Part shown: piece by piece, positions 1 to 64,000 of the stretch | Layout of the letters: each line of letters begins with the position of its first letter | How positions within the stretch are numbered: the first letter of the stretch is position 1 | NCBI GenBank assembly: GCA_015075625.1 | Contig: JABTTZ010000001.1 | Span: forward strand, 372,001 to 436,000 | DNA from: Anaerolineales bacterium | GTDB taxonomy: Bacteria; Chloroflexota; Anaerolineae; Aggregatilineales; UBA2796 | Reading direction: 5' to 3' | Length of the DNA stretch: 64,000 nucleotides | Position numbers and translations under genes: made by a program | The notes under the pieces: model-generated | Databases searched by the model: none | What the model saw: the letters and a program-made list of their open reading frames with translations, nothing else | Told to the model about the DNA's origin: nothing

Positions 1-152
1 ATGATGCTTCCCTTCGTGGGGAGTTTGTGTTTATAGCACCAACCCCCTCTCTTTGGGTGACAATTATCACTTTGCCCCGCCCTCCGTTTGTTTTATAGTA
101 ATAGGGAAGTGGTGAATACCCACGGTTACCACACGGGCAAGGGGGCAGTTTC

Positions 153-610
153 ATGAACGAACTCATCGGGCGTAAACTGGGACAGTACGAGATTACAGCG
201 CTGCTGGGCGAAGGCGGTATGGCGACCGTCTATCGAGCACATCAGACCAGCGTTCGGCGCGACGTGGCAGTCAAGATCATCGAGTCCAAACTGGCGTGCA
301 ACCCAGAGTTCATCCGACGCTTTGAACGCGAGACGATGACCATCGCTGCCCTCGATCATTCCCACATCCTCAAGATTCATGACTTCGGGCGCGAGGATAA
401 CCTGCTCCATCTGGGGATGGAGCTCAAGAGCGGGGGCAGCCTTATCCGAGCGGAGCAGCTCAGCGCTGAACAGACTGCTCATTACCTAGATCAGATCGCC
501 TCCGCCCTCTTGATCACGCCCATGCCAAGGGGTTCATCCGCCACGACCTGAAGCCTCAGAATGTGCTGCTCGAGGAAGTTTTGAATCTCTTCTCTATCCG
601 CCCTCCTGCG
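153..610 (+). pseudogene. Ser/Thr protein kinase, N-terminal half, frameshifted
   Basis: The reading frame from 153 encodes the N-lobe of a Hanks-type kinase: a glycine-rich loop (LGEGGMATVY, about residues 18-27), the VAVK lysine and an alpha-C region. The frame is lost near 510, where the protein goes out of phase and stops at 551. In the neighbouring frame the sequence continues with DHAHAKGFIRHDLKPQNVLL, which is the catalytic loop, but with RHD where HRD is expected. It then dissolves into unrelated sequence around 590-610. No activation segment or C-lobe follows. The combination of a frameshift, a scrambled HRD motif and a missing C-lobe makes this a dead fragment. Related kinase debris lies at 1080-1390 and 40725-41114. 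Confidence 0.8.
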
Positions 611-1077
611 GTCAGTTCCTCCATCCCCAGACCTCAATGAGCGCTTCAAGCATCCGCTGCACCTCATGATTGTGCAGGCAAGAGCAGTTTTGCCTACACC
701 TCCGCGTCCATAGATGCTGATGAGACGGGCACGCTCAGCAAGCAGGTTAGCCAAATCGGACGGCTTTTTGATCCGGTTTACGAACCGGTCATCGACATCC
801 TGAGGAGGGGCATTGACCGTGGTGCGATGGGATTCGATCTCATGGCGGTGACGTTGCCCAATCTCAGCCTTAATGGCTTCGAGTGCACGCTGCTGTTGTG
901 CCGCAGCCTGTTCCCTGCTGATAGAAACAACAACCGTCGACTCGTTCGCCACATTGCCACCCGGGGGAATCGGAGGCATCATATGTTCAGTTTGTGTCCC
1001 AATGAAAGGAACTAATTCTGCCGCCTGTGTGGTCACAGACCGCAGCAGAGTCGCAAGTTCCTCGGCCGAAGCAATTC
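491..1077 (-). pseudogene. P-loop (STAND/NB-ARC-like) NTPase fragment
   Basis: The minus-strand frame runs from about 1077 down to 491. It holds a helical, charged N-terminal part and then a Walker A motif (IYGRGGVGKTAL) of the kind seen in STAND/NB-ARC signalling ATPases. After the P-loop the sequence loses resemblance to a nucleotide-binding domain and becomes Arg/Asp-rich, which suggests a frameshift near 630. No Walker B or C-terminal repeat region is visible. The 3' end overlaps the plus-strand kinase remnant. An in-frame stop lies just above the start region, so the original N-terminus is also lost. Family assignment rests on the P-loop and its flank only. Confidence 0.5.
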
Positions 1078-1079
1078 AG

Positions 1080-1390
1080 TTTGCGCGGTGCTTGGCTAAG
1101 GCTTTGCCGATCACCCATTGCCAGATAGAGGGTACTTGTCCCCACATCGATACCATAGCCATAGATACGTAGAATGTGGGGATGGGTGAGTGTGTTCACC
1201 GTCCGAAATTCACACGTTCGAAGCGCTTTACAAGTTCGCTGTATCCACCAGAATTGACCGCGAGGACCTTCAGCACCGCTTCAAGGGTTGTTGTGGCATG
1301 ATGCGCACGATATACGGTTGCCATACTACCTTTACCCAGCATCCCTACGATATTGTAAGGACCCAAACGTCTACCGATCAGGTTCGACAT
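1080..1390 (-). pseudogene. Second Ser/Thr kinase N-lobe fragment, frameshifted
   Basis: Starting at 1390 on the minus strand the protein begins MSNLIGRRLGPYNIVGMLGK and continues through a glycine loop, ATVYRA and a lysine-bearing strand to KRFER. A one-base slip near 1200 moves the sequence into the next frame, where NTLTHPHILRIYGYG follows. This is the typical alpha-C to beta-4 segment. The homology ends shortly after LYLAM, before any catalytic loop. It is a different copy from the kinase at 153, and it points the other way. Both are N-lobe-only pieces. Confidence 0.75.
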
Positions 1391-1499
1391 GGTTACCTAC
1401 CTTCAATGTCTGGCGAACAACACGCCACCCAAGCGACGGGGTCTTCTCTCTCAAATGTCGGGGACAAGACCGCGCTGTGAAGCCCTCTGTCGGCTACTG

Positions 1500-2309
1500 C
1501 TACTGCACAATGCCGGGCTGCGTTAGCGCATGAAAGACAATTGTCTGAAATTGCTGCTGCAAACGTTGCCTGTAGACTTCCAGATCAATAAATGGCAGGT
1601 GGAACAAGTCACGCCAAGGGCGATGCGCCTCGTACAGATAGACTTCTTGAGGAGACAGCATCTCCACCCACCGAGGGATGGACTCCGCGTCGTCAGGCTC
1701 AACTGCAAACAAGAGCATATCTGCGGGCAGAATCCGCGCCACCCGTTGAACTTCCTGAGGATTGGTCAGGCGGTGAACTCCTTCCGCGTAGTTGAGCACC
1801 GTCGTTCCATCCGGATAACGCACATGAAAGCCAAGTTGGGGAGCATTCATGGGCAAGCGCAAGCCTTGACTGCCAATTCGGAGCAGATCAAAGGGGTGAA
1901 GTGCAAGTTGTAGAAGATAGTCTACTTTATGCTTGAATCCGGGTGGCAAGAGGGGCATATGTACCCAAGTGAAGGCAGTAATCTTGATCTCATTTAGGGT
2001 GATGCTTTCACCTGCTTTGATCCTGTGTACATTTGCGGGGAGGAGTATATTGCGTCGGTTGATATGGGCAGTAACTGCAGGAGAGGAGATCAGGTGGATG
2101 TTTTCCAAGTATGGACGGGCTTCCGGTGCCTCTAAAAACCGCCGCAGTGAACCCGCGTGCTCTGGATGCCCATGCGTGACACAAAGCAGTTTAGGCTGAT
2201 CATTCTTGAGAACATCCCAAGTGACGGCTTCACCGTATAAGTCAAAGCCTATAAATGCGCCCGCGTGTTGCAGACTGATGCCTGACCAGTTGTAATAGTG
2301 AATGTTCAT
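1500..2309 (-). CDS. Metallo-beta-lactamase-fold hydrolase
   Basis: This 269-residue protein has the MBL-fold metal-binding signature near its N-terminus, THGHPEH (His46, His48, Glu50, His51). The usual Asp of HxHxDH is replaced by Glu. Further His and Asp residues downstream (HMPLLPPG, near residue 117, and the AVEPDD segment) could supply the second metal site, but I cannot assign them by eye. It is predicted to be soluble, with no signal peptide. The start codon overlaps the stop of the upstream radical SAM gene by four bases (ATGA), so the two are probably translationally coupled. The substrate is unknown. An UlaG/YycJ-like phosphodiesterase or lactonase role is possible but not shown. 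Confidence 0.75.
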   Translation of the reverse strand: MNIHYYNWSGISLQHAGAFIGFDLYGEAVTWDVLKNDQPKLLCVTHGHPEHAGSLRRFLEAPEARPYLENIHLISSPAVTAHINRRNILLPANVHRIKAGESITLNEIKITAFTWVHMPLLPPGFKHKVDYLLQLALHPFDLLRIGSQGLRLPMNAPQLGFHVRYPDGTTVLNYAEGVHRLTNPQEVQRVARILPADMLLFAVEPDDAESIPRWVEMLSPQEVYLYEAHRPWRDLFHLPFIDLEVYRQRLQQQFQTIVFHALTQPGIVQ

Positions 2310-3715
2310 ACTACATCCGTTGGCACTGGGGCAAAGGTATTCACATGCATATTCTTGATCAACCTGCTGTTGCGCATCGCCCCCAAAAGTAGCTGGGGAA
2401 TATGACGCTTTAGGGCAGCCCGTGGGCGATATAACTTAAAGCGCCATATCGCCCGGAGTACAACCCGAAAATAGTACTTCTGAATCAGGCGATACATTTC
2501 CACCTGACTGAGCTTGGTGGTGGGAATCACAAAATGTGCAAGGTCATATAGTTCCCGATGGTGGGTTGTCACCTTGTCTTTCATCTCTTGGTGAAAGCCA
2601 GTACCGGGCAGTGGGGTCAAAGGGGTCAGTTCTGTCAGGGCGATGTTGGGATGTTTGCGTACATAACTATCAATGTTCTGAAAATCAGCTTCGGTGTAAT
2701 CCGGCATGACCAAAAAGCCCGCGCTTAGGGCGATCCCGTTTTGGGCAAGAATCTGAATGGCCTTTTCATTGATCTCGATGCTGGTCTTTTTGTTGATCTC
2801 GTTGATACGGGTATCGTCAATGGCCTCCAAACCCGTCATGACCATCATCAACCCGATCTTTGCCCACTTGGCGAAGATTTCCGGGTTTTTGACCACACAG
2901 TCAGTACGGGTATAGGCAAAATAGCGCTTCTTGATACCTGCTGCCACGATCAGGTCATGCAGTCGCTCCATTCGTTTCACATCAATGAAGGTGTGATCAT
3001 CACAAAACATGATGAAATCTTCGCGGATGGTCTTTAGGTCTTCAACAATAAGCTCCGGTGACCGCGTAATAAAGCGTCGGTTGGTGAAGTGCTGACAGGA
3101 GCAGAAATTGCAAGGGAAGGTGCATCCGAGTGAAGTCTGGATCGAAGCTACCGAGCTTTCAAATAGATAGTAATAGCGGGATCGGTATTTATCTGTGAGC
3201 GAGCGCTTGGGTTGAGGCATATGATCGAGGTTCGCTGGAAAGTGGCGGGATTCGGTAAAGTGTATCTGCCCTTCTCTGGGAAGCCCCAACCCCTGAATAT
3301 CCTCAAAGTCCACAATCTGCCGCTCTGCCCAGCGGGCAACAATTTCTCGGAAGGCGGGAACTCCCTCACCAATGACGATGACATCAAGGTAGGGCGAATT
3401 GAACTCCTCTGGGCACAAGCTTGCGTGATGTCCACCCACAACGGTCAAAATACGATGATTGAATGCTTTGGCGATTTTGAAAACTCGCTGTACTGTGTAG
3501 GTCTGTACCACCTGTGCACTTGCCCCCACAATGTCAGGATTAAAGCGCTTCAGGGCACCCTCCAGATCGGTGTCGAGTTCCATGTCGAGTAGTTCAACAT
3601 CATGATCAGGAACAGCCCCGCCGATGATCTCCAGCCCCAGTGGTTCGACCTTCGCCAGATATTTCAACCCAACGGTGAGATCACCACTGGGTGGGTTGAC
3701 CAATAGGATTCTCAT
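2306..3715 (-). CDS. B12-binding domain radical SAM protein
   Basis: The product has about 469 residues. An N-terminal cobalamin-binding Rossmann-type domain (MRILLVNPP at the start, GGHHAS near residue 95, IGEG near 116) is followed by a radical SAM barrel with the CxxxCxxC cluster Cys198, Cys202 and Cys205. This is the layout of the BchE/HpnP/HpnR class, whose members carry out methylations, cyclisations or oxygenations. I chose the ATG at 3715 because GAGGTG lies at good spacing before it and the cobalamin domain starts exactly there; an in-frame start at 3736 lacks a ribosome site. It is coupled to the MBL-fold gene downstream and lies 140 bases after the cytochrome gene. The substrate cannot be read from the sequence. 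Confidence 0.85.
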   Translation of the reverse strand: MRILLVNPPSGDLTVGLKYLAKVEPLGLEIIGGAVPDHDVELLDMELDTDLEGALKRFNPDIVGASAQVVQTYTVQRVFKIAKAFNHRILTVVGGHHASLCPEEFNSPYLDVIVIGEGVPAFREIVARWAERQIVDFEDIQGLGLPREGQIHFTESRHFPANLDHMPQPKRSLTDKYRSRYYYLFESSVASIQTSLGCTFPCNFCSCQHFTNRRFITRSPELIVEDLKTIREDFIMFCDDHTFIDVKRMERLHDLIVAAGIKKRYFAYTRTDCVVKNPEIFAKWAKIGLMMVMTGLEAIDDTRINEINKKTSIEINEKAIQILAQNGIALSAGFLVMPDYTEADFQNIDSYVRKHPNIALTELTPLTPLPGTGFHQEMKDKVTTHHRELYDLAHFVIPTTKLSQVEMYRLIQKYYFRVVLRAIWRFKLYRPRAALKRHIPQLLLGAMRNSRLIKNMHVNTFAPVPTDVV

Positions 3716-3856
3716 GATACACCTCGGTTCTTGCAAATGAATGCTTCTCTCACAATTAATCTCAGCTGCGAGACAATTCTAGACCTCGTGCAGGTTGATC
3801 CAAAGTGGACACATCCAGCGCAAGGTCTTTTAGGGATAGGGTCGAAGCTGCGGTTG

Positions 3857-4867
3857 TCAGCTTAATGAGCGAATATAAGCAATGATGTACAGAATCTGAT
3901 CATCCGTCAGAGCGGGATTGCCGCCTTTGGGAGGCATATCAATCCCGGTTGTGTTGAGTGGATCCCAGATCGGGCGTCCGGCTTTGATGAAGGTTAACAG
4001 GTCCGCATCGGATGATCTCGCCACAAACTCGCTGGCAATAAGGTCTTTACCCAGATTGGGAATACCTTTCGCATTGGACCCATGACAGGCGGCACAAGCC
4101 GTGAACAGTTTTTCGCCTTCAGTCACAAGGGCTGAATCATAGGCAGGGTCCGTTTCAGTATCAGTTGCAGGTACCGCACTTTCAGTTTGAGCGGACAAAC
4201 TGCGAATGAAGGCGATGATAGCGAGGATATCGTCATCACTTAGCGCCGGATTGCCACCCTTGGGCGGCATATCAATCCCGGTTGTGTTGAGTGGATCCCA
4301 GATTGGGCGTCCGGTTTTGATGAAGGTTAACAGGTCCGCATCGGATGATCTCGCCACAAGCTCGCTGGCAATAAGGTCTTTACCCAGATTGGGAATACCT
4401 TTCGCATTGGACCCATGGCAAGCGCTGCAAGCACCAAAAAGCTGCTCCCCTTTGGTCACCAGAGCCGGATCATAAGTGCTGCTGCCCCCGCCAGTGCCGT
4501 CTGCCTGCGCGATTGCTGTTGGGGTGAGGTTGCTGCTCACAGGGGATATGGACGTCAGGGTGGGGAGAGGGGTACTGGTTGGAGGCGGGGTTGAGGTCGC
4601 AGTAGGTACGGGTGTATTGGTCGGTAGGGGGGTAGGGGTTACCGTTGGGATTGGTGTGCTGGTGGGAATAAGGGTGGGGGTGGATGTCTGCGCTACCCAA
4701 ACCACTACCGAGCCTCTGTTAACGCCATCGGGCTGAGACTGCATTAATCCAACCAGAATCAAAACACCGATGATCACTAGATTGCTGGCAAAGATCAAAC
4801 TGAAAAGAACAGGATGCAGTGATGCCGTTTTATGTGTGTGATGCTCCACGAAAACTTTCTCCCTCAT
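3857..4867 (-). CDS. Membrane-anchored di-haem cytochrome c of the nos cluster
   Basis: A 336-residue protein: a transmembrane anchor (about 17-42), a Pro/Thr-rich linker (about 61-118) and two class I cytochrome c domains. The haem sites are CSACH at 147-151 and CAACH at 258-262, with axial methionines likely at 200 and 311 in IDMPPKGG. The two domains are almost copies, 111 residues apart. It probably passes electrons to NosZ on the outside of the membrane, the job of NosC cytochromes in clade II operons. It follows the lipoprotein gene after about 50 bases. A GTG at 4849 with AGGGAG nine bases upstream may be the true start, since the ATG at 4867 has no ribosome site. Confidence 0.85.
   Translation of the reverse strand: MREKVFVEHHTHKTASLHPVLFSLIFASNLVIIGVLILVGLMQSQPDGVNRGSVVVWVAQTSTPTLIPTSTPIPTVTPTPLPTNTPVPTATSTPPPTSTPLPTLTSISPVSSNLTPTAIAQADGTGGGSSTYDPALVTKGEQLFGACSACHGSNAKGIPNLGKDLIASELVARSSDADLLTFIKTGRPIWDPLNTTGIDMPPKGGNPALSDDDILAIIAFIRSLSAQTESAVPATDTETDPAYDSALVTEGEKLFTACAACHGSNAKGIPNLGKDLIASEFVARSSDADLLTFIKAGRPIWDPLNTTGIDMPPKGGNPALTDDQILYIIAYIRSLS
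3918..4421 (-). repeat. 333-bp-period near-identical duplication inside the cytochrome gene
   Basis: Bases 3918-4088 and 4251-4421 are nearly the same, with about eight differences across some 170 bases, most of them at third codon positions. Each copy covers the stretch from just after the haem motif to the axial methionine. The flanking parts of the two haem domains are clearly more diverged. This points to a recent gene-conversion event or a recent domain duplication. Confidence 0.9.
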
Positions 4868-4915
4868 AAAATTTGGATGAATTAAACACAGATTCGCAGG
4901 TATTCTCAGGGTGGC

Positions 4916-5665
4916 TCAGGGCATGACCACGTCCTGATCAAAAGTGCGCTCCGCGTGTGTTCCATCGGGACGGGTCACATTAACCACGACTTGCCAATCA
5001 CCAGCCATTGACCATTGCAGTGAGACCTGATACTGCCCCTCACCCATATGTTTACCCTCCCCCGTGATCGGCATCATGCCCTCATGGAGCATGTTCCCTG
5101 TCACCTTCACCATCGCATTAGTGACAGGTGCGCCGTCAGGGCCGGTCACGGTGATGATCACTATCCCACTACCCACAAGGGCAGGGCTGCGATCAGGGCT
5201 GTAGGCGATGTTCAGGGCAGAAAAGTCTGAGGCGGGGGTGCCCGTAGCACGCCGAATGATACTCTCGCTGGAGACAGCTTCAACCGTGAAAGAGAAATCC
5301 CGGCTAATCTTCGAGCCATCGGGCAGTGTGGCGGTGATAGTCACGAACCACCCCCCACCCATCGTCCATTCAAAGGGGATGCGGTACACACCCTTAAGGC
5401 TCTCGTGGGACTCGCCGTCAACCGGAGCCATGCCCGCATGATCCATATTTCCATGAGCTTGGATCAACATGCCGTCGATGGGTGTTCCCTGCGCATCCTT
5501 TAAGGTTACGATCAGTTCAGAGTCTCCTACCGCGGGTGGCTCCGGTTCAGCCCTCACGGATAAGTCCACTTTCGAGGGGGTGATAGTGGGAGAAGCGGCT
5601 CCGGCACATGCACTCATCACAAACAGACACAGCACCATAGCCAACAGCATTCGGAAGGAAGTCAT
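4916..5665 (-). CDS. Lipoprotein with two FixH/YtkA-like Met/His-rich domains (possible copper carrier)
   Basis: The 249-residue protein starts with a signal peptide ending in a lipobox-like MSAC (Cys20), so it should be lipid-anchored outside the membrane. Two beta-sandwich repeats follow, roughly 33-130 and 150-249. Each carries a Met/His cluster: HGNMDHAGMAP at 71-81 and GNMLHEGMMP at 190-199, with HMGEG nearby. YtkA/FixH- and CopC-type domains are small extracytoplasmic folds that often handle metals. The gene overlaps nosY by four bases and precedes the cytochrome. It occupies the place where many nos clusters carry nosL, and no NosL is seen in the window. Copper delivery to NosZ is therefore a reasonable inference, but it is unproven. 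Confidence 0.7.
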   Translation of the reverse strand: MTSFRMLLAMVLCLFVMSACAGAASPTITPSKVDLSVRAEPEPPAVGDSELIVTLKDAQGTPIDGMLIQAHGNMDHAGMAPVDGESHESLKGVYRIPFEWTMGGGWFVTITATLPDGSKISRDFSFTVEAVSSESIIRRATGTPASDFSALNIAYSPDRSPALVGSGIVIITVTGPDGAPVTNAMVKVTGNMLHEGMMPITGEGKHMGEGQYQVSLQWSMAGDWQVVVNVTRPDGTHAERTFDQDVVMP

Positions 5666-6522
5666 AAATTTCCTCTGCCTCTTTGAATCAACCGCTCCTC
5701 ACGCCCAAAGAGGATCATTCCCCCCATCAAAGGAATGATGATCCACAGCAGTAAGCCGCTGATGAGCATGGGGAGGAGAAGCTTGCCAAAATGATCGGTA
5801 GCATACACCCCCGCAGGCCCTAGTACTTCTAAGTTTGCTTGGAGTACGAGGATGGAGGCGATCTTAAATACCTGAAGGGGATTCAGGATCGCAATCGCAA
5901 AGACGGTTTCAATAGGCATCTGGGTAGATGTGGCTGTGCCCATGATGCCCAGATCGCCGATAAACACCAGAAACAGCCACAGGAATAACGCCCCACCCAA
6001 GGCCGCAGCAGTACGCTGGGTAATGCTGGAGAGCAAAAAGCCCAAACTCAGCATCGCCAAGGCCAGCAGGTACGCCAGCAGTACCATAAACAGATAACCG
6101 CCAGCATCCTGAATCCCGCCTTGGAGCGAGAGCACCACCCCGGCCACTCCAAATCCGAGGCTGAGGGTGGCAAGGAGTGCGCCCGCCATGCCCAAAAATT
6201 TGCCAAGGATGACTTCCACCCGGTTGATAGGCTGCGAAAGTAAATACATCAGTACGCCTGTCTCCCGGTCTCCAGCGAGATTCGCAGCCCCCAACGTTAA
6301 CCCGATCAGCGGTACAAATAGCAGCACCAGATTGATCAGGCTGGCGGCGGTACGGCTGTAACTGGCCACACGAAGGTTCATTCCGCCGGGCTGAGTTAAC
6401 GTTGAAAGCACCAGTGCCAGCCCTGCAAAAGCGATGGTAAACACCAAAAACCATCGGTTATGTAGGGCGTCGCGCAGCTCTTTTTCCGCCATGGTGCGGA
6501 TATTGGCAAGGTCAATCATCAT
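5662..6522 (-). CDS. nosY: NosY, ABC-2 type permease of the NosDFY copper-site maturation system
   Basis: About 286 residues with six predicted membrane spans, a cytoplasmic N-terminus containing AEKELRDALHNRW, and the ABC-2 features seen in NosY proteins (GDRETGVLMYLLSQPINR after the second span). NosY and NosF form the transporter that works with periplasmic NosD in assembling the CuZ centre of NosZ. I place the start at 6522 or 6519: twin ATG codons follow GGGGG at good spacing and overlap the nosF stop. The longer in-frame version from 6546 has no ribosome site. The stop overlaps the start of the lipoprotein gene. Operon position and partner genes make the assignment firm. Confidence 0.9.
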   Translation of the reverse strand: MMIDLANIRTMAEKELRDALHNRWFLVFTIAFAGLALVLSTLTQPGGMNLRVASYSRTAASLINLVLLFVPLIGLTLGAANLAGDRETGVLMYLLSQPINRVEVILGKFLGMAGALLATLSLGFGVAGVVLSLQGGIQDAGGYLFMVLLAYLLALAMLSLGFLLSSITQRTAAALGGALFLWLFLVFIGDLGIMGTATSTQMPIETVFAIAILNPLQVFKIASILVLQANLEVLGPAGVYATDHFGKLLLPMLISGLLLWIIIPLMGGMILFGREERLIQRGRGNL

Positions 6523-7396
6523 TTTCCCCCAGTAACAGCAGTTCACCGTCGATCAGATCAAAATCCTCTACGGGAATTTGCATTGATTCCAGAAGGCGCA
6601 AGGGGGCAACCTTACCACTCAAGCTGACTTGCACGTACACACTGTGCCCATTGGGCATAAAGCGGTATCCCTGTTCACTCAGAACATTCAGGGTTTGAGC
6701 TTTGTGCTGTGCCGAAATCCAAATGCGCAGCCAGCGATGCAGCCCCAAGCGAGGCGCAAGTTCATGTGGGGCACAATCCAGAACCAACTTGCCTTCGTCC
6801 AGCACTAACACCCGACTGCCCAATGCTATAACCTCATCCAAGCGGTGTGATGAGAACACAATGGTCTTGCCGGACTGATTCAGGCTTTGGATCATGTGGA
6901 TGAAATCCCGCTGTGCTTTGACATCAAGGCTAGCCGTGGGTTCATCCAGCACCAGCACAGGCGGATCGGAGAGAAGTCCCACTGCCAGCGCCAGACGCTG
7001 CTTCATGCCCCCGGAGAGCATGTGGACTCGTTTGGCCTTGTGGGGCGATAAGTGCACCTGAGTGAGCACCTCATCGATCCGCTTCACCGAAGCTTTTTTA
7101 AGACGGGCACAAAAATACAAGGTTTCTACGACGGTCAGGTCATAAAAGGCAGTTTCTTGGGGAACATAACCGATGGCGGCCCGTGCAGCCTTGCCCTGTT
7201 TACGCACATCGATACCATTCACGGTCAGCTCGCCCTCAAATCCATGCACCCCTAACAGACAGCGAAGGGTGGTGGTTTTTCCTGCACCGTTTGCGCCCCA
7301 CAAGGCAACGGACTCGCCCGCTTTGATGGTGAAAGAGACTTCATGCAGGGCAGCATGTTTGCGGTAACGTTTGGTCAGATTTTTGGCGATGATCAT
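6512..7396 (-). CDS. nosF: NosF, ABC transporter ATPase
   Basis: This 294-residue ATPase has Walker A GANGAGKT (34-41), a Q-loop in IGYVPQ, the LSGGMKQR signature, Walker B VLVLDEP, and the switch histidine in FSSHR. A C-terminal extension of about 80 residues after the nucleotide-binding domain is usual in this subfamily. It powers NosY during NosZ maturation. Its ATG overlaps the nosD stop by four bases, and its stop overlaps the twin start of nosY, so nosD-nosF-nosY should be co-translated. Confidence 0.93.
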   Translation of the reverse strand: MIIAKNLTKRYRKHAALHEVSFTIKAGESVALWGANGAGKTTTLRCLLGVHGFEGELTVNGIDVRKQGKAARAAIGYVPQETAFYDLTVVETLYFCARLKKASVKRIDEVLTQVHLSPHKAKRVHMLSGGMKQRLALAVGLLSDPPVLVLDEPTASLDVKAQRDFIHMIQSLNQSGKTIVFSSHRLDEVIALGSRVLVLDEGKLVLDCAPHELAPRLGLHRWLRIWISAQHKAQTLNVLSEQGYRFMPNGHSVYVQVSLSGKVAPLRLLESMQIPVEDFDLIDGELLLLGENDD

Positions 7397-8877
7397 GTCA
7401 GGGGTACTTTCTGCTCAGTTTTAGGCATAGGTTCTGACGCGGCTAAAGTTCTCCTGATAGAAGACAGTGCCCGGTTACGCAGCGCCGAGAGACACACCAG
7501 TGCTCCAATCCCCAATAACAGCCCTGTACCAGCCAGTAAGGAAAACGTCATTCCCTGTCCGGGTGAGTCGATCTGGACGGGGACGCTGTATTTCATCAGA
7601 GGGGCTTCGTCGATGACCTTAGGATCAGGACGTAAGGAAGGAAACGCTGCTGCCGCAAAGTCAATGGCTTGGCTTGCTGGGCTGAAGGTAAAAAGGCGTA
7701 GTACAGGGTTGTTGTCGGAGATGCTCTCAAAGAGCTTTTCGGCGCGGTAGGGCATATCCCCCACCCCGTCACCATCCCGGTCATAACCTACATAGTTGCT
7801 CCAGTAGTTGCCGATGCCGTCTTGACTCCAAGCGTTTCCCAGAAGGTTACCACGACCCTGAACACTCACCTGTTGGTAGTTTTCGAGGAAGGTGTTGTTC
7901 TGGAAAATATTTCGCTTCACCGAGGGCAGGCCGGTCAAGCCGATATCATTGTAGGCAATGAAGTTCTGGCTGAAATAATTGTGGGAATCATAAAGGGAGG
8001 GTGAGTTATCCAAAAAAATGGCCACTGCATTGCCTATAAAGACGTTTTCAAAAACCCGCACCTGATCCATATCCTTGAGGGCAACACCGTAACCGCTTGC
8101 CCCTCGGTTATGGATGATCCGGTTGCGGCTCAGGGTTAGTCCCGCCGAATACATCATGTAAGCGCCGACGGCGTTTTCCTCAATTCGGTTGTCCTCCACC
8201 ACTGCATCCTTGTTGTACATAAAATGCAGTCCATAACGGTTATGGTGGATGTAATTCTGGCGAATGAGGATATTGTTGGCATACCAGATAAGGATGTCAC
8301 GCCCGCTGGTGATCTCATTGCCGATCAAACTCACATCATGGCTGTACCAAACCCGGATGCCGTCGCCCCGGATACTCTCCTCAAGGGGTTTGCCCCTGAT
8401 AACATTGTTCTGAGCAATCCCTTGAGGGGCATCGGCAAAATAGATCCCAAACAAGACATCTTCAAGCAGGTTATCGGCAACAGTAACCTGTGGGGACTGA
8501 ATCACGATCCCCGTATCTTCGTGAGGCAGGCTGTGACCGCTGTTCCGCACGATGAATCCCTGAAAGATGACACGGGGGGCGTTGATCAGCACGAGACTGC
8601 CTATGCCGCGACCGTCGATCACCGGTTGATCGATCCCGATCAGGGAGATCGATTTCTCGATCACTAACGGCGCGACATATACACCACCGTGAACTTCAAT
8701 CACGTCACCATTATGGGCAGCTACAAGAGCTGCTTCGATGGTGGGGTAAGCTCCACCCGGAGCCACGATCAGGGTGGTTTGTGCCCGAACTGTGATCAGG
8801 GGTATCGCCATCCACATGAGCAGGCTGATCAGCACAGCGGGGCGGTAGATTCGTCGAGTACAGCAGGTTGGTTTCAT
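7393..8877 (-). CDS. nosD: NosD, extracytoplasmic copper-site maturation protein
   Basis: A 494-residue protein with an N-terminal signal peptide, then a right-handed parallel beta-helix recognisable by its repeated short turns (N-x-I-x-x-N and similar) from about residue 45 to 400. NosD proteins of this type feed the tetranuclear CuZ site of N2O reductase together with NosFY. A hydrophobic segment near the C-terminus (about 448-468) followed by basic residues suggests that this NosD is anchored in the membrane rather than free. It starts ten bases after the nosB-like gene and overlaps nosF. Confidence 0.92.
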   Translation of the reverse strand: MKPTCCTRRIYRPAVLISLLMWMAIPLITVRAQTTLIVAPGGAYPTIEAALVAAHNGDVIEVHGGVYVAPLVIEKSISLIGIDQPVIDGRGIGSLVLINAPRVIFQGFIVRNSGHSLPHEDTGIVIQSPQVTVADNLLEDVLFGIYFADAPQGIAQNNVIRGKPLEESIRGDGIRVWYSHDVSLIGNEITSGRDILIWYANNILIRQNYIHHNRYGLHFMYNKDAVVEDNRIEENAVGAYMMYSAGLTLSRNRIIHNRGASGYGVALKDMDQVRVFENVFIGNAVAIFLDNSPSLYDSHNYFSQNFIAYNDIGLTGLPSVKRNIFQNNTFLENYQQVSVQGRGNLLGNAWSQDGIGNYWSNYVGYDRDGDGVGDMPYRAEKLFESISDNNPVLRLFTFSPASQAIDFAAAAFPSLRPDPKVIDEAPLMKYSVPVQIDSPGQGMTFSLLAGTGLLLGIGALVCLSALRNRALSSIRRTLAASEPMPKTEQKVPLT

Positions 8878-8887
8878 AGAGGCTGCC

Positions 8888-9559
8888 TCAGCCTGAAGTG
8901 CGTGCCCGTCGCTGAGCGAAGCGAAGGACAGCCGCCAGTACGATCAGGGCACTGCCCAGTACGATCAGATACCAACCCACATCAACATTGGCAACAGTCT
9001 TAAACTGACCGATGACTCCCTCACCGAGGATTGGCGGGGTGAAAGGACGAATAGCGCTAGAAAGCGGCGCATAGGGATCGAGGTTCTGCCCATAGTGGTT
9101 CATCCAAAACGCTAGATCGGCAAGGTAAATGAAGGGGAACAGCAGGGCTGGTATAGTCAACAACCACGTCCAGCGCCGCCGCCAAAATGCCGCCACAATC
9201 AGTAGGATGATCATCACAACCATCCCCGGGATGGCGATGGAGCGTTCTAGCTGTGCAGCGTCATAGAGAGACTTCATGCCGATGTAATGGTTTAGCCCGT
9301 CAATTTCCCGAACTTCGTCCAGTTTGGGATCATCGTCTCCAGTGATATAGTTCACAAATACCCGCATCTGAAGCCCACCGGGGTATTGAGGTGCCTGCAA
9401 GATCAGTCCCCAGTAGGGGAAAGCAGTGGAGACGATCATCAACACTGCCGCGCTCAGGTACAGGACTGGTGGTAACCACTTTAGCCAATGACGGGAAGCG
9501 CCAGTAGTAGTATTCTGTGCAGCGCTTGAATTGGAGGAGGAAAGTATATTTGCAGCCAT
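8888..9559 (-). CDS. nosB: NosB-like multi-span membrane protein
   Basis: About 223 residues with four or five predicted membrane spans and no enzyme motif. It sits directly between nosZ and nosD, the position of nosB in clade II nos operons such as those of Wolinella-type bacteria. NosB proteins are poorly characterised membrane proteins thought to support NosZ function. I prefer the ATG at 9559, preceded by AGAGG at six bases, over the longer frame from 9589. A Ser/Asn-rich cytoplasmic tail (about 5-22) precedes the first span. The assignment is by position and topology; sequence identity to known NosB could not be tested. Confidence 0.7.
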   Translation of the reverse strand: MAANILSSSNSSAAQNTTTGASRHWLKWLPPVLYLSAAVLMIVSTAFPYWGLILQAPQYPGGLQMRVFVNYITGDDDPKLDEVREIDGLNHYIGMKSLYDAAQLERSIAIPGMVVMIILLIVAAFWRRRWTWLLTIPALLFPFIYLADLAFWMNHYGQNLDPYAPLSSAIRPFTPPILGEGVIGQFKTVANVDVGWYLIVLGSALIVLAAVLRFAQRRARTSG

Positions 9560-9643
9560 ATTGAACCTCTGTGATCTGGTTATGCGCATGATGAGGGGTA
9601 GTGGGGCAGTTATCCCACCCCACCATCCCTCAATGGCTGACCA

Positions 9644-11635
9644 TCACTCAGGCTTCACCATCATGTAACCCATCATTTCGAGATGGAGTGCTGAGCAGAA
9701 CTCAGTGCAGTAGAAGCTGAACACACCTGCGTGGGTCGCTTCAAACTCAAAGGTGATCGATTCTCCCGGCTCAATACTCAGGTTGATATTGTAGAAGGGG
9801 ATTGCAAAGCCGTGGGTAGCGTCACGGGCACGCTCCACATTGGTGATCGTCCAAGTAACATGATCGCCCACCTGAATCTCGACATGCTCAGGAGTCATGT
9901 GGCTGCGAACGGCGGTCATGCGCACAGTTACGTTCTTACCGTCGCGGGTTATACCTTCGGTGCCTTGGGTGACTGCTCTGGGATCAACCGTCTGGGTCGC
10001 CGGGTTCCAGCCTACTTCAGGGTAGACTTCCCACGCATTAAGCTTATCTGCTTTGATGATCTGGGCATAGTGTGGTTCTGCGCCGGTGATAGGCATATCG
10101 AATAGAATCTGAGTCTTGTCACCCGGCTGCGAAATGTCGATCAACTGTAGATTTTGGGGCAGCAGTGGGCCCGTGCTGAGGAAACGATCCACTGACCACT
10201 TGTTGAGCGCGACTAAAAAGCGCCCGTCAGGAGTTGCGGTATCGCCTTCAGCAGCGGCAAGATGCCCCACGTTGTACTGAACAGGGGTCTTATTGATCAG
10301 CTTCCAGCCATCCTGCGGACGATAACCTTCTGCGCCGATGCTCCAGCGTGCTACAGCGCTGTCCAAGAACAGACTGGTATAGGCATAGCCCTGATCGTCA
10401 TAAACGGTGTGCAGCGGTCCAAGTCCCAGTTCAACCTGAACCTCCATCACGCTTTCGAGCGACAGAACGGGTACTCCAAAAGCATCCTTCTCTGTGGGTC
10501 CAGCGGCGATAGCGGCCATCATCTTGGCGAAACTGTAGACGGTCACATGGGGGTCAAGTTTGCCACCGACGACGATGAAATCGCCTTTGGGGGTCACATC
10601 CGCGCCGTGAGGGCTGCGGGGTTCTGGGGCAAGGTATAGCAGTCCAGCTTCAATCGATTTTTCGAGGGGGATGACTTTAAAGCCTTTGACATCCACAACA
10701 CCACCTGCTTGGAAGACTGCCTCCGCAGCCTTCAGGTTGATCATATGCAGGTAGTCTACCGCGCCACGACTCACGCCCGCTTCAAAAGGAGGATTGCCTT
10801 TTTCGATACCGCCAGTCGCCATTTCCGCATTGAAAGAATTGCAGAACACCCAACCTTCGGAGACGGACTTGCCCGAATCGCACAAATCCTGCCAGTAGGG
10901 AGGAAGTTCCATGGCGAACGACTTGCTCATATCAATACGCCCAGTCTCGCGATCAAACTTCCAGAATGTGATCATCCCGCTGTAGGCATCTTTGTAGTTT
11001 TCGATGGGGGCGTAGGTTCCACCGAGGGGTAGACCATACTGACCACCCTCAACGATGTATTCAGTGTTGGGGGTGACAAAGGTGCCCCCATGATCGTTCA
11101 AGAAAGCGGGGTTGTGAACGATCTGTTTGGTCTCAAAGTCACGCAGGTCAATAACCGCAACGCGCCCATTGGCTTTATCACCAATGAACAGCCACTGACC
11201 ATCATATTCGCCGTTGGTTTCGCTCAGTGCCGGGTGATGGGTGTCACCCCAGCGGATTTCCTTACCATCGATGTTACCCTGATCAAGGATTTCATTCCCC
11301 GCCCCATACCCATAACCTTGCCACGATTCCGGGGTGAAAACGGAGATCAACCGCAGCAGGCGCATGGAGGGCATTCCAATCGCTAGCATCTGACCACCCT
11401 GACCAGCAGAAGCGAACATCACGTATTCATCCATCATACCGCTGGGGGTATAGGTCATCACCGCAGCACGCAGGTCGGCTTCGGTAAGACCACGCTGTGC
11501 CATAATGGACTGCCAATCAGTGGAACCATCTTGGGCGTTCGTGGTGATCATCTTCGGTGCTACTACTCCCAAAAGCAGCGCCACCATAATCACAACGATG
11601 AATAGAGATTTCAGTGAAAGCCGGAGTTTAATCAT
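9644..11635 (-). CDS. nosZ: Nitrous oxide reductase, Sec-exported clade II type
   Basis: The 663-residue enzyme reduces N2O to N2 outside the cytoplasmic membrane. The N-terminus (about 1-35) is a Sec signal peptide with no twin-arginine motif, a hallmark of clade II NosZ. A beta-propeller carries the CuZ ligands, with DHGGTF visible near residue 180. The C-terminal cupredoxin domain has the CuA motif CTEFCSALHLEMMGYM (C-x3-C-x3-H-x2-M) and an upstream HGF histidine. Length and domain order are normal and nothing is truncated. It heads the operon nosZ-nosB-nosD-nosF-nosY. A GAGAGG ribosome site lies ten bases before the ATG. Regulation by the adjacent Crp/Fnr proteins is likely (see the site at 11750). 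Confidence 0.97.
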   Translation of the reverse strand: MIKLRLSLKSLFIVVIMVALLLGVVAPKMITTNAQDGSTDWQSIMAQRGLTEADLRAAVMTYTPSGMMDEYVMFASAGQGGQMLAIGMPSMRLLRLISVFTPESWQGYGYGAGNEILDQGNIDGKEIRWGDTHHPALSETNGEYDGQWLFIGDKANGRVAVIDLRDFETKQIVHNPAFLNDHGGTFVTPNTEYIVEGGQYGLPLGGTYAPIENYKDAYSGMITFWKFDRETGRIDMSKSFAMELPPYWQDLCDSGKSVSEGWVFCNSFNAEMATGGIEKGNPPFEAGVSRGAVDYLHMINLKAAEAVFQAGGVVDVKGFKVIPLEKSIEAGLLYLAPEPRSPHGADVTPKGDFIVVGGKLDPHVTVYSFAKMMAAIAAGPTEKDAFGVPVLSLESVMEVQVELGLGPLHTVYDDQGYAYTSLFLDSAVARWSIGAEGYRPQDGWKLINKTPVQYNVGHLAAAEGDTATPDGRFLVALNKWSVDRFLSTGPLLPQNLQLIDISQPGDKTQILFDMPITGAEPHYAQIIKADKLNAWEVYPEVGWNPATQTVDPRAVTQGTEGITRDGKNVTVRMTAVRSHMTPEHVEIQVGDHVTWTITNVERARDATHGFAIPFYNINLSIEPGESITFEFEATHAGVFSFYCTEFCSALHLEMMGYMMVKPE

Positions 11636-11687
11636 TTTCTTTAGCCTCTCTTTTACCTATACCTAAATGGAAATGACGAGGAATCCG

Positions 11688-11742
11688 CCCCAGATCATGC
11701 CCAGCAAGCGATTTCTCAGTTCATCATGACACTGATCTGGGG
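11688..11742. repeat. Perfect 10-bp inverted repeat in the nosZ leader
   Basis: CCCCAGATCA at 11688-11697 pairs exactly with TGATCTGGGG at 11733-11742, leaving a 35-base loop. It lies between the CRP-like site and the nosZ start. No T-tract follows on the minus strand, so a simple intrinsic terminator is not supported. It may be a structured leader, an mRNA stabiliser, or two half-sites for a regulator. Confidence 0.6.
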
Positions 11743-11749
11743 TGGCGAA

Positions 11750-11765
11750 TGTGACTCAAGTCACA
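11750..11765. promoter_or_regulatory. CRP-type operator upstream of nosZ
   Basis: TGTGACTCAAGTCACA matches the textbook TGTGA-N6-TCACA CRP/FNR-family box exactly and is centred about 120 bases before the nosZ start. The neighbouring gene on the upstream side encodes a Crp/Fnr protein, so this is probably its or its paralogue's binding site. Confidence 0.7.
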
Positions 11766-11788
11766 TGGGTTTAAGGGGATGAAGAACT

Positions 11789-12487
11789 TCAGCGGGCTTC
11801 GTGCAGGGCGATTTGGCGCAGTTTATCGAGGTTATACAGGAGAATCAAGGTGCGGGTAACTTGGATCAATCCCTCAGCCTCAAACTTCCGAAAGGTACGA
11901 TAGACAACTTCGCGGGCAGTGCCGACCATATCAGCATATTCTTGTTGTGAGAGCAGGCGTTCAATGCCGATTCCCCCTTCGTAGGGTCGTCCTTCCGCCT
12001 CAGCCCGCGCTAGCAGCACCATCGCCAGACGCGAAGTCACATCACGAAAGGCGAGATCATGTACAAGGATGACGAATTGTTTAAGTTTATCGGTGATCAG
12101 GCGCAAAAAAAGCTCTTGGAAATCGGGCAGTTCGTCCAGCAGAACTCTCAGATTCCCCGGTGGCAGGAAGAGGACTTGTACAGGGGAAAGGGTGGTAGCA
12201 GCATAGGGACTGGGGGTATCTGTGGGCAGGGATTCCGCACCTAAGCACTGTCCCGGCACAAGCAGGGCCAATATCTGGCATTTGTCCTTTGAATGCCGGT
12301 AAAGCTTGACGTGCCCCCTCTGGAGTAGATATAGCCCTGTAGGTGGATCTTCCTGCTGATACAGATCAAGATGGGCTTCATAGCTCAGTTCCACTGCCTT
12401 TTCAGCAAGACAGCGCTGGGTGCGTGGGCTGAGCGCCTGAAGGAGAGGAATGGCTAAAAGCTGCTCTAGGCTCACCATCGGGGACAC
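11789..12487 (-). CDS. Crp/Fnr-family transcription regulator (proximal to nosZ)
   Basis: A 232-residue regulator: a cyclic-nucleotide-binding beta-roll (about 25-120), a dimerisation helix, and a C-terminal winged helix with the recognition region SQQEYADMVGTAREVVYRTF (about 175-195). The N-terminus shows no clustered cysteines of the FNR 4Fe-4S type, so it is more like the haem/NO-sensing or nucleotide-independent branches (DNR, Dnr-like) than FNR itself. It lies upstream of nosZ in the same direction, 150 bases away, with a perfect TGTGA-N6-TCACA box between them and another before its own start. Control of N2O respiration is the likely role. Confidence 0.85.
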   Translation of the reverse strand: MSPMVSLEQLLAIPLLQALSPRTQRCLAEKAVELSYEAHLDLYQQEDPPTGLYLLQRGHVKLYRHSKDKCQILALLVPGQCLGAESLPTDTPSPYAATTLSPVQVLFLPPGNLRVLLDELPDFQELFLRLITDKLKQFVILVHDLAFRDVTSRLAMVLLARAEAEGRPYEGGIGIERLLSQQEYADMVGTAREVVYRTFRKFEAEGLIQVTRTLILLYNLDKLRQIALHEAR

Positions 12488-12544
12488 ATTTCATCAACAT
12501 CAGGGCGATATGTAATCAGGGTAAGCCTTTTGGGATGAACAGAA

Positions 12545-12560
12545 TGTGACTTAAATCACG
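12545..12560. promoter_or_regulatory. CRP-type operator before the proximal Crp/Fnr gene
   Basis: TGTGACTTAAATCACG is one mismatch from TGTGA-N6-TCACA. It lies about 60 bases before the start at 12487 and overlaps the stop codon of the upstream Crp/Fnr gene, which suggests auto- or cross-regulation between the two regulators. Confidence 0.6.
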
Positions 12561-13275
12561 CCTCGTGAGGTAAGGGGCTTTTCTTCTGATCATCACAGGC
12601 ACAGGGAGGCATAAGCGCGTTGAGGTTGAGGATCGTAATATGACCCGGCTCGCTGTGGATGATGCCTTCCTTTTCCAAATGATTAAGGTGCCGTGTGACC
12701 ACTTCTCGCACGGTTCCTGAGAGTGCGGCCAGCCTCTCGTGGGTCAGTTCCACAGTTGGTTGGGGGGTGGAGCGGTTGGCATAGGTAAGCAGGCAGTCGT
12801 TGATGCGGTCGGGCACAGTCCATGCGCCTAATATCTCGCTCACTTTGGCGAGGTGCGTTAAGCGCTGACTGTAGATGTGCAGCAGCACTTTAACCAGTTG
12901 AGGTTTGCACACCTTCACTTGCTGAAGCCCGGATTCGGGGAGGAGAAAAAGGGTGACATGATCCAGTGCCTGCGCGGTAGCCGGGTTACTGTTCATATCA
13001 AAGAGGGGGCAGCTTCCAAAACACTTCCCTTGATCCATCACACACAGTCCCTGAATCCGTCCATTGAACGACTGTTTGATAATCTTGACTCGCCCCTCAA
13101 AGACGAACCAGAGCGAACCGGCTATCTCGCCCTCGGTGAAAATGACCTGACCGGGCATGTAACTCTGGCGCACCATTGATGACGCCAAAAGGGCTAACTG
13201 CTCCATTGGCATATCCCGAAAAGCCGGCAAGCTTCTTACCTCGGCAACCTTTACCGGGAAACGATCAAGTGCCAT
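12556..13275 (-). CDS. Crp/Fnr-family transcription regulator (distal)
   Basis: About 239 residues with the same cNMP-binding plus winged-helix layout as its neighbour; the recognition helix lies in LAALSGTVREVVTRHLNHLE. The sensory domain holds three cysteines close together (GLCVMDQGKCFGSCPLF), and the C-terminus ends in a PCACDD stretch. These could bind a metal or cluster, but that is speculative. The ATG at 13275 is preferred; the longer frame would need a TTG at 13311 without a ribosome site. The two regulators are diverged paralogues in tandem, read toward nosZ. Confidence 0.83.
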   Translation of the reverse strand: MALDRFPVKVAEVRSLPAFRDMPMEQLALLASSMVRQSYMPGQVIFTEGEIAGSLWFVFEGRVKIIKQSFNGRIQGLCVMDQGKCFGSCPLFDMNSNPATAQALDHVTLFLLPESGLQQVKVCKPQLVKVLLHIYSQRLTHLAKVSEILGAWTVPDRINDCLLTYANRSTPQPTVELTHERLAALSGTVREVVTRHLNHLEKEGIIHSEPGHITILNLNALMPPCACDDQKKSPLPHEA

Positions 13276-13371
13276 ATACTCCAAAATTTGTGCTCCGTTT
13301 GAATAGGTCAATTATACTGCCAAACACAGTTCAGAACAATCCGCTCGCAGAGGTCCTTGTCCACAGGGAGA

Positions 13372-13709
13372 CACCTGGCGCTATGATCCGCTGACGAACG
13401 GTTGGCGCGAGGTGACCCCGACGAACGCCGCGCCCGCACCGCGCTCGAATCCGTCCCTCGTGGCAGGGGGGGAGTCGTTTGGCTTTTTGGCGGGCGCGGC
13501 GGCGGTGGGGAGATCTGGCTGACTTATGGGCGTTTGACCCGCTGGCGGGCGAATGGCTAATCCATACTGGCGAGACTGCACCTCCCCTTCGCAGCAGCCA
13601 CGCTGCGATATGGGACGTCGCTCACGGGCAGATGATCCTTTTTGGCGGGGTGAACAAAAACGGGGATTTGAACGATCTGTGGGTCTATCGCCCGCCATCG
13701 GTGGAGTAG
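13372..13709 (+). pseudogene. Kelch-repeat protein remnant
   Basis: Two kelch-type repeat units are readable but in different frames. WRYDPLTNGWREVTPTNAAP with PAPRS appears from about 13372. After a slip in a G-rich run near 13470 come LWAFDPLAGEW, PPLRSSHAAIWD and MILFGGVNKNGDLNDLW, ending at the stop at 13709. Kelch proteins form secreted or cell-surface propellers. No start codon, signal peptide or remaining blades are present upstream, so this is the C-terminal debris of a longer gene. Confidence 0.7.
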
Positions 13710-13726
13710 TGTAGGGGCGCGGGCAA

Positions 13727-13765
13727 CAAAAAGCCCCCCCTCAGTCAGACCGATTGAGGGGGGGC
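13727..13765 (-). terminator. Intrinsic terminator of the hsp20 gene
   Basis: An 11-bp perfect stem (13733-13743 with 13755-13765) with an 11-base loop is followed on the minus strand by TTTTTG. It lies 30 bases beyond the hsp20 stop codon. On the plus strand it could also stop anything reading out of the kelch remnant, but no T-run follows there. Confidence 0.88.
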
Positions 13766-13794
13766 GGGGGGCGGGCTGTCCTCCCGCTGCGCGT

Positions 13795-14247
13795 TTAGAT
13801 GCGCTTGACCGTGATGCTCTTGGGTTTCACCGCTTCGGCTTTCGGCAGCGTCAGCGTGAGGACACCATTCTCAAAGGTCGCTTCGACCTTCTCCCCATCA
13901 ATGGGGGTGTTCACCGTCAGGGTGCGCTCAAATTTGCCCCACAACCGCTCTTGCAGCAGGTAGCTGTTCCCGTTGGCATTGCCATTCGTGCTTTGCTCGC
14001 CCTTCTTGAACTCGCCCCGGATGGTCAGTGTGTCGCCCTCTAGGGTGATCTGTAAGTCCTCTGGCTTCACACCGGGGACATCCGCCTTCAAGACAAGCGC
14101 TTCCGGCGTGCTGTAGGCATCCACTGGCAGCAGCCATGCCTGACGATTCTCACGGGTGCGACTAAACGCCTCGTTCATTACCTGATCCATCGCTTCACGC
14201 ATCGTGATCAAATCGCGGACAGGATTCCAACGTGTTACGGTAGCCAT
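13795..14247 (-). CDS. Small heat-shock protein, Hsp20/alpha-crystallin family
   Basis: A 150-residue ATP-independent chaperone that holds unfolding proteins. The alpha-crystallin domain spans roughly 45-140 and contains ADVPGVKPEDLQITLEGDTL and the family's A-x-x-x-n-GVL motif (ATFENGVLTLTLPK). The C-terminal IXI-like segment is ITVKRI. The N-terminus has the common VTRWNPVRDLITMREAMDQ form. A GGAGG ribosome site precedes the ATG. It is a stand-alone gene with its own terminator, divergent from hmgA. I see no CIRCE element. Confidence 0.95.
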   Translation of the reverse strand: MATVTRWNPVRDLITMREAMDQVMNEAFSRTRENRQAWLLPVDAYSTPEALVLKADVPGVKPEDLQITLEGDTLTIRGEFKKGEQSTNGNANGNSYLLQERLWGKFERTLTVNTPIDGEKVEATFENGVLTLTLPKAEAVKPKSITVKRI

Positions 14248-14461
14248 TGTTCAAGTACCTCCAACCAGTGTGTTTTTGTTTCTCAATACGGTCTCAAACC
14301 TATGCTTCTGATCATAAATCCCCTTCGTTAGAGGCACATAGACAGACCGTAAACGATAGATCAACATTTTGTAGGAGATGTATCAGCAGGCGAAAGTGGG
14401 TATAGTTTGGGCGATCTGCACAAGACAGGTATGGGTTCAACTTATTCTGTGGAGATGGTCT

Positions 14462-15646
14462 ATGTCCTATTATTACCGCCTCGGCGCGATCCCCCATAAG
14501 CGCCATACCCAATTCCGCAAGCCGGATGGAACACTTTATCACGAAGAACTGATGGGGATTCATGGCTTTAGCGGGATTCAATCGCTGCTCTATCACAACC
14601 GCCCGCCCACCGAAGTCCGCCATATGGAGATGGTCTGCAAGGTCGAAATCCCCTACGAGGATACCGACGCGCTCCGTCACCGTCACCTGCGCTCTGCGCC
14701 CACCCCCGCTGGCGGCGACGCCATCACCGCCCGCCTGCCGATGATGGGCAATCACGATCTGGTCATGTCGGTTGCCCGCCCCACCGAGGCAATGAGCTAC
14801 TGGTACAAACATGCGCAAGGCGATGATCTGCTGTTCATCCATGAGGGGACGGGCGTCCTTGAAACCCAGTTTGGCGTCTTGCATTACCGTCCGGGGGATT
14901 ATCTCGTCATTCCGACGGGCGTTTTGTGGCGCTTTGTCCCTGATGCGGGCGTGGAACAACGGATGCTTGTGGTTGAGGCGTTCGGGCATATCGAGCCGCC
15001 CCGCCGCTACATCAATGATTACGGGCAGTTCTTGGAACACGCCCCCTACTGCGAACGCGATCTGCGCCCGCCGGAAAAACTGCTCACCTTTGACGAGGTG
15101 GGCGAGTTTGAAGTGCAGGTGAAAACGCGGGGACAAATCACGCGGTTTATCTATGGGCATCACCCATTGGATGTGGTCGGGTGGGATGGGCATTTGTTCC
15201 CCTATGCTTTCAATATTGAGGATTTCGAGCCGATCACCGGTCGGGTTCACCAGCCGCCACCCGTCCACCAAACCTTTGACGGACCGGGCTTCGTCGTTTG
15301 TTCGTTTGTCCCACGCCTGTTCGATTACCACCCGCTCTCGATTCCCGCCCCTTACAATCACTCCAACGTCGATTCCGACGAGGTGCTGTACTATGTCGAT
15401 GGCGATTTTATGTCGCGGCGGGGAATTGAGCGGGCATCGTTCACCGTCCACCCCAACGGCATCCCCCATGGACCGCATCCGGGGACGTATGAGGGGTCAA
15501 TTGGCAAGACACGCACCGAAGAACTCGCCGTGATGGTCGACACCTTCCGTCCCTTGCAATTGACGCGCCACGCCCTTGGTATGGAAGATCACGCCTACGC
15601 CACCAGTTGGCTGCCGGAGCGCTACAAAAAAAACACCGAGGGGTAG
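14462..15646 (+). CDS. hmgA: Homogentisate 1,2-dioxygenase
   Basis: The 394-residue cupin enzyme opens the ring of homogentisate to maleylacetoacetate, the key step of phenylalanine/tyrosine breakdown. The likely iron ligands are His300, Glu307 and His336 (NHSNVDSDEVLYY and PNGIPHGPHPG), set in the conserved C-terminal part. The protein is shorter than the roughly 440-residue human type and belongs to the compact bacterial branch. I start it at the ATG 14462, behind GGAGATGG; the extra 28 residues of the longer frame are not typical. It is followed 350 bases later by phenylalanine hydroxylase in the same direction. 4-Hydroxyphenylpyruvate dioxygenase and the later hydrolases are not in the window. 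Confidence 0.93.
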   Translation: MSYYYRLGAIPHKRHTQFRKPDGTLYHEELMGIHGFSGIQSLLYHNRPPTEVRHMEMVCKVEIPYEDTDALRHRHLRSAPTPAGGDAITARLPMMGNHDLVMSVARPTEAMSYWYKHAQGDDLLFIHEGTGVLETQFGVLHYRPGDYLVIPTGVLWRFVPDAGVEQRMLVVEAFGHIEPPRRYINDYGQFLEHAPYCERDLRPPEKLLTFDEVGEFEVQVKTRGQITRFIYGHHPLDVVGWDGHLFPYAFNIEDFEPITGRVHQPPPVHQTFDGPGFVVCSFVPRLFDYHPLSIPAPYNHSNVDSDEVLYYVDGDFMSRRGIERASFTVHPNGIPHGPHPGTYEGSIGKTRTEELAVMVDTFRPLQLTRHALGMEDHAYATSWLPERYKKNTEG

Positions 15647-15996
15647 GCACATGGTCTGCGCCCGCCTCGTCGTCAATTATCCGCCCGCCGCTCAAGCAGC
15701 GGGCTAAGGCTGACCGCCCCGTTAGGGCTTAAAGACAAAGCGATGCCCCCCCCATGCTGGTCTGCTTTTCCAAGCCCCATAGGGGTGGTTATTCCTAGCA
15801 CGGCGGTTTTAGCCCCGCGCCTCCTCCGCTCCGTACCGCCAGTGAAAATTCATCAAAAATTTGGGATTCACCCGTGTGTTTTATGGGTTTGGTGCTATGA
15901 TCTTGTGCAAATTGACATTGCTTTCCGCAAAAAGAGTCGATCCATGTGTCGGTCTTGCTGCGTGAAAGACACCTTCCTTTCAGGAGACTTCCCCTT
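15647..15996. other. Intergenic region before phhA, no gene seen
   Basis: This 350-base stretch carries no credible reading frame. A perfect TTGACA (15912-15917) could be a -35 element for phhA, but no good -10 box lies 16-18 bases downstream. A TATGAT at 15895-15900 lacks a matching -35. No hairpin with a T-run is evident behind hmgA. Confidence 0.5.
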
Positions 15997-16725
15997 ATGG
16001 CGACCATCACCTTACAAAAACCCGTTTATACCGACGAAGATCACGAGACATGGGCAAAACTTTGCACTCGCCAAATCCCCCTTGTCAGCGAGCCTGCCTG
16101 CCGCCTCTTTCATGAGGGGTGGGCGGCGCTCAATCTTGATCTGACCCAACTGCCCGATCCCTTCACCGTCAGCGAACATATTCGAGCGACGACAGGCTGG
16201 ACGTTAGGCGATGCCCAAAATGGCTACCTCGGACCGACAGAATGGTTTGAACACCTTGCCGAACGGCGCTTCCCGGTGACGAATTACATTCGCCGTCCGC
16301 ACGAACTGGAGTTCACCCCTAATCCTGATTTGTTCCATGAATATTTTGGGCATCTCGCCTTTTTCATGAATCAGGAGTTTGCCGATATGGCGCAAACGTT
16401 TGGGAAGTTCTACCTGAACGCCCAAACAGATTACCAGCGGCTTGGCATTGCCCGTTTGTGGTGGTATACAACGGAGTTCGGGTTCATCCGCGAGGGCGGC
16501 GCGTTGAAAATCTATGGGGCGGGGCTGCTTAGTTCCCCCGGCGAACTGCTGCACAGCCTGAAGGCAGAGACCCCGAAAGTGCCATTTGATACCCGTATGG
16601 TGGCGGAAACCGCTGGGGCGGCATACAGTATGCACGAGAAATACTTCATCCTCGATGGTGAAGATCACCCCCTGCGCATCATGCGGGAGTTCGCTGAGAT
16701 GGAGGGAATCACCTTCCCCGCCTAG
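15997..16725 (+). CDS. phhA: Phenylalanine 4-monooxygenase
   Basis: A 242-residue pterin-dependent aromatic amino acid hydroxylase that converts phenylalanine to tyrosine. The iron-binding facial triad is visible as His114 and His119 (LFHEYFGHLAFF) and Glu160 (WYTTEFGF). It is the short, catalytic-domain-only bacterial form without an ACT regulatory domain. The ATG at 15997 follows AGGAG and gives the usual N-terminus. Its place after hmgA indicates a route phenylalanine, tyrosine, homogentisate, fumarylacetoacetate. The aminotransferase, HPPD and pterin-recycling genes must be elsewhere. Confidence 0.93.
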   Translation: MATITLQKPVYTDEDHETWAKLCTRQIPLVSEPACRLFHEGWAALNLDLTQLPDPFTVSEHIRATTGWTLGDAQNGYLGPTEWFEHLAERRFPVTNYIRRPHELEFTPNPDLFHEYFGHLAFFMNQEFADMAQTFGKFYLNAQTDYQRLGIARLWWYTTEFGFIREGGALKIYGAGLLSSPGELLHSLKAETPKVPFDTRMVAETAGAAYSMHEKYFILDGEDHPLRIMREFAEMEGITFPA

Positions 16726-17015
16726 CTGCCTTCCGGGGCTTGGGCGATGCCCTCCCTCCCTAGCCCCCTCGCCCGCAAGGCTGAGGGGGCGACAGTAGGG
16801 TGTACAGGCATTGGTTACCCTCATCCCTCTGCGATCCACTTTCGGTGTGTACCCGCTTCTTCCACATGCGGGCAAAGAGTGAATCGCGATTCGGAGGGGT
16901 AGACTGCTCCCATGCCCCACTCTGGGGGGTGTGAGGGGACGCCCCCACAGCACCTAAAAGGGGAGGAGGCATTCATACCCTGTCTGCCTGTGTATAGAGG
17001 AAGGCGGTAAGTTTT
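16726..17015. repeat. Intergenic G/C-run region with a hairpin
   Basis: Between phhA and the convergent propeller gene lies G/C-run-rich DNA with no gene. GCCCCCTC and GAGGGGGC (within about 16762-16793) form a stem around a short loop, but without a clear T-tract. It may serve as a shared terminator or be a decayed intergenic repeat. Confidence 0.45.
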
Positions 17016-17960
17016 TTACTGCCCCACCAGCAGCCATTTTGGGGTGTATCCCATGCTGATCCGCTTGATGCTCCCGCCGACCACATCCACCACATAGATA
17101 CCAAAGTCGCCAAAATTCCCAAAGACGATCAGCCCGCCATCGGGGGAAAAGCGTGCGCCGTAGTTATAGCCCGGCACCTGTGCTTGCCCAACGATCACCG
17201 TCTCTGTTTTGGTTGCCACGTCAATCATCAGGATATTTGCTTTGCTGGCATCCTCCCGCGAGGCATCAAAGACGATTTTCGTCCCATCGGGTGACCACGA
17301 CGGGCTGTTATCCAAGCCGCCCACCGTCGTATTCTCCGTTAGCTGCACGGGGTCTGTCCCATCGCTGTTCATCACATATAGTTCGCCAATGCGTGAGCGA
17401 TCTTCAGCGGTCACCACGACGGCAAGTTTCGTCCCATCGGGCGACCATGCCGGGTTATACGCCCCCCCTTTGAAGGCGGGCAGTGACGTAATTGTCCCCG
17501 TCGCCACCTCCACAATGCTTAACTGCGGCAGCCCGTTGGTATTTGTGAAATAGGCGATCTTCGTCCCATCGGGCGACCATGCCGGACTGAACGCCTCGCC
17601 AAAGACAATATGCCGTGTCTCCTCACCGGCAAGGGAGAGGATGTACAAGCCCGCTTTCTCAGAAGGATCAGGGGTGGGCGTCGGACCCATCATGATGATC
17701 GTTGAACTTGTCGTGGGGACATAACAAGCGATCTGTGTGCCATCGGGTGAGGGTTCAAATGTGTTGCAGCCGAACGACTGACCAAAAAGCTCTGACGCCC
17801 CGCTGCCATCGCCTTCCATGACAAAAATAGGGACACTCCCACCCCCCATACTGATTCCCGTTGAATAGAGAATGCGATAACGCCCCTGCGCCCCTGCCGT
17901 TGTTGCCGTCAGAAGCAGTACTGTACACAGCGCCGCCAGAATCTGTGTGAGTCGTTTCAT
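17016..17960 (-). CDS. Secreted TolB-like beta-propeller protein
   Basis: The 314-residue protein has a cleavable signal peptide (about 1-24, ending TTAGAQG) followed by PD40/TolB-type propeller blades. Their hallmark, x-W-SPDGTKI or a close variant, recurs about five times (for example AWSPDGTKIAYF, SWSPDGTKIVFD, RFSPDGGLIVFG). There is no catalytic domain behind the propeller, so it is not a peptidase. TolB itself acts with Pal and TolA in diderm bacteria; a lone propeller like this may instead bind peptides or other surface proteins. It is convergent with phhA and divergent from the histidine-rich membrane protein. Confidence 0.85.
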   Translation of the reverse strand: MKRLTQILAALCTVLLLTATTAGAQGRYRILYSTGISMGGGSVPIFVMEGDGSGASELFGQSFGCNTFEPSPDGTQIACYVPTTSSTIIMMGPTPTPDPSEKAGLYILSLAGEETRHIVFGEAFSPAWSPDGTKIAYFTNTNGLPQLSIVEVATGTITSLPAFKGGAYNPAWSPDGTKLAVVVTAEDRSRIGELYVMNSDGTDPVQLTENTTVGGLDNSPSWSPDGTKIVFDASREDASKANILMIDVATKTETVIVGQAQVPGYNYGARFSPDGGLIVFGNFGDFGIYVVDVVGGSIKRISMGYTPKWLLVGQ

Positions 17961-18080
17961 AAGATGGCTGTCCTTGTTCCCTCATCAGATGTCCGTTGTT
18001 AGGTGAATTATAGACTGTGTAGGATGAAGGGCAAACCCTACCTGCTGCCATGGACCTCCACAAATAACAAAGGGCGCCGA

Positions 18081-18096
18081 TGTGACAGATGTCACC
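18081..18096. promoter_or_regulatory. CRP-type operator upstream of the His-rich membrane protein
   Basis: TGTGACAGATGTCACC is one mismatch from TGTGA-N6-TCACA and shares the GTGAC-N4-GTCAC core with the nosZ site. It lies about 80 bases upstream of the transcription start predicted from the promoter at 18134, a spacing used by class I activators. Confidence 0.55.
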
Positions 18097-18133
18097 TTTT
18101 CCTCATGGTGAATGTCATCCTTCACCTTGCTTG

Positions 18134-18162
18134 TTGCAAACTTCACATATTCTCTTTAGAAT
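18134..18162 (+). promoter_or_regulatory. Putative sigma-70 promoter
   Basis: TTGCAA (18134-18139) and TAGAAT (18157-18162) are separated by exactly 17 bases. Each box differs from consensus at one or two positions. It lies 92 bases before the start codon at 18254 and downstream of the CRP-like box. Confidence 0.5.
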
Positions 18163-18253
18163 CGTGCTATCATGCGCCCTCAGACGTAACGTTTTGCGTA
18201 ATGGGGTGTTGAGTCTCTCTAGTAACGATGGTAGGCAGTTGGGGGTGGTATCT

Positions 18254-19414
18254 ATGGCTGTAATGCAAGCAAGTTATCCCGCCGGACAATCTGAAGCGGC
18301 GATTAAACCAGAGGGGTTGTGGCTTCGTAACCGCAATTGGGACACAATCTTCATGACGATGAGCGTCTTTCTCGTCCCGACGCCGTACATTTTATACCTC
18401 CTTCTGAACAGTGCGATTATCACCGCCAATGTGCCGGGCTGGACGCCGGATCACATTAGCAATGTCGCCCGGAATCTGGTCAATTTAGTGGTTGCCGTCC
18501 TTGTTGGCGGTCCCCATATGTATGCCACTTTCATGCGGACGGCGCTTGATAAGCAGTTCGTCAGCCGCTATCCGATGCTGATTCGCTCCTCGATCATCAT
18601 TCCGATTGTCGTCGTCTCGCTGGCGTTCCTCAACCTGAATCTGCTGCTGACGATCTTCTTCTTCTGGGCGTCGATCCACGTCCTGCATCAGGTCGTTTAT
18701 GTGGTGGAACTGTACAACAAACGTGCCGATAAAAAGAGTGCGAACTCGCTCTATTCCAAGCTCATCGATTACGCGCTTGTTCTGACCTGCTTGTTCCCCA
18801 TCGCCGCCTTGAAGATTAGCCAGGGAAATTTCCAGATCGGCACAAACGATCTGACGACAGCGATCCCGATCTTCTTTCAACAGACGTGGATATTCTATAC
18901 GGCGACGGGCATCTTTGTGGTGGCGCTTGGGCTGTACCTGCAAAAGACCTATCGCGAATGGCGCGGCGGCTACCTGCACCTGCCAAAGACGATCTTCATC
19001 ATGATCACCGTCCCTATCGCCTGCACCATGCCCGCTTTTGATAACCTTGACACCGCCTTTCAGGGTTTGAACACATGGCATTCCTTCCAATACCTTGCCC
19101 TGACCTTCTACATCATCAAGCTGCGTCAGCAAGCGGGCGATTTAGTTGCCTCTAACCCAATGGTGAACAACATCGCGGCGAAACCGTCCTCGTGGCGGCT
19201 GTACCTGTTTTCGCTGAGCATGTTGGGTGGCTCGATCATCTTGGGGATTGTTGTCTACATTGTGGTAGGCATTTTTGACCCGACGCGCTCGATGGACAAG
19301 CGCTTTGACACCGCCTACTATACGGCGATCTTGTGTTTCCTGTGGATTCACTACTATCACGATCACTTCCTCTTTACCGACTTTGAGGCAATTGAGCGCG
19401 AAGCAGTGAAGTAA
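18254..19414 (+). CDS. Polytopic membrane protein with conserved-looking histidines, function unknown
   Basis: About 386 residues with roughly nine membrane spans. Several histidine groups lie at span edges: GGPHMYATF, HVLHQVVY, NTWHSFQYLAL and HYYHDHF near the C-terminus. Such HxxxH/HxxHH groups are typical of membrane di-iron or haem proteins (desaturase/hydroxylase-like or Brp/Blh-like folds), but I do not recognise the family. Start 18254 follows GGTGG; the longer open frame back to 18089 crosses the probable promoter and is not coding. A strong terminator follows. It looks like a single-gene unit with its own CRP-like control. Confidence 0.75.
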   Translation: MAVMQASYPAGQSEAAIKPEGLWLRNRNWDTIFMTMSVFLVPTPYILYLLLNSAIITANVPGWTPDHISNVARNLVNLVVAVLVGGPHMYATFMRTALDKQFVSRYPMLIRSSIIIPIVVVSLAFLNLNLLLTIFFFWASIHVLHQVVYVVELYNKRADKKSANSLYSKLIDYALVLTCLFPIAALKISQGNFQIGTNDLTTAIPIFFQQTWIFYTATGIFVVALGLYLQKTYREWRGGYLHLPKTIFIMITVPIACTMPAFDNLDTAFQGLNTWHSFQYLALTFYIIKLRQQAGDLVASNPMVNNIAAKPSSWRLYLFSLSMLGGSIILGIVVYIVVGIFDPTRSMDKRFDTAYYTAILCFLWIHYYHDHFLFTDFEAIEREAVK

Positions 19415-19463
19415 GGGAACTTCTCTCTCCCTCACAAGAGGGGGCAGAAAAATCACCATAGCA

Positions 19464-19500
19464 AACGGGGCGATTCTTATCAGAATCGCCCCGTTCTCTT
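19464..19500 (+). terminator. Intrinsic terminator after the His-rich membrane protein
   Basis: A perfect 14-bp stem (19464-19477 with 19482-19495) with a four-base loop is followed by CTCTTTTG on the plus strand. It lies 50 bases past the stop at 19414. It may also end the converging oxoamine synthase transcript, but the T-run favours the plus direction. Confidence 0.9.
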
Positions 19501-19537
19501 TTGCAGCGATGTTGTGGTCTTTGTCGCTCCTCCGTCT

Positions 19538-20767
19538 CTATGCGCTGGCGGTGGCGTTCTTCTCGCGCTCTTGCCGCGCCGTAAAAAGATCAAGCCGCTC
19601 ACCGACATCGGCAAAGACCTTCAAGGCAGTGTCAAGGTGGGCATGGGTGTGCGTCGCCGTGTAACTCGTCCGCAGCAGTGATTGTGACGGTGGCACGCCG
19701 GGCGGGATCACCGGATTCGCATAGACGCCGCCATCTGCCAGCGCCCGCCACGCCAAGACCGTCCGCAAATCATCCCCGATGATGATCGGGATGATCGGCG
19801 TGTTGCTGCTGCCAATATTCAAACCAAGTTCACCCAAGCCGCGTCGCATGTAATTGGCATTGCTCCACAGCCGTTCGACCATCGTCGGGTCGGATTCCAA
19901 GAGATCGAGACAGGCGAGGACGGTGGCGGCGTTGGCGGGCGGCAGGCTGGCGCTGAACATCAGCGAGCGGGCGGTATGCTGAATGTAATGCAGCACATCC
20001 GCTTTGCCGGCAATGTAGCCGCCCACCGAGGCAAAGCTCTTGCTGAATGTCCCCATGATTAGGTCAACCTGATCGAGCATCCCAAAATGAGCGGCTGTCC
20101 CCCGCCCGCCGGGTCCCGTGACGCCAATACCGTGCGCGTCGTCCACCATGATTCGCGCCCCGTACTTCTTGCAGATGGGGATAATCTCTGGCAGGGGGGC
20201 AATATCGCCGCCCATGCTGTAGACACCATCAACGACGACGAGTTTGCCGGCATCAGGGGGCAGCTTGCTGAGGATGCGCTCTAAACTCCCCACATCGCTG
20301 TGGGTAAAGCGTTTCATCTCGCCAAACGCCATCAGGCAGCCATCAACGATGCTGGCGTGGTCGTCCTTATCGATAATCACATAATCACCGCGCTGGACAA
20401 GAGAGGAAATTACTCCCACGTTGACCTGATAGCCCGTCGTGAAGGTCAGCGCCGCCTCTGTTCCCATAAAGCGGGCAAGCCGCCGTTCCAATTCGAGGTG
20501 AAATTCGAGCGTCCCATTGAGGAAGCGACTCCCCGTGCAGGATGTGCCAAATTGAGCAATGGCGTCCATCGCCGCTTGGCGTACTTTGGGGTGGGCGGTC
20601 AGACCGAGATAATTGTTGGAGCCCAACATGATCACATCACGCCCATTGAAGGTGGCAGTAACGCCCTCCGAATTTGTGATGGGCTGGAAAAAGGGGTAAA
20701 TCCCCAGATTTTGCGCCTCTTTTGCGGTGGTAAATTTCGTGACCTTATCAAAAAGATCAGCAGGCAT
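19538..20767 (-). CDS. Alpha-oxoamine synthase (serine palmitoyltransferase / KBL / AONS family)
   Basis: A 409-residue PLP enzyme that condenses an amino acid with an acyl-CoA. The PLP lysine is Lys243 in GTFSKSFAS; His137 stacks over the cofactor, and Asp210/His212 lie in VDDAHG. The N-terminal YPFFQPI and the MLGSNNYLGLTAHP segment resemble bacterial serine palmitoyltransferases and 2-amino-3-ketobutyrate CoA ligases more than BioF. The neighbouring glycosyltransferase, read the same way, would fit a lipid role such as sphingoid-base or ceramide-type lipid synthesis. Threonine degradation (KBL) remains possible, although no threonine dehydrogenase is adjacent. The subfamily is not settled by eye. 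Confidence 0.85.
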   Translation of the reverse strand: MPADLFDKVTKFTTAKEAQNLGIYPFFQPITNSEGVTATFNGRDVIMLGSNNYLGLTAHPKVRQAAMDAIAQFGTSCTGSRFLNGTLEFHLELERRLARFMGTEAALTFTTGYQVNVGVISSLVQRGDYVIIDKDDHASIVDGCLMAFGEMKRFTHSDVGSLERILSKLPPDAGKLVVVDGVYSMGGDIAPLPEIIPICKKYGARIMVDDAHGIGVTGPGGRGTAAHFGMLDQVDLIMGTFSKSFASVGGYIAGKADVLHYIQHTARSLMFSASLPPANAATVLACLDLLESDPTMVERLWSNANYMRRGLGELGLNIGSSNTPIIPIIIGDDLRTVLAWRALADGGVYANPVIPPGVPPSQSLLRTSYTATHTHAHLDTALKVFADVGERLDLFTARQEREKNATASA

Positions 20768-20868
20768 GGTGGGATATTCCCCTTCCGTTCATTAATGTAT
20801 GTTCATTACAACCCATAGAAATCACGAAGGACACGCGATCAGGTTTTGCTTGGTCTATTCTGCTGATT

Positions 20869-21636
20869 TTACACTATTTTGGCGGGTTCTTGCGCTGTAT
20901 GCTGCGGCTGTTTGGCATAGACGCCCTCGCGCCAATTGCGCCGCACCTGAAAAATTTCACGGATAATGCCAAGCGAATCTTGGACGAGACGCATTTTGCT
21001 ATCGTCGTTGTAATACCAGTTGATCGGCACTTCGGCAACAGAATAACCGCGCTTTTGGGCAATGTAGATCAACTCCACATCAAAGCCGATCCCGTTGATC
21101 TGGCTGACAGAGAACAGATCGTCGGCAACATGCCCGCGCACTGCCTTGAATCCACACTGCGTATCATTAAAGCGAGGGAGGGCGAAAAGCTGCACCATCA
21201 TGTTCAAAATGCGCCCCATCCAATGGCGGTGCATGGGTTCTCCATGACGGATTGCCCCTTTTGCCTCCCGCGAGCCAATGGCGAGATCAACATCAAGGTG
21301 TGGGGGGATGAAATGAACGAGTTCCTCAATGGGCATGGAGAGATCGGCATCACACAGGAAACGAAACGCCCCCCGTGCCGCCAACATGCCGCGCCGCACC
21401 GCCCGCCCCTTGCCGCGTGGTTCGCCGGCTAAAATGCGCACATAGGGATGATCGCGGATGAAATCCTCCACGACCTGTACGGTACGGTCTGTGCTGCCAT
21501 TTTCAACAACGACAACCTCGGCGCTAAACGCCTGTGTTTTTAAGAAGGCGTCGATCTTTTCAAGGCTGAGGGGAAGACGGCGTTCTTCGTTTAACGCCGG
21601 AATGATGATAGACAGAAACGGTTCGCTGCTCGCCAC
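20869..21636 (-). CDS. Dolichyl/polyprenyl-phosphate sugar transferase, GT2 family
   Basis: About 255 residues of a GT-A fold: SIIIPALNEERRLP at the nucleotide-binding start, the DxD-type metal motif CDADLSMP, and FNDTQCGFKAV, a motif characteristic of Alg5/DPM-like enzymes that load glucose or mannose onto polyprenyl phosphate. No C-terminal membrane spans are present, so it is of the soluble or peripheral type. I favour the GTG at 21636 because GGAG lies six bases upstream. The longer frame needs a TTG at 21693. It lies 100 bases upstream of the oxoamine synthase in the same direction, which suggests a shared envelope or lipid role. Confidence 0.83.
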   Translation of the reverse strand: MASSEPFLSIIIPALNEERRLPLSLEKIDAFLKTQAFSAEVVVVENGSTDRTVQVVEDFIRDHPYVRILAGEPRGKGRAVRRGMLAARGAFRFLCDADLSMPIEELVHFIPPHLDVDLAIGSREAKGAIRHGEPMHRHWMGRILNMMVQLFALPRFNDTQCGFKAVRGHVADDLFSVSQINGIGFDVELIYIAQKRGYSVAEVPINWYYNDDSKMRLVQDSLGIIREIFQVRRNWREGVYAKQPQHTAQEPAKIV

Positions 21637-21821
21637 AAGTGACTCCACAAAACGCGCCGCCGCGCAAATGGGTTGGTGCGGGCGCGTGTTCAATCAGGTT
21701 TAGGTTGGGGTGCATTATCCCTCACCAATGGCAACAGAGCAAGGACACCCCACTGCCCACCCTTGTGCCTGCACCCGGCAGGGGTCACCCCACATGGTCG
21801 TCCGCGCCTAGTTCCCTTCTC

Positions 21822-23135
21822 TCAATCCAACCCTAAAATCTGATCCCGTTTGCGAATAGCGAGGGCATGGGCGGGAAACCCCTCGTAATCCGCCAGCGCC
21901 GTTGTTGTCTGGCGCAGGGTGTTGTAGCCCTCTCGCGTCATGACCCCAATCCCGCTCCGCTTCAGAAAATCCCAAATGCCCACCGCTGAGAACGAACGGG
22001 CAAACCCCCCCGTCGGGAGGATGGCGTTCAGCCCCAAACAATAATTGCTGGTGGGGATCGGGGTATACGCCCCTAGCAAAATTTCCCCGGCATTGACGAT
22101 GTGTTCAAGTGTCGCCTCTGGATCGCGGGTGAGGATTTCCAAATGCTCTGGGGCGTAGTCGTTGACAAACTGAATTGATGCTTCGACGCTCTCGGTAATT
22201 AGGATGCCGCCGTAGTTGCCCAAGACAGTTTCCACAAAGTTCCGCCGCCACGCCGGAAGTTCAGCGATATAGTCCGGCAGCAGACGGGCGACCTCCTCAG
22301 CAAGAGCGCGGCTCTCGGTGACGAGCAGTGCCGCTGATTCTGGTCCGTGTTCCGCCTCAACAAGCAGATCAAGGGCGGCAAGACGCGGATCGGCGCTGGC
22401 GTCACAGAGGATGACCGCCTCGCTTGGACCGGCAGGCAGCCCCACATCGACCACGCCATAGAGAAGTCGTTTCGCGGCGGATACATAACTGCTGCCGGGT
22501 CCAATAATCTTGCTCACCTTCGGGATTGTTTCCGTGCCATGTGCAAGGGCGGCAATCGCTTGCATCCCCCCGACGGCGTAGACCTCGGAGATGCCAGCGA
22601 TCTTGGCGGCGACAAGAGACGCCGCATCCGCCCGCCCTTCGCTGTTGGGCGGCGTGACAACGACGACACGGGGGACGCCCGCCACCAACGCCGGAATGCT
22701 CAGCATGAGCATCACCGAAGGGAACGATCCCTTTCCACGTGGGACGTATAAGCCTGTGCTGGCGACGGGAGTGACTTTCTCGCCCGCCTTGATCCCCGGC
22801 GTAATCTCGATGAACCACGCTTTTTCGGGCATGGCGGCGGCATGAAAGCGCTGGATGTTCGCGTGGGCATGGCGGATCGCCGCGATCAGGTCGGGGGCGA
22901 CTTCGGCAAAGGCGCGATCAAATTCCTCTGGCTGCACCTTCAAGCGCGATTCGTCAAAGGCGGGCGCATCAAAATTGCGCGTGTAATGGACAAGGGCGGC
23001 GTCCCCTTCCGTCCGCACACGGTCAATAACCGTTTGGGCGGCGGGCAGCAGCGAGGCAATATCTTGTTCGGCACGGCGCATCAGCGCGGCATGCTCAGCA
23101 GGCGTCAGCGCCGCAAGGTGGCGTAGTTGGATCAT
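21822..23135 (-). CDS. Histidinol-dehydrogenase-family protein with altered zinc ligands
   Basis: The 437-residue protein spans the whole HisD fold: the NAD-binding Rossmann pair with YVPRGKGSFPSVMLM, IIGPGSSYV and the APEH catalytic motif (Glu330, His331). Compared from memory with E. coli HisD, several active-site positions differ. The zinc-ligand Gln of QAEHG is Glu260, the zinc-ligand Asp is Asn364, and the substrate-binding His after it is Ala371. His263 and His423 are kept. These changes suggest a paralogue acting on another alcohol, as known for other HisD relatives, rather than histidine synthesis. No his genes are nearby. It precedes no obvious partner; the carboxylase lies upstream. 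Confidence 0.8.
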   Translation of the reverse strand: MIQLRHLAALTPAEHAALMRRAEQDIASLLPAAQTVIDRVRTEGDAALVHYTRNFDAPAFDESRLKVQPEEFDRAFAEVAPDLIAAIRHAHANIQRFHAAAMPEKAWFIEITPGIKAGEKVTPVASTGLYVPRGKGSFPSVMLMLSIPALVAGVPRVVVVTPPNSEGRADAASLVAAKIAGISEVYAVGGMQAIAALAHGTETIPKVSKIIGPGSSYVSAAKRLLYGVVDVGLPAGPSEAVILCDASADPRLAALDLLVEAEHGPESAALLVTESRALAEEVARLLPDYIAELPAWRRNFVETVLGNYGGILITESVEASIQFVNDYAPEHLEILTRDPEATLEHIVNAGEILLGAYTPIPTSNYCLGLNAILPTGGFARSFSAVGIWDFLKRSGIGVMTREGYNTLRQTTTALADYEGFPAHALAIRKRDQILGLD

Positions 23136-23298
23136 GGTGTAAACCCTTTGGGGGATAGTCGTTCACAAGATTCGGGAAACTATACCACAGGGGGGTGGTC
23201 AAGGGGGGCGTATCAAAGCCGCGTGCGACCCCGCATGGTCGCCCCTACAGGATGCGGGGCTATGGCGCGGGCGACCCGCCACGCCCCCACAGAAAGGT

Positions 23299-24861
23299 TT
23301 ACAGCGGGATGTTCCCGTGCTTTTTGGCGGGGTTTTCGTCGCGCTTGTTTTGGAGCATGTTCAGCCCATTGATCAGCCGCGAACGCGTCTCTGAAGGGAT
23401 GATCACATCATCGATGTACCCCCGTGAGGCTGCCACATAGGGGTTGGCGAATTTCTCGCGGTACATGGCAACCAATTCCGCCTTTTTCGCTACGGGGTCG
23501 TCCGCCTCGGCAAGTTCGCGGCGGAAGATGATGCTCACCGCCCCGTCCGGTCCCATAACGGCAATCTCGGCGGTGGGCCACGCAAAGTTGAGATCGCCGC
23601 GAATGTGCTTGCTGCTCATCACGTCATAGGCACCGCCATATGCCTTGCGGGTGATCACCGTCAGTTTGGGAACGGTTGCCTCGCAATAGGCGTAGAGCAG
23701 TTTTGCGCCGGCGCGGATAATCCCGCCGTGTTCCTGTTTGAGACCGGGCATAAACCCGGGTACATCCTCAAAGGTAATGATCGGGATGTTGAAGCAATCG
23801 CAAAAGCGAATGAAACGTGCCGCTTTCTCGCTGGCGTCAATATCGAGGACACCCGCCAAGACCATCGGCTGGTTGGCGACGATCCCCACGCTGCGCCCGC
23901 CCAAACGGGCAAAGCCGACGACGATATTCGGCGCGTAGTGTTCGTGCAGTTCAAAGAAATGCCCCTCATCAACGATCATCTTGATCGCCTCTTTGATGTC
24001 GTAGGGCTTGTTGGGGTTATCGGGAACAAGGCTGTTTAGCGCCGCATCTGCCCGTAGGGGGTCGTCCCCCGTCGTTTTGTAGGGGGCATCCTCCATGTTG
24101 TTTTGGGGGATGTAGCCCAACACCTCGCGGATCATAAAGAGACAGTCTGCCTCGGATGCGGCTGTCACATGGCAAACACCGCTCACCGCGCTGTGAACAG
24201 ACGCCCCGCCCAGTTCCTCAAAGGTTACATCCTCGTGGGTGACGGTCTTGACCACATCGGGACCCGTGACGAACATGTAGGAACTGTTCTCCACCATGAA
24301 AATGAAGTCGGTCAGCGCCGGCGAATAAACCGCGCCGCCCGCGCAGGGTCCCATAATGGCGCTGATCTGGGGGACAACCCCGCTGGCAAGGGTATTCTTG
24401 AGGAAAATATCGGCATACCCGCCGAGGCTGACAACGCCCTCTTGAATCCGCGCCCCGCCGGAATCGTTCAAGCCGATCACCGGAGCGCCGTTCTTCATCG
24501 CCATATCCATGATCTTACAAATTTTTTCGGCATGGACTTCCGACAGCGACCCGCCAAAAACGGTGAAATCTTGCGAATAGACGTAGACCAAGCGCCCCTC
24601 AACCGTCCCCCATCCGGTGACGACGCTATCGCCCGGAATTTGGTTTTCGGGGCGTTCCATCCCGAAATCGCGGGTGCGTTGGGTGACGAAGGCATCCATC
24701 TCGCGGAAGCTACCGGGGTCAAGCAGAAGCTCAAGGCGATCACGGGCGGTCAATTTGTTTTTCTTGCGTTGGGCGGCGATGCGCTCTGCCCCGCCACCTT
24801 GCCGGCTGCGTTCGCGCATCTCGTGGAGAAGGTCGTATTTGTCTTTATGTTGGTCGGTCAT
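23299..24861 (-). CDS. pccB: Acyl-CoA (propionyl-CoA) carboxylase beta subunit
   Basis: A 520-residue carboxyltransferase of the PccB/AccD5 type, which moves a carboxyl group from biotin to acyl-CoA. The two crotonase-like halves are complete: an N-terminal part with [12 protein letters not shown] and [13 protein letters not shown], and a C-terminal part with [12 protein letters not shown] and [10 protein letters not shown]. Both oxyanion-hole glycine pairs are present. Length is typical. The biotin carboxylase alpha subunit and biotin carrier are not in the window. It likely serves propionyl-CoA metabolism or an acetyl-CoA carboxylase variant. Confidence 0.93.
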
Positions 24862-25096
24862 GGAGAGAATTATCCCGATGGCTTGTCTTGAAAGCGTTTT
24901 TTGCGTTTATTCAAACGTCAGTGACTATAACACCGGAATGGGCGGAATGGTGCAAGCGGGTAGGAAACCCATCGGAAAGCCCTTGAAATCGCGGACGCCA
25001 CAGGGCGTGTGGGGCGTCCCTACTCTCGACGTTCCCGCAAAAGCACGGCACAATTTCTCTATCCCGCCGCGCCATTCGCTTAGAAAGGTTGCCACC

Positions 25097-26026
25097 TTGC
25101 CCCCTCACATCCTGCTTATTTTCCTCGATGGGATCGGCTTGGGCGCGGATGATCCAACGATCAATCCCTTTGCCGCCGCCGATACGCCAACGCTGAATGC
25201 CCTTGCTGGGGGAAATAAATGGCTGGCGGCGACGGGGCGCGTCGTCAGCGAACGGGCGGTATTCATCCCCACCGATCCACGGTTAGGGGTTTCGGGGCGT
25301 CCCCAAAGCGCCACTGGGCAGACAGCGATCATCACCGGACGGAATGCCCCCACCGAACTTGGCGAGCATTACGGACCGTATCCAAACCCCGCCGTCCGCG
25401 CCATTATCGATGAGTCCAGCCTGTTCAAGCGCCTTGCCGCACACGGCAAGCGGGGGGCATACCTTGCTGCTTACCCGCCCACCCTTCACGCCGCCATCGA
25501 ACGCGGCAAACGTCTGCGCACCGCCCTTCAGCACGCTGCCCACACTGCCGGAGTGCGCATCGGGACGGTGGACGATCTGAACGCCGGACGCGCCATGAGC
25601 GCCGATTTCACTGGTCAGGGTTGGCGGGACGTTTTGCAGTACCCCGATACACCTGTCATGAGCGCCCTAGAGAGCGGCGTGCGCCTAGCGGAATTGGCGT
25701 ACACCCACGACTTCAGCTTGTTCTCGACGTGGATCACCGATGAGATTGGGCATCGCGGTCCTTTAGAGCGCGGCACGACATTCTTAGAGGTGTTTGATGC
25801 GGTGATGAAGGGTTTGCTCCAGACATGGCGCGACGAGGACGGACTGATCATCATCACCAGCGATCATGGTAACATGGAGGATATTTCTATCCGCCAACAC
25901 ACCCTGAACGATGTCCCAACGGTGATCATCGGCGGCGGACGGGATGCCTTTTCCGAAGGGTTGGCGGCACTTACCGATATTGCCCCGCGTATTTTGGCGG
26001 CGCTCACCGATGAGCGGCTGCCCTAA
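25097..26026 (+). CDS. Alkaline-phosphatase-superfamily metalloenzyme (phosphoglycerate-mutase-like)
   Basis: About 309 residues related to 2,3-bisphosphoglycerate-independent phosphoglycerate mutase and phosphopentomutase. Visible parts are the metal-binding start LIFLDGIGLG, SGRPQSATGQTAIITGRNAP with the probable nucleophile in SATGQTA, and the C-terminal metal sites DEIGHRG and SDHGNMED. At this length the mutase-type insert domain is absent, so a simple phosphatase or sulfatase-like hydrolase is as likely as a mutase. The frame is open far upstream, but the first sensible start is TTG 25097, eight bases after AAGG. It diverges from the carboxylase gene. Confidence 0.75.
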   Translation: MPPHILLIFLDGIGLGADDPTINPFAAADTPTLNALAGGNKWLAATGRVVSERAVFIPTDPRLGVSGRPQSATGQTAIITGRNAPTELGEHYGPYPNPAVRAIIDESSLFKRLAAHGKRGAYLAAYPPTLHAAIERGKRLRTALQHAAHTAGVRIGTVDDLNAGRAMSADFTGQGWRDVLQYPDTPVMSALESGVRLAELAYTHDFSLFSTWITDEIGHRGPLERGTTFLEVFDAVMKGLLQTWRDEDGLIIITSDHGNMEDISIRQHTLNDVPTVIIGGGRDAFSEGLAALTDIAPRILAALTDERLP

Positions 26027-26343
26027 GCGAATCTCTGCCCGACAAGGATGTGCTACGAGTTGGGACGATTTTGTGACCTGTTCAGACTTGCTCAATTTGC
26101 CAAAAACGGCGTACAATAGCCTCGTTTTGGTCATTCAATGGTTAACGATTCACGAGGTTGAAAAAGATCAACGACATGGACGAGGGCAGTCAGCGTTACG
26201 CTTGGCTGTGTGGTTGTTAAGCACCTGACACATCCCCTTTGATTCTCCTTTAGGATGCGCCGGGTTCTCAAATAAACTCTCACCGCCGGCGCGATACCAT
26301 CTCCCTCCCCTTCATTTCGGGAAAGACTCGAAAGGGGTTCTTC
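26027..26343. other. Leader region before the NitT/TauT-type transporter, no gene seen
   Basis: No coding frame in these 317 bases is convincing. The stretch contains several short inverted segments and lies before an ABC operon, so an untranslated leader or riboswitch is conceivable. I could not match it to a known riboswitch consensus by eye. Confidence 0.35.
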
Positions 26344-28080
26344 ATGACAGCACAAAAGCGAGTCTTCGGCACGCCTGTTCCCACCCGCCCGCTGTTCAGC
26401 GTGGGCGATGCCGTCGTGCTGCTTGTACTTGGTGCGCTCATCTTTTTTGCGGCGCGGCTGGCGCTTAATGCCCCTGCCGTGATTCAAGGTCCTACGATCC
26501 GGCTGGAGACAGAGGCGCTCCCCTATTATGCGCTGCTCTCGGTGGGGCGCATGTTGGCAGCCTATGCCCTCTCCCTGTTGTTCAGCCTTGCCTATGGCTA
26601 CAGCGCCGCCCGCAGCAAGAGCGCCGAGCGCCTGCTGATGCCTGCGCTAGACATTTTGCAATCGATTCCCATCCTCTCCTTTTTGCCCGTCGTGCTGCTC
26701 ACGCTCATTTCCATCCTGCCCAGTGGGGTTGCCGTTGAACTGGCGGCGATCATCCTGATCTTCACTAGTCAGGCATGGAACATGACCTACAGCTTCTACC
26801 AATCGATGAAGACGCAGCCCCGCGAGCTGCGCGAGGCATCGAAGATTTTTCGGTTGAACGGTTGGCTGCGTTTCCGGCGCATCGACATGCCTTTTGCCGC
26901 CGTCGGGCTGATTTGGAACAGCGTCATGTCGTGGGCGGGGGGGTGGTTTTTCCTCATGGCGGCGGAAATTTTTCGCTTGGGAGACCGCGATTTTCGGCTG
27001 CCCGGCTTAGGGGCATACCTCCAAACCGCCGCCGATCAGGGGAACACACAAGCGCTTTGGCTAGGGATCGCCACCCTCATCGCTCTGATCGTCATGCTTG
27101 ATCAGCTTGTTTGGCGTCCCCTGCTGGCGTGGGCAGAGCGCTTTAAGATGTCCCAAGTGAGCAATGAGAATGCCCCGGAGTCGTGGTTTTTGACCATGCT
27201 GCGGCGCACCGCCCTTTTGGAGCGCCTGAATCGGCAAATCGTCCTCCCCGTTGTGGACAGGGTGAACAAGGCACTCACCCCCCGTGCGCCCGATTATGTT
27301 GCCAGCCTTGACCCCGCTGAGGACACGGTGCGCCGCTCCCTGCTTGGTTGGCTGCTGCTGATCATCCTCAGTGGGGCGGCTGGCTATGCGCTCGTCCAAG
27401 CGGCGGGGATGGTTGTCTCGCTGCCGCTCACCTCGTGGGGGGAGATTGCCCTCGGCGCGTTGGCAACCTCGCTGCGCGTTGCTTGTGCGGTGATCATCGC
27501 CCTCGCATGGACGATCCCTGTTGGCGTCCTCATTGGGACAAATCCGGCGGTGGCGCGGTTCTTGCAGCCCATTGTTCAAATTCTTGCCTCGATTCCGGCG
27601 ACGGCGCTTTTTCCGGCGCTGCTGCTTGGCTTGCTCAATGTCCCCGGCGGGGCGAACATCGCCGCCGTACTGCTCATGCTCTTGGGAACGCAGTGGTATT
27701 TGTTGTTCAACATCATCGCCGGCGCCTCGGCAATTCCCCAAGACCTGCACGATACCAGCGATTTTATGCGGCTGCACGGCTGGAAGCGCTGGCGCACATT
27801 GATCTTGCCGGGCTTGTTTCCCTACATCATCACTGGGCTGATCACCAGCAGCGGCGGGGCATGGAACGCCAGCATCGTCTCTGAATATACGGAGTTTGCT
27901 GGAAAAACGACTACGGTCACCGGCTTAGGGGCGCTGATTACGCAGTCTACCGCCTCCGAAAACCACGCCCTATTGTTAGCCTCCACCCTGACCATGGTGC
28001 TGATCGTCGTCTTTATCAATCGCTTTGTCTGGCGGCGGCTTTACCGCCTTGCTGAAGATCGTTTCCGCCTAGAGCAGTAA
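26344..28080 (+). CDS. Fused double permease of a NitT/TauT-like ABC transporter
   Basis: The 578-residue protein joins two binding-protein-dependent permease domains (about 20-265 and 325-575), six spans each, in one chain. Each half carries an EAA-type coupling loop (ELREASKIFRLNGWLRFRRIDMP truncated to its core here, and DTSDFMRLHGWKRWRTLILP). Normally such permeases are separate homodimer subunits. The ATPase follows after 15 bases. No substrate-binding lipoprotein is next to it, which is unusual for an importer of this family. The substrate is unknown; relatives handle nitrate, taurine or other small anions. Confidence 0.85.
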   Translation: MTAQKRVFGTPVPTRPLFSVGDAVVLLVLGALIFFAARLALNAPAVIQGPTIRLETEALPYYALLSVGRMLAAYALSLLFSLAYGYSAARSKSAERLLMPALDILQSIPILSFLPVVLLTLISILPSGVAVELAAIILIFTSQAWNMTYSFYQSMKTQPRELREASKIFRLNGWLRFRRIDMPFAAVGLIWNSVMSWAGGWFFLMAAEIFRLGDRDFRLPGLGAYLQTAADQGNTQALWLGIATLIALIVMLDQLVWRPLLAWAERFKMSQVSNENAPESWFLTMLRRTALLERLNRQIVLPVVDRVNKALTPRAPDYVASLDPAEDTVRRSLLGWLLLIILSGAAGYALVQAAGMVVSLPLTSWGEIALGALATSLRVACAVIIALAWTIPVGVLIGTNPAVARFLQPIVQILASIPATALFPALLLGLLNVPGGANIAAVLLMLLGTQWYLLFNIIAGASAIPQDLHDTSDFMRLHGWKRWRTLILPGLFPYIITGLITSSGGAWNASIVSEYTEFAGKTTTVTGLGALITQSTASENHALLLASTLTMVLIVVFINRFVWRRLYRLAEDRFRLEQ

Positions 28081-28095
28081 GAAACGGGGTGATTC

Positions 28096-29442
28096 GTGGG
28101 AATCCTGAACAAAGACCTAAAACCAACCAGCGCCCCCCCCAAAGAAACCCGTGAGGTTCTGCTTCGGGTGGAAGGCGTCTCCCGCGTGTATGGAAAAGGC
28201 GAGCGGAGTTTTACCGCCGTTGAGAACATCAATCTGACCCTTCACGCGGGCGAATTTGTCGCCCTCTTGGGTCCCTCTGGCTGCGGCAAAAGCACCCTGC
28301 TTCGCATGATCACTGGGTTGATTGCCCCCACGAAAGGGACGGTCAAATACCGCGATAAGGTCGTTCGCGGGGTGAATCCTTTTGCGACGATGGTCTTTCA
28401 ATCCTTTGCCCTCTACCCCTGGCTAACCGTGCGCGATAATGTGGCGCTGGCGCTAGAGGCGCGGGGTGTCCCCCGTGAGGCGCGGGAGGAAGCCGCCATT
28501 GGCTTGATCGACCTTGTCGGCTTGGATGGCTTTGAGCGTGCCTACCCCCGCGAACTCTCCGGCGGAATGCGCCAAAAGGTGGGGATGGCGCGGGCATTGG
28601 CGGTAGAGCCGGAACTGCTTTGCTTGGACGAACCCTTTAGCGCGTTGGATGTCCTCAGCGCGGAAACGCTGCGCGGGGAGGTGATGGAACTGTGGATGGG
28701 CGGCAAACTGCCGACGAAAGCGATCCTCATGGTCAGCCACAACATTGAGGAAGCGATCACGATGGCGGATCGGGTTGTCGTCATGGGCAAAGAACCTGGG
28801 CATATCGCCGCTGAATTCCCCATTCCGATGGCGCATCCGCGCTCCCGCAAAGACCCTAACTTTGAAGCGCTGATCGACAAAATCTACGGGGCGATTGCCG
28901 GACGCCCCACCCAAGCCCTGGATGTTGGCGGGAAAGCGGCAAATGTCCCCACGCGGATGCTCCCGCAAGCCTCTGTGGAAGAAATGGCGGGGTTGTTGGA
29001 GTTCATGAATAACACCTCGCCACGCACAGATATTTACAAGTTGGACGATGAACTGGGCATTGCCATGGACGATCTGGTGGAAATTCTCGATATGACGGAG
29101 ATGCTCGGTTTTGTGAAAGTCACCCCGGGCGATGTGGAACTCACCGCGCTAGGGCAAATCTTTGCCGAGGCGTCGATCCTCACCCGCAAAGAGATTTTCG
29201 CCAACCGCGCCCGCCGCCTGCCGATGATCCAATGGATTATGGAGATGCTGCGGGCAACCTCCGAGGGGATGCTGCCCTGGAAGGTCTTTTACACAGCGCT
29301 GAAGCCAGACCTCCCCGACGATATGGCGACGCGGCAGTTGGACACGGCGATTGATTGGGGGCGCTATGCCGAACTGATCGACTACGATGACCGCGACGAG
29401 ACGATCAAGCTGGAAGAACAACGCCTTACGGCTGGCGGATGA
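28096..29442 (+). CDS. ABC transporter ATPase with C-terminal AAA-associated domain
   Basis: A 448-residue protein. Residues about 15-260 form a NitT/TauT-type ATPase (Walker A GPSGCGKS, signature LSGGMRQK, Walker B LLCLDEP, switch histidine in MVSHN). The remaining 180 residues resemble the AAA-associated C-terminal domain found on a subset of these ATPases: helical, with a winged-helix look (DDLVEILDMTEMLGFV). That extra domain may sense a ligand or regulate transport. It starts with GTG behind GGGGTG and forms a two-gene unit with the fused permease. Confidence 0.88.
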   Translation: MGILNKDLKPTSAPPKETREVLLRVEGVSRVYGKGERSFTAVENINLTLHAGEFVALLGPSGCGKSTLLRMITGLIAPTKGTVKYRDKVVRGVNPFATMVFQSFALYPWLTVRDNVALALEARGVPREAREEAAIGLIDLVGLDGFERAYPRELSGGMRQKVGMARALAVEPELLCLDEPFSALDVLSAETLRGEVMELWMGGKLPTKAILMVSHNIEEAITMADRVVVMGKEPGHIAAEFPIPMAHPRSRKDPNFEALIDKIYGAIAGRPTQALDVGGKAANVPTRMLPQASVEEMAGLLEFMNNTSPRTDIYKLDDELGIAMDDLVEILDMTEMLGFVKVTPGDVELTALGQIFAEASILTRKEIFANRARRLPMIQWIMEMLRATSEGMLPWKVFYTALKPDLPDDMATRQLDTAIDWGRYAELIDYDDRDETIKLEEQRLTAGG

Positions 29443-29467
29443 GGGGGCATCCATGCCATTCCCCCCA

Positions 29468-30385
29468 CTACGATCCTAACGCCGCCAATTCTGAGGCGGC
29501 ATCGGTGTTGCCCATCTCGGCGGCACGCTGCAAGTCAGCCCGTGCCGCCTCACTGTTTCCCGCCATTTTGTAAGCCAGCCCCCGCGCCAGATAGAACTCA
29601 CTCCGTTCGCCATTCAGGATGATTGCCTGTGTAAAATCCGCTGTCGCGCTGATCGGGTCGCCCTTTGCGGCGAATGCCAACCCCCGCGCATAGAAGTGTT
29701 CGGGGTCTGTCCCACTGAGCGCGATGGCGTTTGTTTGGTCGGCAAGCGCCTGATCAACGTTCCCGCTGAAGGCATAGGCGTTGCCCCGCCAATGGTAGTA
29801 ATTGGCATTCGTGGAATCGAGGGCAATAGCACGGTTGAAATCGGCAATGGCGGGGTCTTGCTGCTGCTGGAAGGCATAGGCAGCCCCCCGCCAGAAAAAA
29901 TACTCGGCGTTCGTTGCGTTTAGGCGGATCGCCACATCGTAATCGGCAATTGCCTCAACGGGGCGTCCGGTGTAAGAATACGTCCGCCCGCGCCAGAAAA
30001 TGAATTCCGAGTTTGTCGGATTCAAGCCCACCGCACCAGTGAAATCGGCAAGGGCAAATTCGTAGTTACCGCTGACGAAATAGACGATCCCCCGCTGGTG
30101 AAGGTACTCCGCTTGGCTGCTGTCTAGCTCGATAGCGGCGTTGAAATCGGCAAGGGCGGCGGGAAGATCGCCCTGTTCATAGGCAGCTTTGCCCCGTGCG
30201 AAAAATTCGGCGGCGTTCTGAGGTTCGGGGAAGGGCGTTGGGGCTTGGGACGTTTCACCGCCGGATTCTGCGAGGGTAGGGATTGCCGTCTGTTCGGGCG
30301 CATTTTCGCCCCGACAAGCAGAGGCAAGCAAGGCAACGCAGAGGCACACGCTGATAAACCGAATCCGTGAAGCGGCAAGGGGCAT
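29468..30385 (-). CDS. TPR-repeat lipoprotein
   Basis: About 305 residues: a signal peptide with lipobox LLASAC, a short disordered linker, and then six or seven consecutive tetratricopeptide repeats, each with the pattern A-x-A-D-[FY]-x-x-A-I-x-L-x-x-x-x-x-x-[YF]. The repeats are strongly regular, and their period of 34 residues is clear. Such proteins act as scaffolds on the outer face of the cell membrane. The start 30385 is preferred to 30421 because GGGAG precedes it and the signal peptide begins there. It is convergent with the ABC transporter genes. Confidence 0.85.
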   Translation of the reverse strand: MPLAASRIRFISVCLCVALLASACRGENAPEQTAIPTLAESGGETSQAPTPFPEPQNAAEFFARGKAAYEQGDLPAALADFNAAIELDSSQAEYLHQRGIVYFVSGNYEFALADFTGAVGLNPTNSEFIFWRGRTYSYTGRPVEAIADYDVAIRLNATNAEYFFWRGAAYAFQQQQDPAIADFNRAIALDSTNANYYHWRGNAYAFSGNVDQALADQTNAIALSGTDPEHFYARGLAFAAKGDPISATADFTQAIILNGERSEFYLARGLAYKMAGNSEAARADLQRAAEMGNTDAASELAALGS

Positions 30386-30615
30386 TGTCAAGGTTTCTCC
30401 CACATAAATGTAGCACACCATCCCACGCCAGAGATTGTATCGTAGGTCTGTCGTAGAATATACGGCTAAGTACGACCATACCGAAACGACAGGGTCAGGG
30501 CGTCTTTCAAACCACGAAGGGCGCTAAGCATCCCTTTGTTTGCGCCACACCTCACCCTGCGGCATAATAGCCTGACTCATGAACCGTGTAGTGATCACCA
30601 CAAGGGACGCGCCTG

Positions 30616-31149
30616 ATGATATCTTCGCCCCGCAGCCCACTCCGCCATGAACTGTTGACGTGGGCAGATGTGGATAAATTAGTCGATGTGCTGACGCCTC
30701 AACTGCGAAGTGTTGGCTATTTTGATGCCCTGTTGATCATTACGCGGGGCGGGATCATCCCCGGCGGGCTGATCAGCGAGGCACTGGACATTAACTACAC
30801 GCTGATTGCCGCCGTCGATTTCCCGCTTGATCTTCAGCCAAAGGCACAGCTTGCCGCCATGCCAACCTTCCTCCAATTTCCCGCCGACGATCTGCTTGCC
30901 AACCGCCGCATTTTGATCATTGATGATGTGTGGGGCAGCGGGCGGACGAGTACTTCGGTGAAGAACCGCTGTTTGGCGGCGGGGGCAATGCCTTCGACAT
31001 GCGTCTTTCATTACAACCCCTATCGTTCCCTGTTCACCCGCGCCGAACCGGATTTTTACGCGGCGATCACCGATGCCCACATCATCTACCCCTGGGAGGT
31101 AGAGCGCGGCACAAAGGGCGTCCCCGATGGCGTACCAGAGCCAAGCTAA
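30616..31149 (+). CDS. Purine-type phosphoribosyltransferase
   Basis: A 177-residue type I phosphoribosyltransferase. The PRPP-binding loop is ILIIDDVWGSGRTS (about residues 98-111), and the PPi loop lies in ITRGGIIPGG near residue 38. The size and motif resemble xanthine/guanine-type salvage enzymes and the PyrR/Gpt cluster. Base specificity cannot be read directly. AAGGGA precedes the ATG. The radical SAM gene begins 12 bases after its stop, and the exporter follows, suggesting one transcript. Confidence 0.82.
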   Translation: MISSPRSPLRHELLTWADVDKLVDVLTPQLRSVGYFDALLIITRGGIIPGGLISEALDINYTLIAAVDFPLDLQPKAQLAAMPTFLQFPADDLLANRRILIIDDVWGSGRTSTSVKNRCLAAGAMPSTCVFHYNPYRSLFTRAEPDFYAAITDAHIIYPWEVERGTKGVPDGVPEPS

Positions 31150-31161
31150 GCCCTGCCGCTG

Positions 31162-32190
31162 ATGCCCGATCTTCGTCCGCTGCTCAACCTCACCTCAGAT
31201 CATCTGCGGGCGCTCCCTTTGCTTGTCCTCTCCATCACCGATGGCTGCAATTCGCGCTGTCTGACCTGTGATATTTGGAAAAATCCCCGCCGCAACATGC
31301 CGCTCCCCTTTGTGGCTCGCCTTGTTGGGGAATTTGCCGCGCTTGGCGGGCGGGCGGTGGCGCTCACGGGTGGGGAGGCAATGCAGCATCCTCAGTGGGC
31401 GGAGATCGCCGCGCTCTTTCGCCGCGCCGGGGTGAAGGTAGGGCTGATCACGAACGGGCTGTTCCTCAAAAAAGATGCCAACGCCGTGATTGCCCATGTG
31501 GACAGTCTAACCGTCAGCCTTGATGGGGCAGCGCCGGAAACCTATGCGGCGATTCGCGGCGTGGATGCCTTCGCCCTCGTCTTGGAGGGGATGGCGATGG
31601 TGGCAGCGGGCGGCGTCTCCATAACGACGCGGACAACCGTTCAGCGGGCGAACTTCACCGAGATTCCGGCGATCATTGATGCAGCGCTAGGGGCGGGGGC
31701 AGCGCGGGCGAGCTTCCTCCCCGTTGATGTACTGAACACAGAAGCCTTCGGGGTGCGTACCTTCCCCGCCGATCCGATCCACTCGCCCGCCCTGCAAGCC
31801 GACGATCTGCCTGTTTTCGCCGCGCTCTTGGATGCCCTTGAAGGGACGCACGCCGCTGAATTCGCCGCCGGACAGATTGCCGAATCACCCGCCAAACTGC
31901 GCCGCCTGTGGGATTATTTCGCCGCCCCGTTCGGCTTGGCGTCCTTTGCCCCGCCGCGCTGCAATGCCCCCCATCTCAGCCTCGTTGTGGAGGTCGATGG
32001 GCGCATTCGCCCCTGTTATTTCCTCCCTACTGGAGGCGATCTACGTCAAACACCCCTCAGCGCGGCGTTGAACAACCCCGCTCTCGTTGCCCTGCGCAGC
32101 GCCTACCGGAGAGGGCAACGCCCCGAATGTACGCGCTGCGTCTGCCCGCTCCATCGCGGGGCGCGGGCGCTGATCACAGGCGCGATCTAG
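31162..32190 (+). CDS. Radical SAM protein with SPASM-like C-terminal cysteines
   Basis: The 342-residue enzyme carries the radical SAM cluster Cys29, Cys33 and Cys36 (TDGCNSRCLTC) followed by the MoaA-like barrel (GGEAMQHP near residue 72, ITNGLF near 95). Near the C-terminus are Cys-containing segments PPRCNAP, IRPCYF and PECTRCVCPLH, matching a SPASM/twitch auxiliary cluster region. Members of this group modify peptides, heme-like or quinohemo targets, or act in cofactor synthesis. It lies between a phosphoribosyltransferase and an ABC exporter, with almost no gaps. I see no precursor peptide gene nearby. Confidence 0.85.
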   Translation: MPDLRPLLNLTSDHLRALPLLVLSITDGCNSRCLTCDIWKNPRRNMPLPFVARLVGEFAALGGRAVALTGGEAMQHPQWAEIAALFRRAGVKVGLITNGLFLKKDANAVIAHVDSLTVSLDGAAPETYAAIRGVDAFALVLEGMAMVAAGGVSITTRTTVQRANFTEIPAIIDAALGAGAARASFLPVDVLNTEAFGVRTFPADPIHSPALQADDLPVFAALLDALEGTHAAEFAAGQIAESPAKLRRLWDYFAAPFGLASFAPPRCNAPHLSLVVEVDGRIRPCYFLPTGGDLRQTPLSAALNNPALVALRSAYRRGQRPECTRCVCPLHRGARALITGAI

Positions 32191-32193
32191 GGC

Positions 32194-33956
32194 GTGACGG
32201 CAGCAGCATCGTTCATGGGCTTGAACAAACGATTTCTGAAATTCTTCTCCTACTACAAGCCATATCTCGGTTTGTTTTTTGCCGATATGATCTGCGCCTT
32301 TCTGGTGGCGGGGATTACCCTTGCCCTGCCGCTTCTTGCCCGCCACCTTACGCAGCACGTCTTGGGCGAACCAACCGCAGATCGGCTCTCGCAGGTCTAC
32401 CTGAGCGGCGCGGTGATGCTGGCGTTGGTCGGCGTTCAGACGCTTTGCAACATGGTGGTCGATTATCAAGGTCATTTGATGGGCGCGTTGATGGAAAGCG
32501 ACCTTCGTGCCGAGCTATTCGCCCATTATCAAGGGCTTTCCTTCCGTTTTACGATGACCATAAAACCGGTCAGTTGATGGCGCGAATTACCCATGATTCC
32601 TTTGCCATTTCCGAACTCTTTCACCACGGACCGGAAGATGTGATCATTGCGCTGCTCAAGTTCAGCGGGGCGTTGATCATCTTACTGAGCATCCATGTGA
32701 CGTTGACCCTGATCGTCTTTCTCTTTTTGCCGATCATGGCTGCCTATGCCTATTACTTTTACCAGCGGATGGCGAGCGCCCTCGCCAAAAGTTGGGAGCG
32801 CATCGCGGATATTAACGCCCAAATGGAGGACTCTCTTGCAGGGATTCGGGTGGTCGCCTCCTTTGCCAATGAGGATGTTGAAAGGGAAAAGTTCGCCTAC
32901 GAAAACAAGCGCTTTGTAGCAAGCCGAGGCGAGGGCTACCGCAGTGAGGCGTATTTTTCCGCCGGGCTGATCGGCTTTACCCAACTGATCACCATTGCTG
33001 TGATTGTCTTTGGGGCGGTGGGGATGGTGAATACCTCCCTAAGCGCCGCCGATTTGGTGACGTTTTTACTGTGTGTGGCGATTCTCATCGATCCGATTCA
33101 ACGCGGGATCAACATCGTCCGCTTGATCCAAGAAGGGATGACCGGGTTCAATCGCATCATGGCGATTCTGGCGCTTGCGCCGGAGATCACCGATGCGCCC
33201 CATGCCGTTGACCTGAAGGACGTTCAGGGGAACATCGCCTTCCAAAACGTCAGCTTCAAATACAACGATGATCACGAATACGTCCTGAAAAACCTCTCGC
33301 TGAGCATCCCTGCCGGGGCGTATATTGCGCTGGTCGGAACATCGGGCGTCGGGAAAACAACCCTCTGTTCGCTCATCCCCCGTTTTTACGAGGTTGCCGA
33401 AGGGGCGATCCTGCTGGATGACCAGCCGATTAGGGATGTGCGCCTACGCTCTTTGCGGCAACACATTGGCGTTGTTCAGCAAGACACCTACTTGTTCGCT
33501 GGAACGGTTGCCGAGAACATTCACTATGGAAAGCGCGACGCGGCAAGGGCGGCGATCCTTGAGGCGGCGAAACAGGCAAACGCTCACGAGTTCATCATGC
33601 GCCTGCCGAATGGTTATGAGACCGAGATCGGACAGCGCGGCGTCAAGCTGTCCGGTGGGCAGAAACAGCGCCTCAGCATTGCCCGTGTCTTTTTGAAAGA
33701 CCCGCCGATCATCATCTTTGATGAGGCAACGAGCGCCTTAGACAACGAAAGTGAACGGGCGATTCAAGTCTCATTAGAGCGGCTGCGCCACAACCGCACG
33801 CTGTTGGTCATCGCCCACCGCTTGTCCACGATCCGCAATGCCCATCGAATTATCGTTTTGACAGAGCAAGGCATTGCCGAAGAAGGCACACATGACGAAC
33901 TGCTTGGACGGCAGGGTATCTATGCCTCGCTTTACAGCGTGCAGTCCTCGGTGTAA
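32194..33956 (+). pseudogene. ABC exporter (MsbA/LmrA-like half-transporter) with a one-base frameshift
   Basis: Two frames together make one full half-transporter. The first (GTG 32194, or ATG 32215, to 32577) covers the first membrane spans and ends in SFRFTMTIKPVS. The second continues from about 32555 with FYDDHKTGQLMARITHD, further spans, and the nucleotide-binding domain (Walker A GTSGVGKT, signature LSGGQKQR, Walker B IIFDEATSALD, switch HRLS) to 33956. One T is missing in the TTTT run at about 32557-32560; adding it restores SFRFYDDH. This is either a real inactivation, a sequencing error or slippery translation. It starts four bases after the radical SAM gene. Confidence 0.85.
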
Positions 33957-34025
33957 TCGGGGTGGAAATCACGCCCCTAGTTCGCTCTACACAGCGGTAA
34001 TGGGCAGTGCTATACTTGCTAGAAT

Positions 34026-34098
34026 GGTCTCGTAGTTCAGAGGATAGAACATCAGTTTCCTAAACTGAGTGTCGTGGGTTCGAGTCCCGCCGAGACCA
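34026..34098 (+). tRNA. tRNA-Arg (anticodon CCT)
   Basis: A 73-base cloverleaf: the 7-bp acceptor GGTCTCG / CGAGACC is perfect, the D stem is GTTC/GAAC, the anticodon stem TCAGT/ACTGA holds loop TTCCTAA with anticodon CCT, and the T arm GTGGG-TTCGAGT-CCCGC closes exactly. The discriminator is A. CCA is not encoded. It reads the rare codon AGG. It lies between the ABC exporter and the LysM peptidase. Confidence 0.97.
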
Positions 34099-34125
34099 CA
34101 CAGACATATCACCCCCACAGCCCAT

Positions 34126-35556
34126 CTACGGAAAGGTGACCTTTGTCCACTGCAAGGGGTCAACCTGCACACCATTCACAAATAATTCCCAATGCAAATG
34201 CGGTCCCGTCACGCGCCCCGTCTGCCCCACCGTCCCGATGATTTGCCCAGCTTGAACAAAGTCCCCCACCTTCACGGTAATGGTGTCCTGATGCCAGTAG
34301 CCGGTGAACACGCCGTTCCCGTGATCGATGATCGTCGCATTGCCGCGCACGGTGAGCGCATCGGCAAGGACAACCCTTCCGGGCGCGGCGGCGTAAATGG
34401 CGGCGCCGGGCATGGCGGCGAAATCTGTGCCAGCATGGACGCGCTCCAACGCCCCACCGTTGTAGGAACGGCGTGTCCCGAACTGGGAAGTCACGGGCGC
34501 TGAGCAAGGCAGCCCCATCAGCCCGCCAAAATAGCGTTCTGCGGTCATCACACTGACGATCTGGGCAACCCGTTCCGCCTCTGGTTCGGTGATCGCCGGG
34601 TTCAATAAATCCTGCTGCGTCGGGGGGAGGGTGATGCTCTCGTTGGGATAGCCCCCGTCATAGAGATAGGCGCTCTGCTCAATCACCCCTTGCACACCGG
34701 AATCATCCGTCGCCAAAAAACGGAGAGGGTACATCCCGGGCGGCGTGAGGGAATCGACGCCGACCAACGCAATATGTGCCGTCCGGCTGGCATCGCTGAG
34801 GATAAGAAGGGTGCGGTTCAGAAATGTCCCTGTCAGACGGGCGGGTGTGGCGGTACTCAGGTGAAAAACGACAGTGCGCCCTTGCTCAATCCGCGCCGGC
34901 GTGATCGTTGCGCGGACGAATGGGGCAGGGACATCGGAGAGGGTGTTTCCCGCCTCACCCAGATCGGGAATCACCAAACGCTGCCCGACGTAAAGCGGGG
35001 CGGGGCGGCGGAGCGCGTTTGCCCGCAAAATAACCTCCACTGGAAGGCTGTAGCGGAGGGCGATTCGCCAGATCGTTTCGTCGGGGGCGACAGTGTGCAG
35101 CCAGCCACGCTGGACGCCCTTATCGCCGCTGTTCGCGCCTTCCAAGACGTTGATCCGCTGCCCAATGAACAGCAAGTGTGTGTTTGTGATTTTGTTTTGT
35201 TGGGCGATCTGCTGTGGCGTTACCCCGAAGCGTGCCACAAGGGTCAGGAAGCTATCCCCCACCCCAACGGTGAATTCCGTCGGTATTCCGGGCGACCCCG
35301 GCGCCGCATTGGGAATCAACAAGCGCTGCCCAACGCTGATTGCCGAAGGGTCGCGTAGTCCATTTACACGGACAATCGTCTCAACGGTGATCCCGTAGCG
35401 AATGGCAATGCGGGTGAGTGTTTCGCCCTTTTGGACGATATGAATCGTGCTGCCGGACGGTGCGCCCGTTCCACCATCTTGGGCGGCGGCAGGGGAACCC
35501 CCGATCACGATTAGGCTGACAAGCACGAGGAGAGAAAGAAATCGTTTAAGCGGCAT
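34126..35556 (-). CDS. LysM and M23-peptidase cell-wall protein
   Basis: About 476 residues: a signal peptide (to about 26), three LysM modules (IVQKGETLTRIAIRYGITVE and similar at about 38-82, 94-139 and 153-197), a less conserved middle region, and a C-terminal M23 (LytM-type) zinc peptidase. The peptidase keeps HAGTDFAA and the later HLHWE motif, so it should be active. It would bind and cut peptidoglycan outside the membrane. ATG 35556 starts the signal peptide; the longer frame from 35592 lacks support. Its end overlaps nothing; tRNA-Arg lies 28 bases beyond. Confidence 0.9.
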   Translation of the reverse strand: MPLKRFLSLLVLVSLIVIGGSPAAAQDGGTGAPSGSTIHIVQKGETLTRIAIRYGITVETIVRVNGLRDPSAISVGQRLLIPNAAPGSPGIPTEFTVGVGDSFLTLVARFGVTPQQIAQQNKITNTHLLFIGQRINVLEGANSGDKGVQRGWLHTVAPDETIWRIALRYSLPVEVILRANALRRPAPLYVGQRLVIPDLGEAGNTLSDVPAPFVRATITPARIEQGRTVVFHLSTATPARLTGTFLNRTLLILSDASRTAHIALVGVDSLTPPGMYPLRFLATDDSGVQGVIEQSAYLYDGGYPNESITLPPTQQDLLNPAITEPEAERVAQIVSVMTAERYFGGLMGLPCSAPVTSQFGTRRSYNGGALERVHAGTDFAAMPGAAIYAAAPGRVVLADALTVRGNATIIDHGNGVFTGYWHQDTITVKVGDFVQAGQIIGTVGQTGRVTGPHLHWELFVNGVQVDPLQWTKVTFP

Positions 35557-35619
35557 GCGCGGTATTTTACCGCTGAGCAAGCGCCCCCGCACCCCCTAGT
35601 CGTCCGCCAGAAAGATTTC

Positions 35620-35760
35620 TAAAAGAACCCCTATCCCCCGGTTACTGCGCAGTAGTCGCCTTTCCCCGTACACAGGGAAAGGGGAGAAATTCTACGGGCG
35701 AGGGGGTGAGGGGGAAGCCCTCTCAAAGACACGATTCCCCCTTCTCCCACAGGGAGAGCG
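35620..35760. repeat. Intergenic repeat copy 1 (CCCCTATCCCCC...GGGAAAGGGG type)
   Basis: This non-coding stretch is built from short inverted G/C-runs: AACCCCTATCCCCC, CCTTTCCCC paired with GGGAAAGGGG, then GAGGGGGTGAGGGGG and ATTCCCCCTTCTCCC. Nearly the same order recurs at 44968-45084, and pieces recur at 49470-49530 and 50661-50710. It probably folds into hairpins. Confidence 0.75.
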
Positions 35761-35774
35761 GGGACACGCCGAAG

Positions 35775-36262
35775 GATGAGGGCTGTCGCGGTATCGGCTC
35801 TTTGAATGCGCTGAACGGGCGGCTCACCTATGCCCAGCATTCTCGCCTCTCCACCCAGCATACTGTTCAGTTTTATCACAAGCTCGCTCAGGCTTATCCC
35901 CAAGCCACCACCATTTTTGCTGTCCAGGATAACTGCTCCGTTCATTATCATCCTGACATTCTGGCTGCACGCTGCCCTCAACTCAGCCCCTTCCGCCCAC
36001 TTATCTCACCATCCTGCCGCATCTGTACGCTGCTACCATGCCCACAGGTCATTTACCCATTCAGATGCTCTTTTTACCCACTTATGCCCCCTCGCTCAAT
36101 CCCATTGAAAAACTCTGGCGCTGGCTTCGCCAAACCATGCTTCACCTGCATCGGTTAGCTGATGCTTGGTCGGAACTCAAGCAGCGCGTCCTAGACTTTA
36201 TGTCCCAAGTTCAAACCGGTTCGCCTGATCTGCTTCGTTATGTCAGTTTATTGCCTTACTAA
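35775..36262 (+). pseudogene. IS630-type transposase remnant
   Basis: The C-terminal part of a DDE transposase is readable in two frames. One has the strand with the second Asp (IFAVQDNCSVHYHPDILAA, about 35917-35970). After a frame slip comes LPTYAPSLNPIEKLWRWLRQ (36080-36130), the signature around the catalytic Glu of IS630/Tc1-mariner elements. The N-terminal half and the first catalytic Asp are missing. No terminal repeats were found. Pieces of the G/C-run repeat flank it on both sides, so it may have landed inside one. Confidence 0.75.
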
Positions 36263-36397
36263 TTTGTTAAAGAACATTAGGGAGAAGGGGGTAGGGAGAT
36301 GAGGGCAATTGCGTAAGGTCAGTTAAGAAGTTGCGGGGTGATCACTAGGTTAGGTATTGTTCTCATGGTGAAGATACGTTGGAAGGAGATGCACACG

Positions 36398-37519
36398 ATG
36401 AGGCGCACGCGCTGGTTGGTGTTTATGCTCATTCTTGGGGTGGTGGGAGGGTGGATTTGGTCAGCCTCCGCCGCGCCCATCCGCGCCCAAGCGGATGTTC
36501 CCCCTAAAGGAGAAATCCTCTTTGTTTCCAAAGTGGAAGGCAAAAACGAAGTGTTCCTCGTCAATACCGATGGGACAGGGCTTAAACAGTTGACGAACAC
36601 GCCCGGCAAAACGGGCGCAAGCTATGCGCCGATTTGGTCGCCAGACGGGACAAAGTTCTATTACACTGTGCGCCCTGATCCAACCAGCAGCGGTGAGACC
36701 AGCGAAATTTGGGTGTTTGATTTCCGCACCCAGAAGCGGACACGCCTGTTATCCTACCCACTTGGTGAGGAATTTATCCTGAATCAGTATCAATTCGGCG
36801 GGTGGACGGCGAACAGTCGGCAGATTGTCTATGGTGTGACACGTCTTATCAAAGAGAAGGCGCACCTTGAATTTTTCATCATCGATGCCGATTCCTCAAA
36901 CCGCCGCGCCTTGAATCCCGACGGCGTTCCCAACCTCAGCAACGTCCTCCCAATAAAGGATGGGTTTCTGCTGATTGATATTGAGGGCAACGCCACGATC
37001 ACCGACGCAGCGCTGAAAAATCCTCAGCCAATTGGGACGCCGCAAGCCTATTCGTTTGTTGCTGTTAGCTCGCCGGATCGCCAATGGATCGCCCTTGCCA
37101 ACAAAGCAAAAGTGGATGTAATTGATCTAGCGACGGGCAAGTTTGCCTCGTTCAGCGTCTTTTACAGCGGTACATCCATTTGGTACATGGGCTGGTCGCC
37201 AGACAACAAACGCTTTTGGGTACAAACAGATCGCCAGTACGATGCCAATGGCAGCGTGATCGAAGGATCGCTGACAAAGGTGGTGGATGTAGATCGGATG
37301 CTTAAAAATGACCCCTCTCCCTCATCCATACGGGATTACATCTTCCAGGAAAATCGTCTTTTTCCCATTGTCACATGGTCGCCTAATGGTGAATGGTTGC
37401 TGGATGATCAGGACGGCATATTAAATTTCCGACGTGCCGATGGTACGGGCGAGGCAATCCCCTTTTCCCCTGTTGAGGACAAAGCATATCAACCCGCATG
37501 GCGCCCGGTGCAGAAATGA
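36398..37519 (+). CDS. Secreted PD40/TolB-like propeller protein
   Basis: About 373 residues: an N-terminal signal or anchor sequence (MRRTRWLVF then a hydrophobic run to about 28) followed by propeller repeats with PD40 character (IWSPDGTKFYYTV, GWSPDNKRFWVQ, TWSPNGEWLLDD). It is a different gene from the propeller at 17016; identity between them looks low. Start 36398 has AAGGAG nine bases upstream. Its stop overlaps the start of the amidase by four bases (ATGA), so the two are co-translated, although a functional tie is not evident. Confidence 0.82.
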   Translation: MRRTRWLVFMLILGVVGGWIWSASAAPIRAQADVPPKGEILFVSKVEGKNEVFLVNTDGTGLKQLTNTPGKTGASYAPIWSPDGTKFYYTVRPDPTSSGETSEIWVFDFRTQKRTRLLSYPLGEEFILNQYQFGGWTANSRQIVYGVTRLIKEKAHLEFFIIDADSSNRRALNPDGVPNLSNVLPIKDGFLLIDIEGNATITDAALKNPQPIGTPQAYSFVAVSSPDRQWIALANKAKVDVIDLATGKFASFSVFYSGTSIWYMGWSPDNKRFWVQTDRQYDANGSVIEGSLTKVVDVDRMLKNDPSPSSIRDYIFQENRLFPIVTWSPNGEWLLDDQDGILNFRRADGTGEAIPFSPVEDKAYQPAWRPVQK

Positions 37520-38916
37520 CACTGCCTGACCTGACAACTCTCACCCTAGCCGAAGCCGCCGCACACATCCGTGCCGGAACGCTCTCTCCCCTCACCCTGA
37601 CCGAGGCATACCTTGAGCGGATCGCCCGTCTGAATCCGGCGTTGAACGCCTTCATCACCGTCACTGCCGAACGCGCCCGTCAAGATGCAGCGGCGGCGGA
37701 ACGAGAGATCGCGGCGGGGCGTTATCACGGGACACTGCACGGCATCCCCCTCGCCTATAAAGACCTTTTCGAGACGGCGGGCATCCTGACGACGGCTGGC
37801 TCACAGCACTTTGCCGATCATATTCCGGGGCGGGATGCGGCGGTGGTTGACAAACTGACCCACGCCGGGGCGGTGTTGCTCGGCAAGACAAACATGCACG
37901 AAATTGCCCTCGGCGTCTTGAACGACAACCCCTTTTACGGGCATTGCCACAACCCCTACGATGTGGCGCGTATTTCGGGCGGCTCGTCGGGCGGGTCGGC
38001 GGTGGCGTTAGCAGCGGGCTTGTGTTTGGGGGCGCTTGGCAGCGATACGCGAGGGTCGATTCGGATTCCGGCGGCGCTGTGTGGGGTTGTTGGCTTCAAA
38101 CCAACCTACGGGCGGATTAGCCTGCGGGGGACGATGCCGCTCAGTTGGTCGCTCGATCACGCCGGACCCATGGCGCGAACGGTACGCGATGTGGCGATCC
38201 TTTATGAGGCGTTGGCGGGCTATGACCCTGACGATCCCTTCAGCATTGATTACCCCATGGGGGATGTGCAAGGCGATCTAGAGGGCGGCATTGTGGGCTG
38301 GCGGGTTGCCGCCGCCGATGATGACTACTTTCAGGCGGCTGATCCCGACATCACGGCGGCGTTTGAGGCGGCGGTAGGGGTTTTTACGACGCTCGGCGCG
38401 GATGTGCAATGGGTGGATATGAGTTGGCTGCGGGCAGCCGGCGCCCAGACGCGAATTATGCGGGGGGCGGATGCGGCTGCCTTTCATCGAGAGCGGATCG
38501 AACGTCACCCAGAAAAATTCAGCCCCCCGATCCTCGCTCGGTTGCAAGAAGACTCGGCATTCACCGCCATAGAATATGCCGAGGCACGCCATGTGCAGAG
38601 TCTTGCCACGCACCGTTTGGGTGCATTTTTTGAGGGGTATGATCTTCTCTTAACGTCAGCCACCCCTTTGCCTGCGCTCAGCCCTGAGGCGGCGATAGCA
38701 TGGACAGAACGCGGCTACGATTACAATCGCTTTTGCACGCCCTTCAACATGACAGGCGTCCCGGCGCTCTCGCTTCCCGGTGGGTTCACCCGCGACGGGC
38801 TACCGATAGGGCTTCAACTCGTTGCCCCACAGACGATGGAGAGGCATTTGCTGCGGGCAGCCTATGCCTATGAAAAAGCAACTCAGTGGACGGAGCGCCA
38901 CCCAAATTTCGCCTGA
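37516..38916 (+). CDS. Amidase-signature hydrolase (GatA-like)
   Basis: A 466-residue amidase-signature enzyme. The Ser-cisSer-Lys triad is visible: Lys82 (LAYKDLF), the GGSSGGS box at 155-161, and the nucleophilic Ser181 in GSDTRGSIRIPA. The remaining fold continues to the C-terminus and includes FNMTGVPALSLPGG. No gatB or gatC partners are adjacent, and the propeller gene upstream is unusual company, so it is more likely a free amidase for small amides than the tRNA amidotransferase subunit. The start at 37516 overlaps the previous stop. Confidence 0.88.
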   Translation: MTLPDLTTLTLAEAAAHIRAGTLSPLTLTEAYLERIARLNPALNAFITVTAERARQDAAAAEREIAAGRYHGTLHGIPLAYKDLFETAGILTTAGSQHFADHIPGRDAAVVDKLTHAGAVLLGKTNMHEIALGVLNDNPFYGHCHNPYDVARISGGSSGGSAVALAAGLCLGALGSDTRGSIRIPAALCGVVGFKPTYGRISLRGTMPLSWSLDHAGPMARTVRDVAILYEALAGYDPDDPFSIDYPMGDVQGDLEGGIVGWRVAAADDDYFQAADPDITAAFEAAVGVFTTLGADVQWVDMSWLRAAGAQTRIMRGADAAAFHRERIERHPEKFSPPILARLQEDSAFTAIEYAEARHVQSLATHRLGAFFEGYDLLLTSATPLPALSPEAAIAWTERGYDYNRFCTPFNMTGVPALSLPGGFTRDGLPIGLQLVAPQTMERHLLRAAYAYEKATQWTERHPNFA

Positions 38917-38983
38917 GGAAGGGGCTGAAGATCAACGCCGATCTTCTCCCCCTCTGCTAGAATAGCTGCATTCGTTGTGAATA

Positions 38984-40699
38984 ATGAGACACTCCATGCG
39001 TGCCGAGTCTACATTCCGCTCATCGATGACGCCTGCGACAGCCCCCTTTCACGAGATCGTCAGCGCACGCCGGCGACGATTGATCGTCTTTCTTGTCCTG
39101 ATACCCGTCTTTGTTGGATCGCTTGATCTAACCATTGTCTCCGCCATTTTGCCCGAAATTCTGACGCGCCTGAACATCCCCATTGAGACGAACCTCGCCC
39201 TCGCCGCGTGGATGGTCACGGGTTACCTCTTGGCATACACAGTCAGCATGATGGTCATGGGGCGGGTATCCGATATGGTCGGGCGGCGTGGGGCGTTCCT
39301 CGTCTGCCTGACGATCTTCATTTTTGGTTCCTATTGGGTGGCTACAGCGAATCAATTCCCAACGGTGGTTTTAAATGACTTTGCGCGGCGCGTTTTGGGG
39401 CAGCGCCCCGATTTGAACACCTTGACCCTCGTCGCCATTATTTTAGGGCGGGTGATTCAAGCGCTTGGGGCGGGGGCGATTGTCCCCGTCAGCGTTGCCC
39501 TTGTTGCCGATCTCTATCCACCCTCTCGGCGGGCGGGTCCAGTGGGGTTGGTCGGCGCGTTTGATACGCTCGGTTGGGTCTTGGGACACCTTTACGGTGG
39601 ATTAACGGTCAATTTCCTTGCCGTGAATGGGGCTGGGCTCCACCAGACACTCAGCGGGATTGGGTTGGGGGGCTTGCCGATGGATTGGCGCTTGCTCTTT
39701 TACATCAATGTGCCGTTGGGGTTGTTCGCCTTTTTCCTCATGTGGCGGGCGCTGCGGCGGGTAGAACACCCCATTAGCGCCGGACGCTTCGATGTTCTTG
39801 GGGCACTCTTGATCGCCCTCGCATTGGTGGCGCTTGTCTTAGGGCTAGGTGGGAACACCGATGTGACAGGGGCAACCTCCTTACGCAATTTAGGCGAGTC
39901 CGCACTCCCTTACAATCCCGTTTTGTTATTGGCGGCACTCGGCTTGTTCGTCATTTTCGTGGCATGGGAGTGGCGGGCGAAATATCCCCTTTTAGAACTT
40001 CATTTCTTCCGAGATCGAAGCATCTCAGCAGCGACAGTGACGAATCTACTGGTTGGCTTTTGCCTCATGCTTGGATTGGTCAGTGTGCCGCTTTTGGTCA
40101 ACCTTCAGGCGGAAAATGCCAGCGCTGTCTCGATTGCCCTCGCCGCCGAACGCGCTGGAATTCTCCTCTCTGCCCTTACCATTCCGATGGCATTGGCGGC
40201 GATTCCCGGCGGGTGGCTAAGTGGGAAGATTGGCTACCGGACAACAACCCTCTTGGGGATGGGGTTGGCAGGGGTGGGGTTTATCAGCGCTGGAACAACG
40301 TGGCGGTTGGATTCGCCCCCGCTGATGATGGCATTTCATATGACTATGGTCGGCGTTGGCTTGGGCTTAACCATTGCCCCTATCGGCACGGTGGTGATCA
40401 ACCACGTCGATGAGAGCCGCCGAGGAGTTGCCTCTGCGCTGGTCTTGATCATGCGCCTTATTGGGATGACCGTTGCCATTGCCTCAATGACAACCTTTGC
40501 CCTCAACCGCGTTGGGCAGCTCGTCACCATAGCGCGAGTCAGTTTTCCAGGGGGGCTGACGGCGCAGGAGGTACAAGGGCTTTCGACCCAAGCCTATATT
40601 GCCTCTGGTGTACAGGTGATTGGCGAACTGCTCGTTGTGGGGGGTATTGTTTGTGCCGTTGCCTTGCTGCCAACGCTGCTCATCCGGGCGCGGGATTGA
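38984..40699 (+). CDS. MFS drug exporter, DHA2 (14-span, EmrB/QacA) family
   Basis: The 571-residue protein has 14 predicted spans. The N-terminal span carries VGSLDLTIVSAILPEI, matching the LDxTIVNVALP motif of DHA2 proton-driven exporters. The cytoplasmic loop after span 2 has GRVSDMVGRRG (MFS motif A), and span 5 lies near the glycine-rich antiporter motif. It should move hydrophobic cations or drugs out of the cell. It follows the amidase after about 70 bases in the same direction, and no regulator is adjacent. Confidence 0.9.
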   Translation: MRHSMRAESTFRSSMTPATAPFHEIVSARRRRLIVFLVLIPVFVGSLDLTIVSAILPEILTRLNIPIETNLALAAWMVTGYLLAYTVSMMVMGRVSDMVGRRGAFLVCLTIFIFGSYWVATANQFPTVVLNDFARRVLGQRPDLNTLTLVAIILGRVIQALGAGAIVPVSVALVADLYPPSRRAGPVGLVGAFDTLGWVLGHLYGGLTVNFLAVNGAGLHQTLSGIGLGGLPMDWRLLFYINVPLGLFAFFLMWRALRRVEHPISAGRFDVLGALLIALALVALVLGLGGNTDVTGATSLRNLGESALPYNPVLLLAALGLFVIFVAWEWRAKYPLLELHFFRDRSISAATVTNLLVGFCLMLGLVSVPLLVNLQAENASAVSIALAAERAGILLSALTIPMALAAIPGGWLSGKIGYRTTTLLGMGLAGVGFISAGTTWRLDSPPLMMAFHMTMVGVGLGLTIAPIGTVVINHVDESRRGVASALVLIMRLIGMTVAIASMTTFALNRVGQLVTIARVSFPGGLTAQEVQGLSTQAYIASGVQVIGELLVVGGIVCAVALLPTLLIRARD

Positions 40700-40724
40700 G
40701 ACTGCCCGCGCCCGCTGCATCAAA

Positions 40725-41114
40725 AAGGGGTAGGTTGGTGGACTTTGGAATTGCCAGGCTCTTATCAGGTGGCACTCAATTGACGACAGGTGTAGTAGGA
40801 ACGTTCGACTATATGTCGCCTGAGCAAATTCAGGAAGCCGAGACGATTGATGGGCGGTCGATGTTTACGCCTTCACCATCATGCTGTTTCAGATGGTTAC
40901 CGGGCGACTGCCTTTCACCAACACAAATCCCGCTGCACTGCTGATTGCCCATCTAACTCAACCGCCGCCAGACCCACGTGAACTTGCGCCGAATTTACCC
41001 GAAGAACTGACGTACATCATTCGGCGCGGATTGGCGAAACTGCCTTCAGAGCGCTATGCGCATGTGGGCAACCTTGTGAACGATCTGGAAAATATTCAGG
41101 TCGGTACTACCTAA
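40725..41114 (+). pseudogene. Ser/Thr kinase C-lobe fragment, frameshifted
   Basis: The fragment begins at the DFG motif (VDFGIARLL, about 40738), goes through the activation segment (GTFDYMSPEQI), loses frame near 40860, and resumes in the next frame with MLFQMVTGRLPFTNTNPAAL to RGLAKLPSERYAHVGNL. The end matches the C-lobe of Hanks-type kinases. The N-lobe and catalytic loop are absent. Together with the N-lobe pieces at the window start it shows that kinase genes have decayed repeatedly in this region. Confidence 0.78.
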
Positions 41115-41330
41115 AAGAAGGTCGAAATCTCCAGATAGACTTGCCGAATATCGGAGGTAGACCCTGCCCGAAATGCCCCACGCTCCCCCTCAGCGATGGT
41201 GCGCAAGACGCTTTCATCTGCCCCACTACTGTAGCCAATGGTGAAGATCGCCACATCGCTTTGGGTCTCCGCCTGCATCCCATCACGGGCTATGGGGGTG
41301 TTTTCCAAGCTCTGGGGGCGTTCCAGACGC
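41111..41330 (-). pseudogene. von Willebrand factor A domain remnant
   Basis: The minus-strand frame encodes only the end of a vWA domain: VAIFTIGYSSGADESVLRTI, then GAFRAGSTSDIRQVYLEISTFF. This corresponds to the last beta-strand and helix. The MIDAS-bearing N-terminal part is missing. It converges on the kinase fragment, ending at the same few bases. Confidence 0.6.
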
Positions 41331-41423
41331 GATCATCACGCCCCCTAACGATGATCGGTGGGTACAATAGCATCATACACAACCAACCAACCCTGATCTA
41401 GCCCAACTGAGGACACCTTAACC

Positions 41424-41786
41424 GTGAATATTGCATGGTCAAAACTTTTGCCCGTCATTGTCTCTATTCTGATCATCATTGCGGTGGCAATCCTTCGTCA
41501 TTATTCCCGCGCTTTTGCCGCCATTGCCGCGACGATGCCGATCAACCTCCCCCTGGGAATGTGGATTGTTTTCAGTGGGACGACGGAAGGGCAAGACCAG
41601 ACGAAACTCTTGGCAGAGTTTGCCGAGGCAGCCTTCTACAACATGTTTCCTACGGTCTTGTTCATCTTCGTCGCATGGCAGATGACGAAAGCCGGTCACA
41701 GCCTGATCGCCGCGATTCTTGTTGGCTATGTGGCGTGGGCGGTCACGCTAGGGGGGGTCTACCTGCTTCGGGCGGTGTTGCGCTAG
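41424..41786 (+). CDS. Small four-span membrane protein
   Basis: A 120-residue hydrophobic protein with four predicted spans and short loops, resembling small GlpM/DUF3147-type inner-membrane proteins in size and layout. I cannot name its family with certainty. It starts with GTG behind AGGA, about 100 bases after the vWA remnant. Nothing in the sequence suggests a substrate or enzyme activity. Confidence 0.6.
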   Translation: MNIAWSKLLPVIVSILIIIAVAILRHYSRAFAAIAATMPINLPLGMWIVFSGTTEGQDQTKLLAEFAEAAFYNMFPTVLFIFVAWQMTKAGHSLIAAILVGYVAWAVTLGGVYLLRAVLR

Positions 41787-41801
41787 GGGGTGTGTTCCGG
41801 C

Positions 41802-42533
41802 TCAACTGGCAAAGGGTGTGTAGGGCAAAAATTCTAATGTCTTTGTCGTGGCTTTGTCCAGATCGCTGTAGACGCCGCGCCGTTCGGGGGGCAGCAGCGC
41901 CGCCAGCCGATACATCGCCTCATCGGTCATAACCGTGAGCGCCTGACGCGGCACATCGCCTTGCGCGTTGAACCGGAACGCCCGCCCAAAGGTGATGGTG
42001 ATCGGCGTCCGCCGCAGACGCTTGAGGTTGCTGAGCAGGGCGGGCGTGCCGTCAATGGCAGCAGGGACGATGGTTGCTCCCGTCCGTACCGCCGCAAACG
42101 CTGCCCCATCTTTTCCCCGGATGAGTGCTGGACTGCGCGTCCCTTCGGGGGCGATCAAGACGAGATGCCCCTGCTCCGTGAGGGAAATGGTGTTCTGCAC
42201 GGCTTGCTTATCCGTCCGATCTCGGTGGACGGGGTACGCTCCCCACCGTTTCATCAGCGTCCCAAAGATGGGCAGCGAAAAATTTTCCACCTTCGACATG
42301 GGAACAGCAAAACGGGGGCGCACCACACCGAGGATCACCACCGGATCGATGGCGTCAATGTGGTTGAAAAGGACAATCGTCCCGCCCGAAAGCGGGATAT
42401 GATCAAAGCCACGCACCTCAACTTTTGCCAAAAGATGGAAGGCTAAAGAGCGCAGCAGCACATCACGGATGAAATACCGCCATGCCCGATACCGATCTTG
42501 GCGAAAGGCAAAATCAGCACTAACCAGAGTCAT
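41802..42533 (-). CDS. plsC: 1-acyl-glycerol-3-phosphate acyltransferase
   Basis: About 243 residues of the PlsC/LPLAT family, which adds the second acyl chain in phospholipid synthesis. The catalytic HX4D motif is NHIDAID (57-63), and the glycerol-phosphate-binding EGTRS is at 130-134, followed by KDGAAFAAV. The N-terminal helix likely lies on the membrane. The open frame extends far upstream, but that part reads through the basic tail of the rluB gene out of frame; the first good ATG is at 42533, overlapping the rluB stop by 14 bases. The two genes are therefore probably coupled. Confidence 0.88.
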   Translation of the reverse strand: MTLVSADFAFRQDRYRAWRYFIRDVLLRSLAFHLLAKVEVRGFDHIPLSGGTIVLFNHIDAIDPVVILGVVRPRFAVPMSKVENFSLPIFGTLMKRWGAYPVHRDRTDKQAVQNTISLTEQGHLVLIAPEGTRSPALIRGKDGAAFAAVRTGATIVPAAIDGTPALLSNLKRLRRTPITITFGRAFRFNAQGDVPRQALTVMTDEAMYRLAALLPPERRGVYSDLDKATTKTLEFLPYTPFAS

Positions 42534-43767
42534 TGCGACGGCGGCGTCCTTTTCCGCTGGGGCTGCTGCCTGTTGGCTTATCTCCGGGCTTTCTGCCTGG
42601 GCGTCCGCCCGCTTTGCCGCTGGGTCTCCCTGTCGATTTTCCACTTGGACGGCGGCTGGCGGGGCGATTCTGATTCTCACCCGTTGGGCGCTTCGGCGCA
42701 CCGGAAGACGGACGGCGCGGCGGGCGCTCGCCACCTTCGGTGCGCTCACTCTGTTCAGATCGTTCGCCTTGGGGCGTACTGCTGCGTCCTGCTATAGAAG
42801 CAGACGGGCGGCGTGTCGGGCGCGGCGGACGGGCGGGGCGCTTCCCACTCTCTAACCGCCCACCCTCTGCGGAATCACTTCGCTTGGGCGCACCAGACGA
42901 TGGGCGGCGCGGCGGACGGGCTGTACCGCCGGCGTGTTCGGCACGTTCCCCCTCTGGTCGTGCCGGACGGCGTGTGCGAGGGGGGCTGCCCGGACTGCGG
43001 CGCGGGAGTGATTTGGCTGCGGCGCGTGCTGCTTCGCGGTTCTCTCCAGCGGAAATTGTCATCCTGAGTGACTTCACCTCAGAAGGGGTGAGATCGCGCC
43101 ACGCCCCGGAAGGAAGATCGCCTAAGGTGAGTGTGGCTAAATGCGTCCGTACCAGTTTTTGCACTGGATAGCCAACAATACTGGCAATGCGCCGAATCTG
43201 GCGTTTGCGTCCCTCACGCATCGTCACCTCAAGGATGGAATGGCTCGTCTCCCGTTGGATTACTTTGATCTCAACGGGGAGGGTTAGCCCTTCCTCTAGG
43301 TGAACACCCTTCCGCCACTGCTCCAATGCCTTGTCGTCAATCCGTCCCCGTACCGTGACCGTATAAACCTTCGCGTGTTCATAGCGGGGATGGGTGAGTT
43401 TTTCGGCAAGGTCGCCATCGTCGGTGAGCAGCACAAGCCCTTCGCTGTCGGCGTCCAAGCGCCCAACGGGGTATAAATGTCCCTCTACTTCAACCAGATC
43501 GCGCACAGTGCGCCGTTTTTCTTGATCTTGGGCGCGGGTGGTTGTCACCACCTGCATCGGTTTGTTGAGCATGATGTAGCGAAAGGTGGTCTTGATGCGC
43601 AGACGTGCGCCATCAACGCGAATATCGTCGCTGTCGGGGTCAGCCGATTCACCGAGGGTAGCAATGCGCCCATTGATGGTTACGCGCCCTTCGGCAATGA
43701 TGGTTTCGGCATCGCGGCGGGAGCTAATGCCCGCCTGCGAGATTAGTTTTTGCAATCGTTCGGACAT
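42520..43767 (-). CDS. rluB: 23S rRNA pseudouridine synthase, RsuA/RluB family, with long basic tail
   Basis: A 415-residue protein. An S4 RNA-binding domain (MSERLQKLISQAGISSRRDA, 1-60) is followed by the RsuA-type synthase domain with the catalytic Asp in GRLDADSEGLVLLT and the closing REGRKRQIRR. After about residue 235 the family usually ends, but here 175 residues of Arg/Pro/Gly/Ser-rich repeats continue (RRPSSGAPKR and PRRPSSG-like units). Such tails probably bind rRNA or condense. An extended -10 box (43802-43807) covers the alternative upstream start, so ATG 43767 is the start. Its end overlaps plsC. Confidence 0.88.
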   Translation of the reverse strand: MSERLQKLISQAGISSRRDAETIIAEGRVTINGRIATLGESADPDSDDIRVDGARLRIKTTFRYIMLNKPMQVVTTTRAQDQEKRRTVRDLVEVEGHLYPVGRLDADSEGLVLLTDDGDLAEKLTHPRYEHAKVYTVTVRGRIDDKALEQWRKGVHLEEGLTLPVEIKVIQRETSHSILEVTMREGRKRQIRRIASIVGYPVQKLVRTHLATLTLGDLPSGAWRDLTPSEVKSLRMTISAGENREAARAAAKSLPRRSPGSPPRTRRPARPEGERAEHAGGTARPPRRPSSGAPKRSDSAEGGRLESGKRPARPPRPTRRPSASIAGRSSTPQGERSEQSERTEGGERPPRRPSSGAPKRPTGENQNRPASRRPSGKSTGRPSGKAGGRPGRKPGDKPTGSSPSGKGRRRRNDSG

Positions 43768-43801
43768 GGAATCGTGTGCCTTGATCGTGGTCTGAACAGG
43801 C

Positions 43802-43807
43802 ATTATA
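43802..43807 (-). promoter_or_regulatory. Extended -10 promoter of rluB
   Basis: On the minus strand TGATATAAT is an extended -10 box (TGn-TATAAT) about 35 bases upstream of the rluB ATG at 43767. No convincing -35 box is present, as is allowed for extended -10 promoters. Confidence 0.55.
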
Positions 43808-43824
43808 TCATGGTTATGTCACGG

Positions 43825-44850
43825 TTATGCCGATGATTGAGAAAGGAGTTTCAACGCCTTTGGATGGGGTAGCGCCCCCTGCCGACGTGCCATAAGAAGC
43901 GTCACAACTAGGGCAAGGGCAGTGAAGGTGAATAAAAGCAGCAAGGGAGCGCCCAGGTTGCTGAACGCCCATCCATAGGTACTGCGTGTCCAACTAATCT
44001 CTGGCATGGACAAGCGCATCATAAGTCCTGTTCCTGCATCAGCAAGAGAGAAGGTTGGCATCCGCAGCCAACGCCAATAGGGGGCGCTGCTTTCATAACG
44101 AACGAACCCGCTATGCAAGGTGAGGATGGTGGGGACGAAGCGAACAATGCCTGCTAAAACAGCCGCCGACGCCCCCCGCTGTGTGATCCCGCTGGCGGCA
44201 ACTCCAAGCGCAGCACAAGCGGCGATCTCAATGAAGGGCATCAGCAGCGCAACGATCACCGCTGTGAAGGTGATCCCGGGCGAAAAGCCAATGGTGTAGA
44301 CGACATCATCGTATTGATTTTGATACGATCCCATCCGCCGCCATGTGTAATAGGCATACGATTGGGTTGTGCTAAAAAAGAAAATTGGGACAAACACCAT
44401 GCGCAGGCACGCCAACGCTACCCCCCACCCCCATACGCGGCGCACCGCCGCCAGCCATTTTCCGATCATGATACGGCGAGCGCTGACGCCTGTCAGGACG
44501 AGGGCATCCCACGTCCGTCCCACATGCTCGCGGCTGATCACATTTGCCCCGGCAACCACCGCCCGGATCATCACGGTGGCGGTGAATGCCCACAGCGCGA
44601 CCAACCCATATTGGGTGACGATATAGCCAAGTGTACGGTTGTTGGGGAGCAGCAGCAGCGCTCCCCCCACAAGGGCAGTGGCAAGGACGAGAGCGAGGAG
44701 AAATTCCCGCTGTTGAGCGGTGGGCGCGGCGCGGTGCTGGTGGGTGAGTTCTTGCCACAGGATGGGGTTTTCCACGCGGGGTGGGCGAATGGCAGGGAGG
44801 ATCATGGCGGTCTTTGCCTCCGACAACACGGACGAGTGTTGCATTCCCAT
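43825..44850 (-). CDS. ABC-2-type multi-span membrane protein
   Basis: The 341-residue protein has seven or so membrane spans. The loop ISREHVGRTWDALVLTGVSARRIMIGKWLAA fits the coupling region of ABC-2 permeases (E-x-x-x-x-T-W-x-x-L-x-x-T). Such permeases normally pair with an ATPase, and none is next to it here, so it may be an orphan or share one elsewhere. A cytoplasmic N-terminus of about 45 residues precedes the first span. It lies upstream of rluB in the same direction, with the rluB promoter in the gap. Confidence 0.68.
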   Translation of the reverse strand: MGMQHSSVLSEAKTAMILPAIRPPRVENPILWQELTHQHRAAPTAQQREFLLALVLATALVGGALLLLPNNRTLGYIVTQYGLVALWAFTATVMIRAVVAGANVISREHVGRTWDALVLTGVSARRIMIGKWLAAVRRVWGWGVALACLRMVFVPIFFFSTTQSYAYYTWRRMGSYQNQYDDVVYTIGFSPGITFTAVIVALLMPFIEIAACAALGVAASGITQRGASAAVLAGIVRFVPTILTLHSGFVRYESSAPYWRWLRMPTFSLADAGTGLMMRLSMPEISWTRSTYGWAFSNLGAPLLLLFTFTALALVVTLLMARRQGALPHPKALKLLSQSSA

Positions 44851-44967
44851 TCTAACGAATCAATGGGCAGAAGGCGAACGGATACAGTAGGGGCAACCTC
44901 GTGAGATCGCCCGCTGTGTCTGCTGCCCCGCGTGGGGCTGACTTCCCCTTGAGATTAGAACGCATTT

Positions 44968-45083
44968 CAAAAACCCCTATCCCCCGTCCCCTTTCCCCGC
45001 TTGCAGGGAAAGGGGAGAGATACTGCGGGTGAGGGGGTGAGGGGGCTTCCCCCTCAAAGATGTGATTCCCCCTTCTCCCTTAG
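44968..45083. repeat. Intergenic repeat copy 2, interrupted by an IS
   Basis: AAACCCCTATCCCCC, CCTTTCCCCG, GGGAAAGGGGAGA, GAGGGGGTGAGGGGG and GATTCCCCCTTCTCCC follow one another as in copy 1 at 35620. The copy ends exactly at the left inverted repeat of the dead IS4-like element at 45084; the sequence beyond its right end (45961-45985) may be the displaced remainder. Confidence 0.75.
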
Positions 45084-45960
45084 GGCTGAGGAGAGGACAT
45101 GTTTGGAAGGAGGGTTGAAAAATAGGGAGTTCATCGTTCAAACTGGAAATCGACCAAGAAACCCAGTGAGGAACGTGACTGGATAGTTCAGTGTGTAGGG
45201 GAAAAGCCGCTCACGGTGTTGGTGGATGAGACGAAAGTCCATGACCGGATTGGGGTGATGATGGTCGGGTTGGGGTGGGAAGGGCGGTGTTTGCCGCTGG
45301 CGCAACCGCCAGACAGGCTATCCCGCCGAAGGACAAGTGGAGATGATACACGCCCTGCTGGAAAGCGTGAAAGCGGGCATTGGTGAGGGCTACAAGGTCT
45401 TAGTGTTAGCCGACAGAGGGATTGGTTGCTCGCCTGCCTTGTGTCGGGTGGTGGAGGACTTATGCCCGACAAGTCCAACCGGGTGAGGTATGGCAGCAGT
45501 CGGGGCAGATTTTCAAGCGGCGCGGACGGATTCCCGCGCCTGCACGGGCGCTGTGGGGCGTGGGCTACAACGAACCTTGGGCGCTGGTGACCAACGATGC
45601 CCGCCTGACCGGTCACGAGTACGCCCGACGCAACTGGCAGGAGCAGTGTTTTCGTGACCTGAAAAGTGGTGGTTGGCATTGGGGCGATAGTCGTCTGCGC
45701 TCCCCGCAGCATGTCGCCAACCGACTGGTTCTGTTGGTCATTGCCTACACGTGGGTGGTCGCCCTCGGCAGCAAGCCGTTGCTGCTGGCATCGCCCAACC
45801 GCTCGTTCGTCATCCCGACGGTCCGTTCCGGCGCCTCTGGAGCTTGTTTCGGGAAGGCTTGCGCTACTTCGTGCAAGTTGTTCAACGCCAAACCTTATGT
45901 CTAGGATTACCCTTTATCCCAGACATAAGGTTTACTTGAAAACATGTCCTCTCCTCAGCC
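45084..45960 (+). mobile_element. Dead IS4-like insertion sequence bounded by 21-bp inverted repeats
   Basis: Bases 45084-45104 (starting GGCTGAGGAGAGGACATG) and 45940-45960 (ending CATGTCCTCTCCTCAGCC) are perfect inverted copies of 21 bp. They enclose 877 bp holding a broken DDE transposase. No clear target duplication can be called from the flanks. Near the right end a perfect 13-bp stem (45890-45902 with 45921-45933) surrounds the transposase stop codon. Confidence 0.85.
45165..45904 (+). pseudogene. IS4-like transposase with frameshifts
   Basis: Pieces of one DDE transposase appear in successive frames. The first part has VLVDETKVHDRIGVMMVGLG (first Asp). A slip near 45305 leads to QTGYPAEGQVEMIHALLES and VLVLADRGIG (second Asp). 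A further slip near 45455 leads to ARQVQPGEVW, LTGHEYARRNWQEQCFRDLKS (third acidic residue region) and the C-terminal helices to the stop at 45902. The N-terminal DNA-binding part is missing or unreadable. At least two frameshifts make it inactive. Confidence 0.8.
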
Positions 45961-46151
45961 GTTTACGGGGAGTGAGGGGAGCTATAACGATTCGTGTGGT
46001 CGGGTACTCGCAGTGTCCCTTCCTCGGAGGAAGGTGCTAGAGCTAGAAAGGCGTTCCAATGTTCTTTAATGGTTAAGTCATAGTTGTTTCTATGGGGTAA
46101 ATGTGCTAAGGTCATACTGTATCATTCAAGCTCACCGAGGAGAACATCAAG

Positions 46152-47483
46152 GTGAAACGAATTTCCCTCTTGGGGCTGGTGGTGGCGCTCGTCGCCACAA
46201 TGATGTTTAGAGTCTCTGGCGCGGCGGCGCAAACGCAGCCGCCCTTGACACTTTGGACAAAATTCAACGATCAGAATCCGCAAAACACGCAAGACAAGTG
46301 GTTAAAAAGCACCCTCGCTGACTATAAAGCGAAAACAGGGAACGACGTAACCAACATTTTCCAACCCTACGACCAGATTAATGAGAAATTGAATGTTGCC
46401 GTCCTTGCGGGTGGCAGTGTGCCGGATGTTTCTTATGTGGATAGCCAACGTCTGGGCTTTTTTGCCCAAAACGGCACGCTCACAGACCTCACCGAGTGGG
46501 TGAAGGGATCAACCTGGTATGCCGATCTGAGCCCACAGGCAGTAGAGGCATGTACCACGCCCGATGGGAAAATCCTCTGCGTGCCAACCAGCGCGGCAAA
46601 TCACTTCATGTACTATTGGAAGGATTATTACCCGGATGGCGTTCCTGCCGATACGGAGTCCTTCTTGAAAATGGCTGCCGAAATGAAAGCCGCCGCTCCC
46701 GATAAATTTCCCTTCACCGGAAAATTGGCGGAAAAAGCTGCGGTGGAGCGCTTTTACTATGGGCTGATCCTCTCTCACGGCGAAGATATTGCCGATGAGG
46801 ACGGCTTGGCGGCATGGGCAAACGAGGGGACAGTCAAGGTCGTTGAGTTTGTCCGCGAAATGTACGAGAAGGGCTACATGGCGAAGGAATCCCTCGCCCC
46901 CGCCTTTGATAACGAAGAACCTTTCAAACGTGGGGATGCGGGGGCGTTCGTCTCTGGCTCGTACTCCTATGTCTATCTGACGCCGCTCACCGCGCCGGAT
47001 GGAACAACGTTTGAGGGGGACATCACGGGCGATTTTGACCCCAAAGCGCTCTCGGTGGGGGCGGCGGCAGAGGCGGGCAAACTGGGCTACGCGCCGCCCT
47101 TCACCGCACCGGGGGGCATCCCCGCCTCGCTGATCTTGGCGAGCGCGTGGGGAATCCCCGTTGGGGCGAAGAATGTTGAGGCGGCGAAGGCGTTCATTGA
47201 TTTCCAAATGACGACAGCGAACAATGTAGCCTTTGCTGCCTCTTATGGGGCGCTGCCTGTGCTGAATTCCTCCCTTGCCGCGCCGGAATTCCAAACAGAG
47301 TATTGGCAAGCAGTTGCCGACCTCCAAGCGGAATATGGCGTTGGTGCGCCAACCCTGCGCGACTATGACCGGGGGATGACGATCCTTGCCGATACAATTG
47401 TCAAGCTGATCACAAACCCCTCGCTGGACATTATGAGCGAGTTGGAAGCGGCAGAGGATGAATACAACGCCGAACTAGAGTAA
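46152..47483 (+). CDS. Sugar ABC transporter substrate-binding protein
   Basis: A 443-residue family 1 extracellular binding protein with an N-terminal signal peptide (to about 25, ending AAAQT), the open/close hinge pattern and LTLWTKFND near the start. It would capture a mono- or oligosaccharide and hand it to the two permeases that follow. No lipobox Cys is seen, although gram-positive-type and Chloroflexi binding proteins are often lipid-anchored. It starts with GTG behind GAGGAG. It is the first gene of a three-gene transporter unit; its ATPase is not in the window and is probably a shared MsmX/MalK-type protein. Confidence 0.9.
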   Translation: MKRISLLGLVVALVATMMFRVSGAAAQTQPPLTLWTKFNDQNPQNTQDKWLKSTLADYKAKTGNDVTNIFQPYDQINEKLNVAVLAGGSVPDVSYVDSQRLGFFAQNGTLTDLTEWVKGSTWYADLSPQAVEACTTPDGKILCVPTSAANHFMYYWKDYYPDGVPADTESFLKMAAEMKAAAPDKFPFTGKLAEKAAVERFYYGLILSHGEDIADEDGLAAWANEGTVKVVEFVREMYEKGYMAKESLAPAFDNEEPFKRGDAGAFVSGSYSYVYLTPLTAPDGTTFEGDITGDFDPKALSVGAAAEAGKLGYAPPFTAPGGIPASLILASAWGIPVGAKNVEAAKAFIDFQMTTANNVAFAASYGALPVLNSSLAAPEFQTEYWQAVADLQAEYGVGAPTLRDYDRGMTILADTIVKLITNPSLDIMSELEAAEDEYNAELE

Positions 47484-47651
47484 TACGAAGTTCCCCGCCC
47501 CCCACTATGGGGGACGGGTCGAACGGCAACTTCACAACCTAACCCTACAGCGGGCGCAGCGCGACACGTCACGGCAAACAAAAAGCCGCGGCGGTGCGTG
47601 TTCCGCCCGCTGATTGTTTCCTCGTCGGGGTTTGCCGAAGGGAAGGTCTCT

Positions 47652-48578
47652 ATGGCACAAGGAACACTTGCCCGCACATCCGTAGCGCTTATCCCCAAAC
47701 CCACCCGCCGCGACATGCGGCGCTACCGGTGGCTGCCTTTGGGCTTGCTTTTGCCCACCCTGATTATCTTGGTCGCGTTTCAGGTGATTCCAACGCTGTA
47801 CTCGCTCTATTTAAGCGTCACCGATGTGAAAGATGGTGTGTTTCAGGGCGTTTGGCTAGAGAATTTTGAACGGCTTTTCGCCAGCCGCCGCTTCGTAGAG
47901 AGCCTCCGCCTGACGGCAACCTACAGCGTTTTTTATGTGACGCTCACGGTTGTATTAGGGCTGTTTATCGCCCTTTTGCTGAACCGCAAAGTGAAATTCA
48001 CGGGCTGGTATCTCGTCATTATCTTCATCCCCTGGGTGATCTCTGATGTGGTTGCCGGCACCATGTGGCGCTGGTTGTTTCAACCCAGTTATGGGCTGAT
48101 CCAATATTGGATCGATCAGTACGTTCCCTTCATCGGCAGTTCGCTGTATACCTCTGGCAGCGGGGCGATGGCGATCATTGTTGCGGCGGGGGTATGGCGG
48201 GGGCTGGCGTTCGCCACGATTTTGGCGTTGGGGGCGTTGCAGACCGTCCCCCAAGAGATCATCGAGAGCGCCGCCCTTGATGGGGCAAACCGTTTTCAGC
48301 GCTTCTTCCGCGTCATTTTGCCCACCATTCGCTCTGTTATTCTCGTGATGGTCTTGCTCACCTCTATTCAGGCGGTCAATTCGTTGGGGCTGATTTTCTC
48401 CATTACCAAAGGGGGACCGGGCGGGGCAACAACCACCGCCAGCTATTTCCTCTACCAATTAGGGTGGGAGCAGGGGCGTTTTGGGCGGGGGGCGGCGGTC
48501 TCGGTGATCATGTTTGCGATTAACGCCATCCTGACGATTATCTACCTGAATGCTATCGGGCAGCGACGGGAAAAATAG
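47652..48578 (+). CDS. Sugar ABC transporter permease (MalF-type)
   Basis: About 308 residues with six spans. The coupling loop with the EAA-like motif is ESAALDGANRFQRFFRVILP near residue 215. It pairs with the next gene to form the channel. I chose ATG 47652, which follows GGGAAGG; the frame upstream is open to 47598 but carries no ribosome site. It starts 170 bases after the binding protein and ends 15 bases before its partner. Confidence 0.92.
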   Translation: MAQGTLARTSVALIPKPTRRDMRRYRWLPLGLLLPTLIILVAFQVIPTLYSLYLSVTDVKDGVFQGVWLENFERLFASRRFVESLRLTATYSVFYVTLTVVLGLFIALLLNRKVKFTGWYLVIIFIPWVISDVVAGTMWRWLFQPSYGLIQYWIDQYVPFIGSSLYTSGSGAMAIIVAAGVWRGLAFATILALGALQTVPQEIIESAALDGANRFQRFFRVILPTIRSVILVMVLLTSIQAVNSLGLIFSITKGGPGGATTTASYFLYQLGWEQGRFGRGAAVSVIMFAINAILTIIYLNAIGQRREK

Positions 48579-48592
48579 AAAGGTCTATACCG

Positions 48593-49441
48593 ATGGTCGT
48601 CTCACGCTTCACAAAACGCTTTGATACGCTGACAACACATCTGATCTTGGGGCTGTTTGCGCTCTTTGCCCTGTTCCCCATTATCTATACCTTGATGACC
48701 TCGTTCAAGAATGGCTCAACAGAAAACGGCGTTCTCACCCGCCCACCAACCTTGTTCCCGCAGCAGGTTTCGTTGGAGGGTTATCAGACCGTCTTTAACA
48801 GCGATATGGTGAAGCATTTCATCCCCAACTCACTGATCAATTCGGTGGTATCGTCGGTGATGGTGGTGGTGGTGGCGTCGTTGGCAGGCTATACCTTTAG
48901 TCGCTACCGCTTTCGGGGCAGCCGTGTGTTGGAATTCATGATCCTCGGTTTGATGATGATCCCCGGTCTCACCAACCTGATTCCGCTTTACAAAATGGCG
49001 AGTGATGCTGGCATGTTGGATCGTCATGAATTCATCATCGCTGTGTACACGGCGGGCGGGCTGCCTTTTGCCATTTGGATCATCCGCTCATTTTTCGAGA
49101 CGATCCCCTTAGAATTAGAGGAAGCGGCGCTCATCGACGGGTGCAGCCCTTTGGGGGCGTTGATTCGCGTCGTTGTGCCGCTGGCAATGCCGGGCTTGAT
49201 GGCAGCTTTCTTACTGATGTTTGTCGATACGTGGAACGAATTCCTCGCCGCGCTGGCGCTGCTCTCCGGCACGGCGAGGACAGTTACCGTCGGTTTGTAT
49301 GATTTTCAATCGTCTTATGAGATTGCCTATCACGTTTGGACGGCTGCCTGTGTCTTGATCATGGCGCCGGTCATGCTGCTATTTTTGGCGCTGCGGCGGC
49401 ATTTTTTCGAGGCAATGCTGCAAGGGGCGGTTAAGGGGTAG
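48593..49441 (+). CDS. Sugar ABC transporter permease (MalG-type)
   Basis: A 282-residue partner permease with six spans and the EAA motif EEAALIDGCSPLGALIRVVVP near residue 180. The start has AAAGG nine bases upstream. Together with the previous two genes it completes the membrane and binding parts of the importer. Confidence 0.92.
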   Translation: MVVSRFTKRFDTLTTHLILGLFALFALFPIIYTLMTSFKNGSTENGVLTRPPTLFPQQVSLEGYQTVFNSDMVKHFIPNSLINSVVSSVMVVVVASLAGYTFSRYRFRGSRVLEFMILGLMMIPGLTNLIPLYKMASDAGMLDRHEFIIAVYTAGGLPFAIWIIRSFFETIPLELEEAALIDGCSPLGALIRVVVPLAMPGLMAAFLLMFVDTWNEFLAALALLSGTARTVTVGLYDFQSSYEIAYHVWTAACVLIMAPVMLLFLALRRHFFEAMLQGAVKG

Positions 49442-49469
49442 AGGAACGGACTACCTTCGTTGTCCACCA

Positions 49470-49530
49470 TAAGGGGAGTTCGATAAACCCCTTCCCTTCT
49501 CCCATTGGCAGGGGAAAGGAGGGTCGGGGC
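49470..49530. repeat. Partial copy of the intergenic G/C-run repeat
   Basis: AAACCCCTTCCC and GGGGAAAGGAGGG form a shorter, less exact version of the hairpin found at 35620 and 44968. It fills the gap between the MalG-type gene and the HPrK-like gene. Confidence 0.5.
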
Positions 49531-49599
49531 TTTGAAGTAAAACTGCAACATGCCTTAGACTCTCATCGTTCGATATTTCTTCAGAAGGGAGATACGTCA

Positions 49600-50604
49600 A
49601 TGCCTGTCCTTTCCCTTGCCCAACGTCGTATCCAACTTGTGGAGGGCGTTTTTCAACTCCACTCAAATGCGCCTGAACTCATCCATGCTGAGGAATATTT
49701 TGGGGCGAAGGATGTCCAATCGCTGCTGACGAATTACTACACCGTTGTTGACCTGCCCCTAGAGGATACACACCCGCCTAGTGCCGAGGTATTCATCCTT
49801 GATGTGCGCCAGATGCCCCTGACCATCCGCAGCGATGCGCGGATGCTGTGGGTGGCGGGCGATCTGACCGCCCTAGAACGGGATGTCTATGATCGGCGCT
49901 ATTCAGTGTTTGGGAACATGGGGTTATTTTTCCGTTACTCGCTTGCCGTGCTACAGCGCGAACACGGCATAGTCAGTATGCACGCATCCTCGTTTTATCA
50001 CCCGGGCAAACATGAACTACTGATCATCGGCGGCGGCACAGGAGCGGGAAAGTCCGTCTATCTTTTTGAGGCGTTGAAAGAAGGCTACGAGGTTTTTACT
50101 GCCGAAATGACCTTCTTCAAGATTGATGAGGGTGGGATCACTTTTTATAAGGGTGCGCTTCATGATAATGTCTGGACGGGGAGCATCGCCGGCGAATATG
50201 CTGAAATTATCCGCGAAAAACTAGGGGTGACGGCGTTGGAGACACGCCAGAACTTCCTTGCCAAAGCCGTTGTAGACCTGACGCCCGTCGCCACGAAAGA
50301 CGATGTACTGCGCAACCCAACCACATTGATGCTGCTCTCTCGCCTTGAGCAAGACCGCCAGACGTGTCAGGTGACGCCCTTCAAGGATAAGGCGACGGCG
50401 GCGGCGAAGGTCTTTGAGACCGCCAGCGAAAAATTACAACCCGGATTCATCCTCTATGAGAAAACGCCTGCCCCAACAGTGGACGATGCGGCACTGGCGG
50501 CGGAACGATTCCGGTTGTGTCGGGCGTTTGTAGAGGGGCGTTGGATGCGTGATGTGCGGAAGGTGGTGGCGGGTCCGACCACATGCATGGAGGCGATCCG
50601 CTGA
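49600..50604 (+). CDS. HPr-kinase/PEPCK-like P-loop protein
   Basis: The 334-residue protein has the P-loop GGGTGAGKS (144-152) set in HASSFYH...IIGGGTGAG, the arrangement of HPr kinase/phosphorylase and related PEPCK-like domains. The usual HPrK K-acceptor loop and signature further on are not obvious. It follows the sugar ABC genes after 160 bases, with a good GAAGGGAG ribosome site. It may phosphorylate a protein or a small molecule linked to the imported sugar. Function is inferred only from the fold and position. Confidence 0.7.
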   Translation: MPVLSLAQRRIQLVEGVFQLHSNAPELIHAEEYFGAKDVQSLLTNYYTVVDLPLEDTHPPSAEVFILDVRQMPLTIRSDARMLWVAGDLTALERDVYDRRYSVFGNMGLFFRYSLAVLQREHGIVSMHASSFYHPGKHELLIIGGGTGAGKSVYLFEALKEGYEVFTAEMTFFKIDEGGITFYKGALHDNVWTGSIAGEYAEIIREKLGVTALETRQNFLAKAVVDLTPVATKDDVLRNPTTLMLLSRLEQDRQTCQVTPFKDKATAAAKVFETASEKLQPGFILYEKTPAPTVDDAALAAERFRLCRAFVEGRWMRDVRKVVAGPTTCMEAIR

Positions 50605-50837
50605 GGTTTAGGCGTTGGTGACTCAGAATGGCGCACCTTACCCAGTAATTCACCACAGTAATTTCTAAAGAACCCCTATCCCCGTAGATAAGGAAAGGGG
50701 GAGAGAGTCCCTCTCTTTGTTTACGCGGTGGGGATTAGGGTTTGCGAGCGGCTACTCTTAGCCTGCGGCTTTAGCGGCGGGCGCTCACGGGCGGTGGTGA
50801 GCGCAAGGTATGGTGCCCCGCCAAAATTAATTTCACA
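50605..50837. repeat. Gap with a partial G/C-run repeat, no gene
   Basis: TCTAAAGAACCCCTATCCCCG and GGAAAGGGGG (about 50664-50702) are another partial copy of the intergenic repeat; the remainder of this 230-base gap shows no gene or clear terminator. Confidence 0.5.
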
Positions 50838-52079
50838 TTAGGGGGAAGACTCTCCCCCTGTTGCCGCAACACCCATCTGCTGATAGAAGGCAACCATCTG
50901 GGGGACAAGGGCAGACCAATCGTAGCGCTCACAAACAAGTTTTTGGGCGGCTACGCCCATCGCTCGGCGGCGTTCAGGGTCACGCAGCAGCATTGTCACG
51001 GCAGAGGCAAACCCCCCGGCATCATCAGCAAGGATCATCTCCCGCCCGCTGGTGACATCCAAGCCCATCGCGCCGATGCGCGTAGAGACAATGGCACAGC
51101 CCGCCGCCATTGCTTGCAGCAGCTTCAAGCGCGTGCCACTGCCCATCCGTAAGGGAGCGACATACACAGCGGCACTGTGTAAAAAGGGCGCCACATCTTG
51201 AACAAAGCCCGTGATCTCCACATCGCCCCGCCCGCGAATACCTGCCAAGCGTGGGTGTGGACGGTTGCCAACGATGAACAGGCGTGCGTCGGGGACGGCA
51301 GACCGAATCTCGCTGAGGACAGACTCGGCAAACCAGACCATCGCATCTACGTTGGGGCGATAATCCATCGTTCCCGTAAAGAGCAGGGGCGCGTTTCCCA
51401 ACGCCAATTGCTTTGTTGGGGCGGGGAGGTATTCCGCCGTATAGATCCCATTGGGGACAACGGCAAGGCGCGTGGTGGGGGCAAGTTTTTGCAGCAAACT
51501 GGCATCAAGGTCGGAAACAGCAACCACCGCATCTGCCATTTGGCACACAGAGCGTTCCACGCGCTCCAACCGCCGCCATTGGATGAGCGAATAAAGCGCC
51601 GCATGAAGGCGAGTCAGGTTACGGCGATCCACCTGATAGATCAACCGTTGAAGGTCATATTCAGCGTTCAGGGCATCGTAAACAACTTTTTTTACATGCT
51701 GTTTGAGGATGGGCAGGTAAGGGGACATCTCCAACCCTTCGATCATCGCCAAATCATAAGCGCGTGCCGTCACTAGCGCGGTCAGGGCGCGGGCGAATTC
51801 GGGTGACGCGAAGCGCTGCACCATATCGGCATGGTTGGTGAACAACGCATCCCGCAGACGGTCTCGCCCGGAACGGGGCGGCAAGGGGACGGTGACAATT
51901 TTTTCGCAGAGATCGCTCAGCGGCGTTGGATCGCTTTCCCCGCCACCCGCCGCGACAAAGGTGATCAGGTCAATGGTGTAGCCGGCTGCCCGCAAGCCGC
52001 TAATCAAGCCATAGGCACGGAGCGCCCCGCCGGCATGGGGAGGGTATGGCATTTGCGAAGTTAGAAAGAGTAGGTGCAT
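50838..52079 (-). CDS. Glycosyltransferase, GT4/GT1-type
   Basis: About 413 residues with the GT-B fold: N-terminal MHLLFLTSQMPYPPHAGGALRAYGLI (sugar-acceptor side) and the C-terminal nucleotide-sugar domain with FTGTMDYRPNVDAM and the E-x7-E-type region in VAPLRMGSGTRLKLLQAMAAG. It would transfer a sugar from a nucleotide donor to a lipid, polysaccharide or small molecule. No signal or membrane anchor is present. ATG 52079 has AGGA upstream. It stands alone downstream of dnaE. Confidence 0.87.
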   Translation of the reverse strand: MHLLFLTSQMPYPPHAGGALRAYGLISGLRAAGYTIDLITFVAAGGGESDPTPLSDLCEKIVTVPLPPRSGRDRLRDALFTNHADMVQRFASPEFARALTALVTARAYDLAMIEGLEMSPYLPILKQHVKKVVYDALNAEYDLQRLIYQVDRRNLTRLHAALYSLIQWRRLERVERSVCQMADAVVAVSDLDASLLQKLAPTTRLAVVPNGIYTAEYLPAPTKQLALGNAPLLFTGTMDYRPNVDAMVWFAESVLSEIRSAVPDARLFIVGNRPHPRLAGIRGRGDVEITGFVQDVAPFLHSAAVYVAPLRMGSGTRLKLLQAMAAGCAIVSTRIGAMGLDVTSGREMILADDAGGFASAVTMLLRDPERRRAMGVAAQKLVCERYDWSALVPQMVAFYQQMGVAATGGESSP

Positions 52080-52206
52080 GTGTCCTGTCGAAATCACTGA
52101 TGGAAATGCCCGCTAGAGTCTAGCCGAAAATAACGGGCTGTACAGTATTGAATGTTTACAACACTAATCTTGGCGTGCGGGTCGTCCCTCTCAAGGGAAT
52201 CACAGC

Positions 52207-55200
52207 TTAATCGTTGGGTGGGAGGGTGGCAACATCCAGATCGGTAATCTCTTGCTTGGTGCGTTCCTCGGTGAGGAAATTCTCCATCTCGCGGCTGTAA
52301 TGGGTACTGGCGTCGGGATATTCAACCCACACGATGCGACCATCGGGCATGATCATCCGAAAGCGGTAGCGATCCCGTCCCGGATATTCGTCCAATTTCA
52401 TTCGCAAGCGGGTGATTTTGCGTTGATCGCGTTCGGGGTTCTCGGTACGGCGGATGGTGAGGGTGATTAAGACGGGCGGGTTCTTTGGTACAGGGGCGGA
52501 ACTCCCTAGCAGTTCAGCGATGTCTAATACTGGAAAGGAAGGCGGTGCCGTCTCCACCCTACCGTGTACGGGCGTTGAGGGGCGTGGAGAGGGGGTGGGC
52601 GTGGCGGCGCGGTTGAATAATTCATTGGGCAAGCCATCCTCACCAAGATCGCTGTCATCAACAAAGCGAGGGACAGGGGTGGCGTGCTGCGGCTCGTCCA
52701 AGTCATGATTGGTGGGGGCTTCGTGGCGCTTTCGGGAAGGATTTGTTGGCGCTGTGTAGGGATCATCCCCAGCGGGACGAACGGTTTCAAATTGATCGCT
52801 GATCGACTCAACGATAATCTGGGGATCACCCCGTGAGAGATCATACTTCCCACGAACAACCGCCAACCCCTCATCTTGTACTAACTTCTTCGTCAGCCCT
52901 TCAATCTGCCGCCACTTTTTGGGGAAGGCAACACAAGAGATCGCCCCGGTGAGGTCTTCAAGAGTGAAAATGCCCATGTTGTCGTCGCTGCGCGTCAGGC
53001 GCACATTCAGCCCACTGACCAAGCCAACGAGGGTCACGTTCTCGGTATTGATCTCGCTGTGGGGCGAGAGGGACGGATCATTCGAGTCGGTGTCTTCATC
53101 ACGGCGAAGCGCCCCAATTTCGGAATAATTGGCGAGATCGCGCACCTTCTCAATAACTGCCGTTAGGGGGTGCGAGGAGATAGGCAAGCCGAGGAGTTCT
53201 TTCTCCCATTTTAGGCGCTGGCGGCTGTCGCTGCGGTCATTGTCTTTGAGTTTAGGCAGTTCAAAGGTCTCTGTTTCTTCGTCGCCAAACATGCCCAACT
53301 GTCCGGCAGCACGTGCCTCGTGGTAATCAAGGCTGTACTTCATGAGTCGCTCAATCACGGCAAGCAAAGCATCACGATCCCCAAAACTATCCATCGCGCC
53401 GACTTTGATCAAGACTTCGAGGGTTTTTCGTCCGACATGGCGCAGATCGACGCGACGGCAAAAATCCCCAATATCGCGGAAGGGTTGGTCGCCGCGCCCC
53501 TCTAAGAGAATCTCAATCGCCCGCTCACCAGCGTTTTTTATCGCGCTCAGCGCGTAGCGTATGCCGCGTTTTTTTCCGTACAAGGGATCGTTCGTTTCCA
53601 CGATGGTGAAATCAAGGTCGCTGCTGTTAATGTCTGGGGGGAGGACGGGAATCCCCTTTTTGCGGCAGTCGTTGGTGAAAACGGCGACATCAGCAATGTT
53701 ATCGCGCTGGACGCTGAGCAGCGCCGTGTAATATTCCTCTGGATAATGCGCCTTCAGGTAGGCTGTTTGGCAGGTCAGAACAGCATAGTCGGCAGAATGG
53801 GACTTATTAAAACCATAGGCAGCAAAGTATTCGATCATCTCGAAGATTTTCTTGCTGACCTCCACCGAGACGCCGTTTTCAGGACCCTTCTCCATGAAGA
53901 TCGCTTTATGTTCTTGGAGGTCTTTCGGTTTCTTCTTAGAAACCGCCCGCCGCATCAGATCGGCGTCTCCGAGGGTGTACCCGAACAAATCAGCGGCAAT
54001 CTGCTGAATCTGTTCTTGGTACACGCAGATGGCATAGGTTTCACTGAGGATCGGCTCTAGTTTGGGATGGAGGTATTCAAACTGCTCCTCCCCGTGCATC
54101 CGCTTCACATAGCTATCGATGAACTGCATCGGACCCGGACGGAACAAGGCAATGGCAGCGACCACATGCTCAAAGGTGCGCGGTTTCATGCTCATCACCG
54201 TGCGCTTCATCCCGCCGCCTTCCAATTGAAAGACGCCCGTCGTATCTCCGCGCCCAATGAGATCAAAGAGCGCTTCCACCCGTTTCGTTTCAAGGGGGTC
54301 GCCCGGAACAGGGCGGTAAGGGATGTTGTCCATCGTGTATTGGATGCCGTGATAGCGCTCGATGAGTTCGCACGCCTTGCGCATAATCGTCAGCGTCGAA
54401 AGACCGAGGAAGTCCACCTTCAGCAAGCCAATCGACTCGCAAGTTTCCATGGGGAATTGCGTCACTTGGGAAAGTTTCGTATCGCCAATGGGACGGTAGA
54501 GCGGCAGGTATTCGGTGAGCGACTTATCAGAGATGATCACGCCAGCGGCATGTGTGCCAGCGTTTCGCGCCACCCCTTCAACGGTGATTGCTGTATCAAA
54601 GACGGGGCGCATTCGCTTGTCATTCTCGTAGATTTCGCGCAGGGCGGGGACGGCTTTTTCTTTGTCCTCGCTAAACAAACATTCGGAGAGCGTCACTGGA
54701 CGGGAGGGAATTTGCGGCACAAGCGCCGTGACGGGGTTGACAAGGCTCGGTTCAATATCCAACGTCCGTGCCACGTCTTTGATCGCCGCCCGTGCTTTCA
54801 TCGTTCCAAAGGTGATGATCGCCGCCACCTTCTCCGCCCCATACTTGTTCATGGCATATTCGATCATCTCCATACGGCGATCATCGGGGAAATCCATGTC
54901 AATATCGGGCATACTCAAACGTCCCGGATTCAAGAATCGCTCGAAGATCAGCCCATTTTGGATCGGATCAATGTTCGTGATGCCCAAACAATAGGCGATC
55001 AGTGACCCCGCTGCTGAGCCGCGCACGTTCCACCAAATATCGGCAAAGCGGGCAAACTGGCACAAATCCCACACAATGAGGAAGTAGGTATCAAAGCCCA
55101 TCGTGTGGATCACCCTCAGTTCATAATCCAACCGCGTTTGCAGGCTCTCGGTAATCTCGTTAAAGCGCCAACGCAAGCCGCTTTCGGCAAGGTGACGGAG

Positions 55201-56145
55201 GAACGAATCAGGCATGTAGCCTTCGGGGACGGGGAAAAGGGGCAGATGGTAGCCCTTGCTATCAAGGCTGAGATCGCACATTTCGGCAACGAGGACGGTG
55301 TTGGAAAGCGATTCAGGTACTTCTTTGAAAAGGTCAAACATCTCTTGGGGGGAACGTAGAAAGTAGCTGTTGTCGCTCATCCGCATCCGTTTGGCATCGG
55401 CTTTTTTCGTCGCCGTTTGGATGCATAAAAGCGTATCATGCGCATCAGCGTCTTCTTCATAGATATAATGTGTGTCGTTTGTGGCAAGCAGCGGCGCGTT
55501 CACATAGCCCTGATTCTCATAAAGCCACTGGTTAACGGCGGGTAATTCTTCGACCTGTTCGTGGTTTTGGAGTTCGAGAAAAAAGTTTTCTTTACCAAAA
55601 ACATCCTGATACCAGCCCATCAGATGCCGTGCCTGATCCTCATTCCCCGTTTTAATGTGAAAGGGAATTTCCGACCCTATGCAGCCGCTGGTACAGATCA
55701 AGCCCTCAGCGTGCGCGGCAAGGAAGTGTTTGTCGATGCGCGGCTTGCCGTAAAAGCCGTGAAGCTGTGCTGCTGACGCGATCTTCAGTAGGTTCTTGTA
55801 GCCCGTCAGATTACGTGCCAAAAGCAGCAGATGGTAGGACTGTTTCTCGCTTTGATCATGGACAGTCATATCCTGATGAGCAAGGTACGCCTCCATCCCA
55901 ATGATGGGCTTGATACCGACCTTTTTGCAAGAACGATAGAAGTTGATCACCCCGTGCATCGCCCCGTGATCGGTAATTGCCAGCGCCCGCATATTCAGTT
56001 CTTTTGCCCGCGCCGCCAGCTTATCAATCTTGCTCAAGCCATCTAACAAGCTGTATTCAGTGTGAACGTGAAGGTGGACAAAATCAGGCGGGGGAGAGGT
56101 TTCATCCACCGTTGGCGTGATGGGCAAATCGTTGGCATCGCTCAT
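52207..56145 (-). CDS. dnaE: DNA polymerase III alpha subunit
   Basis: The 1312-residue replicative polymerase shows the PHP domain at the start (FVHLHVHTEYSLLDGLSKID), the polymerase palm with MPDIDMDFPDDRR and AYGFNKSHSADYA, and the tandem HhH and OB-fold region further on (TLVGLVSGLNVRLTR). The last 150 residues are a low-complexity, Pro/Thr/Arg-rich and variable part. Length is above the usual 1150-1180 residues because of this tail. I chose ATG 56145; a GTG at 56166 is possible but has no ribosome site. It is followed by the HD gene upstream, read the same way. Confidence 0.95.
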   Translation of the reverse strand: MSDANDLPITPTVDETSPPPDFVHLHVHTEYSLLDGLSKIDKLAARAKELNMRALAITDHGAMHGVINFYRSCKKVGIKPIIGMEAYLAHQDMTVHDQSEKQSYHLLLLARNLTGYKNLLKIASAAQLHGFYGKPRIDKHFLAAHAEGLICTSGCIGSEIPFHIKTGNEDQARHLMGWYQDVFGKENFFLELQNHEQVEELPAVNQWLYENQGYVNAPLLATNDTHYIYEEDADAHDTLLCIQTATKKADAKRMRMSDNSYFLRSPQEMFDLFKEVPESLSNTVLVAEMCDLSLDSKGYHLPLFPVPEGYMPDSFLRHLAESGLRWRFNEITESLQTRLDYELRVIHTMGFDTYFLIVWDLCQFARFADIWWNVRGSAAGSLIAYCLGITNIDPIQNGLIFERFLNPGRLSMPDIDMDFPDDRRMEMIEYAMNKYGAEKVAAIITFGTMKARAAIKDVARTLDIEPSLVNPVTALVPQIPSRPVTLSECLFSEDKEKAVPALREIYENDKRMRPVFDTAITVEGVARNAGTHAAGVIISDKSLTEYLPLYRPIGDTKLSQVTQFPMETCESIGLLKVDFLGLSTLTIMRKACELIERYHGIQYTMDNIPYRPVPGDPLETKRVEALFDLIGRGDTTGVFQLEGGGMKRTVMSMKPRTFEHVVAAIALFRPGPMQFIDSYVKRMHGEEQFEYLHPKLEPILSETYAICVYQEQIQQIAADLFGYTLGDADLMRRAVSKKKPKDLQEHKAIFMEKGPENGVSVEVSKKIFEMIEYFAAYGFNKSHSADYAVLTCQTAYLKAHYPEEYYTALLSVQRDNIADVAVFTNDCRKKGIPVLPPDINSSDLDFTIVETNDPLYGKKRGIRYALSAIKNAGERAIEILLEGRGDQPFRDIGDFCRRVDLRHVGRKTLEVLIKVGAMDSFGDRDALLAVIERLMKYSLDYHEARAAGQLGMFGDEETETFELPKLKDNDRSDSRQRLKWEKELLGLPISSHPLTAVIEKVRDLANYSEIGALRRDEDTDSNDPSLSPHSEINTENVTLVGLVSGLNVRLTRSDDNMGIFTLEDLTGAISCVAFPKKWRQIEGLTKKLVQDEGLAVVRGKYDLSRGDPQIIVESISDQFETVRPAGDDPYTAPTNPSRKRHEAPTNHDLDEPQHATPVPRFVDDSDLGEDGLPNELFNRAATPTPSPRPSTPVHGRVETAPPSFPVLDIAELLGSSAPVPKNPPVLITLTIRRTENPERDQRKITRLRMKLDEYPGRDRYRFRMIMPDGRIVWVEYPDASTHYSREMENFLTEERTKQEITDLDVATLPPND

Positions 56146-56181
56146 GATGGAAATCGCCTCTGGCACTTAAGAATCGGGCAT

Positions 56182-56886
56182 TTAGAAGCGGATCGTTTGG
56201 GCGGTTTGCAAAAACTCCGCCGTGTAGGTGATTTTCGATCCAGTCAGGAGGGCTGAGCGGGCAAAGTGCATGGCGGGGAAATCTTCCATCTCCTCACTGA
56301 CGGTACGCAAGGCAGCGGTGGGACGGCTTGCTCCCCAACGGGTGGTCAGCCGCCGCAGAATGCCCGCCGCGCCGATTTTATCTAGTTTGTCGGCATCATA
56401 GAGGATATGCATGTAGCTATCGGTGGGAGGGGCGAGTTTGGCAATCACGTTTGCCATGCGTTCGATCACCGTCGGATGGTATTCCTCCCGCAGCGCTTTG
56501 CGGATGAGCAGCGCCCCCACGCGCTCATGAGCCGCACCGGTAATCATTTCATCGAGCTTGCCCGCGTCATGAAAAATGCCCATTAAATAAGCGTGTGCCG
56601 GATCGATATCGCTTTCTTCGGCAAGGGCGAGGGCGATCCCCGTCACCCGCAAGGTGTGCGCCCAGAGGTGATGCCACCCCGCGTAGACCGATGCCAAATG
56701 GGTTTGAACGTGATCGGACATGGCGCGGCAGAACGAGTCGGGGGGTTCGGCGGGCAGCCATTCCTCCCGCAAGGCGGCAAGAAAACTGCGTGAGGCGGCG
56801 CTCATTGTCAGGTGGGTTGCCCAATCATTGGGAGAATAAAGCGCTTCTTCGGCATGACTGGTGAGTTCGCTCACAAGCTGACGCAT
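56182..56886 (-). CDS. HD-domain phosphohydrolase
   Basis: About 234 residues. The HD motif begins with WAHTLRVTGIALALA, then FHDAGKLDE, and later HP and DADKLDK residues complete the metal site, giving the H...HD...D pattern. Such enzymes hydrolyse nucleotides or phosphodiesters. The start at 56886 has GGGAGG six bases upstream, whereas the longer frame from 56934 has none. It lies just upstream of dnaE, with 36 bases between. Exact substrate unknown. Confidence 0.85.
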   Translation of the reverse strand: MRQLVSELTSHAEEALYSPNDWATHLTMSAASRSFLAALREEWLPAEPPDSFCRAMSDHVQTHLASVYAGWHHLWAHTLRVTGIALALAEESDIDPAHAYLMGIFHDAGKLDEMITGAAHERVGALLIRKALREEYHPTVIERMANVIAKLAPPTDSYMHILYDADKLDKIGAAGILRRLTTRWGASRPTAALRTVSEEMEDFPAMHFARSALLTGSKITYTAEFLQTAQTIRF

Positions 56887-56963
56887 TGTTCCTCCCCGGT
56901 GGTCTTTTCCGCTGCTCATCGTTGGTTCTGCCACCTCCTCCTAAACCGCGATCAGGGTGTCGA

Positions 56964-58019
56964 TCACGGTGCGGGAATCTTCAGTTGTTGTCCAACACGG
57001 AGGAAATCATTAGCGAGATTGTTTGCTGCTTTCAACGCTTGCACAGTAATCCCAAACTTGCGGGCAATCGCTCCCATCGTATCGCCTTCGACAACGGTAT
57101 AGATGCGATCTGTCAAGATGATCGGGGTGGCGGGATTGGTGGGCGCGGCGGGCTGTCCGGGTTGGGCTGGCGCAACGGTGGGGACGGTGCAGTTGGGAAT
57201 GGCAATTTGCTGTCCCACAGAGAGCGAATTCGGATTTGCCGCCAAGCGCGGGTTCGCCGCTAAGATCACTTGCACATCCACCCCAAATTTACGGGCAATC
57301 TGGTAAAGCGTATCGCCCGGCTGGACGATGTAATCGCACGGGTTGGCGGTAGGTAGCGCCGTCGGCGTGGCGGGCAAGCCATCGGTGTTGGGCGGGGGGA
57401 TAGGTGTTGGCGCGGCGTTGCAGTTGGGAATGATCAAGGTTTCGCCGGGTTGAAGGTTCGTCTCCCGTCCACGCACACTGGGATTGGCGGCAAGAAGCGC
57501 CTGCGCATCAATACCGCGCTCACGGGCAATCTTCAGCAGCCATTCGCCCGGCTGGACAGTGTGAACACAGGGGTTATCCGTCGGGAGCGCCGTTGGGGTC
57601 GGGAGCAGCGGCGCGGTCTCCGTCGGGGTGGCGGGCAGCACGCCGAGATCGTTCGGTGTCAGCGTTGGAAACACGACAAACTCAGTCGGCGTTAGCAACC
57701 CCTCTGGAGCGGTAGTAGGAAAATCCACTGTCGGAATGTCCGTAGGGGTGGGGACGGTGAAGGTTGCTGTTGGTGGGGTGAACCCTTCCGGCGGCAGCGG
57801 CGTGATGAACGGCGCTGGGGTTGGTGTTTCAAGAGGGGGAGGGTTGGTGGGAAATTCGGTGGGCGATTCGAGTGGGAACTCTGTTGCGGTGAGCGTTGGC
57901 GGGATCATCGTCAGCGCTGCCACATCTACTGGAGAGGGGGTGATCCCACTGCCAGCCGGCTGAAAACAAGCAGCAACAAGGGTGGCGATGAGAAAAAACG
58001 CCCCCACAACACGAATCAT
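56964..58019 (-). CDS. LysM-repeat lipoprotein with Pro/Thr linker
   Basis: About 351 residues: a signal peptide with lipobox VAAC, a long Pro/Thr-rich linker (about 25-140) and three LysM modules (CVHTVQPGEWLLKIARERGID, CDYIVQPGDTLYQIARKFGVD and IYTVVEGDTMGAIARKFGIT truncated here). The first two begin and end with cysteines, so each may be closed by a disulphide. It would bind peptidoglycan outside the membrane without cutting it. No catalytic domain is present. It lies upstream of the HD gene in the same direction. Confidence 0.88.
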   Translation of the reverse strand: MIRVVGAFFLIATLVAACFQPAGSGITPSPVDVAALTMIPPTLTATEFPLESPTEFPTNPPPLETPTPAPFITPLPPEGFTPPTATFTVPTPTDIPTVDFPTTAPEGLLTPTEFVVFPTLTPNDLGVLPATPTETAPLLPTPTALPTDNPCVHTVQPGEWLLKIARERGIDAQALLAANPSVRGRETNLQPGETLIIPNCNAAPTPIPPPNTDGLPATPTALPTANPCDYIVQPGDTLYQIARKFGVDVQVILAANPRLAANPNSLSVGQQIAIPNCTVPTVAPAQPGQPAAPTNPATPIILTDRIYTVVEGDTMGAIARKFGITVQALKAANNLANDFLRVGQQLKIPAP

Positions 58020-58134
58020 GCCCCCATAACGCACCTTGCCCAAAAAACGCTCCGCCTTAGACTATCCCCATCTATCTAGAGAAAAGAATACCAAGAGATG
58101 GGGGGAAAAACAAATGGTCGCCCCGCAAGAAAGG

Positions 58135-61077
58135 TTACCACCGATTCCGGCGGGAGTGATTGTTGTAACTCCCCCGTTGGTAGCAGTTATCACAGAGCGG
58201 AAAGCGGTGATTCAAAGGCAGTTTCGTCCGGCAGTTGATGCAGCGTGCCGCCGTATCCAGCCTCCGCAAAAGCGCCGCATCAACGCTCAACGACCATTCC
58301 GAACGGAGCGAGCGCACCCAGGCTTCGTCGGGTCCGAACAACTGAAATTCGCGCCGTCCAGACAGCCAAAGGTAAATATCCGAACACGAAATTGCCGCCT
58401 CCGTTTGGTCGAGATCGAAATCGCTCTCAATTTCTAAAGGCGCTTCGGGTGGGAAGGGCATCGACTCCCCATTGATGATCGCCCGCGCACAGCGCAGCCA
58501 ATATTGACGGCTGTTTTCCCGCGTGGGCGCATTCACCAACTGGACGGCTGCCGCCAACCCAATTTTTTCTACATCGGAATCAGAGAGCATCTGGGCAAGG
58601 GCGATACGCTCGTCAATATCGGCAGGTTCAATGACATCGCGTAGGGAATCGGGGATCGATTCCAATTCCCGCCATTGGGCAAAACGGTGCGCCAAACTGC
58701 CGGGGATCATCTCCAAATCTTCGACTTCGGGGGCAACACGGGCATGTTCTAGTGCGTCTGGCTCGGTTTCATAGAGTTGGCGGAGCAGTTTCAAGCCGCC
58801 GCGCTCCACCGCGCCAATCAACCCCGCCGACGCATAGCCAAAGCGCCCGGCACGTCCGCCGATCTGCCGAATCTCCATCGTGCTGAGCAAGCGGACATTT
58901 TTCCCGTCATATTTTTCTAGCTCATAGAAACAGACATTATCGGCTGGCAAGTTCAAGCCCATGCCCACCGCGTCGGTTGCCACACAAATTTCTGTCTCCC
59001 CCTGGGCAAAGCGATCCGCCTGACGGCGGCGCACTTCGGGGGGGAGGTTGCCATAAATGACGGAGACCCGCCGTCCATACCGTTCTAGCTCTGTTTTCAG
59101 CCGCAAGACCATCTTCCGCGAAAAGGCGACGAGGATCGTCTTGGGAGGCATATGCTCCAACGACCAGGGGCGAGGGGCAATTTCCAGCGGGGTCAGCCGT
59201 TCGTGGGTGACCACCTCACACTGCATCTCCGCCTCTTTCACAAGACGCTCTATAAGCGTGCGGGCAAAGGGCGGAGTGATCACCCGAATCAGCGGCGAAC
59301 GAGCCTCCATGAATGCCCGCGTCCATGCCCAACCGCGATCTGCATCGGCAAGCATATGGGCTTCGTCAATGATCACCAATTCCCCGCTGTTTTGGGGGTT
59401 GAACATCTCAATGGTAGAGGCAGTGATTTGCGCCCCCGGCACGGGGATGTATTCCTCCCCCGTCAGCAAGTTGCAATACACCCCTCGGCGGTTGAGCCGG
59501 TCAAAAATTTCATAGGCAAGCAGGCGCAGCGGGGCGAGATACCACCCACTCCCCGCCGCTACCAGCGCCTCCAGCGCATGGTGTGTTTTTCCGCTGTTCG
59601 TCGGTCCCACGTGAATGACAACGCGCTGATCGGCGCGTCCTGGGTGCGCCCAGGTGGGAAACGCCGCCAACAATTTCGCCCGTAATTCTTCTTTTTGGCG
59701 GCGCTCGGTGTCGCGGCGGCGGCGGTCTTCATCGCGTTGGCGGCGCTGCTGTTCCTTGCGGAGCGTTTCCGTCTGTTTCCAATCGTCGCGCCCACCCTGA
59801 ACCCGCTCGTGAAAAGCCGCAAGAGTCAGTTCGGCATACTCTGTCCCATGAAGGACATCGCGGAGCGCTCCCCACCGCAGTTTTACATGACCTCGGCGGC
59901 GAATACGCTCCAGAATGGCGCGTGCTTCTGCCTCGCCAAAGGCAAGTTTGACCTCCCGCAGGTGGAGCAATTCTAAATCTTCAATAGCGATTTGGTGGGC
60001 AGGGTGAGCAAGGATGTCTTTGACTTCAACGACAGCAACGCGCAGTTTCCCCTCAGGGTCTAGAATGCTGCTCAAGCTATGTTCGGTGATCGCCGTTTGG
60101 AGGGTGCTTTCCTTAACACCGATCTGCTTTGCCGCATGGGGAAGAATATACGTCCGCGCAATGACCTTTTCGCGGAAGGTCAATCCCTCAACGGCATCCT
60201 CTTTCAGGCGATTTCCGCAAAGCGTTAAAAGTGCCTCCCAATCGGAATCTTTGGGTTGGACGGCTTCTACGGCAAAATTGTAGGGGGTGACCTCATCCGC
60301 CTCACTGAGCGTCACCCACGCCACCTCCCCGCGTGGGGAAGGGACATTGAACAAGCGCAGCCCGCCATAGGCAAGCGCCTTCTCCAGCAGTTTGAACCCG
60401 TAAGCCTCGACAAGGGCGGCGCGGGGGAGCGTCTGTGCGGGTGATTCGCGCAGTTGGGCAATCATCGCTTCCCGTGCCGGAAGGACAACCCGCCGTTCCA
60501 AGATGTGATCGACGCTCTCGCGGGAAATCCGCAGTGGGTCAAAAATGATACCCTCCGAGGATTTGAGCAAATTTGCTTGGATCAGGGTCAAGAGGTGCGT
60601 TTCATCACCTGCTTCAAGAACCACCTGCTCACGGGGGAGATAGCCTTCCGTCCCCTCGAAACGGTTCAAGAGGCGGTTCAGCGCTGGATCGTCAAGCGTT
60701 GTCAGGCGTTCTTCACGGATGCTGAACCGTTCGGGGATGCTCCGCACGGCAGGGCGTCCATCCAATTTCAGCGGGGGGATGCTCCCCGGATATTCAGCGC
60801 TGCGCCGCCGAAGTTCGTCAGCGTTCAGGCGGTCAAGGGCATAGAGGTAATCGCCTTCTTGCCCAATCAAGCCATCGTTGAGTGCCTCAGCAATCACCTC
60901 TGCCCGCCCGCCGGCGCCCAGCTTGGGATCGTTGAGTTTTGTGCGATGAAAAAACCCCTCCGGCGACGCTTCGAGGAGTGTGACGAGGTGGCGTGGCGTG
61001 AGGATACGTGCCTCACTGGTTGTTTTGTTCTTAGGCATGGTCGTTGATGTTGGGTCTAGTTTCGCTAGGGTTGTCAC
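58135..61077 (-). CDS. SUV3-like DEAH helicase with a large novel N-terminus and C-terminal zinc ribbon
   Basis: A 980-residue superfamily 2 helicase. Walker A is GPTNSGKT (491-498), Walker B is DEAH (571-574), and motif VI is QIGGRAGRFG (738-747), matching SUV3-type RNA helicases, followed by a SUV3 C-terminal-like helical part. A zinc ribbon-like CINC...CDNC pair ends the protein. The first 480 residues are not typical for SUV3: they contain a winged-helix-like part (about 25-80), an excisionase/MerR-like helix-turn-helix stretch (about 310-355) and a basic coiled segment (440-470). The GTG start overlaps the CoiA-like stop by four bases (GTGA); ATG 61038 is the alternative start. RNA or DNA unwinding is expected; targets unknown. 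Confidence 0.85.
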   Translation of the reverse strand: MTTLAKLDPTSTTMPKNKTTSEARILTPRHLVTLLEASPEGFFHRTKLNDPKLGAGGRAEVIAEALNDGLIGQEGDYLYALDRLNADELRRRSAEYPGSIPPLKLDGRPAVRSIPERFSIREERLTTLDDPALNRLLNRFEGTEGYLPREQVVLEAGDETHLLTLIQANLLKSSEGIIFDPLRISRESVDHILERRVVLPAREAMIAQLRESPAQTLPRAALVEAYGFKLLEKALAYGGLRLFNVPSPRGEVAWVTLSEADEVTPYNFAVEAVQPKDSDWEALLTLCGNRLKEDAVEGLTFREKVIARTYILPHAAKQIGVKESTLQTAITEHSLSSILDPEGKLRVAVVEVKDILAHPAHQIAIEDLELLHLREVKLAFGEAEARAILERIRRRGHVKLRWGALRDVLHGTEYAELTLAAFHERVQGGRDDWKQTETLRKEQQRRQRDEDRRRRDTERRQKEELRAKLLAAFPTWAHPGRADQRVVIHVGPTNSGKTHHALEALVAAGSGWYLAPLRLLAYEIFDRLNRRGVYCNLLTGEEYIPVPGAQITASTIEMFNPQNSGELVIIDEAHMLADADRGWAWTRAFMEARSPLIRVITPPFARTLIERLVKEAEMQCEVVTHERLTPLEIAPRPWSLEHMPPKTILVAFSRKMVLRLKTELERYGRRVSVIYGNLPPEVRRRQADRFAQGETEICVATDAVGMGLNLPADNVCFYELEKYDGKNVRLLSTMEIRQIGGRAGRFGYASAGLIGAVERGGLKLLRQLYETEPDALEHARVAPEVEDLEMIPGSLAHRFAQWRELESIPDSLRDVIEPADIDERIALAQMLSDSDVEKIGLAAAVQLVNAPTRENSRQYWLRCARAIINGESMPFPPEAPLEIESDFDLDQTEAAISCSDIYLWLSGRREFQLFGPDEAWVRSLRSEWSLSVDAALLRRLDTAARCINCRTKLPLNHRFPLCDNCYQRGSYNNHSRRNRW

Positions 61078-62108
61078 TGAGTAGCAATAAGCATCGCGGC
61101 AATATCATAGGCGGTTGCGCGGCGCGTGCGGAAACGTTCATCAATACGAGGGGTCGATTTTTCCCCCGGCGCGTGTCGCCGTCCGGCAATGGCGGCGGTG
61201 TCGTTCAACATAACATAAAAAAGCGAAATGCTTTCCCCACTGCTGAGCGGAAGCAAGCGGTGGTAGATGGTTAACCCCCCAATGCGGCTGATTTCCCCAC
61301 CAACAACCTCTCGCCACCGCGCCGCTGTGAGCCACAGTGTTTTTCCGCCCACACGGACGAGATCGGCTAACCCTTGCAAGGTTTCCACGCGGGCGAGAAA
61401 GCGGCGGGCGCTGAGCGCGGTCTCGGTGAGGATGCGCAGCGTCTCGCCCCCCTCCCGAACAATACCCCCCGCCGCCGCCCACACCGGACAAGGCGTATTA
61501 CGAATTGCTCGCATCTGATCGTCTGTCAGCCACCCGCGCAGGGCGTCTCTAAGGACAATACCCTTATGCGAGGTAGCCAACTGCTCTAGAATATGCCCAG
61601 AGAGTTCGATCTCCCATGCGGGGCGGTCTGGAAAGAGCAGCGGGGTAGGTGTTTGGTGGGCATAAGGTGATACAACGCCGGCTTGCAGTGTGCCATGAAT
61701 CACTTCCGCTGCTCCGCTCCCGGTGCCAATCAACGCCACGTCTAACACATGCCCCTTCTCTTGAACATTTTCACGAACGTCCGAAACATTCTCTAAAAGG
61801 GTAAGCGCATGGTGCTGCCCACAATAGGGGCAAGGCACATTCAACCGATAGCGTTCCCCATTGACGAGGGCGTCTTTGAGGGCAAGGGCAATAAAACGGC
61901 GCAGTGTCGCACGTTCGACACGCTCTAAGGTACAATCCGTCTCCACCTCGTGGGCGTAATGATGCTGTACATGCTGCCCCATCCGTGCAATCATGGACTG
62001 CTGGCAGCAGGGACAACGATAGGATGCGCCGCGTAATGCGCGGGTGATTGGGGTAGGGACACCGTGTTCGTCCAGCGCCCAGCGAAATTCAATCGAATGG
62101 ACACTCAT
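61074..62108 (-). CDS. CoiA-like zinc-finger, nuclease-fold protein
   Basis: The 344-residue protein begins with a CPCC (32-35) plus HHYAH (49-53) and a second CPYC (93-96), a pattern seen in CoiA-type competence proteins and their relatives. A D-x(n)-E-V-I strand (Asp123, Glu135) that follows resembles the core of PD-(D/E)XK nucleases, although the K is not obvious. The second half is unassigned, with several Trp and Arg residues. It is co-translated with the SUV3-like helicase, its stop overlapping the helicase GTG. CoiA itself is needed for natural transformation, but no com genes are visible here. Role is open. Confidence 0.6.
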   Translation of the reverse strand: MSVHSIEFRWALDEHGVPTPITRALRGASYRCPCCQQSMIARMGQHVQHHYAHEVETDCTLERVERATLRRFIALALKDALVNGERYRLNVPCPYCGQHHALTLLENVSDVRENVQEKGHVLDVALIGTGSGAAEVIHGTLQAGVVSPYAHQTPTPLLFPDRPAWEIELSGHILEQLATSHKGIVLRDALRGWLTDDQMRAIRNTPCPVWAAAGGIVREGGETLRILTETALSARRFLARVETLQGLADLVRVGGKTLWLTAARWREVVGGEISRIGGLTIYHRLLPLSSGESISLFYVMLNDTAAIAGRRHAPGEKSTPRIDERFRTRRATAYDIAAMLIATQ

Positions 62109-62135
62109 GGCACATCTATTGTATCATGGAATTAA

Positions 62136-62149
62136 GGGACACCGTGTCC
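62136..62149. promoter_or_regulatory. Palindrome between the CoiA-like gene and the response regulator
   Basis: GGGACACCGTGTCC contains the perfect arms GGACAC / GTGTCC around one C. A near copy, GGGACACCGTGTTC, lies at 62056-62069 inside the start of the CoiA-like gene. It lies in the divergent gap and could be an operator. Confidence 0.35.
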
Positions 62150-62197
62150 AAAGTAGTGTAGAAACCCCCGACGTGTTAGGAAAGCGTGAGGCAGCCC

Positions 62198-62911
62198 ATG
62201 ACCCCCAAGCGAATCCTCATTGTGGAAGATGATCTGGTCACCCAGACCCTCCTTCGGGAAATTTTGGAGCGGGAAGGGTTTAACACAAACGCTGTCGGGG
62301 ATGGACCAGATGCCCTTGCCCACCTTCAGCGCAGCGGACTACCAGAGTTAATCTTGATCGACCTCGGCTTGCCGACAATGCATGGCTTTGAACTTTGCCG
62401 TCGGGTGAAGCGGATGGGCGATATCCCTATCATGATCCTCACGGGCGATACGTCTCCCCAGACGGCAACGGAAGGACTGCACGACTACGCCGAAGATTAC
62501 ATTCGCAAGCCATTTGATGTTGACGAGGTTGTGGCACGTATCAAGCGCGTTCTCAGCCGCTTGTCGGGCGATGGTAGCAGCCCGCTAGAAATTATCGACA
62601 GCGCCTTGACGATTGATTTTGTGAACAACCGCGTGATTGTTGACCAGACTCCCGTGCTGCTTTCCCCAATTGAGACAAATTTGTTATATATCCTCTACCG
62701 CAATCGGGGGCGCCTCGTCAGCAATGAGGCACTCATGGCACGGGTGTGGGGAGAAGACGACTTGCATGAAAGCCTTCGCGTCCACATCCACCGCTTACGG
62801 AAAAAACTAGAAGGGAAAACGAAGCGCGACTATATTCTTACCGAGCGCGGCTATGGCTATTTATTTGCCGTTGAGCCAGCCGAAAACGAAGGGCATGATT
62901 ATGACGAATGA
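62198..62911 (+). CDS. OmpR/PhoB-family response regulator
   Basis: A 237-residue two-component regulator. The receiver domain has acidic residues EDD (10-12), phospho-acceptor Asp55 (LILIDLGLP), Thr82 and Lys104 (YIRKPF). The C-terminal winged helix (about 135-230) contains the OmpR-type turn with RLVSNEALMARVWGED and the recognition part LHESLRVHIHRLRKKL. ATG 62198 follows GAGG; the GTG at 62186 is a weaker option. The kinase starts 11 bases before its stop, so they are co-translated. Target genes cannot be read from the window. Confidence 0.93.
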   Translation: MTPKRILIVEDDLVTQTLLREILEREGFNTNAVGDGPDALAHLQRSGLPELILIDLGLPTMHGFELCRRVKRMGDIPIMILTGDTSPQTATEGLHDYAEDYIRKPFDVDEVVARIKRVLSRLSGDGSSPLEIIDSALTIDFVNNRVIVDQTPVLLSPIETNLLYILYRNRGRLVSNEALMARVWGEDDLHESLRVHIHRLRKKLEGKTKRDYILTERGYGYLFAVEPAENEGHDYDE

Positions 62912-64000
62912 CATTGATTCCCAAACCCGCCAACAAATTTCGCAGGCAGCCCATTTTCTTGCCAACCTTGTCATGGGTGCGGGGGTGACTGTGCTTGCCC
63001 AAGACCTTCACGGGCGGGTGACACTATTCAATCGTGCCGCAGAAGCGTTTTATGGCTATACAAATGATGCCGTCGTTGGCTCACAAATCACCATGCTTGT
63101 TCACCCCTCGTGTCGCCAAGATCATGATCGCGCCGTTTATACTGCCGCCCGCGAAGGTCACTTTGTGGAATTGCAAACGGAACACATTGCCTCTGGCGGG
63201 CGAGCGCTTGGGGTGCGCGTCATGTTTTCCCCTGTTCACGATGATCTGGGGGCAGTGGTGGGGGTCAGCTTGTTCGTGATCGATGTGACCGATTCGCTCA
63301 CCATCCAGACAGCACTCCAACAAGAACGTGATGTATTGGAAGCCGTACTAGAGACGACCACCGACGCCATGGTGATGATCGATCCCGATGGGCGTGTGCT
63401 GACCATGAACGCACAATTCGAGGCGTTTTTCAACGTCCCCCGTTATCAGCATCTTGGTTATCCAGTGGATGCCCTTTTGGATGCCGTCCGTCAGCGCGAC
63501 GATTTGCCCCCCGATTTCAGTAACATTTTCAGCACACTGGGCAAAGACATGCAGCGTACCGCTGGAGGCGATTTTGAGATTCCTAGCCCCAACCGGCGCG
63601 TTCTCATTTGGTATTCGATTCCCGTCCATGCGCACGATGGAGCGCTTATGGGAAGGCTTTATGCCTTTCACGATGCCACCCGCGAACGCGATTTAGACCG
63701 GATGAAAACGGAGTTCCTCTCCCTTGTCTCCCACGAACTACGCACTCCGCTGACCTCCATTGTCGGCTTCAATGAGATGGTTTTGGATGGCGACGCTGGT
63801 GAGATTAACGAGGAAGTTCAAGAATTTTTGGAGATCATCAAACTGAATGCCGTGCGTCTGCGCGTCCTCATTGACGACATTCTTGACCTGACAAAACTGG
63901 AGGCGGGGCATGTGGACATTCACCCTGAGAGCTATGCCTTGCCAACGATTGTCGAGGTTGTCGTTCAGTCGCTACGCCCGATGATCGAAGACAAGAAGCA
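62901..64000 (+). CDS. PAS-domain sensor histidine kinase, partial (3' end outside the window)
   Basis: The frame opens at ATG 62901 and runs off the window edge; 366 residues are visible. Two PAS-type domains lie at about 18-130 and 145-262, a hydrophilic input without predicted membrane spans, so sensing is probably cytoplasmic. The H-box is FLSLVSHELRTPLTSIVGF with the phosphorylated His278. The ATPase domain is beyond the end. It overlaps the response regulator by 11 bases. Partner assignment rests on this overlap. Confidence 0.93.
   Translation, partial: MTNDIDSQTRQQISQAAHFLANLVMGAGVTVLAQDLHGRVTLFNRAAEAFYGYTNDAVVGSQITMLVHPSCRQDHDRAVYTAAREGHFVELQTEHIASGGRALGVRVMFSPVHDDLGAVVGVSLFVIDVTDSLTIQTALQQERDVLEAVLETTTDAMVMIDPDGRVLTMNAQFEAFFNVPRYQHLGYPVDALLDAVRQRDDLPPDFSNIFSTLGKDMQRTAGGDFEIPSPNRRVLIWYSIPVHAHDGALMGRLYAFHDATRERDLDRMKTEFLSLVSHELRTPLTSIVGFNEMVLDGDAGEINEEVQEFLEIIKLNAVRLRVLIDDILDLTKLEAGHVDIHPESYALPTIVEVVVQSLRPMIEDKK

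What the first reader, a model, noticed from the sequence alone, without database searches (positions are those of the whole stretch)
4916..5665. Met/His-rich lipoprotein in the nosL position
The nos operon here has no visible nosL. In its place is a lipoprotein with two domains, each with GNMxHxGMxP-type Met/His clusters. Copper delivery to NosZ is a natural role for it, which would make it a separate kind of copper chaperone for clade II systems.
Basis: partly seen in the sequence, partly recalled or inferred. Interest (0 to 1): 0.62.

Follow-up and report, generated by a model that had tools for sequence, protein, structure and literature searches.

The report
YtkA-type lipoprotein replacing NosL
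In one group of Chloroflexota bacteria, the operon for the enzyme that destroys the greenhouse gas N2O carries a two-domain membrane-tethered protein of a known copper-handling family (YtkA/CtaK) where relatives carry the usual copper chaperone NosL, so it probably took over or supports copper loading of that enzyme.

Summary
Window 4916-5665(-) encodes a 249-aa lipoprotein with two YtkA domains (PF13115), in a clade II nos operon, directly after nosY. It is not a new protein kind: YtkA/CtaK is a known copper-handling lipoprotein family required for CuA assembly in Bacillus subtilis caa3 oxidase, and a 2026 paper already notes a YtkA protein replacing NosL in Geobacillus thermodenitrificans.

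The genome (98.5% complete) has no NosL. In its order (Aggregatilineales), 28 nos clusters have a readable slot. It holds tandem YtkA in 13, single YtkA in 7, YtkA-cupredoxin plus SCO in 2, cupredoxin plus SCO in 5, and NosL in 1. Elsewhere in the class, 52 of 52 clusters carry NosL, and in three of these NosL is fused to two YtkA domains. A Met/His set (M74, H76, M79, M102; repeated as M192, H194, M197, M220) is nearly invariant. The nearest solved fold is Helicobacter pylori CrdA (Z 13.4), a copper-binding protein also solved with silver.

Best reading: a NosZ-dedicated extracytoplasmic copper chaperone that displaced NosL. Whether it serves CuZ or CuA is open. Copper binding itself was not tested. 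The claim "for clade II systems" is too broad.

The parts
4916..5665 (-). Tandem YtkA-domain lipoprotein (249 aa), in the NosL slot
   Evidence: ORF, PF13115 in two stretches, lipobox Cys20, purifying selection; start overlaps the nosY stop by 4 bases
5264..5605 (-). YtkA domain 1 (residues 21-134); putative Cu(I) ligands M74, H76, M79, M102
   Evidence: conservation; fold, pLDDT 88.8, pTM 0.79; CrdA Z 13.4
4919..5212 (-). YtkA domain 2 (about residues 152-249); putative ligands M192, H194, M197, M220
5662..6546 (-). nosY, ABC permease
   Evidence: PF12679; synteny
6512..7396 (-). nosF, ABC ATPase
   Evidence: PF00005; synteny
7393..8877 (-). nosD, periplasmic beta-helix maturation protein with C-terminal hydrophobic segment
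   Evidence: TIGR04247, 411 bits, cut-off 300
8888..9589 (-). Membrane protein in the position of clade II nosB (name from position and general knowledge; no family match)
9644..11635 (-). nosZ, Sec-dependent (clade II) nitrous oxide reductase
   Evidence: TIGR04246, 812.7 bits, cut-off 625
3857..4867 (-). Diheme cytochrome c, conserved last gene of the cluster
11789..13311 (-). Two Crp/Fnr-type regulators upstream of nosZ, conserved in the order

Best explanation
The protein is a membrane-tethered, extracytoplasmic copper chaperone dedicated to maturation of NosZ. It belongs to the YtkA/CtaK family and displaced NosL on the branch leading to the Aggregatilineales nos clusters. Shown: two YtkA domains predicted as Ig-like sandwiches, a nearly invariant Met3-His set in each, placement in the NosL slot of a conserved operon, absence of NosL, and natural NosL-(YtkA)2 fusions in sister lineages. 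Inferred: each domain holds one Cu(I) between the M-x-H-x-G-M loop and the W-x-M turn, and passes it on at the membrane, either to NosD of NosDFY (CuZ route, as NosL does) or to the CuA domain of NosZ (as CtaK does with SCO for caa3 oxidase). I put roughly 0.4 on the CuZ/NosD route, 0.3 on CuA, and the rest on both or neither.
For: No NosL in the own genome. In the order, 22 of 28 readable nos clusters have YtkA in the slot, and none of these genomes has a full-length NosL; the weak hits in G452 and G474 are half-profile matches inside DNA-binding regulators. Elsewhere in the class, 52 of 52 clusters with nosY held have NosL in the same slot, and three of these are NosL-(YtkA)2 fusions. The NosZ tree puts all YtkA and cupredoxin clusters in one clade (SH-aLRT 100); the YtkA state needs two changes. 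The nos-linked domain 1 (20 of 21 copies, support 96) and domain 2 (13 of 13, support 99) form their own clades, so this is an inherited nos-dedicated subfamily. A second YtkA, one SCO and a caa3-type oxidase with a CuA motif lie elsewhere in the genome, so the nos copy is not the only one available to the oxidase. Family function: CtaK is needed for CuA assembly with Sco (PMC13344008, PMC9145763). Fold: H. pylori CrdA, Z 13.4, 1.8 A over 96 residues, next group 11.6; HMM E 7.1e-6 aligns M54, M59 and M82 with CrdA Met69, Met75 and Met99 (residues named in PMC9182242). Copper-assembly neighbours: YtkA-PCuAC fusions and YtkA beside SCO.
Against: No copper binding was measured and no coordinates were available to check ligand geometry. 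The replacement is phylogenetically one main event, so co-occurrence counts are not independent. Some nos clusters (G305, G378, family f34) have neither NosL nor YtkA, so an empty slot is tolerated and occupancy alone does not prove function. Single-domain versions are common, so two domains are not essential.
Confidence: 0.68

Rival explanations
1. It is purely a CuA assembly factor for NosZ (a CtaK relocated to the nos operon). CuZ copper comes through NosDFY from an unspecific pool, so the protein does not do NosL's job. (This is a sub-branch of the best explanation, so the confidences overlap.)
For: CtaK acts with Sco on CuA. SCO sits in the nos cluster beside YtkA-cupredoxin (L177 3760-5159) and beside the cupredoxin in family f94. 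YtkA-PCuAC fusions exist. In Paracoccus, SenC2 and PCuAC affect N2O reduction and are linked to NosZ CuA, with NosL for CuZ (PMC7558416).
Against: It stands exactly where NosL stands and NosL is gone. Without it, no dedicated copper donor to NosD would remain. Most YtkA clusters have no SCO in the operon.
Confidence: 0.3
2. It is a periplasmic copper buffer or resistance protein (CrdA/CopC-like), co-expressed with nos but not delivering copper to NosZ.
For: Closest solved fold is the copper resistance determinant CrdA; some YtkA domains are fused to CopC-CopD (L133).
Against: Conserved operon position and start/stop overlap with nosY; a nos-specific subfamily; NosL-YtkA fusions in nos operons.
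Confidence: 0.12
3. The Met/His loops are a structural feature of an Ig-like lipoprotein that scaffolds NosZ, cytochrome c or NosDFY, with no metal function.
For: Ig-like folds commonly serve in adhesion; many unrelated Ig matches.
Against: The Met and His are among the few nearly invariant residues over 63 copies. A B. subtilis CtaK His118Tyr mutant loses oxidase activity and is rescued by copper (PMC9145763).
Confidence: 0.08

Closest known systems
YtkA/CtaK (PF13115), B. subtilis lipoprotein for cytochrome caa3 CuA assembly
   Same: Same Pfam family, lipoprotein, conserved Met and His
   Different: CtaK acts on the oxidase; this one has two domains and lies in a nos operon without NosL
YtkA-domain protein in the nos cluster of Geobacillus thermodenitrificans (noted in PMC13068155, citing Liu et al. 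2008)
   Same: YtkA protein in place of NosL in a nos cluster
   Different: Different phylum (Bacillota). Here tandem domains, an order-wide distribution and NosL-YtkA fusions are documented. Domain number of the Geobacillus protein was not checked
NosL (PF05573), Cu(I) chaperone for CuZ
   Same: Lipoprotein, same operon slot, inferred copper delivery to NosZ
   Different: Unrelated fold, no NosL domain, no CxM motif (mature protein has only the lipobox Cys)
H. pylori CrdA (9ll2 apo, 9ll4 with silver)
   Same: Same Ig-like fold (Z 13.4); Met loop aligned
   Different: CrdA has no His, is a single domain and serves copper resistance
PCuAC and SCO1/SenC
   Same: Copper insertion into CuA; found fused to or beside YtkA in this order
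   Different: Different families; neither is in the window's nos cluster

Membership tests
YtkA-like (PF13115) | Profile match over the curated cut-off | tested here: met
   75.6 bits vs 25.9, two stretches
YtkA-like (PF13115) | Conserved Met/His set | tested here: met
   M74, H76, M79, M102 invariant in 20 nos-linked copies; M54, M82 invariant and H56, M59 at least 90% in 63 domains
YtkA-like (PF13115) | Copper binding | not testable with these tools
   Needs purified protein
CtaK orthologue (oxidase CuA factor) | Single-domain protein serving the caa3 oxidase | tested here: not met
   Two domains, in the nos operon, in its own nos subfamily clade; another single YtkA lies elsewhere in the genome
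NosL | NosL domain PF05573 | tested here: not met
   No NosL match to this protein or anywhere in the genome
NosL | Position after nosY in the nos operon, lipoprotein | tested here: met
NosL | CxM copper motif | tested here: not met
   Only two Cys in the precursor, in the signal peptide and lipobox
CcoH/FixH (PF05751) | Profile match over the cut-off | tested here: not met
   22.4 bits vs 23, just below
CopC (PF04234) | Profile match over the cut-off | tested here: not met
   16.3 bits vs 23.3
PCuAC (PF04314) | Profile match | tested here: not met
   Absent from the window protein; present in fused relatives
CrdA-like fold | Fold agreement well above background | tested here: met
   Z 13.4 and 13.0 versus 11.6 for the next group; HMM E 7.1e-6

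The most novel reading that the evidence does not exclude
A NosL-free NosZ assembly pathway in which a tandem YtkA lipoprotein hands Cu(I) to NosD for the CuZ cluster, with one domain possibly also filling CuA. It would have arisen when a NosL-(YtkA)2 fusion or a NosL plus YtkA pair lost its NosL part.
Probability: 0.3. Interest if true: 0.62.

Novelty: new variant of a known kind. Interest (0 to 1): 0.45.

Why it matters
NosZ is the main known N2O-destroying enzyme and its activity is limited by copper supply. A whole order that keeps NosDFY and NosZ but swaps NosL for YtkA, YtkA-cupredoxin plus SCO, or cupredoxin plus SCO is a natural experiment on what NosL does and which copper site each chaperone serves. 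It also warns that scoring nosL as a required gene would wrongly call these organisms incomplete N2O reducers.

Tried and rejected
A NosL hidden elsewhere in the genome: none by Pfam profile. Weak NosL hits in four order genomes: half-profile matches inside DeoR-like DNA-binding proteins, not lipoproteins. Two-domain fold search against the PDB: generic Ig matches with rmsd of mostly 13-18 A (8.8 A at best in the list), uninformative, so domain 1 was folded alone. Link of the paralogue (C2:744376) to oxidase genes: its neighbours are not oxidase genes. Stand-alone YtkA in nos clusters outside the order: none in 52 class clusters and none in the phylum sample. The apparent Planctomycete hit L177 is a contig 100% identical over 2613 bases to an Anaerolineae MAG and is treated as misbinned. 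No plasmid match.

Full report
What is there. The minus-strand ORF 5665..4916 encodes 249 aa with a signal peptide and lipobox ending at Cys20. Pfam assigns two YtkA-like stretches (PF13115, 75.6 bits against a cut-off of 25.9). The two domains are 32% identical over 91 aa. The gene starts inside the last four bases of nosY and is followed by a diheme cytochrome c. Upstream are nosF, nosD, a membrane protein in the nosB position, and a Sec-type nosZ (TIGR04246, 812.7 bits). Against the same-genus homologue it shows dN 0.216 and dS 1.31, so it is a real gene under purifying selection. It evolves faster than NosZ.

NosL is missing. The genome (4.68 Mb, 98.5% complete) has no match to PF05573, while the control genomes B. 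subtilis and Haloferax volcanii rang. It has three YtkA matches: two in this gene and one single-domain gene on another contig. It also has one SCO and a caa3-type oxidase subunit II with a CuA motif (CAELCGVGHAAM, read). The oxidase therefore has other candidate factors in the genome.

Distribution. The order is Aggregatilineales (Anaerolineae, Chloroflexota), judged from record titles. In it 30 of 154 genomes have nosZ. Reading the slot around nosY and the cytochrome gives tandem YtkA in 13 and single YtkA in 7 (one, G449, frameshifted). YtkA fused to a small cupredoxin with SCO next to it occurs in 2 (contiguous on L177), cupredoxin plus SCO in 5 (family f94), NosL in 1 (G549), and two clusters end at contig ends. 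The f94 cupredoxin is 56-57% identical to the cupredoxin part of the fusion. Full-length NosL occurs only in G549. The other weak hits are DeoR-like regulators carrying a NosL-like segment.

Outside the order. A class-wide sample gave 82 nosZ genomes among 396. Of the clusters outside the order that still hold nosY, 52 of 52 carry NosL in the same slot and none carries stand-alone YtkA. Three of them, from three families, carry a lipoprotein with a NosL domain followed by two YtkA stretches (L229 8104-9321, L237 2899-4542, L245 2232-3497; Pfam). This fusion is the strongest single link between the domain pair and NosZ maturation. In a phylum sample 18 of 29 nosZ genomes have NosL, and some have neither NosL nor nos-linked YtkA, so the slot can be empty.

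History. In a NosZ tree all order rows other than G549 form one clade with support 100, and the YtkA state needs two changes, most simply one gain and one loss in f94. In a tree of 74 domains the nos-linked first domains (20 of 21) and second domains (13 of 13) each form a supported clade (96, 99). The tandem form is therefore old in these operons and single-domain forms most likely lost domain 2. G479 is an exception whose nos copy groups with a non-nos single. The domain tree is short (114 columns) and many forks are open.

Structure and site. AlphaFold gives two Ig-like sandwiches (pLDDT 88.1, pTM 0.46 for the whole; 88.8 and 0.79 for domain 1). Domain 1 matches H. pylori CrdA, solved apo (9ll2) and with silver (9ll4): Z 13.4, 1.8 A over 96 residues, above the next matches at 11.6. 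The sequence profile agrees (E 7.1e-6). In that alignment M54, M59 and M82 (domain numbering; M74, M79, M102 in the protein) fall on CrdA Met69, Met75 and Met99, and H56 lies next to Met72. Those four Met residues, with Met78, are the cluster named in PMC9182242. My mapping rests on the HMM alignment, not on coordinates.

Mechanism. B. subtilis CtaK is a lipoprotein with conserved His and Met. Its loss impairs CuA formation in caa3 oxidase, is rescued by copper, and is placed in one pathway with Sco (PMC9145763, PMC13344008). NosL serves CuZ: delta-nosL NosZ keeps CuA and loses CuZ, though under copper limitation both centres fail (PMC6530538). In Paracoccus, SenC2 and PCuAC deletions reduce N2O reduction at low copper and are linked to NosZ CuA (PMC7558416). 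In this order YtkA is found fused to PCuAC, beside SCO, and beside SCO inside two nos operons. These facts support copper delivery to NosZ in general. Position and NosL loss favour the CuZ route; family function and SCO neighbours favour CuA. I cannot separate them here.

Novelty. A 2026 paper on Parageobacillus lipoproteins states that in G. thermodenitrificans NosL is replaced by a YtkA-domain copper delivery protein (PMC13068155). The idea is therefore already in print for Bacillota. I found no description of the Chloroflexota case, the tandem form, the NosL-(YtkA)2 fusion or the YtkA-cupredoxin plus SCO variant in the searches made. The library lacks most subscription papers, so absence there is weak evidence.

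Noticed in passing
L101:9170-11518, L102, L103, L104, L105:8267-10627, L111:4890-7256, L116:2728-5046, L062, L063, L065, L069 and many class loci: NosD and NosF are one polypeptide: beta-helix, a hydrophobic segment, then the ABC ATPase. Such fusions are widespread in Chloroflexota nos clusters.
   Followed up: partly
L206:1394-1984(-), L207:1280-1843(-), L208:1117-1749(-), L209:978-1685(-): DeoR-like helix-turn-helix proteins with a C-terminal NosL-like, Cys/His-containing segment: possible copper or metal-sensing regulators.
   Followed up: partly
L124:6235-8156, L126, L144, L146:7013-8953, L147, L148, L156, L157, L158: Non-nos single YtkA lipoproteins sit beside a conserved ~500-aa NapH/NosR-type polyferredoxin membrane protein (family-checked on L124, L126, L146, L157), reminiscent of the FixG-FixH pair.
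   Followed up: partly
L131, L132, L134, L138, L155 and related loci: YtkA domains fused to PCuAC, a CuA copper chaperone (Pfam-confirmed on L132).
   Followed up: partly
L101:7960-8400, L105:7074-7481, L141:6152-6874: A small cupredoxin-like protein with no Pfam or NCBIfam match takes the NosL slot in family f94 and is fused to YtkA in two other genomes; it could be an electron carrier or a copper carrier.
   Followed up: partly
L053:5236-5592 (family f34), L057 (G378): nos clusters with neither NosL nor YtkA; f34 has a cupredoxin lipoprotein between nosZ and nosD, and G378 has no recognised accessory gene after nosY.
   Followed up: no
L177 (JAPKGU010000025.1): A contig filed under a Phycisphaerales MAG carries an Aggregatilineales nos operon with 2613 bases identical to an Anaerolineae MAG: likely misbinning.
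   Followed up: yes
window 11789-13311 and homologous loci: A pair of Crp/Fnr-type regulators lies upstream of nosZ in nearly all nos clusters of the order.
   Followed up: no
L109:7969-8589 (G449): The nos-linked single YtkA gene is frameshifted or carries a deletion; it may be an assembly error in a MAG.
   Followed up: no
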